A stretch of DNA of 64,000 bases from assembly GCF_001653235.2 (NCBI RefSeq), contig NC_035791.1:3596001-3660000 (forward strand), read 5' to 3'. This stretch comes from Pochonia chlamydosporia 170. Taxonomy: Eukaryota > Ascomycota > Sordariomycetes > Hypocreales > Clavicipitaceae. The translations under genes and the position numbers were made by a program. Under the pieces are notes generated by a model. The model searched no databases. It saw only the letters and a program-made list of their open reading frames with translations, and was not told the origin of the DNA. Below are positions 1 to 64,000 of the stretch, in pieces. Numbering within the stretch: position 1 is the first letter of the stretch; each line of letters opens with the position of its first letter.

Positions 1-229
1 AGAGTGGATGAATCTTGTGCATCTGACCCGCCGACTCGGATATGTCACATCCACACACAACTCGCCGTGACTTCTGAACTAGTCATTCAGACATCAATTC
101 GTTGCTTTGCTATGCTACGCCATGCAATATCCAAAACACCAACTTCTACAACATACATCTTTGGTATCTGAAAATGAATGCGCCGTTCCATCTAGAACAC
201 AGTATACTCTCAAGCTCTCCCAAACAAAC

Positions 230-2762
230 TTAACCACTGCCACCGCTGTCAAGACCAATGCTCTCCTCATACTCTGTCCACCGCAGCGCTTCTTCCACAT
301 CATTCACAAAGTGTGTTGCGCCTCCGCTTAATGCCACAATGCCGCTTCGCTCCATCAGCACCCACACAGGGTGATCTCTTCGTGAAGGGCCTCGCGAGAA
401 GAAGATTCGAACACCACGGTCTTTGTAGCTACGCACGATTTCTTCCAGGACCTGCGTGCCGGAGCCGTCCATCGACGTCACGCCGTGAATGTCAAAGATA
501 ATGTTTCGGTTCGACTCTTGGCTCCGAAGGCGAGGTAGGGCGGGGTGTGCTGCCGATGTTCCATACAACTCCAGCCGCCGCAATCGTGCTTTTAGTTCTC
601 CAGTGTTGGCAAAGGTAAGAGGCTCCGGAATTTTAACAATCAGGCACCCTTCAATGAATTCTAGACTCGACTCCCCCGACTCAGCATTTTCGAATCGGTT
701 CGTCCCCGGAATGCGACCTAAAATCTGAATTCTAGGGCGCGTGCTGTGCTTGATGACGAGAAGCATGGAGATGCCAACCCCCAGTGCCATGCCGAGCGTC
801 AAAGAGTAGAAAATTGTGGCCAAGAAGATGACGGCCATGAGACCAAGTTCGGTCCAACCCCGAATTGTGATGAAAAACGCAATGTCGTGTGGCGCTTCCT
901 CTATCAGCGAATAAGCCACGACGGAAATCATGGAACAGAGGACAGGTTTCTGCGACACGTTAGCCATGCAAAGTCGATTGACTCTTGTACATCCCAACTT
1001 ACAGGCAAAAAGTAAAAATACGGCAGCAAGAACAATATGGACAAGAGCGATATCAGACTCAGCACAATCGAGCTCACTGGACTCTTGCCACCAGTCGTCT
1101 TGTTGACCTTGCTTCTACCGTAACCTCCAAAGGCGGGTAAGCTCATAAAACACGCGCCTACGAGGTTGGCTGTGCCGAGTGCAATCATTTCACGGTTCGC
1201 ACTCAATTCGATACCCTGAATGGCGTCGTTACCGCCTAGGCTCTTTGCAGCGACAGAGGACTCGAAAAACCCGAGTAACGCAATGAGAAAGCTTGTCGAC
1301 ATGGCACTGCGAATGTGCTTCATGTGAGCTAAGCTAAATGGCCATCTAAATGTGAAGAGGCCGCCCGTGGCCGCCTTAACGCTGCCGAGGACCTCAACGC
1401 CTTGCTTGTCCCAGCGGAAATGCCAGCATAGAATGGCAGAAACGACAACTACCAAGAAACGGTCCGGAACAAATACGACAGAAGGGAATTTCGGCTCAAG
1501 TCGCTTTTTCAGCTCACTACGCCAAGTTAACAAACTGCCACACCGGACAGCAAAATATAGACAGCGTAGACTTACCGGCCAATCATGATGACCAGGAAAC
1601 TGATGCCAGCAACGGCAAATGTCAAGTGGTGGACTTCGCCGACATTTTCCACGATGAAAGCAATCTTTTCAACCGTGCTGCCATGGCTTGCCCCTTCCCG
1701 GCTCGCAAGTTCACTCAAGCCCAGTTCCGGAATCAACTGGTCCACGGCAATGACGAAACCGATGGCGCTGATAAACCCCCTCAGGAACGGACGGCTCAAC
1801 ACGCTGTCCAAGAAACCCAACCGTGCTATTCCTGCAATCAAGACGGTCGCTCCGGCCATACCAGCCACAACACCACATATCTGCGCATGAAGGAGGTCGT
1901 TATCCTCACTCGAATTACCGCTGTCCACGCTTTGCTGTACCACTGTGCCCACTAACAGAGACCCGGCAGCCTCAGGACCAACAACCATTTGTGACGACGA
2001 GCCCAACAATGCATATATAAAGGGTTGGAAAACGAAACCATACAGCCCGTGAATCGGAGGCACGTGCGCGAGGTTGGAGGCCAGCGAAAGAGCCATGGGT
2101 AGGTAGAAGGATGCGATGGTGATTGCAGACACAACATCACCTTTGAGGTAGGCCCATTTGTACTGCTGCATCCAATTTAAGCAAGGAATATAGTAGGAGA
2201 GGTACCTAGCAAAGCTGATTAGCAAACACAATCAAATGGGCTGTCGAGGATGGGAATGCGCATACATTAGGGGCGTATCTCGGAACCCAGCCTGGTGAGC
2301 AAGCTCTCTACTCTGGCCCATCTTCTTGGTTCGGATTCTCCCACTGAACCACTTCTTCCAACCATCATCGATCGACACCTGAGAGGAAGAATTGTCAAAC
2401 AGGCCGCCAGATCCCGGAGTCACGGTGTCGTCTCTGGTAAAGGGGAAATCTTCGGCCGGGGTCATGGGTCGGGGGCTAAAAGTGCCATGTTCGCAGACTC
2501 CAGGATGGACGGCGCTCGATCGTCTCTGGCTCGTGTTGTCGGAGGGGATCAAAGGCGTGGACTCGTCGACCTCTGCCTGGTCTGTCTGGACACCATCATC
2601 TACATTTGGAGAACGGACGGCATGTCTAAATGCAGGGCCACTGTCCTGACTGCTCTCTCGACTCGACGCTGCGTGACTCTGCCGCAAGGAGCTTGGCTGT
2701 GCCGGCCGATGGTCATTGTTGGAGGACGAGTCCTCGCGTTGGTGCGAGGGACGCCGTGCCAT
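230..2762 (-). CDS. SulP/SLC26-family anion (sulfate-type) transporter with STAS domain
   Basis: Four exons on the minus strand: 2762-2266, 2205-1576, 1516-1003 and 949-230, giving 786 residues. Introns of 60, 59 and 53 bp have GT-AG ends, and the first has a TGCTAATC branch point. The start is the ATG at 2762. Residues 1 to about 165 form a hydrophilic, Ser/Pro/Asp-rich cytoplasmic extension. The SulP membrane core follows, with the signature stretch VVGPEAAGSLLVG in exon 2 and several hydrophobic helices in exons 2 to 4. A C-terminal STAS domain spans about residues 640-775 and includes the IIFDIHGVTSMDGSG strand-loop-helix. Fungal SulP proteins move sulfate or related anions across the plasma or an internal membrane. 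The long N-terminus and HVPPIHGLYG motif recall the yeast YPR003C subgroup rather than the high-affinity SUL1/SUL2 permeases, so the substrate is uncertain. Confidence 0.9.
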
Positions 2763-3831
2763 CTGCACAAAGGCTCAGATCCTGTATCGCTAGGCAATGC
2801 GCATTCGGCGCCCAAAGAGAAAGCAGACGGTCCCCGGCGGCCAGGACAAGACACCAAAACAAAGCGGACAGGCTCAGCGACCAACGCCGAATGGAGGTCT
2901 AGGGTTGTGGGCGGTCGTGCAACGCAGGGATGTTATGCATTGGCTTCAGCAGCGGCTGTTTGAGTAGAAACGAACAATCTGGGATAGAGAAGAAGTATAA
3001 GAAGCCCCAATGGGATGGCGAGAGCAAATAAAACCAAGCCGTGGGTATCTCGAGAGCAAGGTTGGGTCCGGGGCCAAAAGGAAGTGTTAGTCAAGGGACG
3101 AAGTTGGCAGCGCTAGGGATATAATTTCAATGTTGCATATTTTGCATCAGCACGTTCCTCACCCGACGCCGCCCTTTCTGACTTTGGGCCCTTCCAGCAG
3201 GCCCATCCGGGGGCTTCGCCTGGAGTCGCCGGCGTGGAGATGCCGAGAATAGCGGGGCAGCGACGTCAAGCGACCGCTGCAGCCACTAAGAGTCGAGTTA
3301 TCACCAACCGCTTGCCACTGAAGCTGTTTGCCCGAGAAGGGAAGGTGCGAGTTGTACCAGCTTTGACATTTTCACATCTGGAGGCATTATATCACTGCAA
3401 AACGCATTGAGGAAAAAAGCTGCACTGAGTTTTGAGAAACTTGTTCGCATCCTGCACGATCGACTGCCCCCTACCACCTTATTTTTTGATTTATCTGCAA
3501 TATAAATCTTCTACAGAACATTGTGACCACAACCGGGCAATCATGGGATGAAGGTAGATGATCGTCCGCATATGCACAATTGCTTGGCGGCATGCCTCGA
3601 CACCATCTGGAAAGTGTAAACGGCAACAGAAGGCTGGCTACGGCCAGGTGTTGGGTTACACGGGGTTGTCATTCCCGACCTTATCAAATACCACTTGACT
3701 GGTCATGAAATGGGTTTCCACGTGGTATGACAATGCAGGAGCTAATATAGGCAGGTTACACAGCAATTTGAAGCGAACGTGTTGGGGATTAACCTTTCTC
3801 GAGGACCTTATGGCAGATTTTGACCCTTCTA
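2763..3831. other. Intergenic: 5' flank of the SulP gene
   Basis: No convincing coding region. The plus-strand ORFs overlapping exon 1 of the transporter are antisense shadows. An AT-rich stretch near 3480-3510 could be promoter or leader. Confidence 0.5.
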
Positions 3832-4036
3832 CGGTGGCACATTAGCTAAGCTCCGCGATTCGCTGCCAAATCAATTTTGCAAGCAAAAATAGCCACATTC
3901 TCAATTAATAGCACATTCTATAGAAAAAGAGTCATAGCAAATATAGTAACCAGAGGCACGCGATAAATATATACTGCTTTTCTTTTGCTCTTAGTTGTGG
4001 TGTATTTTTGCAGCTAGAGGCCAAAAGGTATAGCCA
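3832..4036 (+). repeat. Left terminal inverted-repeat arm
   Basis: Pairs with 4184-4383 in inverted orientation. This is the less mutated arm, keeping many CpA dinucleotides that are TpA in the partner. Confidence 0.75.
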
Positions 4037-4134
4037 AAGGTGCATGCATGTGTGCAAGCACAGAGGCATAGGTGCATATATAGTGGGTTACAGGCAACTA
4101 GACTTTAGCTGTACCTTACATACCTAGGTATATG

Positions 4135-4182
4135 GCTGTACCTCTAGCTGTACCTCTGGCTGTACCTCTGGCTGTACCTCTG
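4135..4182 (+). repeat. 12-bp tandem repeat, four copies (GCTGTACCTCTR)
   Basis: Four contiguous copies: the first ends in A and the next three in G. They lie just inside the right inverted-repeat arm. A diverged partial copy (GCTGTACCT) lies upstream near 4108. Confidence 0.85.
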
Positions 4183-4183
4183 G

Positions 4184-4383
4184 CCGGAAAAATATACCAC
4201 AATTAAGAGCAAAAAAAAGTTATATTTATCACGTGCCTCTAGTTACTATATTTACTATAACTCTTTTTCTATAGAATATACTATTAATTAAGAATATAGC
4301 TATTTACTGCCTTTAAGTGTATTTTGCGATTTTTGTAAAATTAATTTAACAGCGAATTGCGGAGCTTAGCTAATGTGCGACCG
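4184..4383 (-). repeat. Right terminal inverted-repeat arm (RIP-like C-to-T bias)
   Basis: Inverted copy of 3832-4036. It is richer in AT, and most differences convert CpA of the left arm to TpA when read in the same orientation. Confidence 0.75.
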
Positions 4384-4578
4384 TACCCTTCAGCCAACTG
4401 ACTGCAAGACCCCGCCCGCTGACGTCTATGGCTGCGAAATAACGACACCAGACGACTTTGGAGGCTTCACGCTCGGCATCGGCACCGCTACAGAATGTTC
4501 CGAAACATTTGAACATTCACGAGATTTCGCTTCACATTCCCCTCAGACAACAAGCCCTTGGCCGGCTTATACCCGCCA

Positions 4579-5580
4579 TCAGTCCAAATACGTCTTGAAC
4601 AAGTGCGCAAATATTTCTGGTCGATTGTAATGCCCAGCATAGTCCTGGTCACCCCACGATTAACGGGTTGCCAACAATGATCTTGACAATTTCTAACTTA
4701 CCAGTCCGTACTTGACCTTGACCAAGTCGTCACCGCAAACATCCGCATACACCAATTGCTCTCCCTCGCTGCCCTTTGCCAAAACACTTCCCCCTGGCCC
4801 CATCACACACGCTCTGGTATCCCTTCGTTGTTGTTTCAAAAATCGTTCTCCCTTCTCATCAACTCCGTATGCCTCAATTGCATCGTCGCCTACAATCCCG
4901 ACTGCATGGACAACAAAGCAACCCACTGAACTCGCCACAGCAGCTCCATAGACGTTGATGGCTTCGTTCACACCCATGCCTTCTGCAAAATGGCCTGGCC
5001 AACTGGCAACATGCACCACAGGATAATCAAGCCCGATAGCGTACTGGCCCAGGGGATTCCCATTCTCACCACAAATAAGACTGCTTAACCCGCCAAAGTC
5101 GGCAACAATAGAGGCTCTGCTCCCTGTCTGACCAGGAGCATGGACAAGTCTCTCCCCTACTGTGGGCACATATTTTTGATGTTTGTGCAAGATTGAGCCA
5201 TCCGGGCCGAAGAATAAGTTGGTATTAAACAACGTGCCTGTTGTGCCCGGACGACGCTCGTTGATTCCGACGACTGCGTAGATATTTGCTTCTTTGCATG
5301 CTTCCCCAATTGCTTCTGTCTCCGGGCCAGGGACTTCAACTGATTCATTGAACAGTTTCAGGAAGAGAGATGCTGCGTGTTCGGTGTGGAGGGGAACCAT
5401 TTCAACCCAGCCTGGGTAGCCTGGAATAAAGGTCTCTGGGAAGCCGATGACTCGGGCATTTTGAGAACCTGCGCGGCGGATGAGTGCGCATACTTTTTCT
5501 GTTGTTGCGGATTTGTCAAGAAATATTGGCGATGCTTGGACGGCAGCAACTTTAATAGACGTAGAAACACTATTGGGCAT
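4579..5580 (-). CDS. Nitrilase (carbon-nitrogen hydrolase family)
   Basis: Two exons, 5580-4702 and 4644-4579, around a 57-bp intron with GTAAGT donor and TTAAT branch point; 314 residues. Reading through the donor would end the protein at 295 residues and lose the conserved tail. The splice restores LDYAGHYNRPEIF (residues 293-305), the DxxGHYxRP signature of nitrilases. The catalytic triad is visible: Glu49 (FPETFIPGYP), Lys136 (HKHQKYVPT) and Cys170 (LICGENGNPLGQY), with Glu143 as the second family glutamate. Nitrilases hydrolyse R-CN to the carboxylic acid and ammonia. The Cys context suits an aliphatic or arylacetonitrile enzyme more than cyanide hydratase, but substrate cannot be read from sequence. 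It shares an 854-bp divergent promoter with the Zn2Cys6 gene at 6435. Confidence 0.93.
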
Positions 5581-6434
5581 CTTGCTAGACAGAGAAACAA
5601 CGATGGTGCCGCCAGGTGATTATGCACAAGCCGTGATTTTAGTACGGTAACAATATAGTCTGGTGTCAATTGTTTTACCATACTTTACCATAGTGTGCCA
5701 ACTGAGCTTCATATGTACACGGCTGTTTTGCTCATATTGACCAGAAAGGCGTCAATGCGCCCTTCGACTCGGTCGGTTCCAAAATACGACTTTGACCCCA
5801 GGAAAGTCAGGGACTTGGACGCTGCATGTGGCCAATCCGCAGGGCTGACACCTGGACTGTCTGGTCTGGTCAATATCAATTTGTCTTTCAATGTCTGGTC
5901 TGGTCTGGTTGACGTAAGCTGGCCTGTGCGCGCATCGCAGCAAAATTATCTCGGTGCAGCAGCGGCAAACTACTTGACCACAGACCTGCACTCAGGAAGG
6001 TGGAGTAGAGGGGCAATCAGACTTGACATTATCAGAATCCATACACGGAGCAATTTCTGTGCTGACTAGACGTTCAGGCTTTCGAGTGTCTAGTGCTCAA
6101 GTGCTTACACAAGACTGCTATTCCCTGACTGAACCCGGATCTCAGCCACTGTCAACGTCCCTGGTGCTCCAGACCCCCACAGGTGCCGGCTCTAGTTGAC
6201 TGGACTTAACTACGATTCAGCCGCGTGGTTCATGTTGGGATCAGACCAGAACCTCGCCAGGCAGTTGATCATCGTGCTGACGTACATCGTCGGTATCCAC
6301 AGATCTGCTAGCAGTTACCAGACCTACATATTTACATCTGGCGTCATTTGCGGCTACTTTATTATATATTTCTCGCATCTCTTTTCTCTGTGGTTCGGCT
6401 GGACAGAGCAACTCGCAGATGATACCTCTTCGAC
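5581..6434. promoter_or_regulatory. Divergent intergenic region between nitrilase and Zn2Cys6 regulator
   Basis: No coding sequence seen. It carries two clusters of tandem CTGGT pentamers, at 5858-5870 and 5892-5910, separated by about 20 bp. These are candidate binding sites for the neighbouring regulator (inference only). Confidence 0.4.
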
Positions 6435-8098
6435 ATGTCACACAGGTTGGCGGAGCAGAAGCGTCATTGCTGGGAGTGCCGTCGACGATGTCTCGTTTGT
6501 GACTCGACACAGCCTGGTTGCAAGCGATGTGCGGCATCTAATTTCGACTGTCCTGGATACGGCGATGTCAAGCCAGTTAAATGGAAATGGCTCGAGCCTG
6601 GACGGGTCAAGTCCCGAAGGAAGAGACCTGAAAAAGGTGACCCCTCAAAGGTCCCAAAAGTCCCCCAACACGTATGGGACTTCGCGACGGACATGCTTGA
6701 AGATGAGGGCATGTCCATCTCCAGAATCGAGTTGACAACCGATCTCTGCGCTCTTAGCCAAGCTGTTGGATACTGTACGTCATCCCAGAGATTGTACGAT
6801 GGCTCTCGGCTAATGGTCTTAGATAATACCTGCATATATCATGAACTCCTCCCCATGGAACAGCTTGGATCAAGTCCCTTTATTTACCCAATATCAGCAA
6901 AACACGTGCAACACAGCACCAAGTTCCCGGACTACCTTCGTTTCCACTTGGTCTGCACGACTTTATCCCACCGAATGAATCGAATCAGGCACGCCGACCC
7001 TAACCACAGGGCATTGGCTGAGGCTTTCTATCGGTACCGAGGAGTTGTCATTCAATCTCTGCAGCAAGACAAATCTCTTGAGGGCAAACAAATAAGCGAC
7101 GTATTTATTGCAGGCATCATTAGCCTTTTGCTCATCGATGTCAGTCAAAATATGTTGTAGCCTGTCATTAGACTGTGCTGACCGCTCCCCTTAGATCCAA
7201 CACGGCGCCTCACCAAACTGGCGATGGCACCTAGAGGCAATACAGAGACTGATCACGCTGCGCGGTGGAATTAAAGAGCTAGCCAATACGAAGAAAGTGG
7301 ACTCTCTCCTCCTTTGTTTCATCGGGTATGTTTTAGCAACTGAGGTGACTGCCGTGGGCAAGGGAGCTAATCTTTCATAGTGTCTCCGTACTTGGAAACA
7401 CCACATGTCCAGCAAATGACATTGCCATGACGGATAGTCACGCAAGGGAACTCGAATACATGATTCAGCACTATGATCACGCAACTTTTGGCTTTCTGAT
7501 GTGTCCCCCACCACTGTTCGCCGAGATCATAAGGATCAACGCCCTCCGAATGCGTGCAGCGAAGCTCGAGGACACGGAGAAGCTGTCGGCTCAAGCACAA
7601 GAGACGCTGAAACGGATCGAAGCTTACTCGCCGACACATTGGGCAGGTTCTAAACCCGCTGGAAGAAACAACTGGCTAGCACTGGGCGCCATCTACAAGT
7701 CAGCCATGGCGATTTATTGCATCTCATCACTTCAAAGCTCATGCTTGCTTCCTTCAGATGTCTTGGTCTCACGTCGCTGTGCCGCACATGCGCAACAGTT
7801 GAAACCTCTGCTCGAATGCTCCATGGCCAACCCCAGCGTGGAAAGGTTTCTACTTTGGCCACTTACCGTGCTTGGAGTTCAGGCAGCGCATGGTGATATG
7901 ATACTGAGAAAGTTTATAAGGAAGTCCTTGGAAGAGTTGAGCTGTTATCTTGGCTCGCATGTGCCGCTGGAGGCCAAGAGTGTGCTGGAAAGATTCTGGG
8001 AATCTGGAAGAACTGACTGGGATATATGCTTTGATAGACCATATGCATTTGCGACGCAGATTGCCGTGGATGTAAGTCAGATATCGCCCAGTGGATGA
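6435..8098 (+). CDS. Zn2Cys6 transcription factor, fungal-specific regulatory type
   Basis: Three exons, 6435-7139, 7195-7325 and 7381-8098, with 55-bp introns; 517 residues. The N-terminal binuclear cluster is complete: Cys12, 15, 22, 29, 32 and 39 in the C-x2-C-x6-C-x6-C-x2-C-x6-C spacing, plus an extra Cys19. A basic stretch (residues about 50-66) follows. The rest is a helical, moderately hydrophobic domain of the kind found in Fungal_trans_2-like proteins (family level, by eye). The first intron uses a less common GTCAGT donor but has a TGCTGAC branch site. The stop may alternatively lie just after a further intron beginning at 8071 (GTAAGT), which would change only the last few residues. 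Its position between a nitrilase and an exporter suggests it controls one or both; that is inference. Confidence 0.85.
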
Positions 8099-8732
8099 GA
8101 AACCTTGCGCCGGCAGATGATGCTATTTAGGTTTAATGTATGCGATAGCCATGTTTGTCGAATGAAGTCATAATTACGAGCTTTCCAAGCAGCGAGACAT
8201 TGTTACAGCACATTGCCTAGGCAAATGTCTCAGAGAACCCCGAGGCCCTTATATTAGCTCATTTGATCCTAGGGATGGAAGGAGTAACAAATAAAATATT
8301 CAGGCTGTATTTGGTCAATGGTTGTAGGTCGTAGCCCATCAGCCCAATTAAGTGTCATGTAATTGCTTATGGCATGCCACCAAGCCACTCCAACCTTTGC
8401 TGTCCGGAACGTCCGTATTCACGTCCAGTCCGAGGTACCTGTCAATTGTAGATGAATCAACGCGGTTCCTGGAGCCTCGGGACTCACAGCATCCAATTGC
8501 CGACCCAACGCCATCCGACTGCTCCGATATCATTCCAGTTCCACCACCAAAGCTAACCGTCATCATGGGTCGATCACCACTAGCGCGATCCATTGTTTTT
8601 GCTCCAAGTACATCAAACCCAAGCTAAGCGGTACATGATTTTAAACTTTCATCCTGTCCGCAACCTCTCCTGCCAATTGACATCTCGCCAGCTACCCTGT
8701 GTTGAAGATCAAGACATATAAACGCCTCGAGC
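8099..8732. other. Intergenic between the regulator and the exporter
   Basis: Short ORFs here on both strands look non-coding. The region presumably holds the terminator of the regulator and the promoter of the exporter gene. Confidence 0.4.
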
Positions 8733-11696
8733 ATGGCAAAGGGCCAGGACACGGCGGCCCAACCGCAACGCCGACGACAATGGAAACTACCCGCCTGGTT
8801 GAACCACTTTAATCTTCATGATGGGAAAATCGTCCTCCGGTGCTGGGTCGCCGCCTGGGTCGGCTCACTGCTCATGTTCATCCAACCAACCCTCACCAAC
8901 ATGGGACTGGCGGCATTCTTCGCCCTCCTGGTTCTAGTTGCTGTGCCTCCAGCGAGCATTCTCCTAGTCTATCTACTGGCGTCGCTGTCTCTCCTCCTAG
9001 GCATGTGCTTCGGTTGGGCATGGGGCCTCTTGACAATGAAAGCTGCTCTTGCTGCACGTCCAGAGGCCGAGACGCAGCAGTCCCTAAAGGCACTTCAACA
9101 AACTGCTGCTGCACAGGCAAATCAAACGGGGCAGCCGGCCGCGTGGGAAGCTCAAGTACTTGTACACGAAGGATTTATGCTGGATGCCCGTGTCACGACA
9201 GTCTTCTATGTCATGTCTTGCGTCTTTATATACGCCCTGTGTAGGATACGCATGAAGAATGCGAAATTTGTCCTGCTGCAGCTATTTGGTATCATATCCG
9301 TGGACATCTTCTTACTTATTGGTCCTACGCTGCCAACGTTTACGGCGGACCTGGGCACCGTTCTGGTGAAACCGGCTGCCGTTGGAATTGCGTTAGGCTC
9401 GGCGTGTTGCTTGATCTTCTTCCCGCAGTCAACGTCATATGCTGTATTGGAGAAGATGGAGAAGTTGGTGCTCCTACAGGGAATTGCTGTCAGCACGACC
9501 AAAAAGCGCCTTGGTGACGATGAGGTATCAGTAACCGAGTTAGTAGAAGCAAAGGGCAAAACCATGGCTTTATACAAGGCGATGGAACCGGCTCTTGCCT
9601 TCTTGCCACTCGACTTTTCGCGTGGTCGATGGAACGCAGAGGATGTGAAGGGCCTGCAGGCGCGTGTCAGAGATATCATGACTGCGAGTTTGTCCCTGGT
9701 TGACTTTCACATTTCTCGAATCAAGGTGATTGAGAAGGAGGAGAAGCTGGAGCAGCATCACAACGCCGAAGAGAAGAAGGGTCTGGACAAGCCCAGCATA
9801 GGCAGGCACCAGATGCAGGAAAGTTCAGACCTGTTGCATGCGCTTCGAAGCCCGGAACTCGGTGAAGTACGCGATCGAACAAAGGCAGCACTCTTTGACA
9901 CAACTGCCGAAGTGTTGCAGGTTTGCTCCGAGTCTATCAAATCAGTCGCCAAGTGCATCAGCACTGTCAACAGACATCGATGGATAGGTCAGCCTTCAGC
10001 GCAGTCGTTTGATGAGCTGGCGCAAGAATTGCAAACAGAACTGGATGCCCTGCGCTCTTCCAGAGATCTGTGCATTACAAACACGACTGAAAAAGTCCTC
10101 GACACGCACCGGGATTTATTCGATGCCAAGGGTGAACTGAAGAGCCCTGGTGACGGGGGAGCTCGACTGCTTCGAGGGATAGTTGTAGCCATGGTTATTG
10201 AAGAACGAATAATCGGCATGGCGACGGCAATAGAAAAGTTGCTCGAATATGTTCTACACCTCATGAATACTCGGAAGACACACCGCATCTGGGTTCCCCT
10301 GCGCATTCGCTATGCCTTCACTTGGTTGCTAGACGGGAGACTTTCCGTCCCAGTATCCGGCACGACTACTGATGCAGCCAACGATCCAGACAGCACCACC
10401 GACCCGGTTCTCCTTCACGATCAAGCGGAAGAGGCGCATAGACGTCTCCGTGTAAGCCGTGGGGACTATGTCAGACCTCGCAAGAAGTCAGCCGTCACGC
10501 GAGCACTTATGGCTACATTCCGCTGGCTATTCAACCCTGCTGGTTTATACGCCCTCCGGATGGTCATTGTGACAGTTGCGACTGCTATACCCGCCGCTAT
10601 CCCCAGCTCAGCCGGGTTCTTCTATCGCGAAAAGGGAATCTGGGGCGTCATCAGTGCCCAGACCTGTTTACTGCCGTACATGGCCGACTTTACATTCTCA
10701 GTTGTATCTCGTGGACTTGGTACCGTCATCGGCGGCGTAATGGGAATGGTAGCATGGTACATCGGATCTGGATCTGGCGTTGGAAACCCCTACGGACTAG
10801 GTGCCATATCCGCCTTGATGATCTTGATTCTTCTGTGGTGGCGAATATTCCTCCCTCCAGCCTTCGCCCAAGCTAGCATCATGGCCGGCGCAACCTACGC
10901 TCTCGTAGTCGGCTTCAGCTACGACCACTATCACATTACACAGTATGGTCTCCCGGGCGTGGGCTACGAAGCATTCTGGAAACGACTCGTCACCGTCCTC
11001 CTCGGCTTCCTCGCCTCATGTATCGTCCAGCTATTCCCCAAGCCACCCTCCGCCGCAAACCACGTATGCAAGACACTCTCAAACACCGTCGGCACACTCG
11101 CAGACCACTACGCACTCCTCCTATCCCACTGGGGCCTCGGCCAACAGAACAGCCCTCTGAGCACAGTAGCCGAACAGATATCCCTCGACGTTGCTGAAAC
11201 GCTCGTCTCGCTCGACGGCGCCATCGCCTTGCTCAAGATGGAGCCCAGCTTCGGCCACTTCGACCAGTACACCCTCCGGGAGACGCAAAAGCTGTGCCTC
11301 GCGATGAACCAGTGCCTCGGGCGGCTGCTAGACTTGTCGAGTTCTCTCCCAAAGGAGCATCAGGACCGCTTCAGCAACGTAGTTGGTTTTCTTGACGACC
11401 ACGTAATCGGCGATATTATGGCCGTGCTTGGTGTGGTGAGATTGTCTCTCAAGACGGGCGCCCCTTTGCCGGAGAGGCTGCCTGCGCCGTTGATTCGGAA
11501 CTTTTACACGTGGTGGCATGATAAACACCGTACTGCTATGTTGAGCACGAGCTTGATCCGGAATGAGAATTACAGACGGTATTGTGTTGCTGTGTCTGCT
11601 TATTTGAGGTTTTTGTCGGCGGTGGATGATTTGGTGTTGGTTGTGAAGGGGGCGGTGGGCGAGTGTCATGTTGTGAGGCAGTGGGATGATGTGTAA
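8733..11696 (+). CDS. Aromatic acid exporter-like (ArAE/FUSC, BRE4-like) membrane protein
   Basis: Single exon, 987 residues. The layout is the fungal ArAE pattern: a first block of hydrophobic helices (about residues 33-110 and 150-245), a long soluble middle region with charged, helix-prone stretches (about 245-590), a second membrane block (about 600-770) containing RWLFNPAGLYALRM and a Gly-rich helix pair, then a soluble C-terminal domain. The family includes yeast Bre4 and is distantly related to bacterial fusaric-acid-resistance and AaeB pumps. The likely role is export of aromatic or other weak organic acids at the plasma membrane, though few fungal members are characterised. It lies downstream of a Zn2Cys6 regulator and near a nitrilase, whose products are carboxylic acids. 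Confidence 0.85.
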   Translation: MAKGQDTAAQPQRRRQWKLPAWLNHFNLHDGKIVLRCWVAAWVGSLLMFIQPTLTNMGLAAFFALLVLVAVPPASILLVYLLASLSLLLGMCFGWAWGLLTMKAALAARPEAETQQSLKALQQTAAAQANQTGQPAAWEAQVLVHEGFMLDARVTTVFYVMSCVFIYALCRIRMKNAKFVLLQLFGIISVDIFLLIGPTLPTFTADLGTVLVKPAAVGIALGSACCLIFFPQSTSYAVLEKMEKLVLLQGIAVSTTKKRLGDDEVSVTELVEAKGKTMALYKAMEPALAFLPLDFSRGRWNAEDVKGLQARVRDIMTASLSLVDFHISRIKVIEKEEKLEQHHNAEEKKGLDKPSIGRHQMQESSDLLHALRSPELGEVRDRTKAALFDTTAEVLQVCSESIKSVAKCISTVNRHRWIGQPSAQSFDELAQELQTELDALRSSRDLCITNTTEKVLDTHRDLFDAKGELKSPGDGGARLLRGIVVAMVIEERIIGMATAIEKLLEYVLHLMNTRKTHRIWVPLRIRYAFTWLLDGRLSVPVSGTTTDAANDPDSTTDPVLLHDQAEEAHRRLRVSRGDYVRPRKKSAVTRALMATFRWLFNPAGLYALRMVIVTVATAIPAAIPSSAGFFYREKGIWGVISAQTCLLPYMADFTFSVVSRGLGTVIGGVMGMVAWYIGSGSGVGNPYGLGAISALMILILLWWRIFLPPAFAQASIMAGATYALVVGFSYDHYHITQYGLPGVGYEAFWKRLVTVLLGFLASCIVQLFPKPPSAANHVCKTLSNTVGTLADHYALLLSHWGLGQQNSPLSTVAEQISLDVAETLVSLDGAIALLKMEPSFGHFDQYTLRETQKLCLAMNQCLGRLLDLSSSLPKEHQDRFSNVVGFLDDHVIGDIMAVLGVVRLSLKTGAPLPERLPAPLIRNFYTWWHDKHRTAMLSTSLIRNENYRRYCVAVSAYLRFLSAVDDLVLVVKGAVGECHVVRQWDDV

Positions 11697-12403
11697 TGTG
11701 TATGAAGTGGCTGTAAGAAATTTGCATAGTTGCATTAATGCTGTAAAAGTACAGTGCCTCATCTTCTTTAGACAAAGTAAAGCGTGCAGTTCCTTCATCG
11801 TAGTCTTTGTCAAGCTTCAGAAACCGAGTATATTCGGACGGGCACATACTTACGACCACAGACTTTGCCCGGCTATATAGCTCCGTTTCCGTAGAACAAG
11901 ATCTTGTACATCAACCCACAGCTATCTTGTAAGGTTAGCCTTCTTACTATTGGCTTGCACTCCAGTCTATGTGATATCCGAATAAGAAAAGAAGTCGTCA
12001 GGACCCAATCATTGATGTGATTGCGTTGTAACTATCCTGGAGATCAATAAGCACCACAGGCTTCATAGTCACCACATCAGATGCCGCCGGTTTGCAACTC
12101 TGCGGAGACACCAAGCACAGCCAGCAATGTGGATTCAGACCAGCTTTCAATCCCCTGCTTGGGCTCAGTTCTGCATGTTTTTATGAGTAAGTTGTAGGTA
12201 ATGCTCATTGATATGAATATCGCGAAGGGTTTGTTGCCAGTACCTTCATGCAACTCAATTTCAGATGTTTCTAGCTTTACAAGATGTATACGATGTTGAG
12301 TCCCACGGGAAACAATTTGAGTCGTAAATTAGGTGCAGGAAAATGTGATTACATTAAATAAAACAACGCTCCAATTTTGTTATATACAATCATGTTCAGT
12401 AAA
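11697..12403. other. Convergent 3' intergenic region
   Basis: Lies between the 3' ends of the exporter (+) and thiolase (-). Only short shadow ORFs are seen; it probably contains both polyadenylation regions. Confidence 0.5.
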
Positions 12404-13775
12404 TCATGCGGCCTCATTCACAAAGAGACCAGCCATACCCTGACCCGTACCAATGCACATAGAAGTAAGAAGGATCTTCTTCTTTTGGCGTCGCAACTCA
12501 CTCAATCCAGTCACGACTTGTCTGGCACCGGTGGTACCCAGGGGGTGGCCAAGGGCAATAGCACCTCCACGAGGATTCATCTTCTCCCAGTCTACTGACA
12601 GCTTGTCACGGCAGTAGACGGCCATGGTGGCAAAAGCCTCGTTGATCTCGACAACGTCGATATCAGCAAGAGCAATGTTGTGAATGGCGAGCAGCTTGGG
12701 AATAGCAACGCTAGGTCCGATGCCCATAATGCGGGGAGCAAGACCGGCAACAGTAGAACCGACGTACTTGGCCAGAATGGGCTGGCCGAGCTTAACGGCA
12801 GTAGATCGCTTCATCAAAATGACAGCAGACGCTCCATCAGTAACCTGACTGGCGTTACCGCCCGTGGTCAGGGGTCCCCATTGAGGGAAGGCAGCTCGAA
12901 TCTTTCCAAGACCCTCGGCGGTTGTTCCGGGTCGAATACCCTCATCCTTGGTGAGAGTGACTTCCTTAACCTCGCCGTCAGGACCCTTGACCTTGGTGGT
13001 GATGGGCACAATCTCGTCATCGAACCAACCAGCCTTTTGGGCCTTCTCAGCGCGCTGAAAGCTCACGGCAGAGTACTTGTCCAGTTCTTCCCTGGGAATG
13101 TTGAAGTCGCGGCCGACGTTTTCGCTGGTCCAGCCCATAGGCTGCATGCAATCGGCAGCATCTTGGCTTTCCTTGAGAATAGTCTCGTCGAATGGCTGCT
13201 CAAGACGGTCGCCGGGGGCGGACATGAGCTCGGCACCACCGGCAATACCAACCTCGATAGAGTTGTTTGAGATGGAGTGGGCAATGTCGGCAATTGCCTT
13301 CAGGCCAGAGGAACAGAATCGGTTAACGGTGCTGGCTCCGGCAGTGTTGGGGAAGCCAGCAGCAAGAGCCGCAGCGCGGAGCTTGTAGGCAGCTTTGCCA
13401 TCGGAGACCTGTGACGGGAGAAATTTCAGTAACTATCCAGAGAGTATCAACACAGTGGTAACATACATTGCCAAAGCAGACGTCTTCAACCAGAGCTGGG
13501 TCGAGGTTGCTGCGCTCGCGAACCTGCTTCAAAAGAGCATACATCATGTACTCAAGGCTGGTATCCTTGAATCCGCCCTTGCGAGCTTTGGTGAGCGGCG
13601 TTCGAACCGCAAGAGTAATGACGATGTCATCAGGATTCTTAGACTGACTGTCAAACTCGGCGTTAGCAGCAAAACATGAATGGGTAGCTGCCGCATGCAT
13701 GCATACTTACATCTGATTAATCGCTGACCCTGGGGCCAGATGCTTGATGATGGAACCAATACGCTCGACAGCCAT
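12404..13775 (-). CDS. Peroxisomal 3-ketoacyl-CoA thiolase (acetyl-CoA C-acyltransferase)
   Basis: Three exons, 13775-13711, 13647-13467 and 13408-12404; introns of 63 and 58 bp; 416 residues, the usual thiolase length. It performs the last step of beta-oxidation, cleaving 3-ketoacyl-CoA to acetyl-CoA and a shortened acyl-CoA. Residues 5-13 (RIGSIIKHL) fit the PTS2 peroxisomal signal R-[LIV]-x5-[HQ]-L, so import by Pex7 is expected. The acyl-accepting cysteine is Cys114 (VNRFCSSG). His370 lies in GGAIALGHPLGTTG, and Cys400 in CIGTGQGMAG. The intact PTS2 argues for the degradative POT1/FOX3-type enzyme over the cytosolic biosynthetic thiolase ERG10. No operon-like partner is adjacent. Confidence 0.95.
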
Positions 13776-15506
13776 TGTGTTTGATATGATGAGCGCTTCC
13801 ACTCTTTTCTAAGAATACAGGTGATGAAAATGTTCCAACAACGTCCAAATCTTGATGAAGGAGCTCGAAATGTGGTAACCGTCAGAGGTGGCCGATCGCC
13901 CGTTTATGGGGAAACTTAGCCGTCCAAAGGCCGAGGAGCATATGTGGGGTTGAGCCGAGGCAATACAGACTTGCTTACCTAACGGCCCAAATGCCGTGGC
14001 AAGTAGTGTCAGGTTGCTGCTTCCGGTGGAAGCAGAAAGGCGTTCCGATGGCAAGCCATTATTATCCGGGGAAGGAGGGACTGGTTTGTGGAATTTTGGA
14101 TGGCAGGCGCATTCGTAGAACACCGTCAGGGGTTAGGATAAACATCGTGAGAAAGGTGACGACAGATCTGGATCTGAGAAACTCCATGGCATTGGCCTTC
14201 AGCATCATTGCTACAACAAAACTGTGCCCCACCGACGCGCTCTGCAGAACGATCCAGTCGCAACCCGCAAATTTAGCACGGAGTAGAGATTGGTCGGCAT
14301 TGGAAGTCGATTAATCGGCGCTTTGGACATGTCGAAAATTCGACAGAAGATGCGGATGGTCTCAAAAGCAAGTTCTGGAGCCTCCCGCTGAACCTATGTC
14401 ATGACGACATGTGGCCGTAAACTTGCTAAAATCATTGACAATTCTGGCGTTCCCGAGACACGGGTTTCGCCTGCAAGCCTGTTTGCTAATGTCTTTTCTA
14501 TCAGTAAGGGACGGACCACGTCAGATATATGATGGCGAGCATATTACACTGCGTTGTTTGTCTGCAGTGTCCTCGCCTTGTATGGAGCAGGAGGAGCATA
14601 GACACGCAGTAGCAACATCGCACCTTTATCGATACGCAAATCTGTTCAAATGTTGACGATTCCATATTTCGCCGGGCAAGCAACCGAACGGTCCAGGCTT
14701 CCGAATCGCCCGGAATAGAGGTGCCTCACCGGGGTTGGCGTTTGTTTGCCCCCCTGCAGCTGTGCAACCATCGTGGATTCCAGCCAACCATGACGCCCAC
14801 GGTTGACCATTCACCAGAAGCCAACCTGTACGAAGACAGCCTTGGCCGACCAAGCGGCCGTTCCAGTTATCAGGTGCGACTTTCACAGCCCCAATGTCTC
14901 TCGTCTTCGCGGCGTACCTGGAGATAGGGGCGGTTCCATCCGCCAAGGCGCCGTTGTGGGTTCGGTGGACCATGTTGAGATCTCAAGGCTCGTATCACCG
15001 GATTTACCCCTTGTTCAATAATTCTTTTTCTAATCAGCCGCTCGTAGGCTGCATACACGTAGCCCAACTTGTTCGTGCAGGTGCAGTGAGGCAGGACACC
15101 CAGTGTTTGTTGATTTGTGTCACTCAAGGTGCAGGAAAATTTCGGTCGCAGGGCGACCTTCTTCTTCCATTATCATCGCCACCGCTCGTTTTGGCTACTG
15201 ATGTTGATGGTTTGCATCTCTTCTATTTAGATCTTGGGTTTGGCGGTCTTTTGCTTGTCCTGCTTGCGTAATTTCTACGTCGATTCTGACGTCGGCCAAA
15301 GTGCGACTCCTGCAATTGGACTTGTGTTTGAGAACACACAGACGAAACTGCGACAAAACGAACCAAAGTCATTCGCGTTAGACGTCAATGCAATTCTGAA
15401 TCCAACTTTTGCGACAAGTCGTGTATGCCAGCGCTTTCCAGACTATTTCTCGTACGCGCCGCAGAAACTTGACTTTGAGTCGTCTCTACTTCTCATCACA
15501 CGCATA
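13776..15506. other. Divergent intergenic region, thiolase / GH128
   Basis: About 1.7 kb with no supported gene. The minus-strand ORF at 14626-14973 has mildly protein-like composition but no recognisable motif. The open frame continuing upstream of the GH128 start, back to 15234, is judged leader sequence because the signal peptide begins at 15507. Confidence 0.4.
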
Positions 15507-16545
15507 ATGCGGACCTGGTCATTCCTTGCGCAGATTCTCCCGCTGGTCGGGATCTGTTCTGCTGCGTCATCCAAGCGCGGCCTGGTCTTCACGCCCAACC
15601 CTAATCATCCTGATGATAACAAGATCTGGGTGCAATCTGGCAGCGACCTGAAGTGGTACTACAACTATGGTAGCACACCATCACCAGCCTACAACAGCCT
15701 CTCACAGGACCAGTTTGAGTTTGTTCCAATGATGTGGGGTGTTGGCCCCAATCCCAACGACACACAGTTTCTTACAGAAGTCAAGAAACTCATTGACGAT
15801 GGCACTAAGATCAAACATGTCATGGCATTCAACGAACCGGACACAACCTCCGTCTATGGAGGCAGCAACGTCAAACCTGCAGACGCGGCTCTCGCCTGGG
15901 TCGCCAACTTTGAGCCCCTTGGCAAGATGGGCTTGAAACTTGGCCTACCGGCATGCACTGGAGGATGGGATAGTCTGCCATGGCTCAAGCAGTTCTTGGG
16001 CAACTGCTCCGAGTTGGTCAGCACCGGAAACAACAAGAAGAACTGCACCTGGGACTTTTTACCCGTTCACTGGTACGACAACTTTGCTGGATTGGCGTCT
16101 CACATTGGCGAACGCGAAGCAACGTAAGTTTTCAACTTCTCCAATATACTCGCCATGAGTCGACGGAGTGGTTTTGACTGACAATTCCACATGATACAGT
16201 TGGCCCAACAAATCGATCTGGGTAACAGAATATGCCTACGCCCATCAGGATCTCCAGCCAACCCAAGAATTCTACAATCAAACCATCGACTACTTCGAGA
16301 AGCTCTCAAGCATCGGGCGTTACTCGTACTTTGGCGCGTTCCGCTCGACCAATTCTAATGTCGGTGCCAATGCAGCGTTCCTCAACGGTGGTGGTAAGCT
16401 CACTGATATCGGGTCATGGTACCTTGGCTTTGGCGCCACGGGGAACCAGCCAGACAGCTCCAGTTCCCAAGGCGCTTTGTTGGAACCGACCATGAGGAGC
16501 GTCATTTTTGGCACCATTGCTGGCCTTTTTATCGGCTTTTTGTGA
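15507..16545 (+). CDS. Secreted GH128-type (Asl1-like) beta-1,3-glucanase, probably GPI-anchored
   Basis: Two exons, 15507-16123 and 16200-16545, with a 76-bp intron; 320 residues. The ATG at 15507 opens a clear signal peptide (MRTWSFLAQILPLVGICSA). The domain carries the family landmarks: FVPMMWG, the acid/base-type motif FNEPD with Glu110, a central TGGWDSLPWL segment, FLPVHWYD, and VTEYAY with Glu216 as presumed nucleophile after the splice junction. The C-terminus is Ser-rich followed by a hydrophobic tail (about 305-320) ending in FL, as in GPI precursors. GH128 enzymes cleave beta-1,3-glucan; in a fungus this suggests wall remodelling or attack on other fungal walls. The GPI call is from hydrophobic pattern only. 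Confidence 0.88.
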
Positions 16546-19189
16546 AATGGTACTATGTTGGTGTAATATCAGGGCCATAGATGAACTCGTTGGTCTCTGT
16601 CGGGAGTTTTTTGCGGTTTAATTTCTCACGGGGCATTGACACGATCTGGGAAAAAGCGGCTTGCATCCAAGGGTTTCATGGGATATGGTTTGAGATGTGT
16701 TTGTAAATACTTTTCACGATATAGGGCGTTTCCATATAGAGGTTCCGATTTCGCTGCATCCACGTCGTTTTACTGATCACCCAATTCTTTGGTGATCGAG
16801 ATTACTGTGAGAGCATGTACCGAGTTTAGACAGGTTGACAGGGTATACACGATAGCGTTCAAGTGAACACCAGGGTGATTTATCCTACCAATGAATGTAC
16901 CCACTATGTCGCAATTCGTAACAATGAATGCCAAGTCGTACCAAGACCTTCCAGTGTCAGATCAGTGACCGACAGCAAAATTGTCTCGCCACACCCGAAC
17001 TCAGCCTCCCGTCAACCACGTTTAAAATACCCACGTGGTATCTCGTATCAATGACACGCATCTATCGGGATCGGAAGCCTCAGCTACCTCCGATGGCCGT
17101 TGTAAACCATGCCACGCTGAGCTCAGTATCCTCACGATCACTCCACGTCCGGAGTAAAATCGGCCTCTCCGGTTGCCACTGCGGGAGACACACTCCTCGC
17201 CGCCCGGAGTGGGGCGCTCGGACATCACGGCCTCCACGTGACTCGGTTGCTGCTCTTTCAGCGACCCACCGCAAGCCGCCAAGACACGGCGGGCTTGGCA
17301 TGGAAGGCGCTGAGAAGCCTTCAGAATCATCCAACCGTCACAGACTGGGCAAAACCATGCCAAGAAGCAGCTGCGCTGTTACCGTTGCCATATACCTGCT
17401 GTATTTGGTTGAATGCAGATGAGACATTGAATTGAACCCACGTGTTGGGCATCCGTGCAAGAAGAAGAAACGACCCGTCTCTTCTTGAGGCGCCAATGCG
17501 ACTCGCCTCATTAGAACGGGAAGGTTGTCAAATGTCGAGCATCCATCGATTCCGAGCCGTCATCGACGGGCACTGGGTCGTCACAGCGCGCGCCAAGCCC
17601 TATATTCCAGGGCCCCTCTTGTGGGATGACACTGATAGGCGCCGCACCATCCACTAATAGTCCACAGTTGTCCACTAACCATGCCGGGGTTGGCCACTGA
17701 GACGCAGCCCCAAGATAAGCTTGGGGCTGTCCAACATAACCTTAACTCACTAAGTTGCAGAAGACCATGCAAACATGCCACCATTTGGCCAGTCGCAGCT
17801 TAATCGGCTCCCACAACACTGTTGCTGAAGCCACCTTCAGTCAAGTTTGGCTTGCATGGTCTGCCACTGTGATGTGGACAAAGACCACCGCCTATTCATC
17901 TTGGCAATAGCTTGCTGCTTCAACGACTGGTCGACGCGCGTCGCCAAGAGAGGTGTCCTCTTGGCACGAAAACAAACTGATCATAAGCAGGAGGAGAGGA
18001 TGAGAGAAAGAAGTGTGGTCTACCAGAGGGCATCCATCAACCATTTTCTGACTGTCGATGGAATGTAAGTCAACCTGTGGCATGGCACACTGGCCATCCG
18101 GGACAAGGTGTGGGTTGCAAGCAGGAGATTTGTGCAAATGTCTGGTCTGGTTTGCTTGCGTAGGGCCCTCTGTGCCAATGGGAATAAACTATGTCTCAGT
18201 GGGAAGCACCTGCCGAAAAGGATTGGGCTGTCTCGGGAGGCAATGCCAGGTGCTAAGGCAGGTGCTGCTAAACTCTGTTTTCAGAGGCATGGACCCGGCG
18301 GCTGCTCCTTCCCTGCTAGTTTTAAACTTTTGTGGCTGCCAATGTAAGTTCCTCGCTCGCCCCCAGTCCCCGCCCCAGTCAACCAGACACAACTTCACCT
18401 GAATCTGTTTGTCAACACTCATCACGATTTGCTCCCTTGGCAGTTAATTCCCAGCCGGATTTTTGCCCCATTCTCTTGGCGCTGCGAACAGAGAAACTCC
18501 TCCGTTGGTTTGTGCAATGTTTGGGACTGGAATGCCCCACAACCTCACACATCGATGCTATCAAGGAGTTGTCCGCTCCGGTTTGACGTCACGCCACCAC
18601 CCGCACAATGCCCATCGAAGCCGTCACCCACGTAATTTAGGCGTGGGGAAAGAGGCTCAATGGCAACTATGACTCGTTAGTTATCATTAGGAATGGCGGT
18701 TTGCCAAGCAAATTTACATGGAACAGCAACTCTGCCGACCCACGGCTGGACCAACTTTCTTGGCGTTTCTCCGGGTTCTCTACATTGTGTTGGGATAGAT
18801 CCGCGGAAGAGTTCTCGGCTGCGAAGTACTTATACATCCCTTTGTCCCCCGCATGTCATTCTTGTACTCTCTTGATGTCTAATAATCATACAGTTTTGAT
18901 TTCCAAAATCAATACTAGAAAATAAAAGTCCCTTCACATATACCAGCTCAGCATTGGCTCTGATCTTGGTTGGGACTTCTGAGCTTCACGAGGCTCTCAT
19001 ACCAGCACAACTACCACAACTTCTCCAGAGGGGCGCGATCACTCGTTAGCCCTATACACCCGAGCGTCGTTTTGGCGATCTCAACGCCTCCCTCACCGTC
19101 TATGACTTATATTCGGCCATTCACTTCTCTGTGCTCCCCATCCGAGCAACGCAACGGCGGATCCGTCTCTCACTGGCCATCGTCTGACA
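16546..19189. other. Long intergenic region upstream of the ENA-type ATPase
   Basis: About 2.6 kb without a supported gene. ORFs here are short and compositionally noise-like. The main structure seen is a high density of PacC-type hexamers, annotated separately. Confidence 0.6.
16930..18764 (+). promoter_or_regulatory. Cluster of twelve PacC-type GCCARG hexamers
   Basis: GCCARG or its complement occurs at 16930, 17294, 17359, 17592, 17900, 17943, 17960, 18245, 18436, 18475, 18703 and 18759. Eight fall in the 865 bp from 17900 to 18764. PacC/Rim101 binds this core in ascomycetes and activates alkaline-induced genes, and ENA ATPases are classic targets. Function here is inferred. Confidence 0.5.
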
Positions 19190-22100
19190 ATGGCTGAATT
19201 CCCAAAGCATCCGTTCCTCCTGACTGTGGAGGAGACGGCACAAGCTCTCAATACCGATATTGATAGAGGTCTGACTACGGCTCAAGTTACCGAGCTGCAG
19301 CAGAAATACCCCAAAAATGAACTGGACGTGGGTGATACGATCCCATGGTACAGCATTCTTACCAAACAAATTCTCAATGCCATGATTATCGTTCTGGCAT
19401 TTGCCATGGCTCTAAGCTTTGGCATCAAAGACTACATCGAAGGTGGTGTACTCGCCTTTGTTATCGGCCTCAATGTTACCATTGGATTCTGGCAAGAGTA
19501 TCGCGCTGAGAAGCGGATGGATGCCCTGCGTGCCTTGTCTTCGCCTAGTGCCATGGTTCTCCGAGATGGCAAAACACAAGTCATTTCAAAGTAAGTCCGT
19601 TAGAACACATTTTTTTACTATACTCCCTTTTTGTCACTTTGTTGAATTTCAGCTAACCTGCTTGCAGCCCTGACGTCGTGCCAGGAGACATTATTCTGCT
19701 CAAGATGGGTGATACCGTGCCTGCAGATATGCGCATGTTTGAGGCTATGAACCTCGCATGTGAAGAGGGCCAGCTTACTGGCGAATCCATCCCCGTCGAA
19801 AAGATTACCGAGAACAACATTGTTACCCCAGGTACCGAAAAAGTTGCTGTTTCTGAGGACGAGATCGGCATTGGTGATCGGGTTAACATGACATATGCTA
19901 CAACCGTTGTCCGCAAGGGCAGAGGTCGAGGTATCGTCACAGCCACGGGCATGACCACTGAAGTCGGCAAGATTGCAGCTTCCACCGCCAAAAAACAGCG
20001 AAAGGCCGGTCGGTCCATGAACTGGCGGAAATATGGTAAGAAGCAGCCAGTGGTTGGCCTGGCCAAACGAACATACGACATCATTGGCAAGTTCCTGGGT
20101 TTGACTGAAGGCACTCCGTTGCAGCGAAAGCTGTCTGCACTAGCATACGTACTTTTCGGCTGTGCCATCCTCCTTGCCATGGTTGTGTTTGGAGTCAACC
20201 ATTTCAATTTGAGAAACGAGGTCATCATTTATGCCACGTCTCTTGGCATCGCCATTATTCCCGAGTCTCTAGTCGCGTAAGTTGACCCATATCTCGTGCC
20301 ACGATACGAAAGTTACTAACGTTAGTCAACAGCGTCTTGACGATTACCATGGTCGTGGCGGTAACAGTCATGCGAAAGGCCAATGTGGTAGTCCGAGATC
20401 TCTCTGCTCTCGAAGCTCTTGGTGGTGTGACAAATATTTGCTCCGATAAGACCGGTACCTTAACTGAAGGAGCCATGATTGTTCGCAAGGCGTGGATACC
20501 AGCCTCACACATCTATACTGTTCGCGAGTCACAAAGCCCTAATGACCCGACCAAGGGCCGTGTCACGTATTCCCAGAGCAAAGATGAACCGACTCCCGAA
20601 AAGGAAGAACCCAAACGGGACTATGACAGGGAACGCAGTGCCGCCGTCCTCAAGTTTGACGTCCCCGATGAGAAACTCAACCCCAAGCCTACAAGGAAGG
20701 ATCCCGAGGCGGAGCCTGACACGAAGATGACGGACGAGCTTCAAGCATTCCTATTATCCACTGCACTCTGCAATCTTGCCACCGTTCGCTACGATGAAGA
20801 GGAGGAAAGGTGGCAGACGACTGGCGAGCCCACCGAGATTGCTCTTCAGGTTTTTGCCCATCGGTTCAATCAGGGCAAGAAGAGCCTTGAATCAAGGGGT
20901 TGGAAGCAGCTTGCTGAGTTCCCATTCGACAGTTCTATTAAACGCATGTCTGTTATTTACGACGCACCTGCAGGAGCAAGCGGCTCAATTGTGGAGAGTG
21001 ACCATAGCATGGTTTTCACCAAGGGTGCTGTTGAACGAATCCTGGATTTATGTTCCTACATTGGCACGGGTTCTGAACAGCAGCCAATCTCCGACGAGCT
21101 CAAAGAGGATGTTCTTAACCAGATGAATACCCTCGCATCTCAAGGTCAACGAGTTCTTGCTATTGCTTACCGCCCATGGGACGGTCGATATACCTCCAAA
21201 CAGTCATCATCCGCTGCGGAAGATGAAGAGCTTCGCAAGGATGTGGAAAAAGATCTCGTTTTACTTGGACTTGCTGGAATTTACGACCCTCCCCGCCGTG
21301 AGACGAAGCCGTCCATTGGAGAGTGCTCTCAGGCTGGTATCAAGGTTCATATGCTTACTGGTGACCACCCTGAAACGGCCAAGGCAATTGCCAAGGAGGT
21401 CGGCATCATTCCCAAGAACCTTGGCGTTCTTCCCGAGAAGGTTGCCCAGTCTATTGTTCAGAAAGCGACCGATTTTGACAAGATGACTGACGAGGAAATT
21501 GACGCTCTCGAGGAGCTTCCTCTTGTCATTGCTCGTTGTGCCCCCGACACAAAGACTCGTATGATTGAGGCGCTCCGACGACGGGGTGCTTTCATGGCTA
21601 TGACTGGCGATGGTGTCAACGATGCCCCTTCTCTGTCTCGTGCGGACGTCGGTATCGCCATGGGCTCTGGCTCAGATGTCGCCAAGTCTGCCTCCAAGAT
21701 TGTGCTGACTGACGACAAATTCAACTCTATTGTTGCTGCTATCCGCGAAGGTCGTCGAATGTTTGACAATATTCAGAAGTTTGTTCTGCATCTTCTCACC
21801 TCTAACGTCGGTGAGGTCATTCTCCTGATCGCTGGTCTTGGCTTTGTAGATCACACAGGATTCTCTGTCTTCCCAGTCTCGCCTCTGCAGATTATCTGGA
21901 TCAACATGGTTACGTCTTCCTTCCCTGCTTTTGGTCTAGGTCGGGAGGCTGCTGCTGCCGACGTGATGCGCAAACCTCCTCAGGACAAGCGCCGTGGTGT
22001 GTTCACGAACCAGATTATCGTCGATATGATCGTTTACGGTATCATCATGGGCGCATGCACAATGTGCACCTTTGTGATCATCATCTATGGTGCCAACAAT

Positions 22101-22691
22101 GGCGACCTTGGAGAAAACTGCAACACAGAATACACCGATGTTTGCAATGCCGTCTTCAGGGCACGCGCGGCCACGTTTGCCGAGTTAACGTGGCTGATTC
22201 TTATCTCAGCCTGGGAGTTCAAGAGTCTGCGGCGATCCATGTTCCATCTCAACCCTGACGATGATAGCCGATTCCCCGTCTTCAAGGACCTGTACAGCAA
22301 CCGCTTCCTCTTTTGGTCTGTCATTCTCGGAGGGTTATCCGTGTTCCCCGTCGTGTATATCCCTTTCCTCAACACCAAGTTCTTCAAGCACAAGGGTATT
22401 TCGTGGGAATGGGCTTTGTCTATTGGTTTCACAATGATCTTTGTTGCTGGAATCGAATTATGGAAATTCATTAAGCGGCGCTTCCGCTTGCTCGAAGATC
22501 GTCCAGTTCAGCGAGGCTCATGGGGCCAGGGAGGACCCGATGACCAAGGCCCTAAGTTCCGCAAGACCATGTCAATGTCGAGCTTCAAGACTTGGGCATC
22601 GTTCTCCCGAAAGGACACCGGCGACTCTGTATCCCGGTACAGCTCCTCGCGTGGCAACCAAGGCGCTGTCCAAGGAACTGAACAGGTATAA
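19190..22691 (+). CDS. ENA-type (P-type IID) Na+/K+-exporting ATPase
   Basis: Three exons, 19190-19590, 19668-20276 and 20333-22691, with 77- and 56-bp introns; 1122 residues. The enzyme hydrolyses ATP to pump Na+ or K+ out of the cell, mainly under saline or alkaline conditions. The N-terminal cation-ATPase domain (FLLTVEETAQAL) leads into two helices. The actuator loop has LTGESIPVEK. Helix 4 has IIPESLVAVLTITM, typical of fungal ENA rather than SERCA-type pumps. The phosphorylated residue is Asp375 in CSDKTGTLTEG. KGAVERI and MLTGDHPETA lie in the nucleotide domain, and MTGDGVNDAPSL (about 760-771) is the hinge. Six C-terminal helices precede a Ser-rich cytoplasmic tail. Its promoter is full of PacC-like sites, which fits ambient-pH control. 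Confidence 0.95.
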
Positions 22692-23411
22692 ATTCAGGTG
22701 GTGCAAGGAATGGTCAGTTGGTGGGAAGAGTTGGGATTTAATGATGTTTATGAGAGAATGTTCAATATATTGTATTCACAAAGAGGAGGAGTGGCATGTT
22801 CATTGCATGTGGCTGAGTAGATATATGACACGATTTAGATGCCGCATGGCGGGACGTGGCCGCCTATATCCAAATAGTAGAGCATTAGCAAATGGAAAAT
22901 GAGCTTCACATCATTTTTGTCAGCCTGTGATAAATGTATTGGTGGTTCTTGGCAACTGTGCTTGGTGGAAGGAAATCTGTCGAGGGGAAATCTGAAAGAG
23001 TGGTGAAGTTGGTTGCCAGGCAGTGGTTTACCTTGTGACTCGAGAGTGGCTCAGAGACGGTGCAGAAATCGTCGGGAAGCACAGTTGGTCATTCACAAAG
23101 ATGACATTGGAATATTTCAAAGCACTGGTCAACGACAAGAACACCTGTAGTCAAGGCAGTGGGACTTCTCGTGGAATGTCGTCAAGAGTGTCCAAGAATA
23201 CAATTCATATCACCTATTGTCTAATCCAAAGCCCGTTCCCACAGCCACAACCCAACTCCATTTCCATGTCAGCATCAGCATCGTAGTTTGTGCCATGCAT
23301 GTGTCCAAGACCCAAACGCTCATAGTCTCCAATTCTGCCCAACGCCATTTGCACATTTTTCAACGAACTTGCACCAAGCACCCCATCCTTCCGTCACAAC
23401 TCCCCACCCCT
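22692..23411. other. Convergent 3' intergenic region
   Basis: Between the ATPase (+) and carbonic anhydrase (-). AT-rich and without credible ORFs, probably the 3' UTRs of both genes. Confidence 0.5.
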
Positions 23412-24431
23412 TTACTCAGCCTCAGTAAGATTGTAAATCTTCTGGATATTCTTCAACATGGCCTGGAAATCAATCTTGAGGTCCTTCAACAAGCCATCAT
23501 GGAAACCAAAGACCCAGCCATGGACAACAGGGAACTGGTTCTTGGCATAGCTCTGCTGAACAGCAGCAGTCTTGACGATATTGCGGCACTGCTCCTCGAC
23601 ATTCAGCTCAACCAGTCGATTGTAGCGCTGCTCTTCGTCAGGGATGGCATCCAGCTCCTTCTCATGCAGCCTGTACACGTCGCGAATGTTCCGCAACCAG
23701 GGGTTCAACAGCCCCAGGTCCTTGGGTGTCATGGCGGCCTTGACACCGCCGCAGCCGTAGTGTCCGCAGACAATGATGTGCTTGACGCCGAGGTGGCGCA
23801 CGGCGTAGTTGATGACGCTCATAACATTGAGATCGGTGTTGCAGACGAGGTTAGCAATGTTGCGGTGGATGAAAGCCTCGCCTGGCTCGAGGCCGGTGAT
23901 TTGCTCGGCGGGGATGCGGGAGTCGCTGCATCCTATCCAGAGGTATTCGGGGGATTGTCCGGCGGACAGTTTGGCGAAGTAGCCTGGGTCCCTTTCGGCC
24001 TTTTCGGCAGCCCAGGCGCGGTTATTGTCGAAGAGGCGGTCGTGGGTTTCGCGGAGGTATTTGGAGACGTCTTCGGCGGAAGGGGGTTTGTTGTTGTCGG
24101 AGGAGGACATTTTGAAGGTGAAGGGGGAGGGTGGTGATGAGGTTGAGTAGTTTGCTGTGGGAGTGGTGGTGGTGAAGGAGGAGGAGGGGGTTTGGTATTT
24201 ATGAGGATTGTTGGATGGAGGGGTTGAGGTTGAGGAGCCGCAACAGGAGCTGGCGAGTCGTGCGAGTGTGGGAGCTTGTGCGGATTTGGATCTGGAGCTG
24301 GAGCTGGAGCTGGAGCTGGATCTGGCGATGCAGAGAGGATCGGATGCGAAAGGTCTTGATGCGGTGGCTGCTACGCGGGTGATGCTGCGTAGGGATGGTG
24401 ATGGTGCGAAGATGAGGCGGGGGAGGAGCAT
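23412..24431 (-). CDS. Beta-class carbonic anhydrase, possibly dually targeted
   Basis: Single exon. From the ATG at 24431 it encodes 339 residues; an internal in-frame ATG at 24110 would give 232 residues, close to the core fungal enzyme. It interconverts CO2 and bicarbonate. Numbered from the internal start, the zinc ligands are Cys61 (LWIGCSDSR), His117 and Cys120 (VCGHYGCGG), with the Asp63-Arg65 dyad intact. The upstream 107 residues begin MLLPRLIFAPSPSLRSITRV, which is Arg/Ser-rich, lacks acidic residues at first, and resembles a mitochondrial presequence. A run of serines at about 38-46 comes from a GGAGCT hexanucleotide repeat at 24294-24320. Two initiation or transcription start sites could yield mitochondrial and cytosolic forms, as with fungal paralogs; this is inference. 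Confidence 0.93.
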   Translation of the reverse strand: MLLPRLIFAPSPSLRSITRVAATASRPFASDPLCIARSSSSSSSSSRSKSAQAPTLARLASSCCGSSTSTPPSNNPHKYQTPSSSFTTTTPTANYSTSSPPSPFTFKMSSSDNNKPPSAEDVSKYLRETHDRLFDNNRAWAAEKAERDPGYFAKLSAGQSPEYLWIGCSDSRIPAEQITGLEPGEAFIHRNIANLVCNTDLNVMSVINYAVRHLGVKHIIVCGHYGCGGVKAAMTPKDLGLLNPWLRNIRDVYRLHEKELDAIPDEEQRYNRLVELNVEEQCRNIVKTAAVQQSYAKNQFPVVHGWVFGFHDGLLKDLKIDFQAMLKNIQKIYNLTEAE

Positions 24432-26028
24432 GGGGACGGATGAAGTCGGATAAAGGGATTGACGTAGTTGTTGGATGAGGTAAGTTTGGTGCTCGTGCTC
24501 TTGGTCGTGGTTGCGATTGAGGCTTTTTGGGGATCAAATGGATGCAGGTGCAGCTGCAGTGTATCGGGAACTGTTCGGAGACGTCAGCTAGTGCAGACGG
24601 AGACCGGAGTGTGACGGGTCAAGCAACGAGTCAACATAAGTCGAGGCAGGAAGGAGCTGGTCAAATTGGTCCCGTTTTCTGTCGGCGTTGTAACTGCCTG
24701 TGGTTGGTTCGATGAATTTGTTGAGCCGCGATAAGGCGACACTGGGTGCAATTGATCAATGCAATTAATTGATGCGGGCAGATCAGATGGAGATGTGGAG
24801 TCGAATCGTTGCTCCATTTAATTCAAGCTGCGAGATTCTTCGTTTCAACACTCTCAATGACGCATTGCTTGGTCAATTGATGAAGGGTCTGGTTGCTTGC
24901 TTGGGCCGGCATGGGCCGGTTTCGGTCGGAAGCGTCAGAGTGACTTGCCAATGCCGAGTTACCCTGCATCTTGCGCCGAATGTGTCGTGCTTTGGTTAAT
25001 AATGAGTCAATTCTGTTTGATCGGGTTCAAACATGCCTTAAATAGCTCCAGTGATCGATGCAGCATGCAAATCGTCGCAATAAACATGCAACTGTTGTCC
25101 TCTTATTCCCGACTCTATTGCCTGAATATCCTCTCCGTTGCACATCGGTTCCAAGAATAGTAGCATTAGGACCGAGGCAGCACATTGATCGACGAGTCCT
25201 GTATACGATTCATTTAATTGTTTGAACTTTGCGATGCTCTCACCAATTCCTCAGGTCGTGCTGACTCTTGGTGCACAACCGAAACGCTGCAGTTGCGATG
25301 CATGCAGAAAATGACGACTCAACACAATATTCCACATACCTTGTATACCTATTCCTAGGCATCTACGAAACCAAATGGCTCAAATTATCCCAGAAATAAT
25401 TCCATCTACTCTAATTAGCCAATAGTTGTCCATCAGCGGCACACCGACCAAGCAACCTGCGCAAAGTCACAGCTACCCAACACCATCACAGCCAGTCCAC
25501 AAACTCATAATCCAAACATCAGCATGCCTCACCAATCCCAAAGCAAGGCACAGCTACCCTCACAAGACTTATTTTCTTCGTCCAAGTTAAATCACATACT
25601 AGGACATCCTTCCCAATCTGGCAAGTTTGCAGATTCTTCCCCGCAATGCGTGCGGAGTCGTTCATGGAGTAGAAGTAACCTCCCAACAGCCGAGCCAATG
25701 AAGACGACAACATAATCTAATTTCGTGGCTTCGCGCCCTTGGGAGCCGAGAGAGGCCATTCTGGACAAGGCCTTAATGTAAGCTTGCATGTAACTTCGGT
25801 GGAATCCTATGACGACCTACAAACAGGACTATGCCTCGATGATCGGCCCCTCATGAGCATCATTGCTTAGACTATGTCGTTGGGACTTGTCCCGCCGGGT
25901 TAATTGTTGCCGAGTGACCTCGAAAACTAGCTGTTAATTAGATTGTGACTAGCCATGATATATATCACTCCTAAATACCATGATGCTGATTTCTGAAGGC
26001 CACAGACTAAGCAAGTGATGAGTCCAAC
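24432..26028. other. Divergent intergenic region, carbonic anhydrase / GH78
   Basis: About 1.6 kb, AT-rich toward the GH78 side, with no supported gene or RNA. It presumably holds both promoters. Confidence 0.45.
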
Positions 26029-28617
26029 ATGGCCGTGTCTATTTCCCAAGTAGCATTTGAACATCACCGCACCGCCCTAGGTATCGCGGAGACGAAACCC
26101 CGAATATCGTGGCGCTTCGGAGGTGATGCCCCCAACTGGCAACAATCCTCCTACGACATCCAGGTAAACCGTCATGGACACGCCCTGGCCAAATCATACA
26201 CCACTTCGCAATCTGCCTATGTTCCCTGGCCAGACGAGCCTCTCAAGTCAGCTGAAGCAGCGAAAGTGAGAGTTCGTGCTCACGGCAAAGCAGGACAGTC
26301 CTCAACACCATGGTCCGACTGGGTGGCCGTTGAGACGGGGCTTTTAAGCTCGCAAGACTGGGCTGGCGCGGGTCCAATTGCTGCTGATCGTCCTTCAGAG
26401 GTAGATGGTCCCAAGAGGCCGATATACTTTCGAAAGTCGTTTCCTGTGGATAAGGACGTACAAACTGCGAGGCTGTATATCACTGCGCTGGGGTTATATG
26501 AAGCAGAGATAAATGGGCGTCGGGTTGGGGATGCGGTAATGGCACCGGGGTGGCAATCGTATAACTTTCGTCATGTCTATGATACGTATGACGTTACGGA
26601 TCTGTTGAAGAAGGGAGATAACGCTATTGGGGTGTTGGTTGGTGAGGGTTGGTATGCCGGCCGTTATGCATTTGAGAATAATCGCAATATCTGGGGTGAT
26701 ACGATTGGTCTTCAGTCACTGCTTCGAGTCACGCTGAAGAATGGGACGGTGCTCACAGTGCCGTCTGATGTGTCGTGGAAAGCAAATACCGGACCCGTTG
26801 TGTCTTCCGAGATATATGACGGAGAAACATACGACTCTCGAATGGAAGCCGACATGAAGGGCTGGTCTAGTTCCTCCTTCAAGGACGACAAGTGGCTTGC
26901 GGTTAAGAAACTACCCCCCGTGAAAGGGCAGTTAGTTCCCCCTGATGGCCCTCCCGTCCGCAAGTTGGAAGAGCGTAAGCCAGAGAGAATCTTTACATCC
27001 GCCTCGGGAAAGACGGTGCTTGACATGGGCCAAAACATGGTGGGCTGGCTACGTCTCAAGGTCCACGGCCCAAGTGGAACAAACATTACGCTTCACCACG
27101 CCGAGGTAATGGACAATGGAGAACTAGCACTGCGGCCATTGCGATCTGCCAAAGCAACGGATACTTTGATCCTCAACGGGGACAAGAATCAGACGTGGGA
27201 GCCGCACTTTACGTTTCACGGATTCCGATTCGCGCAGGTAGATGGCTGGCCGGCAGACACACCACTTACACGGGATTCCATCAAGGGCATCGTCGTCCAC
27301 AGCGACATCGAGCAAACGGGCTGGTTCCAGTCCTCGCACGAGCTGCTCAACAAGTTCCACGCCAATGTGCAGTGGTCCATGAAGGGCAACTTCCTGAGTA
27401 TTTCAACCGACTGCCCGCAGCGAGACGAGCGGCTGGGCTGGACGGGCGACGCACACGCCTTTGGACCAACAGCCAACTTCTTATACAACACGGCTGGCTT
27501 CTGGAGGGGATGGCACAAGGACATGTGGTCTGAGATGCAGAGACAGGGACTGATGCGGGTGCCGTTTTTCGTTCCAACGATTCCGCCGGACCATATCGAC
27601 ACGCCGGCCGCGTTCTGGGGAGACGTTGCCGTAGGCGGACCTTGGAATCTATTCCAGTTCTACGGCGACAAGGACATGCTCAAGGAGCAGTATCCGCAGT
27701 CCAAGGCATGGATTGACAAGGGCGTCCCCCGCAAGGAAGACAGGTTATGGGATCGCAGCGGTCCTCAATTCGGCGACTGGTTAGATCCGAAAGCACCGCC
27801 AGAGAATGCCGGCGCAGCTACAACACACGCATATCTCGTGGCGGATGCGTATCTCGTACGGATGACGGAGCTGCTAGCCAACATGTCTTCTATTCTAGGC
27901 GACAAGACATCCGCAGACGAATACACCAAGCAGCACGCCGCCCTGCGGACCAACTTCCAAAAGTCATGGATGGTGAACGGCGCCATGGCGAACCGCACAC
28001 AGACGGCTTACGCGCTCGCCCTCGACTTCGGCTTATACACCGACGACAAGCAAAAGGCGACGGCTGCAGCCACGCTCCGAGACATAGTCGCAAAGAACGA
28101 CTACCTCGTCGGATCGGGCTTCGCCGGCACGCCTGCGCTCGCACCGGCGCTCCAGTCCATAGGCGCAGTCGACGACTTCTACTCGATGCTGCTGCAGACA
28201 AAGGTCCCGTCGTGGCTGTACCAGGTGGTCATGAATGGCACCACGACGTGGGAGCGCTGGGATAGCCTGCTCGCCGACGGACACGTCAACCCCGGATCGA
28301 TGACTAGCTTCAACCACTATGCTTTCGGGGCCGTGGCAGACTGGGTACATCGCACGATAGGCGGTCTTGCGCCAGGTGAAGCTGGCTGGAGGACTGTTGC
28401 GGTTGCGCCCATTCCAGGAGGGGGCATCACGCATGCTGATACCAAGTTTGTGAGTTCGTATGGCGAGGTGAGAGCGCAGTGGGATATTGACGGGGGGAGG
28501 TTCAAGCTGCGGGTTTGGATTCCGCCGAATTCGAGGGCCGTGGTGACGATGCCTAGGAGTGAGAAGGTGAGGAGTGTGGGATCGGGATATCAGGAGTTTG
28601 AGGAGGTGTGGACGTAG
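26029..28617 (+). CDS. Alpha-L-rhamnosidase, glycoside hydrolase family 78
   Basis: Single exon, 862 residues, a typical GH78 length. GH78 enzymes remove terminal alpha-L-rhamnose from flavonoid glycosides, pectic rhamnogalacturonan or other rhamnosides by an inverting mechanism. The N-terminal beta domains include the LYITALGLYEAEINGRRVGD segment and the GEGWYAGR motif. The (alpha/alpha)6 catalytic domain contains DCPQRDERLGWTGDAH (about residues 460-475), the family hallmark with the acidic catalytic pair. WLYQVVMNGTTTWERWDS and SFNHYAFGAVADWVHR lie toward the C-terminus. There is no N-terminal signal peptide, so an intracellular enzyme acting on imported rhamnosides is likely. No rhamnose-pathway partner lies next to it. 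Confidence 0.95.
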   Translation: MAVSISQVAFEHHRTALGIAETKPRISWRFGGDAPNWQQSSYDIQVNRHGHALAKSYTTSQSAYVPWPDEPLKSAEAAKVRVRAHGKAGQSSTPWSDWVAVETGLLSSQDWAGAGPIAADRPSEVDGPKRPIYFRKSFPVDKDVQTARLYITALGLYEAEINGRRVGDAVMAPGWQSYNFRHVYDTYDVTDLLKKGDNAIGVLVGEGWYAGRYAFENNRNIWGDTIGLQSLLRVTLKNGTVLTVPSDVSWKANTGPVVSSEIYDGETYDSRMEADMKGWSSSSFKDDKWLAVKKLPPVKGQLVPPDGPPVRKLEERKPERIFTSASGKTVLDMGQNMVGWLRLKVHGPSGTNITLHHAEVMDNGELALRPLRSAKATDTLILNGDKNQTWEPHFTFHGFRFAQVDGWPADTPLTRDSIKGIVVHSDIEQTGWFQSSHELLNKFHANVQWSMKGNFLSISTDCPQRDERLGWTGDAHAFGPTANFLYNTAGFWRGWHKDMWSEMQRQGLMRVPFFVPTIPPDHIDTPAAFWGDVAVGGPWNLFQFYGDKDMLKEQYPQSKAWIDKGVPRKEDRLWDRSGPQFGDWLDPKAPPENAGAATTHAYLVADAYLVRMTELLANMSSILGDKTSADEYTKQHAALRTNFQKSWMVNGAMANRTQTAYALALDFGLYTDDKQKATAAATLRDIVAKNDYLVGSGFAGTPALAPALQSIGAVDDFYSMLLQTKVPSWLYQVVMNGTTTWERWDSLLADGHVNPGSMTSFNHYAFGAVADWVHRTIGGLAPGEAGWRTVAVAPIPGGGITHADTKFVSSYGEVRAQWDIDGGRFKLRVWIPPNSRAVVTMPRSEKVRSVGSGYQEFEEVWT

Positions 28618-29529
28618 GTTTGGATGTGCTTTTTTTTTCTGTTTTGGAATTGAGATGCCGTTGTTTTGGATGTTTATGTTTGAGTGAGATGTCTTTATGT
28701 GCGTACGTGTGTGAGTGCATTGGGGTGGTAAAACATTTGACTTTGAGGCTGATGATGCACATCTACACTTGGCACACAGGCGGGGAAAGGACTCGTATTC
28801 ATTCATCTGAGAGAAAGCAAAATCATAGATACTCTTGGCATGAGCATCACTCACATGAAAGTTTATCTCGTATTTCCCACCACTGGCATTGCATCATCAC
28901 CGTCTTTGTAGAACATGGCAAGTGAATGCATGTGATGACACCATCATCATCACCATCATCACCAATTCGCCCAAAATGGAAATCCTGCACAAATTCGTAC
29001 CCTCCATCCCATTTCACAACCACAACCATCCACCCTTCAACATACAGCTTACTCCATGCACAAAAGCAACCATGTCCGCATCTACCAAAAAAGCAAACAC
29101 TCATCTCATCTCTCCCAAAAAAAGAACCAAAAACAAACAACGGAGCTCCACGCCTCCCTTTCCCAGCCATCTCCCTGCTCTTCCAATCTTCCACACCCGA
29201 ATCAAGACACCGCAATTTCGGGCTCTGCAACCTGTCACAACCAAAAAAATGGCCCGCCCTCATTACGCTTCCCAGCCTGGACGCCGACGACGCCGATGGA
29301 TTGGGAAATTGTAGATGGTATCCGAATGGCGCATAATATTGGAGGGGGGCCACCTTGGTGGCGTTTGCGTCTTGCACCGCATCGAATGTGCATAACGAGT
29401 ATTTTTATCTTCCGTGTTTGCGCTTTTTACTAACTTTCCCCCCTTTTGAATAATTGGAAGCAAACGGATTCAATTGACATCTTGTAGCAAAAATCAAATT
29501 TGAATTGGGTGACTTTTTCTTGTTGGAGA
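28618..29529. other. Intergenic, GH78 3' flank to GH16 promoter
   Basis: About 0.9 kb with CAT-rich and CT-rich low-complexity patches (around 28945 and 29000-29200). The overlapping ORFs on both strands are low-complexity noise. Confidence 0.45.
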
Positions 29530-30489
29530 ATGCTTTCCGCGGTATTTCTGTTTGCCCTTGTGGCTGACATTGTCTCCGGACAGACATTTAGCAAATGCAA
29601 TCCTCTCAAGCAAAACGGTAACTTAAGTCACGCCCATTTCTTCCCAGATCATCAGTTGACTAATTTGGAATAATCAACGGATAGGATGTCCTCCTGACCC
29701 CGCGTTCAGCAACCGGCAAGCATCATGCAATTTCGCCGCCAACACATGTGGTGTTTTCACGCCTCTCTCCGGCGGCATCTCGTATGGTCGTAACGGGGCC
29801 GTTTTCACAATCAACTCACCGTCTGATTCTCCTACCATCGCCTCAGACAAGTACATCTTCTTTGGGAAACTTGAGGTTGTTGTCCAGGCAGCACCGGGCC
29901 GAGGCATCGTGACCAGCATGGTTCTCCAATCCGATGACCTAGACGAGGTACGTGACGCCTTTTCTCTTTCTTATCCTATCCCTTTTCTTACTCTGTTGAA
30001 GATGTAAGCTCACAATGCCAGATTGACTGGGAATTCATCGGCAGCGACAACGCCCGCGTCCAGACAAACTACTTCTCCAAAGGCGACACCAGCGTCTACA
30101 ACCGTGGCCAATTCCACCCCGTCAGCAACCCCGTCGGCTCAACTCACAAGTACACCATTGAATGGACAAGAAGCAAAGTCGTGTGGTCCATCGACGGCAG
30201 ACCTGTTCGCACGCTCCTCGCCAAAGATTGCCCTCCCGGCCCGGCTGGGTTTCCCCAGACGCCCATGCAGATCAAGCTGGGAACGTGGGTGGCTGGAAAG
30301 CAGGGCAATGCACAGGGTACCGTCGACTGGGCTGGCGGGTATGCCGACTGGAGCAGGAAGCCGTTTGTGGCGTTCTACAAGAGCGTTACAATTACTGATT
30401 ATGCGGGCGGTGATGGTCCAGGGCGGGCGGCGAGGCAGTATGTTTATGGCGACAAGAGCGGAACCTGGCAGAGCATTCGCGTTCAGTAA
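29530..30489 (+). CDS. Secreted GH16 glucanase/transglycosylase, CRH-like
   Basis: Three exons, 29530-29617, 29685-29947 and 30022-30489; introns of 67 and 74 bp; 272 residues. A signal peptide (MLSAVFLFALVADIVSG) precedes QTFSKCNPLKQNGCPPDPAF, the start seen in fungal CRH/Crf-type wall proteins. The catalytic motif DEIDWE (Glu117, Asp119, Glu121) sits across the second splice site, with the E-x-D-x-E spacing of this GH16 subgroup. Crh proteins link chitin to beta-glucan in the wall. This copy ends right after the catalytic domain (GTWQSIRVQ) and lacks the Ser/Thr-rich GPI tail and chitin-binding module of many relatives. The stop overlaps a good GTAAGT donor at 30486, so a short further exon is possible. 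Confidence 0.88.
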
Positions 30490-32287
30490 GTCTTTTCGAG
30501 AAAAAGCAACAAGAAAGAGATGGGGGAATTGCACATTGTTTTGGGGGGTTCGTGATTTATCTGCGCGAGAGTGTTTTGTTCCGATTCCAAGAGAGCAAAT
30601 AGTTTCTTTTCTATTGGGTTGGGGTTAGATGTAGGAGACCGGTGAGAAGAAGACACTAGGCACCCTGTTTATATCTGCCTCTTAATAATCAAGATTCATC
30701 AATGAACTAGGCATTTAACTCATCGTCTCTTTCCATTCTCGTCCAAGAATGGGACTATATCCCTGTGATTGTGTATCAAGCCCATCTATGTACGGATGGG
30801 AAAACTCTCGCTTTTGGCAATGAATGTACACATTCCCTATACATTTTATTGCCACAAGAATGAAATTGAGTGACACTCGAAACAGACGCGCGACTAGATA
30901 CCGTTGCCAAAATCTGCAACCAGCACGCAACGACATGTCATGTCCGCAAATCACGAAAACAGTGTCAACGGACGTACTTATATGCAGAAGAAATTATTAT
31001 TAACAGCTTAATATTATCATCATCCATATACTACTAAAACCCAAGCTGAACAATGCAGTGCAATGCAATGCTTGTTCCAATCTTCCAGCATCCCAAGTCC
31101 CGTCTCTAAATGATATTCCGCAACACCATACCTTCACACCCCCCAATATCCGACGCAGGCTGTCATGGCTCCCAAGATCCCATCTCTTCCCATGACTAAC
31201 GTGAACCCAGCACTCTTCTGAGGTCAGGGAGATAATACCAAAGCAGTAACAGAAACTGAAAAATCCAAATCCAAACAAGCCTCGCAATCAAGGCAATCGC
31301 CGTCAAAATTGTAAATATCAAACAAAACACAATAACCTTCGTTCGCACCATACGGGTATATATATGCCTCTCAAAAACAGACCTTTCTCAAGGAATAAAA
31401 CAGGTGCACCTTTGTAAGATGAAACAAATGACACCACCGACTCGCTCATTATAAATGTGCAGAGCCTTTGAAATATGCCACGGAATACAACTGACTGCAG
31501 GAATTGGGGTCCGACCAAGGCCTGAGGGAGGGTCAGGAAGCAACCCGACGCAGGCAGGGCAAGGTGTGACGAAATCATGGCCGCGGCAGGGGAGATGTTG
31601 AAACAAAGAGTAAAGGTAAAGAAAAAAGCAAGGACCTTTGGTAACAAGATGTGATGTCCATATGGCTGAACGGCTTCGGGCAACGACAGAGCCGGAATGG
31701 TTAGCCAGTTCAAACCAAACCAAACCAAACCAAGCCAGGCAGACAGACAGACAGACAGACAGGATGCATGCACACATGCATGCATGTCCCGGCATTTTGA
31801 CAGTCGAGCTAAAACTGACACAACCCATTTCGTCCATTTTAGTCCTTGGCTTGATCCAGTTTCGTCCGTGGTCAGGTCACACAGCCAATAGGAGGCACGC
31901 GGGTGTGCAGGCACCTGGCATCGGAAGTGTGACGCGAAGGGCATCCATCCCCACATCGGCCATGCAGCCAAGAGAGGAGGGCGGCTTGGTGTTTTGATTG
32001 GCTGCAAAAGTCCAACCAACAGAGTTGTCTTTACAGCCAGCACCACCTTTGCTCCAACCTCGAACCACATGACTCTCCCGCCGACCCTCCTGACGCTCGC
32101 TCACGAGGCTGTAGTAGTCTTTGTCGCTGACTCCAATCCATTCTTGGGGTCCCCGTGCTGAAATGAATACGAGGCCGACGCTTGCATCTTTCAACATCTT
32201 CTTTGGGGCGGCCGCCGCCGAACAGAAAAGCTTGCCGCCTCATGAGCCCCTTGTGTGTCGGTCCCCTTTGATTTTTCCCCGCCCAGT
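30490..32287. other. Intergenic between GH16 and medA
   Basis: About 1.8 kb. The 250-codon minus-strand ORF 31318-32070 is built partly on microsatellite sequence and is not accepted as a gene. Both flanking genes end here (convergent). Confidence 0.5.
31711..31762 (+). repeat. Microsatellites: (CAAAC)4 and (AGAC)5
   Basis: CAAAC repeats at 31711-31730, followed by AGAC tetranucleotides from 31741. A run of GCATGC-type alternation follows. Confidence 0.9.
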
Positions 32288-34977
32288 TTATGCTCGAGGT
32301 GCTCCATCTCCATAACCCCCGGTGCTGTACACTGGAGGGCCGGACTGGTGATGCGAGCTTAAACTGGGATAACTGTCCGAGTAGTTTGCGGATGTAGTGT
32401 CCCAACGTGGCGGTGTCGCTGTTGACGATGGGTGTTGACTGATCGGAGTGTGTAAGCCACTTGAACTATAACCAGTAGTTGATACAGTCCGTGAATCATA
32501 CGTGGTCACTGCCGGCAACGGGTTTGTGTTGATGCGCATCGGAGGCGCATGTTGGTGACCTTGCTGTGGGCTTGCATGCCTGTTCGTAGGGCTGAGGGTG
32601 CGACTTGATGCCGTGTATGCCGGTGCCGTTGTGTACGGTGTCCACGTGGGCTGTGAGCCTGACAGCGATCTGGGTGAAGGAATAGGGTCATGATGGCTGG
32701 AATGGACCGAGTATTGGCTCTGCGTGTCGCCGTGATGAGATGGAAGGCTTTGCTGCGAAGCCATGCCGTGACCCGGTGGTGTTGGCAATGGGGCATATGG
32801 TGCAGTGCTCACTGGTGTCATCATGCTGCTAGGTGGGAGAGTGCTGCTCGGACTGGCGCTGTACTTTCCAATGATCTTCTTCAGTGCCGGCTCGAGAATC
32901 TTCCACGGAAACACCTTGACGTCCTTTTCGATGTTTCGAGGCTTCGGGTTGGGGAAACCCATGATGATTTTGAAAAATTCTTCGCTATCCGCCTTCGCCT
33001 TTGACACTGTAAGGGGATGGAACCCTTCCAAGTTGCGGCGAATTCGGTTCTTCTCCTCAACGCTAAAGCGGTTTGGCGATGCAACAAGCTGCTCGAGCAG
33101 ATGGATAGTGTCAACCGACGTGACGTAGCATTCTGCTTTTTCTGCCCACCAGATACACGACACGCAAATGCTGTTTGCTGGCCTTTCGTTGACCGGAACG
33201 GCTCGAAAGCTGGCTGTCAAAGTAGAACCTGTTTGCGACTTACGAAACATGACGATGCGGCGTCGATTATCCCATTCTTCTTGTGTCCAGTTCTCGGCCA
33301 TGCTATCCAGCTTTCCGTTAATTTTCAAAACAGCCTTGCTGGAGTACAGCGAGATAGGGTGGTATGATCCGTTGCTGCTCGCACCGTTGGCAATAGTACT
33401 CGTCCGGATAAGCTGTGGGGTCCCGCTGCCTGCTGAGGAAGGCATCGGGAGTGGCGTCAAACTCGGCCGTCCACCACTCATTGCTGAGTGATCCAGGGAG
33501 CTTCTTGTGCTCCCCAACGACCCGCCAAAACCGCTCCAGGACGGGGCGGACCGCCGATAGTGTGGCTCTGTAAAGCTGCTGCTTCTGTACGTCGTAATCA
33601 TGTCGCCGCTGCCTTGAGGAAATGCATTTGCATATTGATTCTGCTGTGAAGGATAGTCGTAACTATTTGTAGCCGACTCGGGAGGCAACTGCGCATCAAC
33701 AGTCTTTGGCGAGGTACTCGCCTGATCCACTTCAGGTCCAGCTGCTGTAGTGTCATGCTTGGGCAGCTTGCTTGTCCGCGTGATATCATCCCCAGACCCT
33801 TCAAGATACTGAAAAGACCCTGCGCCCGTCCGCGAGATCTCTTCTCCAGCTGCACCTTCAACAATTAATGATAAAGGCACGTTATTGCTGTTGCAGCCCG
33901 TGACCAGAAGCTGTGGAGCGTCTACACTGCACGAGTATACGTAGCCAGTTGTATCTTGAGCATCTCGGGCGAAGTCCTGAATAGGAACCTTCTCGGACCC
34001 AAAGCAAACTGAAAAATACGGCATTGCTGACGACATGGAAAGCAAGTCATAATGTGAGGATACTTTCATATAAACTTTTGTTCCAAACATGCCCGACATT
34101 GGCTGACAGGACAAGACCGTAGGACCCGTGGGAATGTATTGGGCAACCGCATTGTTGGACGCAAATGATTGCTGATTCAGCTGCGCAAATTTCTCTGTCT
34201 GCTGCACGGAAAAGTTCTGCGCGGGATACTGATCGTAAGTGGGATCTTGGTACCGTGCCGTGTCGTAGCCTACAGAGACGTGCCGAAGTTAGCTTTCAAA
34301 CGGTCATTCATAGAACCATCGAAACCCCCGTGGTCGCTTCCTTTGCGAATTAAATTCGGGCAATCCAACATCCGCAATCGCAGCATATAAGTCTACAGCT
34401 TCCAACTCAAAGAGTCGAGAGCCCCATTTTCGCCTTGAACACAACCAACGTGGCACGAGGCCGAAAACGTACCTGGCACCGCCGGCAACTGAGCTTTACT
34501 GTAGGCTGCCATTTCCAAAAAGCTTGGAGAATCCCTCCGTGGACCCCCTCCGTTGGCTGCTTGAACAGCTTCTTCGTGTTTGAGGACGAGAGTGTTTGGG
34601 GAATCTAGCCCGTCGTCTTCACCAACTATGATAGTTCTGCCCGTGTTGATTTCCAACTACGAGCACAGTGTCGTTAGCGTGAATGTTGAAATGCCTGCCT
34701 CAAGTTGTAAGGAGGTAAACCCAGCGCCTGGATGCTCTACCCCAATGCTTTGGCGGATGTGGGAGGCCTGTTGGGCAGCGCGAAGGGACAGTATGGGAGA
34801 ATCAACGATGCGTTACGGAAAAGCAGAGACAGGAGTTGGGGTTGAAGGAGGTGAAGAATTAGAGCGAGGTGTTTCTAGTTTTTCGTTCTGGTGCAGGGTG
34901 GTGTTGCAACAAAATCTGGACCGGCGACTCACCTCGAAGAGCTTGTATGATGGAGACTGGAACTTGGCAACAGACAT
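32288..34977 (-). CDS. medA: Developmental regulator MedA / Ren1 / Acr1-type protein
   Basis: Three exons, 34977-34933 (15 codons, MSVAKFQSPSYKLFE), 34656-34473 and 34269-32288; introns of 276 and 203 bp; 736 residues. The junctions read FELEINTGRTIIVGEDDG and AVPGYDTARYQD. The conserved core lies at about 385-555. It includes ENWTQEEWDNRRRIVMFR, SICVSCIWWAEKAECYVTS, RFSVEEKNRIRRNLEGF and KPRNIEKDVKVFPWKILE, which I recognise as the MedA family domain. Flanking regions are Gln/Pro/Ser-rich and low in complexity. MedA (Aspergillus), Ren1 (Fusarium) and Acr1 (Magnaporthe) control conidiophore and conidial morphogenesis and act in the nucleus. The first exon is short and separated by a long intron, so an upstream exon or alternative start cannot be excluded. 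Confidence 0.82.
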
Positions 34978-37344
34978 GAAGCCAGTCGAGGGAGAACGAG
35001 GTGATGTAGGTGAACAAACAGATGGTCCAAGAGAGAAGAAAGTAGTTGAAGAATGCCAACCACTGTCTTAAGTGAAAGAAGAGTGGTCGCGGCTCGTGTT
35101 AAAACCAGGTCTTGTCGAGGTCTTATCCAACGAGAATCACTCAGGCAAGAGGGGTTCCCTTGCCTTCGGGAAGCGCTTGGTCTCTCAGTCGGAGATTTGA
35201 TAATGGCACAGGCGTAGAGACTAATGTGGAGGTGTATGCTTTTGTTATGCTGCGGAGACATGTCAGTTAAACGCCCACGGGGGGTTTGCTTCTTTCCACT
35301 CCCAGAAGGGGGCGCACTTGAGTGAGACAGCATAAAGACTGGGGTCATCTTACTGGCGCGATGAAAGATCCTAGCGGTGGCAGACAGCAGTCCCGATCCA
35401 GAGCAGAGACAGGCGCATTCCAAGAAGAGAAGATCCTTCTAATAATCAGAGTGGGCTGTCTTTCCCTTCCTGGTTAGATTTTCTCAAAAGGGGAGCCGGA
35501 TAACTTCTGATAGCACAATAACCGCTTAGAATGTCTGGAAAGACTGTTATCTCATTGGCGAAAGCTGTCCAGATGAGTAAAGAGGGAATTCCTGGCAGAG
35601 TCAGGTTTCGGGAATCTGAGTAAAAAGGGAGCAGTGAGGTGAAGCAGTCTTGTTGTTGAGCAGATTCGGAAGAGCCCGCCGTGATGTGTGGTGCCTTGCT
35701 AGGCCTATCTGTTCTTCGTGGTAGCCTCCAACCTGATTCGTTTCAATGAGCAAGATCCTTCCAACAGCTTTGTTGTCACCGTTTCTGTTTAGGCTCTGTC
35801 ACTGGCACCAATTAGCAGCTTTTATTAAGGAGACATGTGGTGTATCGATCTTGCAGTGGTTCTGCGGTCCTGGTTTTGGAACATGGAGAGAGAAACAGGG
35901 GCAGAGAACCGAACGATGGGGAGATCCAACTTACATGGTCATGTACAATCCGATAGTGCGATTGAGTTGGAGGGGTCACACTCATCCAACATTAATCGTA
36001 TGAGCTGTCCGCTGTTCAGAATGGGCTCCCACTCTGCAGGTACCCTGAGCCGCTCGCAGGGAGGGAAATGAAGCTCTGCAAGAGACAACTTGCGGCAAAG
36101 ACAACAGAAGCTGCCTAGTATCGCAGTTGGGGCACTGTCCAAAACCTATCGTACAGACTTCAACAATCTGGGTGTATAGTCAACCTCAAAGTGGCGATGG
36201 GTATTTGACACGGCAAAAAAAAAAAGGGCGAGATGCCTGATCCAAACGCAGGTGAGATTCAGGAGAGTCAAAGTCTCGGGTTGTTATGGGGCGTGTGCAA
36301 GAAAACGGAGAGAGGGATGGGAACATTTAAGTGCAAACATTTCTTTTGAGGACTGGGATGGCGTCTGCGGGTGGTTTACATATGTATGCCCTGCGTCGAG
36401 AAGCAAATGCTGGTCGACTATCATTCGGCTGGGCATTTAGTGGAATGAGCTGTATCCACGGGGAGGAGCAGGCATGACAGCGGCAACTGGATACTTTGCT
36501 TGTATACGAAGTATAACAACAGACCGCCACAGCAAAAGCAACAGGGTGGTGTACAGTATGGGAAGCAAGGGCAGGGGAAATAAGAGGAAGGCTAATCATG
36601 ACATCGGAGAAAGAACGCTCCACCTCGAGCCTTTTCCTTGGGACGCACGTCACCAGGGAAAGACAACTCCTCTTGGAAACGGCAGAGCGCATGATGGTAC
36701 CAGGTCTTGAAGGGGGTTTGGTGCTCGCGATCTTGGAGCCGTCGATAAACAAGGGACTGATCAGGAGTGGAAGAGGGTACTTCCCCAGCAAGGATTTCGA
36801 ATGACGGCGTCAGACCATGCCCGGTAGATGCCGCAATATCAACATGGAGTGCGAATGCCAGCCAACAGGCATGGGGACGGCAGATTGGATGAAGGCTAGG
36901 GTTGTAACATCCCAGCAGCCTGGAGCCGTCAACTTTGGACGGCGACCAGAGCCAGCAAGCTGGCAAGCGGCTCCATCCGGGTATCTTGGAAACAGACCAG
37001 GGTTGACAATATAGCGATGCGCACTGAGCTGGTGGGCCTAGGTTGTCGCCATGGATGGTGAGATCCCCGACGTCCTGAAAAGCTGCTGCAAGGGTGGCGA
37101 ATGACAGGAGAGATGGATGAGGATGGCCAGCCTGTGGGCGCCTTGCACCCGGTGGCAATGGTGGTTGGTGCAGGGATGGGGGTGCTTGTGGCCGCATCAT
37201 GGATTTCAATGTTGCTCGAGTCCCCGACAGGGAGTGCGTAAAAGAATGAGTGACCTGCGCTACCACCAGTGGACTGGGTGGTAATAAAAGAGGCCAGGGT
37301 GTACAGAAGTGGAGGGATCGACTGCGGTGCGATGACCGGCCAGA
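34978..37344. other. medA upstream region, proximal part
   Basis: No supported gene. Several minus-strand ORFs of 150-220 codons (for example 36592-37266) have His/Pro/Ser/Cys-rich, noise-like composition. MedA orthologs have long leaders, so part may be transcribed leader (inference). Confidence 0.4.
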
Positions 37345-37569
37345 TCACTGAGGCCACGGAGCCGGTATGCCATCTTCCAAGTCAAAATCAAGAGTTGCAG
37401 ATCCATCCCTGGGCTTTGTTACGGAGGCTGGAGTTACCACGAAGTCAAGCGCGTGCTCTGTGTAGGGCTCGTTGGATTGCACGCGTGACGGAGAATCATT
37501 GAGGAAAATATCGAGGGACAAGTAGAGCGTGCAGCCTTCCAAATCGTGGACAGAGATTGGAGAGGACAT
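37345..37569 (-). CDS. Possible small protein or exon of unknown function (weak)
   Basis: From the ATG at 37569 the frame runs 74 residues to a stop at 37345. A less likely in-frame ATG is at 37617. Composition is protein-like: many Asp, Asn, Glu and Thr, no low complexity, and third positions favour C and T. I recognise no family. No clear intron joins it to the open frames downstream at 37270-36929. It could be a lone small gene, one exon of a longer gene, or chance. The palindrome GTACCTAGGTAC lies 20 bp upstream of the ATG. Confidence 0.25.
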   Translation of the reverse strand: MSSPISVHDLEGCTLYLSLDIFLNDSPSRVQSNEPYTEHALDFVVTPASVTKPRDGSATLDFDLEDGIPAPWPQ

Positions 37570-40500
37570 GCAAAAGGATGCTCCGTACGTACCTAGGTAC
37601 CCCGATAATTCGCACATGCCCCGGCACGAAGGCCCTTTCTGTCACTTATCCAAATTCTGGTTTGCGAGTCGTCTTTGATTCCGTGCGTCTGGTCCGGTCA
37701 CTCTCCTCGACAATCAGACCAAAAACTGTTATCTGACAATGTCCAGTCTAACTAACCCCGGACAGGACAGCAGGGCTGGGTTGGTTTCCTGCGCCAAGTA
37801 AAATGTGGTTATGAGATCCAACCTGTTTCCCAGGTGTCAGGCGGGAAGTCTCCGCTTACATTTGAGAGAACCAAACATGCAAGGCTATGTGTCCCGACGC
37901 TGTGGGTGTGATGTGTTTGCACGGTTCGTGTAAGTCGCTGAAAGTGAGAGCCGGTGGCTTGGCCCTTGTCTGTCTCTGTCGTCCCAAAAAGGGTCAGCAC
38001 CTGCTGGGTTGCGGGCGATGGCAGCGTGCCTCTGGCCGATCCGTTAGCGAACCAAATTGCTAGCCCCCTAGCTCTGTACTACGAAAGAACGCCACGGAGC
38101 GGTGGTGTCTGTTCAGTGTAGTAAAAGAGCAGTTAAGTCAACGAAAAGGCCCAACCACACGCAGGCCAGTCAAGCCAAGCCAAGCAAAGCGAGGAATGTC
38201 AACATTGACATTCAAGCAAGACCCAAACTGGCCGCCTTTGGCCACCTTCAGCCCGTCATGTCCCAGCTGGGCAGCCCTTGAGAAGCAAATGCGCAACGCT
38301 AGTGCCTAGTGCATGCAGGTCGTTGGATACCTGGGGAGGAGGGCGGGGGTGTGACAGCAGAGGCATCATGACCAGGGTGGCGATGGCAACCCAATGCCAA
38401 ATTGGGACGCAGCCAGTGGCCCCGTGAAGGCACAAGACAGGAAAGCCCTCTTCCCTGTCTCCCATTCTGGAGATGGTGTGATCAATGGGGGACCCAAAGG
38501 CTTTGCGCTCGACTTCCATGGTTCCAAAAGGGAGAACTGGAGTTGATAGATGGCTAAGACTGCAGCGTGGCGTTCCCTTCCGGTTTGAGCTTTTTGTGGA
38601 AGTTGTTGGACTTGGCGTTGAAGGAGCAGTTGGAATATTGTGTGGTCTTGCGTACGGCGACGACCCACGGCAGAAAGTTGCTACCTCGAATTGCCCATGT
38701 AGGTATCAACGCAACTATGGACTACTCAGTACTCCGGACGTGCTACCAGAGATCGCTCTGTGCGGTGAGTTGCGATTATCCTTGCATCTGTGGGCATGGA
38801 GATGGTTCATTGTGTTTGTCATTTCCCATTTTCCAAACCACGCACATGTTCCTCTCCGGGGTATTGATGTGCCTCTCTCGGTCGAAAGGTGTCAGGAAGA
38901 TCGGGTTCTGTCATGTTGTGGCCCTTGTGGGCTTTGAGATGCTCACCAGGAGGATCGGCATGGACTCCATTGGTCGACTTCCCGCCTTAGCTCGCACCTC
39001 CAGTTCCAGTGTGCCATTTGCAACGGTCCGTGCATCGGCCATTTGTTTGTCACAAGCAGACAGATGGCAGAAGTGTCGGGGAGAGCATTGACCACAGCTG
39101 GGCTAATGAAGGATGAAAGGCAGCTTCATTGAAGACGACAACAATAAGTGGCAACTAGACAGCGTCGAGGCTCCACCAAGGTCCTCGGCTTCAGCAAGCT
39201 CGGCCGGGAGGCTTTAGATACGGCAATACACCAGGAAGAATATTTGCGGGTTTGGTCCGTCCCGCCCGTTCCCATGAACTAGCCCAAACGCTCACTAATA
39301 AAGCAGTAACGGTTGCTTGCAAGCGCAGAGGCGGTCTTCCGAGGCTAATAAGTTTGCTGTGTCCCAACTAGTGAGCAGAGTCGGCATCCAGCGGTTGGCA
39401 AGGCTAATTTCCAAGTCCTCTGAGCTGAGTCTGTTTTTATCCGTGAAATTGCATGCTTCTTGTCACCTGGGATCAAGCAAAAGGTTGGTGGTCTCAGCGT
39501 GGCTTTTGTCTTGGACTGGGATCTCCCTCCGCTGGTTCGATGTCAATGGACAGATAGAATAGCCCTCATGCATCCGGCTAGATGGTCCCATTCTACTGGG
39601 TCTCCAGAGATCTTGCAATTCTGAATTGCTTTCTTGTCCAACCATGCTATTTTGCTTGCGTGTGATGCGGCCCGATGAGGTGCTGGTCGGCGATAAAATG
39701 GTAATTCAGTTGTGCCGCGTTCAGGGTAGCAACAATAACCACGCCTATCCAAAACTGTTTCGAATGATAAGGTTTAAATTCAATCGGCATGGTTACAAGA
39801 CAGAAGACGTAAAGACTCAGATCTTGACTCTGAAAGTCGCCAGTTTCCCACGATATTCCCGCTGTTTTGCATGCAGTGTCTCACAGAGTCCAACACAGGA
39901 GAGATCTGCTCTGTTGGAACAGGACGAATCGACACTGAGTCGGCGAATTGTGAAGGCCCTTAGTTGGCCAGTGTCCCCCCCCCAACATCTCGATCGACGC
40001 GTGGAAAGCTCAACTTCTGAGTTTGACAGCATCCTTATGCTTGAGAGCTAAACTACTCTGGCTCTAATGAGAAACAGTGCAGTGTTCTCTTGTGCCTGGG
40101 CGAAAGGCGTCAACAGCACCTGAAGAGTGGGTCGAATACCCCGACCCTTGGACCACAATTCCATGACTTGAACTTGGTACTGGCTGGGGTATTGCGGTCA
40201 ATGCGTAAGGGCCCCTAGCTCTATGTCGAGGAGGTCTCCATTTGACAGTTTTCGACGCCTAACTTGTCGTGTTGTTGCCCATGTCCTGTTCTGCAAATTT
40301 CGTATTTGTTGCAGCAGTTTTGACCCGGCGGAGCCATGGTTCCATGAGGCCCTCATAGAATCGACGCCTTTAACAGAGCTCATCTGGAGCCTTTGATTGA
40401 GTTGAGGGAATGAAAGGAAAACTGGTTGAGGTTCATCCACGCCACAAGGCACCATGACTGGACCTGGTCAAAGTGAAGAAATTTAACTTACTGCAACAAC

Positions 40501-42009
40501 TTTCTAGCAAAAGGGTGCTGGCTCTGGTGCCAACGCAAGGTACGGAACAAGGGAAGATGTGGTCTGGGGTGTCAGAACTGTGCAGAAGTCGTCAGTGGAT
40601 ATCAACGCTTGCTGCAAGCCATTCATAGCGTTTGTCTCACTCCTCTTGTTTTGCTTCTTGCAATGTGTTTTTGCTTTTGCCTTGATTTGATGACGAGTTC
40701 TCTCCTGCCCGATCAGCAGATGTTATCGTGATCACTGGACCACCCAGCCCAAGTTATGTCTTCATCAGCAACGTTGGTCGTCTGTTCCTCAAGTATTGGA
40801 GATGGTAGTGCTATTATAACGACTACGTGCCAACACACCTCTCTGGCTTGAACACAAAAAAGTATGCTGACTTTCTTGGTACTCAAACTGAGCCACTAAT
40901 TTGTTGACATGCGTTAGCGTGGCGCTATCCAAGTTTGTTTGTTCCCGTGGTCAATGATTTTAGCAACGGTCTTGTTTGTGTGGCTGGATTGAAGCGGATC
41001 CGATCATTTGGGAGAGGGCCCAATTTATTGAATTGAGCCTCGATGGGAACCCGGAGAACGCAGGAGACTCATATTTGGAATATGAGCATGGTGGTGTTCA
41101 ACTCTGAGCATATGTCAAAAACTCAACTTTCTTGCGATAATCATCTGCCGATAAATTGGCCCAGATATCCTCGCACAAACGAAACACTGGGCAGAACTTA
41201 CGCGAAGCGAGCGTTTGATGCATCGTATCTGGTTCCTGTCTGGTAAAGGTATGTCGTACGCCGACATGCAGTGTTGGAGTAGTAGCCGAGCTCATGGTAA
41301 GGCTGGGTTGCCAGACCAAGAGTCTAAAGAACCGATTCACCCAAGGGTGCCATCATTCTCCCCTCTCTTTTTTGGCTCTTCTTTTCTTTTTTTCGCGGTT
41401 GCACCGTTGCCGTTGCGAGGATTTCAGCACCTGCACTTCAGCCGTGCATCCGCCCACACAATTGACCAACCGTTTTGCGGCTGCCAGTGACGCAACCCGC
41501 TCATCAAGGGTCAGGATCAGTGCCAGGAGGGTGACGGCTAGCCCAGGGGCAGCCAGCCACACTTCGCCATCGTCGTTCGGCTCTTCATGGGCTGGTGTGG
41601 AGGTGCCAGAAGATGATGTGGATGTCGAATATTGGATGCTTGGGATTTTGCAAGGTTGAAGCAGCAAATTTGCTGTCACGACCATGACGTGAAGTGGCAT
41701 AGCCGACAGTCAAGACCAATCAATCGAATATCCGAGCAATTCATCTCGGGGTTTAGATGTTGCTGCCTGACGGCCTGCAATTTGGGAGCCTCCTTCCTAC
41801 GTGCGGTAATAACACGGGGGGAACCAAACAGGATGCTGGTTCCCGGTGGCACATCAGTCAACACGGCAGGTGCGGCCGAAGAGCAGTGGCAACAGCGAAA
41901 GCCTGGTCGTTCAACTTCAATGTTGACTTCAGTATCAATACGCTCACTATTTCTCGCTCTTTCTATCGTGGCCTGCCCATAGCCGATGCGACAATATTCC
42001 CTTCCCGAT
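37570..42009. other. Gene desert, first part
   Basis: About 4.4 kb with normal GC and only short ORFs on both strands. The longest (38567-39091 and 39626-40051, plus strand) lack motifs and look like chance. No tRNA, CRISPR-like array or transposon ends were seen. Confidence 0.45.
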
Positions 42010-42409
42010 TCAGATTCCTTGCCTTATGAAGTCAAGCGCTCTATCGGCCGAGAACTTGGCTATCATGCGACCAAGTGACCCCATACCAGCAGTCTGGAGA
42101 AGATTGAGCTTTGACCCATCCACACCACCAGCCTGAGATTGTACAATGTTGTGAAAAGCCACAGCCCCATCACCGGTGCTTGGCCAGAACCAGCAGCTCC
42201 TGTATGCAGACGCTTGTCTCATTCTTATCCCATATTTTCAAGCTTGGAGGTGCTCGAAACCTGGTCAAAAGTTTCCAAATATCCTGCTGACCTTCATGAA
42301 AGGTGCCTCGATTCAAATGGTATGCCGCCACCTCACCGTAAACATCCTGGGCCTTGGCGCCGATCGCTTCCAGGGGACTTCGCAAGGATACAACCGCCGC
42401 CGCCAACAT
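42010..42409 (-). pseudogene. Possible frameshifted coding remnant of unknown function
   Basis: Two protein-like frames abut on the minus strand. The first runs from an ATG at 42409 to a stop at 42170 and includes YGEVAAYHLNRGTFHEGQQ. The second, in another frame, covers about 42175 to 42010 and includes GGVDGSKLNLLQTAGMGSLG. They would join near 42175 with a one-base shift, and no usable intron is present there. Upstream the frame is cut by a 12-base C run at 42431-42442. I recognise no family. It may be a decayed gene or coincidence. Confidence 0.22.
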
Positions 42410-42430
42410 GATCAAGTTGCCGAGCAAACA

Positions 42431-42442
42431 GGGGGGGGGGGG
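42431..42442 (+). repeat. Homopolymer run of 12 G
   Basis: A single poly-G tract, an obvious slippage site and possible assembly weak point. Confidence 0.9.
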
Positions 42443-45400
42443 TTACCCTGGTAAATCTGCCACCACCTCGGTGGTCCATCCACTCGGCTCCTGTCGTGAC
42501 AGGCTCGTCAATTACGGCACTTGAGCACTGGAGCACTTGAGCTTGTGGAGCCAGATTGTTTTCAAGGGAAGCGTGTGTATTGTCTGGTTTAGCTTGCCTC
42601 GGCCGCCCTAGGTCCAATGCACTGACTTGCGTTCACGAAGGCTATTCGACGTAATACGATGTTCCAGCTAGGAGGAGTAACAGCAGGATTACCTCGTAGA
42701 AACGAAGGATAAATCAGCATTACCCTCAACCCAAGGGTTTTTGCCAGTTCGCTCTTGCCACAAGAGTTGCCAATACATGAAGTACGCGACATTAAAGCAT
42801 CACCGGACGCTAGGCGCACGAGGCTAATGATGGAGCCAGAGTCCTGAGAGCCCAGCCATAACATGCAAGGTACTGTTGTCGCCAACCACCGCTAAGGCAG
42901 ACCAGCCCTGTTGAGCGTTGAAGCAAGGGACTGGAGGCACAGTCCCTCTGCATAGGATAGGGAGAGACAGGGCGCACAACTCGCAGGGTCTGCCACACAG
43001 CGCCTTGAGCTTTCAAGGGTCATATTGGAATGCACAAACTTTTCGAGCGGAGCTTGTGACATTGAGAACTCTATTTGACCGAGATTGCGATCCCAAAGCG
43101 CCAAAACGGTCTGGCAAAAGCAAGCATCACTGACGTCCGCAGCTTCGCAATTCTTTGGGGTCTGGTCAGTCATCCAGAACCGCCGCCACACCACCGCAAA
43201 CATAATTTAAGACTTCATCAGCGAACTATGTGACTGGTGGCCCAGACTCTCGCTACTGTGTCCCGTAGCAAGTTTTGTTTGTCCCACGGGTGTGCTGGCC
43301 AGAGCTGTTTGACACAACGTGTTCGCCAAGGCCCAGAGCCACGAACGGTTCCACGTTGTTGGCAAATGACATGGATTGGTGAAACCAATGCCGACATCAT
43401 TTGTACCTCCAACAAAAAGGAGACGGGGATGGGCGATCCTCACACTGGTGACGGTCAAGCGTACCAGTACACCGGGTCGGTACGGTCTAAAAGCTCAATG
43501 GATACCACACATGAAGGTGCATGCTTTCACGACATGAAGATAGTGTCACTAACTTTGCCTCCCATTGCAGCGTGGGATCCTACAGCCAGTCCTGCCTACA
43601 TTTGATGAACAATGGCTAGCTAAACCAAAATCTCACATATCATGTCCGCGTAGCCGTCGACCGCCTGTCGAACCCGACTTGCGTTCCCACCCAAGAGGTT
43701 CACTGTTCTGATTCGGCCAGCTTGCCGAGTCCCGGTGGCTGATTCTCCATCAGTCACATCTATTGTGTTGACACGAACCTCGTGCCAGCCAACTTTTCAT
43801 ACTGTCAACCTCACTGTCCACAGCATCAGTGTGGGTGTCACGTCATTATTCGACGCCTATAGTCAAGTCAGCCCCTGTTGTTCATACAAAATACCCGGCT
43901 TTGGTCCCATACCCGAATTGCTCCTCTGCAATCTAAAAGTCATAGTTGCACAGAGGAGCCCTTTGGAACGAGTGGGCTGGCTGGATTTGAGAACAGTGGA
44001 CTACAAAAATGCAGGCTACAGGGAACCACAGACCACAACGCACACCAAAATAAAGCAAAGAAGAAGGAGAAGGAAAGGAGGGGAGGACTAAGAGAGGGAT
44101 TTTGCTAAGTAGTCTATTTGTTTCTTGAAGATTCCAACAAGAGGGTAAGTCTATTACCTCCTCTGAAAAAAACTTTACTTGTGAACGTTGAGGCTCATTA
44201 CATGCGTCATGGCTACTGAATGAACTTACGACATCCAACAAGCTCTATTATGCAGATTGGCCGAGGGAAATGTTTACAGCGCTTAAAGGACCCCTTTGAC
44301 AGATCACAGTTCGCACCGTAAAGGGTGTTGGGTTTGTACGATGTTCAAGCATGACAATAAGTACATGCCACCTCATATCCGCATACCCCATCGGCTCTTT
44401 TGGTTGCTGCAACCCACATGTGTGAGTTACAAAACAAGGCTCAAATACTTGTCAAAGTACTCATCAAACCTTACAGATGCGCAAAGTGCCGTGATAAGTT
44501 GCGAAGCTTGTCAATATCCTGGAGACAATTCATCACGACACATGTGCTATATGATTTGGATTCCGCCTTGTGGTTGCTTCGACAAATGCGTTCACTTGGC
44601 CAGCTCCAGCTGGCAGTGCCAATGCGAGAAACTTTTACTACAAATTTTATCCACGGTCAAAGATAAGTTCCGTGACAACTGGTCAGTTGTGCAACATCAC
44701 AAGGAAAGCCTGATTGGCCGAATTCGACATCGCTATGCTTCAAAGATCCTTGACAAGCTTGGAGAAAACAGAATTAAGTCGCTGAGCGGATAACAAGCGA
44801 ATTTGAGGAGATCGCACCCTTACATGGTGATAGCCATCCCTTAGTTTTGTTGATCTCACAAAGGTAACAGCCAGTGACAGGGTCGTTGAGCTCTCAGACA
44901 CATCGGGCATGAGATGTTGCTTCACCGCTTGCTAGACTCCGCGTTTGTTGAGGTTAGATGCACGACAGCGGAGAGAATGGAAACCTATGTCTGAAACTAA
45001 GCAAGACCTGCTACCGAGCTGTGAGACAAAGCGTCAATTCCTTGTCTATATCTGGGACTTACATCGCAGTATGAGATCCTGTACCTCGGATAAGACGAAG
45101 TTGTGGAACGTTAAACGCCTGGAGCTCCTCCGATACATCAATGGCCACAACAGGATCTGAATTGTCTGTTGAACAGCAGCGTTCAGTTTTACGGCTTGGG
45201 TGAATTTATCCGCATGATGACGGCACAACGTATCACTCACATATTGGTAGACTGAGCCCTGATCATGAACAGGCTAACAAGCCCGCATCCAGACACGAGG
45301 AAGAGACACAGAACAGTCCATCAAAAGTTTCAATTATGCCGCTGTCTATAAGAATTGACGTGGCAGAGCTCGTGGTAAAGTCTCAGACACATCGGGGCAG

Positions 45401-45605
45401 GGGTGTCAGATCTCCCAACAGACACTCCCTATTCACTACCTAATTCCCAAGAGTTGAATTGCCAATGCATACGTCACACCGAATCGTTTTAGTCGTGCAG
45501 CCGAGCTTCAGTTCAATTTGGGATGACTGAGCTTTATTCCAACATCCTAGTCGCCCTGTGCGCCTCCAAATAGCCGCCCTAAGGTCCAACGCAAAGCTCA
45601 AACCT
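42443..45605. other. Gene desert, second part
   Basis: No supported gene. Minus-strand ORFs at 42589-42885, 42892-43203 and 43207-43458 follow one another in different frames with somewhat protein-like composition, perhaps old coding remains. The Cys-rich plus-strand frame at 44296-44793 has no recognisable domain. Confidence 0.35.
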
Positions 45606-46057
45606 CTACTTGCATTCTGCAAATCCCCCTCGCCATTTACATTTATGAAGTTCATTATCTTCGGCACACTAGCAAAATATAATAGTTAGCATTCTTTAAC
45701 TTTAGAATATATAGTCTCTTATCTATTAACTTACAGGCGAATCTACACTACAACCGATTTCTTTTAGCTTCTTATCCGTATCATAAATAAGACAAGCACC
45801 ATATGTGTGTGTGCCCCAAGGGCGACGGCATGACTAGCGAAGCACAATTTAGTTAGTTTACTGCTTAGCATTTTGTACTCCCTTCCTTGCCTGCTACGAC
45901 GAACCCCATTGACGGTTACGGTTACAGGGCCATTTTCACGAAGCCCATTGGCCGGGTGCTTCCTAGACCGAGCGACCGACCCCTTCGGAGAGCCAGGGCT
46001 CCCCCCCTTCGCAGCGCCGGCAAACAGGACTGTAATAAGAATTGCGATTAACTTCAT
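45606..46057 (-). CDS. Small secreted cysteine-rich protein, unknown family
   Basis: Three short exons: 46057-45926, 45833-45735 and 45668-45606; introns of 92 and 66 bp; 97 residues. The signal peptide (MKLIAILITVLFAGAAKG) is followed by a basic, Gly/Ser/Arg-rich segment to about residue 44. The compact C-terminal half has six cysteines, at 46, 58, 72, 78, 87 and 96, ending two residues before the stop, an arrangement expected for three disulfides. The second intron is textbook: GTAAGT donor, TGCTAACT branch, TTGCTAG acceptor. The first acceptor is also good (ACTAACT branch, CGCTAG), but the donor is GTAACC at 45925. A second GTAACC 6 bp downstream would add two residues. TATATATATA lies about 25 bp before the ATG. 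It sits in an AT-rich island inside a gene desert, as fungal effector-like or antimicrobial proteins often do. No family was recognised and no activity is assigned. Confidence 0.65.
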
Positions 46058-46275
46058 TTTTTTTGGTAAGAGAGACAAATATATATATAAGTTAATATTT
46101 AGTTCTTTAACTTTAATAGTTGCGTGGAGAACTGGGAGAGATAATAATATAGAAAGAGCAAAAAACTAGTCTATTATAGAGTTTTTAATATAATATTTTT
46201 ACCTTTATAAATAGCGCTTAAAGCAAGAGTAGGCTATTATTTACATTATCTGCTGCGGCAGAGGTAGTAAGCAGA

Positions 46276-46485
46276 GCATTGCTTGTATTGTATTTATTGT
46301 ATTTTTTGGGGTTTGCTTGTATTTTGTATTGTATTTTTTTTTTGTATTGTATTGTGTTTAATACAATACAAAATACAATATATAGAGAATTCTATGTATT
46401 ATATTTAACAATATAATACAAAATACAATACATAGGGTAGGTAAAAAATACAAATACAATACAAAATACAATACAAAGTACAATC
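46276..46485. repeat. AT-rich imperfect palindrome of TTGTA / TACAA units
   Basis: The left half is a string of TATTGTATT-like units, and the right half carries their complement (AATACAATAC). The region could fold into a long hairpin centred near 46385-46405. Two sub-palindromes are nested around TAGAGAATTCTATG. It lies about 220 bp upstream of the small secreted protein gene. Confidence 0.75.
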
Positions 46486-46790
46486 AATGCTCTATCACAG
46501 GCGGTGGTGCCAATCACCCAAAGTACCGCACCAAAGGCGGCCTTGAGAAAACAGCCAATATGCCTCTCACCGCCCTCTCCGGTGCATGTGACTTGGATGC
46601 ATTTAATGCTCAAGTCGCGCTGCGCGTTTATGTGCTGTATTCTTAGACTGTAGAGTGGCTTGGTAAGATACAGTATCAATTGATGGTTTGTAAGTTTGCA
46701 GACACGTTCAATTAGGATTACTTGGACGGCGCAGGGAACAATAGCCATTATCAAGTTGGGCAGCACAGGCACTTCCGGAGAGGTGATTAC

Positions 46791-46802
46791 CTACCTAGGT
46801 AG
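46791..46802. repeat. Palindrome CTACCTAGGTAG
   Basis: Perfect 12-bp palindrome, extending to 18 bp (TACCTACCTAGGTAGGTA). Shorter copies of its core (TACCTAGGTA) occur at 4121 and 37590. Confidence 0.8.
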
Positions 46803-47045
46803 GTAGTTATCACAGTGTTTTCAATTTCAAGCTTATATCCAATCATCATGACAGCAACGTCTGGTCTTTCCACGTTAGGCCACCATCTAAGTTACTCCGT
46901 ATCGTGGCACTTTGACTGATACTGATTTTGACAATCCAGTCATCCAGTCCTGACGCGAGGTAGTGCTCAATGTTCACAAGTCGGCGACTTCGCCGAGCTT
47001 ACCTTTGCTGACTTGGATGCAATCAAGCCTCACAACATGCACCAA

Positions 47046-47070
47046 GTACTGTACTGTACTGTACTGTACT
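47046..47070 (+). repeat. (GTACT)5 tandem repeat
   Basis: Five perfect contiguous pentamers. Confidence 0.95.
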
Positions 47071-47442
47071 TCCGTATGCCAAGTTGAGTCTGTGGAATCA
47101 TGTGGAGCGGCGCTTGTTCCCAAAGATCTCATCAATTGATCGACCGGGACAGGCCATCAACGCCATCAACCCTGGTAACCTCAATCTAGGCGCCGGTGTG
47201 GCTTTTGCCTCCAAGGCAGCAGTGCTTTTTTCGTGTGTGCATTGGCCTAATTGAAATTGAGAGCAGCAAAATACCAAATCTCCAATGCACCTCACCGGAG
47301 ACACGGCCAGAGGTCCCTGTCCGCCTGAAGTTGAGACCCAAGACCCTCCCACATCTTTCTCAATTCTGTCAGTTTTTCAAGGTGTTTTCATCATGCTGGA
47401 AGGCACAAACAACGGAATAGAGGATTTCATCATCGTCCGTCG

Positions 47443-47484
47443 CCATCAACATCATCATCGTCATCATCGTCATCATCATCATCA
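47443..47484 (+). repeat. CAT/CGT trinucleotide patch
   Basis: Imperfect ATC/GTC trinucleotide array giving artefactual His-rich translation in one frame. Confidence 0.8.
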
Positions 47485-50400
47485 CACTGCTCTCCCCACA
47501 TCAAGTTGTGCAGAGTGGTGGCCTCCCTTGCAATGTGACATTTCCGACCTGTCACAAAAGCAAGTTCGGATGCAGATTAGTTCCCCCCTTCAATGTTCCC
47601 TTTATCGCCGTTGTGGCGTGCGGGTTTGCTCTCTTCAGCTCCCATCCCATCGCAGCGCTCCATCACCGAATGCAAATGTGAATTTGAATGTGAATGAGCC
47701 AGACATGGACACTTTGACCTGGATAAGACGGAACATTGAAGCCCCAAGCACCACACTGCCACACCAGACTTGACCTTTGTCCGCTCCAGGGGCCGATTGC
47801 ACCAACCCTAAGGCTGTCAGGGATGCATATGTCATGCACGCACGCACATTTGATACGACTTGCTAAGTCAATCCGTCAGTTTTCGGAGTCGGCTGTTGCC
47901 AAGTAAGTCAACTGCCGTCTGACCTAGCCCCGTTTGAGAACAGAATAGGAAAGAGAATACCAGATTGACAGAATGGCGATGCCCTCGTATTTTGGAGCCA
48001 TTTGGCGCCTCGGAGAGAGTGTGTGGATGATATTTGACATGACGCTTTTACACTAGAGGTTATAAATCAATGATGAGCCAGCCCGGACGTTGAACTTGAG
48101 AAGAGCTTAACTTATTACCGCACGAAATGCTGGAAACAAACCTGACGAACTAAAGATGATGGGGGGGTTTTGAACGGCATGCGAATGATGGCGAAGGCAG
48201 CGTATACCGTGGGCTGTCTAACTGTGTGCTGATGTCTACAAACCAACCTGACCCTTGTCGCTGCTTTCCAAGTCCAACAAGCCCGCGATGCTTATTACAT
48301 CTATATGTTATCACTCAGATTACTCCGTAGAGACAGCAGACTTGTTCAGTGTGCATCCAGATGTCCTCAGCCACGCTCATCGCCTAGGGTAGCAGCTGTG
48401 TGCAACACCAACTTGCACCCAGATTGAGCCGAGGGACCGCAAAACCGTGATCCAAGCATACTATATTGCTTTGTGGTACGGAGTATATCGGACACTGGCA
48501 GCATTAGAGCCTGACTTGACAGTCACGTCTAGTTGCAGTACGTGGCTGCTTTCGAGGGGTCCGGTCTGGTCTCTATACTCTACAAGGAATTCACCCGACT
48601 CTCAACGCCTATTTTTTCTGGACGAACCCCGACGCAAACCACATCCTGGGATAGTCCTTGATCTAGATGCACGGAGCAGACTGCATGGAGCAAGCATCAT
48701 TGTGGGTACATCTCGAGAGTTCCTCCGCATCTTCGTGCTACCACCAGACTCTCCATCAAAAGGTGCCAAAAGACTGAACCGCCTGTTGGCTCCTGCTTGA
48801 GAAGTGGTCGTTGGAGAAGCCACTGCCCGTAAACAGCTCGAGCCCGTGGTCAAAAGAACCGACATGGAAAGAAATGCACTCCATGTCCCGAAAATGCCAA
48901 CTGTGATACCCATCCTTTGGTTGGCGGCACACCATGTCCTTTGAAGGGCCTGAGGATATCCCAGCGTCACGCAGGATGACCAGGCTGGGCTGCCAAAAGA
49001 GGCTGCTGGTGCAGTCACAACCGGGCTGGACCGCTTCCCAATGTAGACAACATTCGGCGTCTTGGCGGCTGAGAAGTCGCAGCCTTTTGATGCATGGTCC
49101 TCCCAAACTGCTCTAGCCTGGGGTAGTACAGAGCAAAGATGACGAGGATTGGCGGCCGGTTGCTGGAACCGACCTTGGTACTTGGTAGTGATAGGACGGA
49201 GCGAGATGTCAAAGCAAAAAAAAACATGCACCAAAGTCCTCCTGCTTGACCGCGCCTCTCCGGGCTACCGAGGAAGGTTTATCCCTGTTGGCAGCATTTT
49301 GGTTTCGGCCCAGCAGGCTGAGAGCCTTGCACTTTGACAAGTAAATGAATGCCATGCCCTTGTCTCGGCCGAGCAGGATAGTGCTTCTCTGCTGGCGATG
49401 CTGGTTGGTTTGGGGCTAGGTTTTCTGTCGTCCGAGACGTAAACTTCGATTGTGGCTTTCGACCCAATACAGCACAGCTTCCTTTTGTAACGTCTTGGCT
49501 GTCACTGGTAAACAGGACGTCAGATTTGGGTCTGTCACACACTCGTCTTTCCCTTTTGTGGTTTTGCTTGCTGTCTATCAATACCAATGCCGGCAGACGC
49601 CGGTACAAAGGAAACCCGAAATGCCTTGGGTGGCACGTCAGCACTGACGATTGGATGTCAGCCGATGAAAAAGAATGAGGGATTTGTCATTCGGCCGCCC
49701 GCCTTGTTGACCTGTGATGATGGGGGGGAATGCAGATCCCGCATTTGGGGCTGGCTGGGCTGGGGTTGCTCCAGTGTCGACAAGGACTTCATGTTGACTC
49801 CATGAGCAGAGTCCGGAGTAAATGTCTTGTGGTGTTTGGGAAGAGGAGGCAGTACAGAGTGCAGACCCCAGACCCCGGACCCCAGACGAGTGAGTACCTG
49901 TTCATCTATTCCGTTCAAAGAGTCTGATTGATTGCATTGAGAATGATATGTATGATGTTCTCAACGTCACAGATCGGTCCCGTGTGCTTGGCCAAATGTC
50001 TGGCTGTCACAACAGGCGGCCCATTGGGACACTTGTTTCTCGGCTGGTTAACCGGTGGAGACGGATTTGATGTTTTGTACTCCGTATTCTTCATCATTTC
50101 CCGGCATTGCGGTTACTCCAGCCTCCTCATCTCACTCCTGCAAGGTCGATCCAGACTCGCTCAGTTGGGGCTGTTCGTTCCCACAACTCGTAAGTGGTAC
50201 GGGGGGTGTAGTGAATGGTTGGACATTGAGAGTTTGAAGTCATGATGGATAGACTAATACGCTCGGGAACACATGCACACCCTTTTGTTTTGCACTTTTC
50301 ATTCGCCAAGCCTTAGTTGAGCTGGCCTTGTGATTAGTGCCCGCCCGATATCACAATTTTTTTTTTCTGATTGGGAACGAGTCGGGATACTACTTTACAC

Positions 50401-51876
50401 CTTGCTCTCTGGGACAGATGGCATGTATGGGTGGTGCAAGCGTCTGGCCTTTTCAAGATGGCACTTGTTGGTCGGTGACCTTGTCTCTGTCCCAAGCTTT
50501 CTGGTCCACCGGAAAGACGACCTCTTCGCGCTTAACCTCCCCAGGTTCCTTTTGCAACGAACATCCCTAAGACACTGTCCCTGCGGTCCCCTCTTTTGGA
50601 GAAGTTGAATGGAATGTATTGTCTTAGACAAAAGACCACATCACTCGAGGTTGAAAGGGACAAGGGGACAAAGACCAGTGAGTGGTTCATCCAAGTTTTC
50701 GCTAACCTGTCATCCCAAACTTTCCTCCCAGAATGGTCCTGGCACCCAACGGGGCGGACCGTGTAGCTGTCACACAAAGTTCCTCACTCCCCCATTCTGG
50801 GACGTCTGAGATGAGATGTGACTAAGACCTACGGGATGGCGTGCGTTGCTTGAATGGGACATTGTTGGTTGGCAAAGTACCCGCCTTCAAACTCTGTTCC
50901 CTGTCAGGGTGCCGTGAAAGGGATATTTGCGAGGACTGAAAGCAGAGTTGGGGGCGCAAACAAAAAGGCTTCTCGTGTTCTGTCTCAACAACACGGGGCG
51001 GTCAAACCTTTGGGGGCGTTTCCAGCTTTCCAGAAATGCCTTCCAGACCAGGATTCTGTTCACCTCAAGGCGGAGCCTGCTGTCTGTATCTGTCTGTATC
51101 TGCAACCAAGGCGACCGGGTCATACTGCCCAGTCAAGACCGGAAATTGAGAAATGAAGTGGCTGGCTGGCAAGACCGCAAAGGGACTCTGCCCGAGCGGT
51201 GATGAATGACGCTGCGAGGCTGAGCAGCAGATAATATCGCTAACAACGAAGCTGTGAGGCCGCCAAAGGACATTGACAACGAAATCGGAGACATGTGACC
51301 TCGTTGTCGTTCAGGCGTTTCAGCAGGTTTGTAGTGCAGATTGTCGTGAGGAATTACGTGTGACATTGTTGGAGATGAAAGATATCGCGTCCTTTCTATG
51401 TGTTTTGCAAGACTGGCAATTGCTCATCCACCAGAAACTTCCAACAAGACGCAGCAGAATATGAATAACAGCCTGGCGACATAGAGACGGGATAGGAGAA
51501 AAATTCATCATGATGTTTGAAGCAGTTCGAGCAATGGCAAAGGCAGTCGGAACTCAGCATCTCAAGAAAATAATCACTCGAGGACAACAACAAGCCTTCA
51601 CTTGAGCCGCCAAAATAGGAAGGCTGTTTAACACACAACTTCAGGTTCGTTTGTAGCTGCCGACTAGCTCTCATTTTTGCATGTCGTCGTGTCGTGATCC
51701 TTTACCCCACGAAAGTCAGCCAAACTTCACGGTGGCTTACATGGCGTTCACAAGACGATGATCTTCAGCAACGGCTCTCATCACGATACAAATATAAACA
51801 GTGTAGAAGATAAAACTAAATCAGATACTATATGCACAGTAAACACGCTTTTTTTTTGCCTCCCAATCAATCAAAC

Positions 51877-52842
51877 ATGACTTCTGAAAACCCAACCATT
51901 GCCTGGCTCCTCAAGTCAGATGTCGCGATACAATGGCAAGTAATGCGAGACCTTCTCGATGCGCCTGAAGCAGAATGGTCCCCCGTGAGAAGCAGAGTCG
52001 AACACGAAGGATGGGGAAAAGAGCTTCTGTCTCACCAGGACGAAGACGGGCGATGGGCAGGCGGTTGCTTCGTCCCGCCAGATACAACCCGCGAGGAATG
52101 GCAGTCCGCGCAACCATGGACAGCGACATACCCATCTCTCAGCCAGCTTAGAGAGTTTGGGCTGGACCCAGAATCCGCGAGAACAAAAAAGACAGTACAC
52201 TTAATTGGGAAAAGTGCGCAGTGGGATGAGGGCAACCAACCCTTCTGGGAGGGGGAAGTCGAAGAGTGTATCAACGGCCAGACAGTTGCGAATGGCGCAT
52301 ACTTCGGCGTCGATGTATCCGGTATTGTGAATCGTCTGCTGGGAGAGCGTCAAGAAGACGGCGGCTGGAACTGCGAGAGGGCAGAAGGCTCAGTTCGCTC
52401 ATCCTTCGCAACGACAATCAACGTCCTGGAGGGGTTTCTCGAGTATGAAAGAACGACGGGGAACGCTGAAGTCAGGAAGGCTCGCAAGTCTGCGGAGGAA
52501 TATCTCCTGAAGCGTCATTTGTTTAAGCGCCTCACGACGGGGGAGCCTGCTGATGAGCAGTTTTTGAAGTTGCTGTATCCGACGCGATGGCGGTATGATG
52601 TGCTGCGTGCGTTGGATTACTTCCGGGCTGCGTCTAGGGTTACTGGTGATACGCCTGATGGTCGTTTGAAGGAGGCGGTTGAGGTTGTTCGTTCGAAGAG
52701 GCGTGATGATGGAACTTGGGCGGCGGAGTGGGAAGTCAAGGGTAGAGTTTGGTTTAGGGTTGATGAAGGTGTGGGAACGGCGTCGCCTTGGATTACGCTT
52801 CGTGCGTTGAGGGTGTTGAAGTGGTGGGATGAGAATAACTAG
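51877..52842 (+). CDS. Squalene-cyclase-like / prenyltransferase alpha-alpha toroid protein
   Basis: Single exon. I take the ATG at 51877 (321 residues), because the 15 residues from the earlier ATG at 51832 are low-value sequence. The protein shows repeated QW-like motifs of the terpenoid-cyclase/prenyltransferase toroid fold: DEDGRWAGG, EDGGWNCERAEGSVRSSF and DDGTWAAEWEVKG, with TAMPWITLRALRVLKWW-like closure (here TASPWITLRALRVLKWW). It is only half the length of true squalene-hopene cyclases, and no DxDD protonation motif is evident, so cyclase activity is doubtful. Stand-alone proteins of this size are, to my knowledge, mostly bacterial, especially actinobacterial. It converges on an APH-fold gene that also has a bacterial-looking profile. 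Horizontal origin is a hypothesis. Confidence 0.8.
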   Translation: MTSENPTIAWLLKSDVAIQWQVMRDLLDAPEAEWSPVRSRVEHEGWGKELLSHQDEDGRWAGGCFVPPDTTREEWQSAQPWTATYPSLSQLREFGLDPESARTKKTVHLIGKSAQWDEGNQPFWEGEVEECINGQTVANGAYFGVDVSGIVNRLLGERQEDGGWNCERAEGSVRSSFATTINVLEGFLEYERTTGNAEVRKARKSAEEYLLKRHLFKRLTTGEPADEQFLKLLYPTRWRYDVLRALDYFRAASRVTGDTPDGRLKEAVEVVRSKRRDDGTWAAEWEVKGRVWFRVDEGVGTASPWITLRALRVLKWWDENN

Positions 52843-52954
52843 TTGAGTGTTAGTATATTGCTTATGTTGGGATTGGTACTTTGCATACAATTTGATGTGA
52901 TCTAGTTTCCCACATCTTCGTTTAGGTTTCGTTTGACAACTTTCAGCAATGTTA

Positions 52955-53058
52955 GATAACACTGATCCGGTTAACAAGTTACATACCATGATAACACTGA
53001 TAAGATAACAAGATTCATACCATGATAGCACTAGTCCAGTCAGCAAGAAACATACCAT
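52955..53058 (+). repeat. 35-bp tandem repeat, three diverged copies
   Basis: Copies at 52955-52989, 52990-53023 and 53024-53058, each starting GATARCACT and ending CATACCAT. They lie between the two convergent genes. Confidence 0.85.
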
Positions 53059-53103
53059 GATCATTGTAAATGAGAAAACCTCCACCATCCTGTCTCGCTA
53101 GAT

Positions 53104-53985
53104 CTAACCAGCTTTCTCCCGTATAATCTCCTCCAACAAGCGAGCCGCACCCATGAAATCTACCTTTGGTATATTCACCCTCACCCAATCAACAATCGAA
53201 TCAATCGCAAAAGTCAGACATCTCCAATGCAAGGCTCTCACCAAAAGCTGGAGTCTGACGTCGTCCGTGCCATACAACTCCACAAGCTCTCTGCCCTGCT
53301 TATGCCAGGCCAAACCATCAGCAACCACTATTGCCTCGGCATAAGCAGCCGGCCGCCAGTAGAAGGTCATGTCAATGATACCAGGCAGCCCTCCATGCTC
53401 ATCGTCAAAGAGAATATTTCCAGTGAGATCCCCGTGAATAGGTTGGCAAGGAATATCGGCGGGTAATGGCTTCGTTAACCTTTTGTACATTTCCAACGCC
53501 TCATGAAATATGTCGAGAACCTCGTTGTTAACGTTGGCGACGTCTGAGAGCTGCTTTTCACCCCATATGACTCGATCGGCTTCGGACCACCGATTATTTC
53601 GTGTATTCAAGAACGGTGGCTTTGTAAGGTTCAGTTTTGACAAGTCGTGGTGAAAAGCTTGGCTGACACGAAGTGTGTCTTGAAACCGAATAGGTGGTTC
53701 GTTTCGTCCTGGGAGTAGGGAAAAGGCGGTCCAACCATCAACAACATATGTAGTTGGATCCTGAATGCTGGGGATTGGCTTAGGGACGCGATATGCTGAA
53801 GATGGCTCTAAGTTTGAGAGCGATAATAGAGTGCTTCCAATCCACTGCGATTCTTCATCGTCGTCTGATGGCTTTAGGATACTGGTTCCATCTGAATAGC
53901 ACACGAAACTTCCTCCAGTTAATGGCGTTAGTTGTGCTTTGATACCAAAGGCGGCAAAGACTTGTTCGGAGGGCGTAGGCGACAT
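53104..53985 (-). CDS. APH-fold (aminoglycoside phosphotransferase-like) kinase, TIGR02569-like
   Basis: Single exon, 293 residues, ATG at 53985. The phosphotransferase-type catalytic loop is present as PIHGDLTGNILFD (about residues 183-195), followed by the metal-binding aspartate in GIIDMTFYWRPAAYAEAIVVADGLAWH. The latter resembles the actinobacterial family TIGR02569 more than fungal APH proteins. The N-terminal lobe has LTGGSFVCYSDG in place of a canonical glycine loop. Substrate is unknown; calling it a resistance enzyme would not be justified. It converges with the toroid protein gene at 51877, with only about 260 bp and a tandem repeat between them. Both are intronless. Confidence 0.8.
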   Translation of the reverse strand: MSPTPSEQVFAAFGIKAQLTPLTGGSFVCYSDGTSILKPSDDDEESQWIGSTLLSLSNLEPSSAYRVPKPIPSIQDPTTYVVDGWTAFSLLPGRNEPPIRFQDTLRVSQAFHHDLSKLNLTKPPFLNTRNNRWSEADRVIWGEKQLSDVANVNNEVLDIFHEALEMYKRLTKPLPADIPCQPIHGDLTGNILFDDEHGGLPGIIDMTFYWRPAAYAEAIVVADGLAWHKQGRELVELYGTDDVRLQLLVRALHWRCLTFAIDSIVDWVRVNIPKVDFMGAARLLEEIIREKAG

Positions 53986-54307
53986 GGTAGTACGATTGTG
54001 TCCGCGGGATGGAGAGATAAATTCCCAGAGGAGAAATACCTGGATATATATACTATAAGTATGTCCAAGGTAGAATAAAAGTGAGGCGAGTTGCTGTCAG
54101 GTAGTTGCTCAACTTGACGGCAAAAGGGCGCAACCCCGCAGATTAGTCGATGTTAGTATTTGGCCACGAATACGACGAAACTGATCTCGAGATTTTACCA
54201 GGACATATATGTAAAGTAATAGCAAGGCACGGGAATCGAAAAGCAGGCGCAAAAGTTGAGAAAAGTATTAAGTAAACATGAACGCTAATTATTTATTCAC
54301 GGGCCTG
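53986..54307. other. Intergenic
   Basis: Short promoter region of the APH-like gene and 3' flank of the kinase gene. Nothing else is seen. Confidence 0.5.
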
Positions 54308-56080
54308 TCAACCTGAAGCAACCTTTAATCCCCGAATAGCAACCATGGCACCCCAAGCACCAGGATCAGGAGGCAATTCCTGGCCATCATCTGATCCCGC
54401 ACCTACATACGTTGCTCTTCCCAATCTCGGCTTCATCTTCTTTGTTGCCTCTGCCCCGTCAACAGCAGCCTGAACACCATCATTGAAGCCAGACTTGCCC
54501 ATAACTTCGGCAAATGGAATCAAAGTGTCCATAACGGTGCGATCACCAATCTTGGCTGGCGTGTATCGTCGAAGACTGGCGAGTGCGGTAGATAACGCCT
54601 TTGCCCAAAGAGCAACAGGTCCCTCCTTGCCGGCAATGTCAATGTTATTTTCCACTGCTGACCGCAGAGACACAAAGAAGATGCCCAGGATTCCTCCCAG
54701 TGTGCCTCCCATTTTGCTCTCGACAATCTCCTCAAGTTCAAGCAATACTTTCACTACGGATCCAGATTTTGCCAATCCGCTATCCAAGGCAGCAAGCAAG
54801 CTCGTAGCCCCCGTCTTGAGTGTTTCGCCACAGTCGCCATCACCCATCACGGTATCCCACTTTGTCAAGTCGGGTTCCGCGTCCACGAGCTGTGTGCATG
54901 CATTACGTAGCATATTTTCGAGCACAGCGGGGGCAATCTTCAAGTCGCGCTTTTCGTCAATGGTTTTGGGTGCTTCCATGGGAGCATGGACAAGCTGCTC
55001 CTTGCGGCTACGTCGTTTGGCCTGAGATCCAGCCATGGACTCCCAATGAGTGTTGGTTCTGACATCGAAAAAGCTCTTGATGTCTTCCATCGAATACTTG
55101 CAGTTCTTTGAAGCAGCAGTGACGTTGATGACGGAAACAGAAAACGCAGGGGCGTTGAGAGAGGTTTCGAGGAAGCCAGCACAGACTCGAGCCGGTTGGA
55201 TCTTCCAGTCTTGCTCAAGCTGCTCTAGCAACTCGTCGACAAGAGCACCCATCTCCAGATGTGACATGCCTCCAAAGTTGCTGACCAGAAGCATTACCTC
55301 ATCTCCCGAGGCGAACTTGACGTATCCTCGCTCAGGATCATTCTCGTCAAGACAGTGCGTCAAGACTTGCTTGATGAGCTCGGGAGGCGAAGGAGCCGGC
55401 GAAAGCTTCTTGTAGCCAGGCTCGTTGTGAGGGCCAGTTCCAATTTCGACCTCGTTCTCATTGAGCATACCGTGCTCCGTTCGACCGGGGACATGACAAT
55501 GATCCAGAGTTGCCGCAATGGACACAATCTGCTGTGAAAATGCAACGCCCAAATCGTAAACATCGTCAAGAGAGCCGCCAGCTCCCGCAGCACCGCCCAT
55601 GACCTTGAGCACGCCAATCTGGCCTGCCAGACCTCTGCGGCCGACCATGCTGCCTTTCTTTCCGACGGAGACATCGTCGCCACAAATAATCATGCGGCAG
55701 TTGTGTCCTCGCGCATTGGCTTTCTCGTTGGCCAGCCCAAAGTGCAGACAGTCACCGGTGTAATTGGTAATGACGAGAATCGTACCCTTGTCACTGGGAA
55801 CAGCTTCCACGGCAGCTAGAATCTGTTTTGTGCTGGGACTGGCGAAGATGTCTCCCTGGACGGAAGCTGTGAGCATGTTGTTTCCCACGTAGCCAGTCCA
55901 TGCTGGCTCATGGCCAGAGCCACCACCACTGATGATGCTGACTTTGGACTTGTCGTAAGAGGTATCGTACACGACTCGATTGGTTTCATCCAAGTTGAGA
56001 CTGGGATTGTACGTAATAATACCCTTCAATGCCTTGTTGACAAGACCGTCAGGGGAATTGAAGAGATGACGTTTCGACAT
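54308..56080 (-). CDS. Dihydroxyacetone kinase family, candidate L-erythrulose kinase
   Basis: Single exon, 590 residues, full length for the ATP-dependent two-domain enzyme. The DhaK domain (1 to about 340) contains SGGGSGHEPAWTGYVG, ITNYTGDCLHFG and the substrate-binding His218 in EIGTGPHNEPG, which forms a hemiaminal with the ketose. The DhaL domain (about 380-590) contains the Mg-ADP motif MGDGDCGETL (Asp414, Asp416), GGTLGGILGIF and DRTVMDTL. The C-terminus is not a PTS1. Fungal members phosphorylate dihydroxyacetone; relatives such as Yarrowia EYK1 act on L-erythrulose. Two sugar-phosphate isomerase genes of the kind used for erythrulose phosphates stand next to it, and it is divergent from the RpiB gene across 760 bp, so the erythrulose role is preferred. 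Biochemistry is needed to separate the two. Confidence 0.93.
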   Translation of the reverse strand: MSKRHLFNSPDGLVNKALKGIITYNPSLNLDETNRVVYDTSYDKSKVSIISGGGSGHEPAWTGYVGNNMLTASVQGDIFASPSTKQILAAVEAVPSDKGTILVITNYTGDCLHFGLANEKANARGHNCRMIICGDDVSVGKKGSMVGRRGLAGQIGVLKVMGGAAGAGGSLDDVYDLGVAFSQQIVSIAATLDHCHVPGRTEHGMLNENEVEIGTGPHNEPGYKKLSPAPSPPELIKQVLTHCLDENDPERGYVKFASGDEVMLLVSNFGGMSHLEMGALVDELLEQLEQDWKIQPARVCAGFLETSLNAPAFSVSVINVTAASKNCKYSMEDIKSFFDVRTNTHWESMAGSQAKRRSRKEQLVHAPMEAPKTIDEKRDLKIAPAVLENMLRNACTQLVDAEPDLTKWDTVMGDGDCGETLKTGATSLLAALDSGLAKSGSVVKVLLELEEIVESKMGGTLGGILGIFFVSLRSAVENNIDIAGKEGPVALWAKALSTALASLRRYTPAKIGDRTVMDTLIPFAEVMGKSGFNDGVQAAVDGAEATKKMKPRLGRATYVGAGSDDGQELPPDPGAWGAMVAIRGLKVASG

Positions 56081-56840
56081 TGTTGGTAGCTTCTTTGGTC
56101 CAATTGATCACCAACTTCACAGCAAACGTATGTCTGACGAAACAGATTTCAGCAGGAACAAGCAGATTAAAAGTCTAGAGAGCTCTTCCGCTCCTCGGAG
56201 CTTGTTTGAATCAGGGCAACGCGACTTCCTGTCTCCTGGTGGCGTTGCCCAGGACGGGCTTCACACCGTTGCATCACAGTGACATGCATTCAGTCCATTA
56301 CTATCAGTCTCGGATCCTGCAATCGTACAAAGCTCCCGCAAACAATCTTGAACTCCTGGTATGGCTCTACAAAGTCCCCGCATATTCTGCCCCTCATTGA
56401 TGTTCTCATGACATCAAAACTCCTAGCTCCAGTGTCGAGTCTCCAGCTTTCAGGGCAACTAAAGTCGATCGGATTTCCAGATTCGGAAATCCGCATTCGC
56501 CACTCGTTGTCTCGACGGGCGACAGTCCACCACAACCACTGTGGTTTAGAGGGTATCGGGGGTCACTTTATTCACTGGGGCTCGGATTATATTGGTTCTG
56601 GCAGGGTCCATTGACGTTGTGGTGATGCCGTTCGAAGGGACGAGAAGCTTGCGAAGCCGGATGGTAGTGGGGAGTGTGTTTCGTGGCGGCCGAGGGACTG
56701 GAAGTGAAGGCGCATTTCTTTCCTTTGCCTGTTTAATTCTTGACGAACATTTCTTTTGACGCAAAATAATTGAATTCTCTTCATTTCAACCTCCTTTTGT
56801 TGTTACCATCACTTCCATACTAGACACAAACGAAAGCAAG
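56081..56840. promoter_or_regulatory. Divergent promoter, kinase / RpiB-type isomerase
   Basis: 760 bp with no supported gene, placed so that one regulatory region could drive both genes. Two 10-15 bp AT-rich patches flank the start codons. Confidence 0.45.
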
Positions 56841-57372
56841 ATGTCACCATCATGGAGGATCGTCATGGGGTGCGATGTAAGTCCACCATTTTCACAAAAC
56901 GCCCCAAATTGCAAAGAAGACACGCTGATGAAGAGGGTTACTACAGGAAGCCGGAGTTTCATACAAGGATGCCATCAAGCGTGATTTCGAGTCCGACAAC
57001 CGAGTCACAGAAGTCATTGATGTCGGTTCCAAAGAATCCAGCGACAAGACAGCCTACCCGTTACGAGCTGCCGCCGCCGCCAGAATGGTTGCTGAAGGCA
57101 AAGCCGATCGTGCACTGCTCATCTGCGGAACTGGACTGGGAGTTGCGATTGCCGCAAACAAGGTCAAGGGAATCCGAGCCGTAACCGCACATGACAGCTT
57201 CAGCGTGGAGCGCAGCGTGCTCAGCAACAACGCCCAGGTGTTGTGTATGGGCGAGCGTGTGGTCGGGCTTGAACTAGCCCGAAGGCTGGCAAAGGAGTGG
57301 CTCGGGTATGAATTTGACACGAAGAGCGCGAGTGCGAAGAAGGTTGATGAAATTACGAACCTGGAGGCTTAA
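56841..57372 (+). CDS. RpiB/LacAB-type sugar-phosphate isomerase, candidate erythrulose-4-phosphate isomerase
   Basis: Two exons, 56841-56876 (12 codons) and 56947-57372, with a 70-bp intron; 153 residues, standard for RpiB. The splice gives VMGCDEAGVSYK, equivalent to the GADHAG start motif of the family. Cys72 in LICGTGLG is the catalytic base position and the GTGxG anion hole is intact. VTAHDSFSV (His94, Asp95) and [10 protein letters not shown] complete the active site. RpiB proteins interconvert ribose-5-P and ribulose-5-P, but bacterial EryI and Yarrowia EYI2 are RpiB-type erythrulose-4-phosphate isomerases. Fungi normally use RpiA for the pentose pathway, so this copy next to a Dak-type kinase and a TIM-like gene points to tetrose metabolism. 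Confidence 0.9.
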
Positions 57373-57995
57373 GGGTGAATGGATGAATGATGGAAGGGGT
57401 TTACATGGACATTTGGAGCGAAATTCTTGTCATTGAGTACGAGATGATTATTTCATAGAGAGCAATAATAGTGACCATGATTACGATATTAGTTTGCAAC
57501 GTGATGCCGAACTTGTCTTTGTCATGGAGGATCAAGGATGGATGATGGATAATGGAGGGGGTCAAGCCAAGCTAGATGGCGACCGGGATGAAGTCCGCGA
57601 CACACGGGAAGTAGCCGTAAGCGCGAAACAAGAAATGGTAATTTTGGCATTCCCATTCAACCATTCTGCGACTCCAGCGGCCGTTCCAGAATCGTCGGCT
57701 TCTTTGGTTTTGTTTTAGGGTCCGGTTGCCGGTTTTCCCAAAAGGGAAACGGAACCTCTGGATCTGTGGATGAAATTCCCCCGGCGCCGGAGCTTTCATT
57801 TCGGCCCGCAATGAGATGCGCCCAACTCCGGGGTTCCTCAGTCTCGTGAACAGCAAACTTTCATCATTGCACAAGACAACAGATACGCTTGCAGACGATT
57901 GGAATTTGCCTCGACTGCACCTTGCTCGTTTCTCATCTGCATGCCAACTCATTCGTAACGTCAACTCGCACCCAATTCCAAATAACCAAGTCGCA
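57373..57995. other. Intergenic, RpiB to TIM-like gene
   Basis: About 620 bp in tandem orientation. The in-frame ATG at 57816 precedes the TIM-like gene but is rejected as its start. Nothing else is seen. Confidence 0.5.
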
Positions 57996-58769
57996 ATGGC
58001 AACAACACCTCCCGCCCGCCGGCTCATCGGCCTCTCGACAAAAATGTACTTTTCACAATCACACAACCGCGAAGTCACACAAGGCTTCCTCACTCACCTC
58101 TCCAGCATCACCGCAGAGTCGCTCTCCGACGTCGACATCTTCATCATCCCCGACTTTGTGTCCCTCACCGAAACCATCAACCTCCTCAAGTCATCCCCCG
58201 TCCCGATCTGGCCCGGAGCCCAGGACTGCCACTGGGAAGACAGCGGCGCATTCACAGGCGAAGTGAGTCCCGCTGTGCTGAGCGAAGTTGGCGTCAAGAT
58301 TGTGGAAGTTGGACACGCCGAGCGACGGAGGCTGTTTGGCGAAGATGACGCAACGGTGGCGAAGAAAGCTGCTGCGGTGAGCAGGAACGGCATGATTCCC
58401 CTGGTGTGTATCGGAGAGCAGACACGGGGGGATATTGGCGTTGCTGTTGATGAGTGTCAGACGCAGGTTGAGGCGGTGATGGGGGGTGTGCCGTCGACGG
58501 CGGAAGTGGCTTTGGCGTATGAGCCGGTTTGGGCGATTGGAGCGAGTGAACCTGCTGGGGAGGAACATGTCCTGCGGGTGGTTGAAGGGATTAGACGGCT
58601 TGATTGTGTGAAGTCGAGACGGGGAGTTACGAGGGTGGTTTACGGTGGGAGTGCGGGACCTGGGCTGTATGAACGGTTGAAGACTGGCCTTGATGGGTTG
58701 TTTTTGGGGAGGTTTGGTCATGATCCGGAGAGGTTTGTGAAGACGATTCGGGAAGTTGCAGAGGCTTAA
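57996..58769 (+). CDS. Triosephosphate-isomerase-like protein, candidate erythrulose-1-phosphate isomerase
   Basis: Single exon, 257 residues from the ATG at 57996. An upstream in-frame ATG at 57816 would add 60 residues with no TIM homology. TIM-barrel active-site residues are kept: Lys16 (GLSTKMYF), His107 (EVGHAERR) and Glu176 (AYEPVWAIG), with YGGSAGPG near the phosphate site. The glycolytic enzyme's NWK start is replaced by STK, and GHSERR by GHAERR, as expected of a diverged paralog. Bacterial EryH and Yarrowia EYI1 are such TIM-like enzymes acting on L-erythrulose-1-phosphate. The neighbours (kinase, RpiB-type isomerase) support that reading. It is unlikely to be the housekeeping TPI, which usually has several introns and the NWKMN motif. 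Confidence 0.88.
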   Translation: MATTPPARRLIGLSTKMYFSQSHNREVTQGFLTHLSSITAESLSDVDIFIIPDFVSLTETINLLKSSPVPIWPGAQDCHWEDSGAFTGEVSPAVLSEVGVKIVEVGHAERRRLFGEDDATVAKKAAAVSRNGMIPLVCIGEQTRGDIGVAVDECQTQVEAVMGGVPSTAEVALAYEPVWAIGASEPAGEEHVLRVVEGIRRLDCVKSRRGVTRVVYGGSAGPGLYERLKTGLDGLFLGRFGHDPERFVKTIREVAEA

Positions 58770-59559
58770 TCGAGTTGTGGTTGTAGGAAATTGAAGCGAG
58801 TGTTTAGACGGATAGTGCATATTGTGCGAGTTTATTATTGTTGGAACATATCAATATATCCGTCCAAATTCAACTTTTATTCTGTGTCAAGGTCTTGCTG
58901 TTCTTGCTGACAATTCATTGACAATAAACTACGAATATTGCTCTCACAATGCCATTTTTATGTTTTGATACACCAACTTAATGGGCTGCATTATCAGAGC
59001 TTCTCGATTCCCCACCATTCAGATCCACACCATCGAAAGTCCTCGCATCATCTAATACCACACTGATTCGCTCACTTTCATTCCGTACCCCTCACATGTT
59101 TCCGTAGCTGCTTGGCTACCTAGCCGTGAGCTCATTGAACTGTACCTGCAGTATCAATGCCAGCAGACAAGACGAGACCGGAACTGTGCTTTAATTGAAA
59201 GTGGAGAGAAGTGCTTCCATTGCGTCAAATTTACAACGTGAATACGGTAAGTACCGGGTAAAGGCGGACAGCCCCGCTTCGAATGGAGCCGGAGGTCGGC
59301 TCTTGGCCAACGGCATTGGTGATGATTGACTTTGGTGGTTTCCCACTGGATGTACATGTACGGAGCACATATAGATGAGCAACTTTATTCGACCCCGCCG
59401 AGAGGTTGAATCAGGAATGTGAGATATAAAACCCCTCATGCAACCCCTCTCTCGATGTCCAACAGAATCCTGTTTCTCCAACTTCGTATCACTTCGAAAT
59501 CTATCGATTGTTAACCAACGTCAGATCTACCAGAAAGCACAACTTGTCTGTTGAGAAAC
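58770..59559. other. Intergenic upstream of THI4
   Basis: About 790 bp containing the 3' flank of the TIM-like gene and the THI4 promoter. No gene is supported. Confidence 0.5.
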
Positions 59560-59646
59560 ATGCCCCATCTAGGAAATAGGTATACAGAACTGGATTCTAA
59601 CACTTACAGGCGCAGATTTACTCAACCGGTACACCACACCCCGTGA
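59560..59646 (+). promoter_or_regulatory. THI4 leader uORF 1 (28 codons plus stop)
   Basis: ATG at 59560, TGA at 59644-59646. It crosses a possible alternative splice donor (GTATAC at 59580). If translated it would lower initiation at the THI4 ATG. Confidence 0.45.
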
Positions 59647-59708
59647 TTTAGCAGCAATCATGGCTTCCTTCCGTGGTAGAATATCCAATCATGATCATCC
59701 TTCTTCAG

Positions 59709-60967
<1,259 letters not shown>

Positions 60968-63355
60968 AGGTTGAAAGAATGACTTGAGGAAACAAAAAAC
61001 AAATGGTTTGCTTGGTTTTTGGAATCAATATGTTGCTGATAACGTCATTCATTTAATACGCCCGTCAGATATGTAGCTGGCATCAAAATTGAATCAAAAT
61101 TGCCATCTCCTGAATGTCGTAAACTTGTTGACCTTGTGATCACACGTGTAGGATTAGAGTGTTGGTTTAGTTGTTGACGCCTGGGGACTGCCTCAACCAG
61201 AGTCTTAGGCACGAGTGCGTCAACAGGTTGATCCTGAGCAGCACTAACGGCCTTGCTTTTTTCATGTACACTTTCGGGCAGCAACATGGCAAAACGCCCT
61301 ATTGTAATTCTCTTACGTTGTCGGCCAACTTCCAAATTGATGGTGCTGCAGGCGGGCCGTGTTGGCGTTATGCATAGAACTTTGACCCAAGCACGTGGTT
61401 TTCAGCTGCGTAAGGCGGCTAGGACGAATTGTAGGATCTCGAGTTGCCTTTTGCTGTCACAGTGCAGTGCAAAGTAGTGGTCATTGTCCAGGATTTTCAT
61501 TGGCATTTGTTATTGTCGTTGTGCTCGGGCCCAGTGGTTGACTTTGTACCTGCCACCCATGCCATGTGTGCCATGATTCAGAACTGGGTTTCGAAGCAAA
61601 GCGCTGGCTCAGCTGCTTTGCCAATTCGATATTCAATACATATGGCAGAAACGATTCTTGACGTCCGATTGAGTGGGCGTATAAGCCCATTGACTTCAGG
61701 ATGTCTTGTCTGGGATACCTAAATAGACCAACATAGTAGAAATAGATCAGTCAAGCCATACAGGATAAAATACGAGTTTCCCAGATTCAAGAGGGCGACT
61801 GGCTCTGGATAGTGCGTGGGCCGTTGCCCTTTGGATGTGATTGGGATGGACAGTAATGGTGACCTATAAGTTGGCCGACACAGTGGGATGTCTCATGGGG
61901 TTATGTTGGCGAGTATTGGGACTCACACGGGCCGCGCGCTATTTTGTGCACATAATGAAAGGCGTGCTGGAGTAGTTAGAGTTCCCCGAAGTTCGAGACT
62001 TATCTCTGTACCTTATTCAACGTGTCCACATGGCGACCATGCCAGCGGCTAATTGAGCAACGATTTACTCTCTAGAACCTGGCCGTCCCACAGAGAATGG
62101 TCTTCTTGTCGACTCGTGGACCACGGTGCCTCCAACCCATGGGAGGTGATGAAGCGCGATGCCCCCAGAAATGTCGCATGCAACACATCCCAGCGACATC
62201 GACCTTGGCCATAAGTGAATCAACGAAACTGCACCGGTTGAGCAGCTCCAATTGCCGGCTGGCTGATTGCTTCATTTTGGGCTTTCCTAGGTCCAAGCCA
62301 AAGAGCAAAGCTCAGTGACATACCCAGTAATTTATGCTGTACACGAGACCCACCTGGTGACATTTTATGCCTGCGATGCAACTTGATGCCAAGCAAGGAG
62401 AATGGCGCAATAATTTCGACGGCATTGGTCCCGACCCGAGAATCTGGAACAGCTTTAGGGAACGCCTTCACGCTGGGGGCATAAACTAGGCTGGATTTCT
62501 AACGAACCATATATCGTTACTTGGTTTTATCCGGCAATAAAAGATCGGCTGAGGAGGAAATGTAATGTGGCGTGGTTGCGGTTCTGCCATGGCCAGGTCT
62601 AAAGTAGCTTCGGCCAACTTTGTTGAGGGTCAAGTTTGAATTGGTGGTGGTCTGGCAGGGCTGGCCAGTCACATTTTGTCTTTTCATGTTTTGCTGGCCG
62701 GGTCGGCCCTTGCACGTGCCAGCTATGGCGTTGGAGGTCCCTGAAGGCGACCTTGGTGATCACTTGGTGATCAATTGAGATCTGACACGTTCAAGTATAC
62801 GGAAGCTGATGGTGAATCCCGGGCACCGTTGTGTCTGTCAGAATAAAGGGACAGCAGATGCACACATACAAGACCAACAGCAGGTACAGACTCGATTATT
62901 GTCCTCGAGTCTTATTGTTTTTCCGACTCCGCGAGTGTTCAAAGGAAGGAACGCGGGAAGCAACAGCTCTGTTTGGCTATAAAGGTTTCTAGTGCTGCTT
63001 TTGGGTTCTCCGGGGATCAACCGTGATATTGCTGATTGAGCCCAACAAGGCGCAGGCCGTGGGTTACAAGGATCTAAAGCGGCGCTGCTGCACTTGCCAA
63101 TCTAGGACGTACAGTGAATGGATGCAACTCAGTAGACCCTGGCCGTCTCCTCCCCGCCTCGCGCCACTCTACCCGCCCAACGGCCCACGGATCAATAGAT
63201 CGGTCAACTCGTGACCCTCCTATTATTGTTCCCAGTTTTGCCGAGAATGTTCGCCGACACACTTCCAAGTCCACAGATCCAATCGATAGGCCGACGAGAC
63301 GCCTTTGACGCCAAAGCATTGAACCACCACACGCCGATAGACTCAGGTCACGGCC
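60968..63355. other. Intergenic between THI4 and the terminal regulator
   Basis: About 2.4 kb with only short ORFs; no supported gene, RNA or repeat. The stretch near 63100-63350 is probably leader of the Zn2Cys6 gene. Confidence 0.5.
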
Positions 63356-64000
63356 ATGGACGGTGACAGCTCCGGCTCCAGCATTCCGGGCCATGCGCCC
63401 GCTCATGCGGCTCATCCTCATTCTCATTCTCACGGCCACAGTCATGGTCATGGTCATGGCCAAGCCCATGGTCATTCCCCGGGAGAGCGGTCCGACGCCA
63501 TCTCTGACGCGGGAGCCCAAAATCGTCCCCGCAAATTTGTGATACAAAGCACCTTTGGAGTCCCACGAGAGAGGAGGAGTCGCAAGAGTCGTCCATGTGA
63601 TGCATGTCGCCGCCGGAAGACTGCATGTATCATCACTACGGAGCCCCCATGTAAGTAATACACTACTCCGTACGTCTTGACTCGTTTTTCGGTCAGGCCT
63701 GCGTCTTGATCGCATGTCATTGGTGCCCAAAACGGCCAGCCAAGTGTCGTCCCCAATCTAATATCATATCAAGGTGCCTTTTGTAAGAGTAGGGGGATAG
63801 TGTGTCAGTCTACATCGACGACGGACGGACCACCTGTGAGGCAACAGTCTGGTTCAGACCATGGTTCAACGCAACCTGCAAGCACAAACCACTCTCTCCA
63901 GGATTTCAGCCCCGGTGGCCCAGGAGAACGGGATTCGACAGATAATCTGGCCAGTCCGAACACTACAAAGTCCAGCCCTAGACCTGTCACTTCACCTTCC
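63356..64000 (+). CDS. Zn2Cys6 transcription factor with His-rich N-terminus (partial, runs off window)
   Basis: Exon 1 is 63356-63650; the next exon starts at 63774 after a 123-bp intron and is still open at the window end. Splicing completes the zinc cluster: Cys81, 84, 91, 99, 102 and 109 with spacing x2, x6, x7, x2, x6, flanked by a basic RERRSRKSR stretch. Residues 12-43 are a His/Gly array (HSHSHGHSHGHGHG type), unusual for this class and able in principle to bind metal. After the cluster comes a Ser/Pro/Thr/Gln-rich linker. The regulatory domain lies outside the window, so targets cannot be inferred. It is 2.4 kb from THI4, too far and too little evidence to tie it to thiamine control. 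Confidence 0.85.

Follow-up and report, generated by a model that had tools for sequence, protein, structure and literature searches.

An intact three-exon gene was found on the minus strand at positions 45606-46057 of the window (the whole 64,000-nt stretch analyzed here) in Pochonia chlamydosporia 170, a fungus that attacks nematode eggs and is of interest against plant-parasitic nematodes. The gene is one of eleven family loci in its own genome, its predicted product shares six invariant cysteines with those of nine sister copies, and the pattern of variation is inverted, with introns that are better conserved than exons. Sequence comparison confirmed the gene as real, with a predicted spliced structure. 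We consider it fairly probable that the family is lineage-specific and encodes secreted, disulfide-stabilized proteins acting as putative effectors or antagonists, for which we infer transcription, secretion, disulfide formation, a target, and an activity.

Gene model and predicted protein

All-frame translation of 45560-46100 reproduced the three exons proposed in the earlier note (46057-45926, 45833-45735, and 45668-45606), which translated as claimed, with both introns GT-AG and the six cysteines at residues 46, 58, 72, 78, 87, and 96 of that model. The claim that three separate reading frames were in use had to be corrected to two, since exons 2 and 3 lie in one genomic frame; intron 2, 66 nt in length and containing in-frame stops, lies between these two exons of the shared frame. 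For intron 1 the acceptor side stood, but the start at 45925 was revised to 45904, the position of a donor common to 10 of 10 copies. The originally proposed donor (GTAACC at 45925) was present in only two copies, those of the window and of contig C11, whereas GTTCGT or GTTTGT in phase 0 was found in all ten, so GTTCGT at 45904 was taken as the most likely donor; GTTCGT is not the commonest donor type. The end of exon 1 is most likely shifted by 21 nt, which would give an exon of 46057-45905 and a predicted protein of 104 aa with cysteines at 53, 65, 79, 85, 94, and 103, although use of GTAACC at 45925 in the window copy is possible.

In the revised model, exon 1 (45905-46057; 51 aa) carries the start codon, a signal-like N-terminus, and a basic, hypervariable pro-region, the first 18 codons (46004-46057) forming the conserved signal-peptide-like stretch according to Kyte-Doolittle hydropathy. 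Intron 1 (45834-45904; 71 nt) runs from GTTCGT to CGCTAG with CTAAC placed 23 nt before its end, and intron 2 (45669-45734), better conserved than any other part, runs from GTAAGT to TGCTAG. Translation and alignment of the ten products placed domain cysteines 1-3 in exon 2 (45735-45833; 33 aa) and cysteines 4-6 in exon 3 (45606-45668; 20 aa plus stop). Because the junctions are in phase 0, the protein is simply three in-frame pieces joined together. Alignment also delimited a 3' UTR stretch common to the sister copies (45561-45605) and a shared upstream region (46058-46190) with an element at approximately 46140-46169, all of these features being on the minus strand.

The ten predicted products ranged from 78 to 157 aa and comprised a signal-like N-terminal part of 18-20 aa, a pro-region of 5 to ~87 residues, and a six-cysteine domain of 52-55 aa. 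All six cysteines of the domain first described in the window copy were invariant in 10 of 10 products, as were, within the domain, Gly63, Lys75, Pro84, Trp96, Gly99, and Ala101. The proposed signal peptide was borne out as far as a hydrophobic, signal-peptide-like N-terminus by Kyte-Doolittle only, with a best 9-residue mean of 3.36 for the window copy and a range of 2.93-3.40 over the ten copies. The basic stretch likewise recurred, as evidenced by net charges of +4 to +21 and proline contents of 9-27% in nine of the ten pro-regions (L006, with only 5 residues, was excluded). Codon usage at the fixed residues was itself nearly fixed: 59 of the 60 cysteine codons were the commonest codon of their own position, and an invariant glycine and an invariant alanine were encoded by GGT and GCA, respectively, in 10 of 10 copies.

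The family and its genomic setting

When the gene region was searched at the DNA level against its own genome, 15 matches were obtained at 11 or more loci, the window included. Two divergent copies used as queries recovered these 11 loci again, with 17 and 14 matches, respectively, the first query giving one further isolated 44-nt match on C3; these match counts are lower bounds. Thus, what had been described as a single gene has ten sister loci that the earlier note missed. Ten copies retain exons 1-3, namely, the window copy on C2, those on C11, C5, and C8, and two each on C6, C1, and C3, while the eleventh locus, on C4, lacks an intact set of these exons; the family is therefore spread over eight contigs. 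Among the ten copies keeping exon 1, this exon was stop-free in frame 0 and interrupted by stops in both other frames in every case. All ten copies open intron 1 with GTTCGT or GTTTGT and intron 2 with GTAAGT, both introns being in phase 0. The distance from the start of a branch-type CTAA[CT] motif to the intron end is constant among the ten, at 23 nt in intron 1 and 21 nt in intron 2, and the introns end in TAG, once in CAG. Because eleven loci of the same family occur in the own genome, the gene lies beyond chance assembly, and the original argument that a hidden spliced gene of this kind was unlikely to arise by chance is strengthened by the fact that all ten copies with exon 1 retain the frame, the cysteines, and the branch motifs. 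In the related trio L005, L008, and L010, exon 3 runs beyond the usual stop and ends 4 to 16 residues later. Two of the eleven copies, L004 (C1, ~8,596,000) and L010 (C8, ~22,000), lie within ~25 kb of a contig end and are possibly subtelomeric.

The C4 copy (L020:4764-6791, minus strand; G000:C4 5,015,766-5,017,790) has a promoter and N-terminus of the same kind as the rest of the family, but its exon 1 continues as a single 675-aa open reading frame (ORF) composed of 19% proline and 16% arginine that contains 14 GRPxRT-like units and ends inside the former intron 1. Downstream in this copy, exon 2 has degenerated, intron 2 and exon 3 can be recognized, and the cysteine domain is lost. A copy split by insertion was ruled out by the continuity of the 675-aa ORF, and the encoded protein had no further match in the own genome and no Pfam family.

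An AT-rich setting beside a palindrome had been proposed for the gene. The AT-rich inverted repeats on its upstream side are real (46279-46489, with direct repeats, including a 12-nt tandem unit at 46447-46484), and the block shared with the C11 copy (45564-46962; four aligned pieces of 90.6-95.3% identity) covers the gene, the upstream region, and these repeats. Dinucleotide ratios in the window and ten other loci (9 kb each), judged against customary RIP thresholds, were RIP-like on at least one flank at 8 of 11 loci, with TA/AT of 1.41 to 1.87 on the RIP-like flanks; the exceptions were L016, L018, and the window copy itself, which showed no such ratio within its 3.8-kb flanks. Repeats of ~200-600 bp were common to several family loci. 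A ~600-bp repeat, 81-91% identical, was observed near several family copies, at L012 (2336-3552), L013 (4548-5162, directly behind the gene), L017 (5981-6578), and L021 (1013-1627). Elsewhere in the window we noted a complete bacterial-type alpha-L-rhamnosidase with Rha78-type Pfam domains in one 862-aa ORF (26029-28617, plus strand), a 35-nt tandem repeat of 3.1 copies with 78% matches (52955-53061), and a single-exon neighbor (8733-11696) whose nearest named record was from Metarhizium brunneum at 81% identity.

Divergence of introns and exons

The introns proved to be better conserved than the rest of the gene, a feature missed by the earlier note. Mean pairwise differences over the ten copies were 0.147 for intron 1 and 0.095 for intron 2, compared to 0.378 for exon 2, 0.376 for exon 3, 0.250 for the signal stretch, and 0.551 for the pro-region, and variability changed stepwise at the splice sites. 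In each of the 45 (non-independent) pairs, exons 2 and 3 together were more divergent than the introns; the pooled exon-to-intron ratio was 3.11, with a 95% interval of 2.41 to 4.20 from a bootstrap over columns. On one fixed tree, the tree length was 0.62 for the introns, and codon positions 1, 2, and 3 had lengths of 2.84, 2.08, and 2.64, respectively. The introns were also slower than other non-coding neighbors: in the seven copies whose stop was comparable (directly after the last cysteine plus one residue), the 45-nt 3' UTR differed by 0.246, against 0.166 for intron 1 and 0.110 for intron 2, and in the seven whose promoter could be aligned, 110 nt of promoter differed by 0.275, against 0.108 for intron 2. 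Within intron 2, 41 of 66 positions were invariant in 11 of 11 loci, which is more than splice signals should need.

The fast evolution that had been suggested for the locus holds for the loops and the pro-region, which were far more variable than the introns. A plain claim of positive selection was dropped, however, because the average dN/dS was below 1 (Jukes-Cantor, 0.49 versus 0.83; M0 omega, 0.722) and mean Nei-Gojobori pS (0.474) exceeded pN (0.354), with pN greater than pS in only 6 of 45 pairs. Both pN and pS were above the intron figure in all 45 pairs. Fourfold-degenerate third positions in codons that were unreplaced in a given pair differed at 0.228 (87/382), against 0.121 (725/5992) for the introns, and 841 of 1231 replaced codons differed at two or three bases.

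Two readings of this inverted conservation were considered. In one, the family is young, its introns are near-neutral, and its loop codons change very fast; the fixed codons favor such youth. In the other, the family is older and its introns are constrained; the 3' UTR, promoter, and fourfold-site figures favor some intron constraint. Either way, the pattern is a clear, testable anomaly, reflecting very fast exons in a young family or a real function in very short fungal introns. It is a plausible minority position, to which we give about one chance in three, that the introns are conserved as carriers of function, such as a regulatory element or regulated retention, in a family older than its introns suggest. 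The lower divergence of the introns than of synonymous sites in every pair, their lower divergence than the 3' UTR and the promoter in the subsets compared, and the invariant intron 2 positions all point toward it. On the other side, the codons of conserved residues are kept as well (the cysteine codons above all), as would be expected of a recently arisen family whose introns are nearly neutral and whose loop codons vary strongly; furthermore, there was no Rfam match in the window, L002, L003, and L005, and no convincing covarying RNA structure in the introns. Intron RNA structure was rejected as an explanation, as the predicted structures comprised 15 and 6 pairs with a single both-sides change per intron.

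Interpretation and known systems

Searches for relatives agreed with the earlier statement that no family could be recognized, in that Pfam, NCBIfam, and the PDB yielded no relative. No Pfam match above cut-off was obtained for the three exons apart, the ten products, or nine domains; the family profile gave zero PDB matches at E values up to 10, and exon 2 alone gave a single one at E 1.5. Matches that were below cut-off or confined to a single member were set aside, namely, Pvs28 (E 0.064 and 0.046), Cupin_3 (0.071 and 0.029), DUF4632 (0.19), and mRNA capping enzyme (0.11) in Pfam, and an NCBIfam RiPP precursor in 1 of 10 products (E 0.08). Rfam returned zero matches in the window, L002, L003, and L005, and a tRNA scan of the window found none. 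In the protein database a single query produced 2 candidates, none scoring, and a ten-row profile produced 2352 candidates with 1 match, P0121, an 87-aa protein on a 1,388-base contig that corresponds to exon 1 of a close kin of L004 (a C1 copy) read into intron 1; relative to L004 the exon 1 frame is kept and 7 of 87 residues are changed, all within the exon part. The family is likely to be unannotated in this database, and only likely, because the search requires shared 5-residue words and excludes unlike lengths, and the window's own proteins are nameless there. Since the protein searches made found no annotated relative, Pochonia secretome lists may miss a whole class of candidate interaction proteins. 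An excerpt of PMC5773674 gives 157 small cysteine-rich secreted proteins for P. chlamydosporia, and none of the listed literature on intron conservation in fungal secreted families or on small secreted and six-cysteine families of Pochonia was recognized as matching.

Under the explanation that we favor, each of the ten copies would encode a secreted precursor in which a signal peptide of 18-20 aa is followed by a basic pro-region, hypervariable and often rich in proline, and then by a six-cysteine domain. The precursor would enter the secretory pathway and three disulfides would hold the small domain, whose variable inter-cysteine loops may bind something outside the fungus, be it a nematode egg or animal, a root, or a competing microbe; the cationic part, cleaved or not, could aid sticking to negatively charged surfaces. 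Duplication combined with changes in loops and pro-region would then generate an array of related proteins, much as in venom peptide families. That the proteins serve the fungus's own wall, adhesion, matrix, or self-recognition is unlikely but deserves consideration, since the strongly basic pro-regions (+4 to +21 in the nine copies other than L006) and the proline- and arginine-rich 675-aa ORF of C4 would suit a structural or adhesive role; loops more variable than expected for a shared structural part and copies lying apart on eight contigs argue indirectly against it. It is highly improbable that the copies are pseudogenes or that the open frames came together by chance: the C4 copy without its cysteine domain fits such a view, yet all ten copies with exon 1 preserve frame, splice sites, and cysteines although their sequences have changed greatly, and variability steps at the splice sites.

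A further reading, which we regard as rather doubtful, is a fungal venom-like family in which functional constraint acts on both short introns, regulated retention being one example. If this were true, keeping intron 1 would yield a secreted basic, proline-rich protein without the cysteine domain and splicing it would yield the six-cysteine product, and the C4 copy would be fixed in the form lacking the domain. Retention of intron 1 leads to a stop 6 to 13 codons past the donor in 8 of 10 copies; against this reading, the window and C11 copies reach a stop only at codon 47. It also appears improbable, though somewhat short of remote, that these are divergent PAF/AFP antifungal proteins (PF11402), in which a signal peptide and a pro-sequence precede a six-cysteine barrel of ~55 aa directed against competing fungi. 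Six cysteines in ~52 aa behind a putative signal peptide and pro-region resemble that arrangement, and one member gave below-cut-off Pfam matches (E 0.31 among the ten products and 0.083 among the nine domains). The match amounted to 13.6 bits against a curated cut-off of 25 (one of nine domains, L002 excluded), and the profile scored 10.41 against four PAF/AFP sequences, a value equaled or beaten by 35 of 100 cysteine-fixed shuffles and 33 of 100 full shuffles; in addition, the PDB library that gave no match to the family profile includes PAF/AFP entries. With Pfam below cut-off and profile similarity no better than that of shuffles, kinship was judged unsupported. A PF11402 search of the own genome was uninformative, because 14 control genomes gave no match either. 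For P. chlamydosporia, PMC7827515 makes mention of a gene for an antifungal protein, and likeness to it was checked here by the PAF/AFP comparison only.

The effector or antagonist reading can be set beside several known systems. PAF/AFP proteins have six cysteines in ~55 aa, a signal peptide (putative in the present family), and a pro-sequence in common with the predicted products, but their cysteine spacing is not the same. Introner-like elements are near-identical short introns occurring in several genes of one genome; here, by contrast, the introns are confined to two positions of one gene family, and searches with intron patterns allowing up to 3 mismatches hit nothing but family loci (10/10 and 9/9 places), on which basis such elements were rejected.

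Conotoxin families, as described in excerpts of PMC3823881 and PMC10561478, have precursors of signal, pro-region, and cysteine-framework domain encoded mostly in three exons, with position-specific cysteine codons and variable inter-cysteine loops, and the present family resembles them in each of these respects as far as those sources go. The codon likeness (59 of 60) is also expected if the family is merely young. The sequences are unrelated as far as is known, the organism is a fungus, not a snail, and the family is not known to act as toxins; the likeness is one of evolutionary mode and not of kinship. Moreover, variability here peaks in the pro-region, and loop diversification with dN/dS above 1 was not seen, the loops being variable with an average below 1 (M0 omega, 0.722).

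Fungal small secreted cysteine-rich proteins are likewise short, with a signal-like N-terminus, an even number of cysteines, and no known domain, and their copies often lie beside repeat-rich DNA; the cysteine-rich domain with conserved cysteines that marks them is present here, all six being invariant in ten of ten products. As far as the searches go, we have a new family of effector-like, putatively secreted six-cysteine proteins with a putative function, distinguished from that group by its eleven loci, its unusually conserved introns, better kept than the exons, its very variable basic pro-region, and the one copy that has become a 675-aa repeat ORF.
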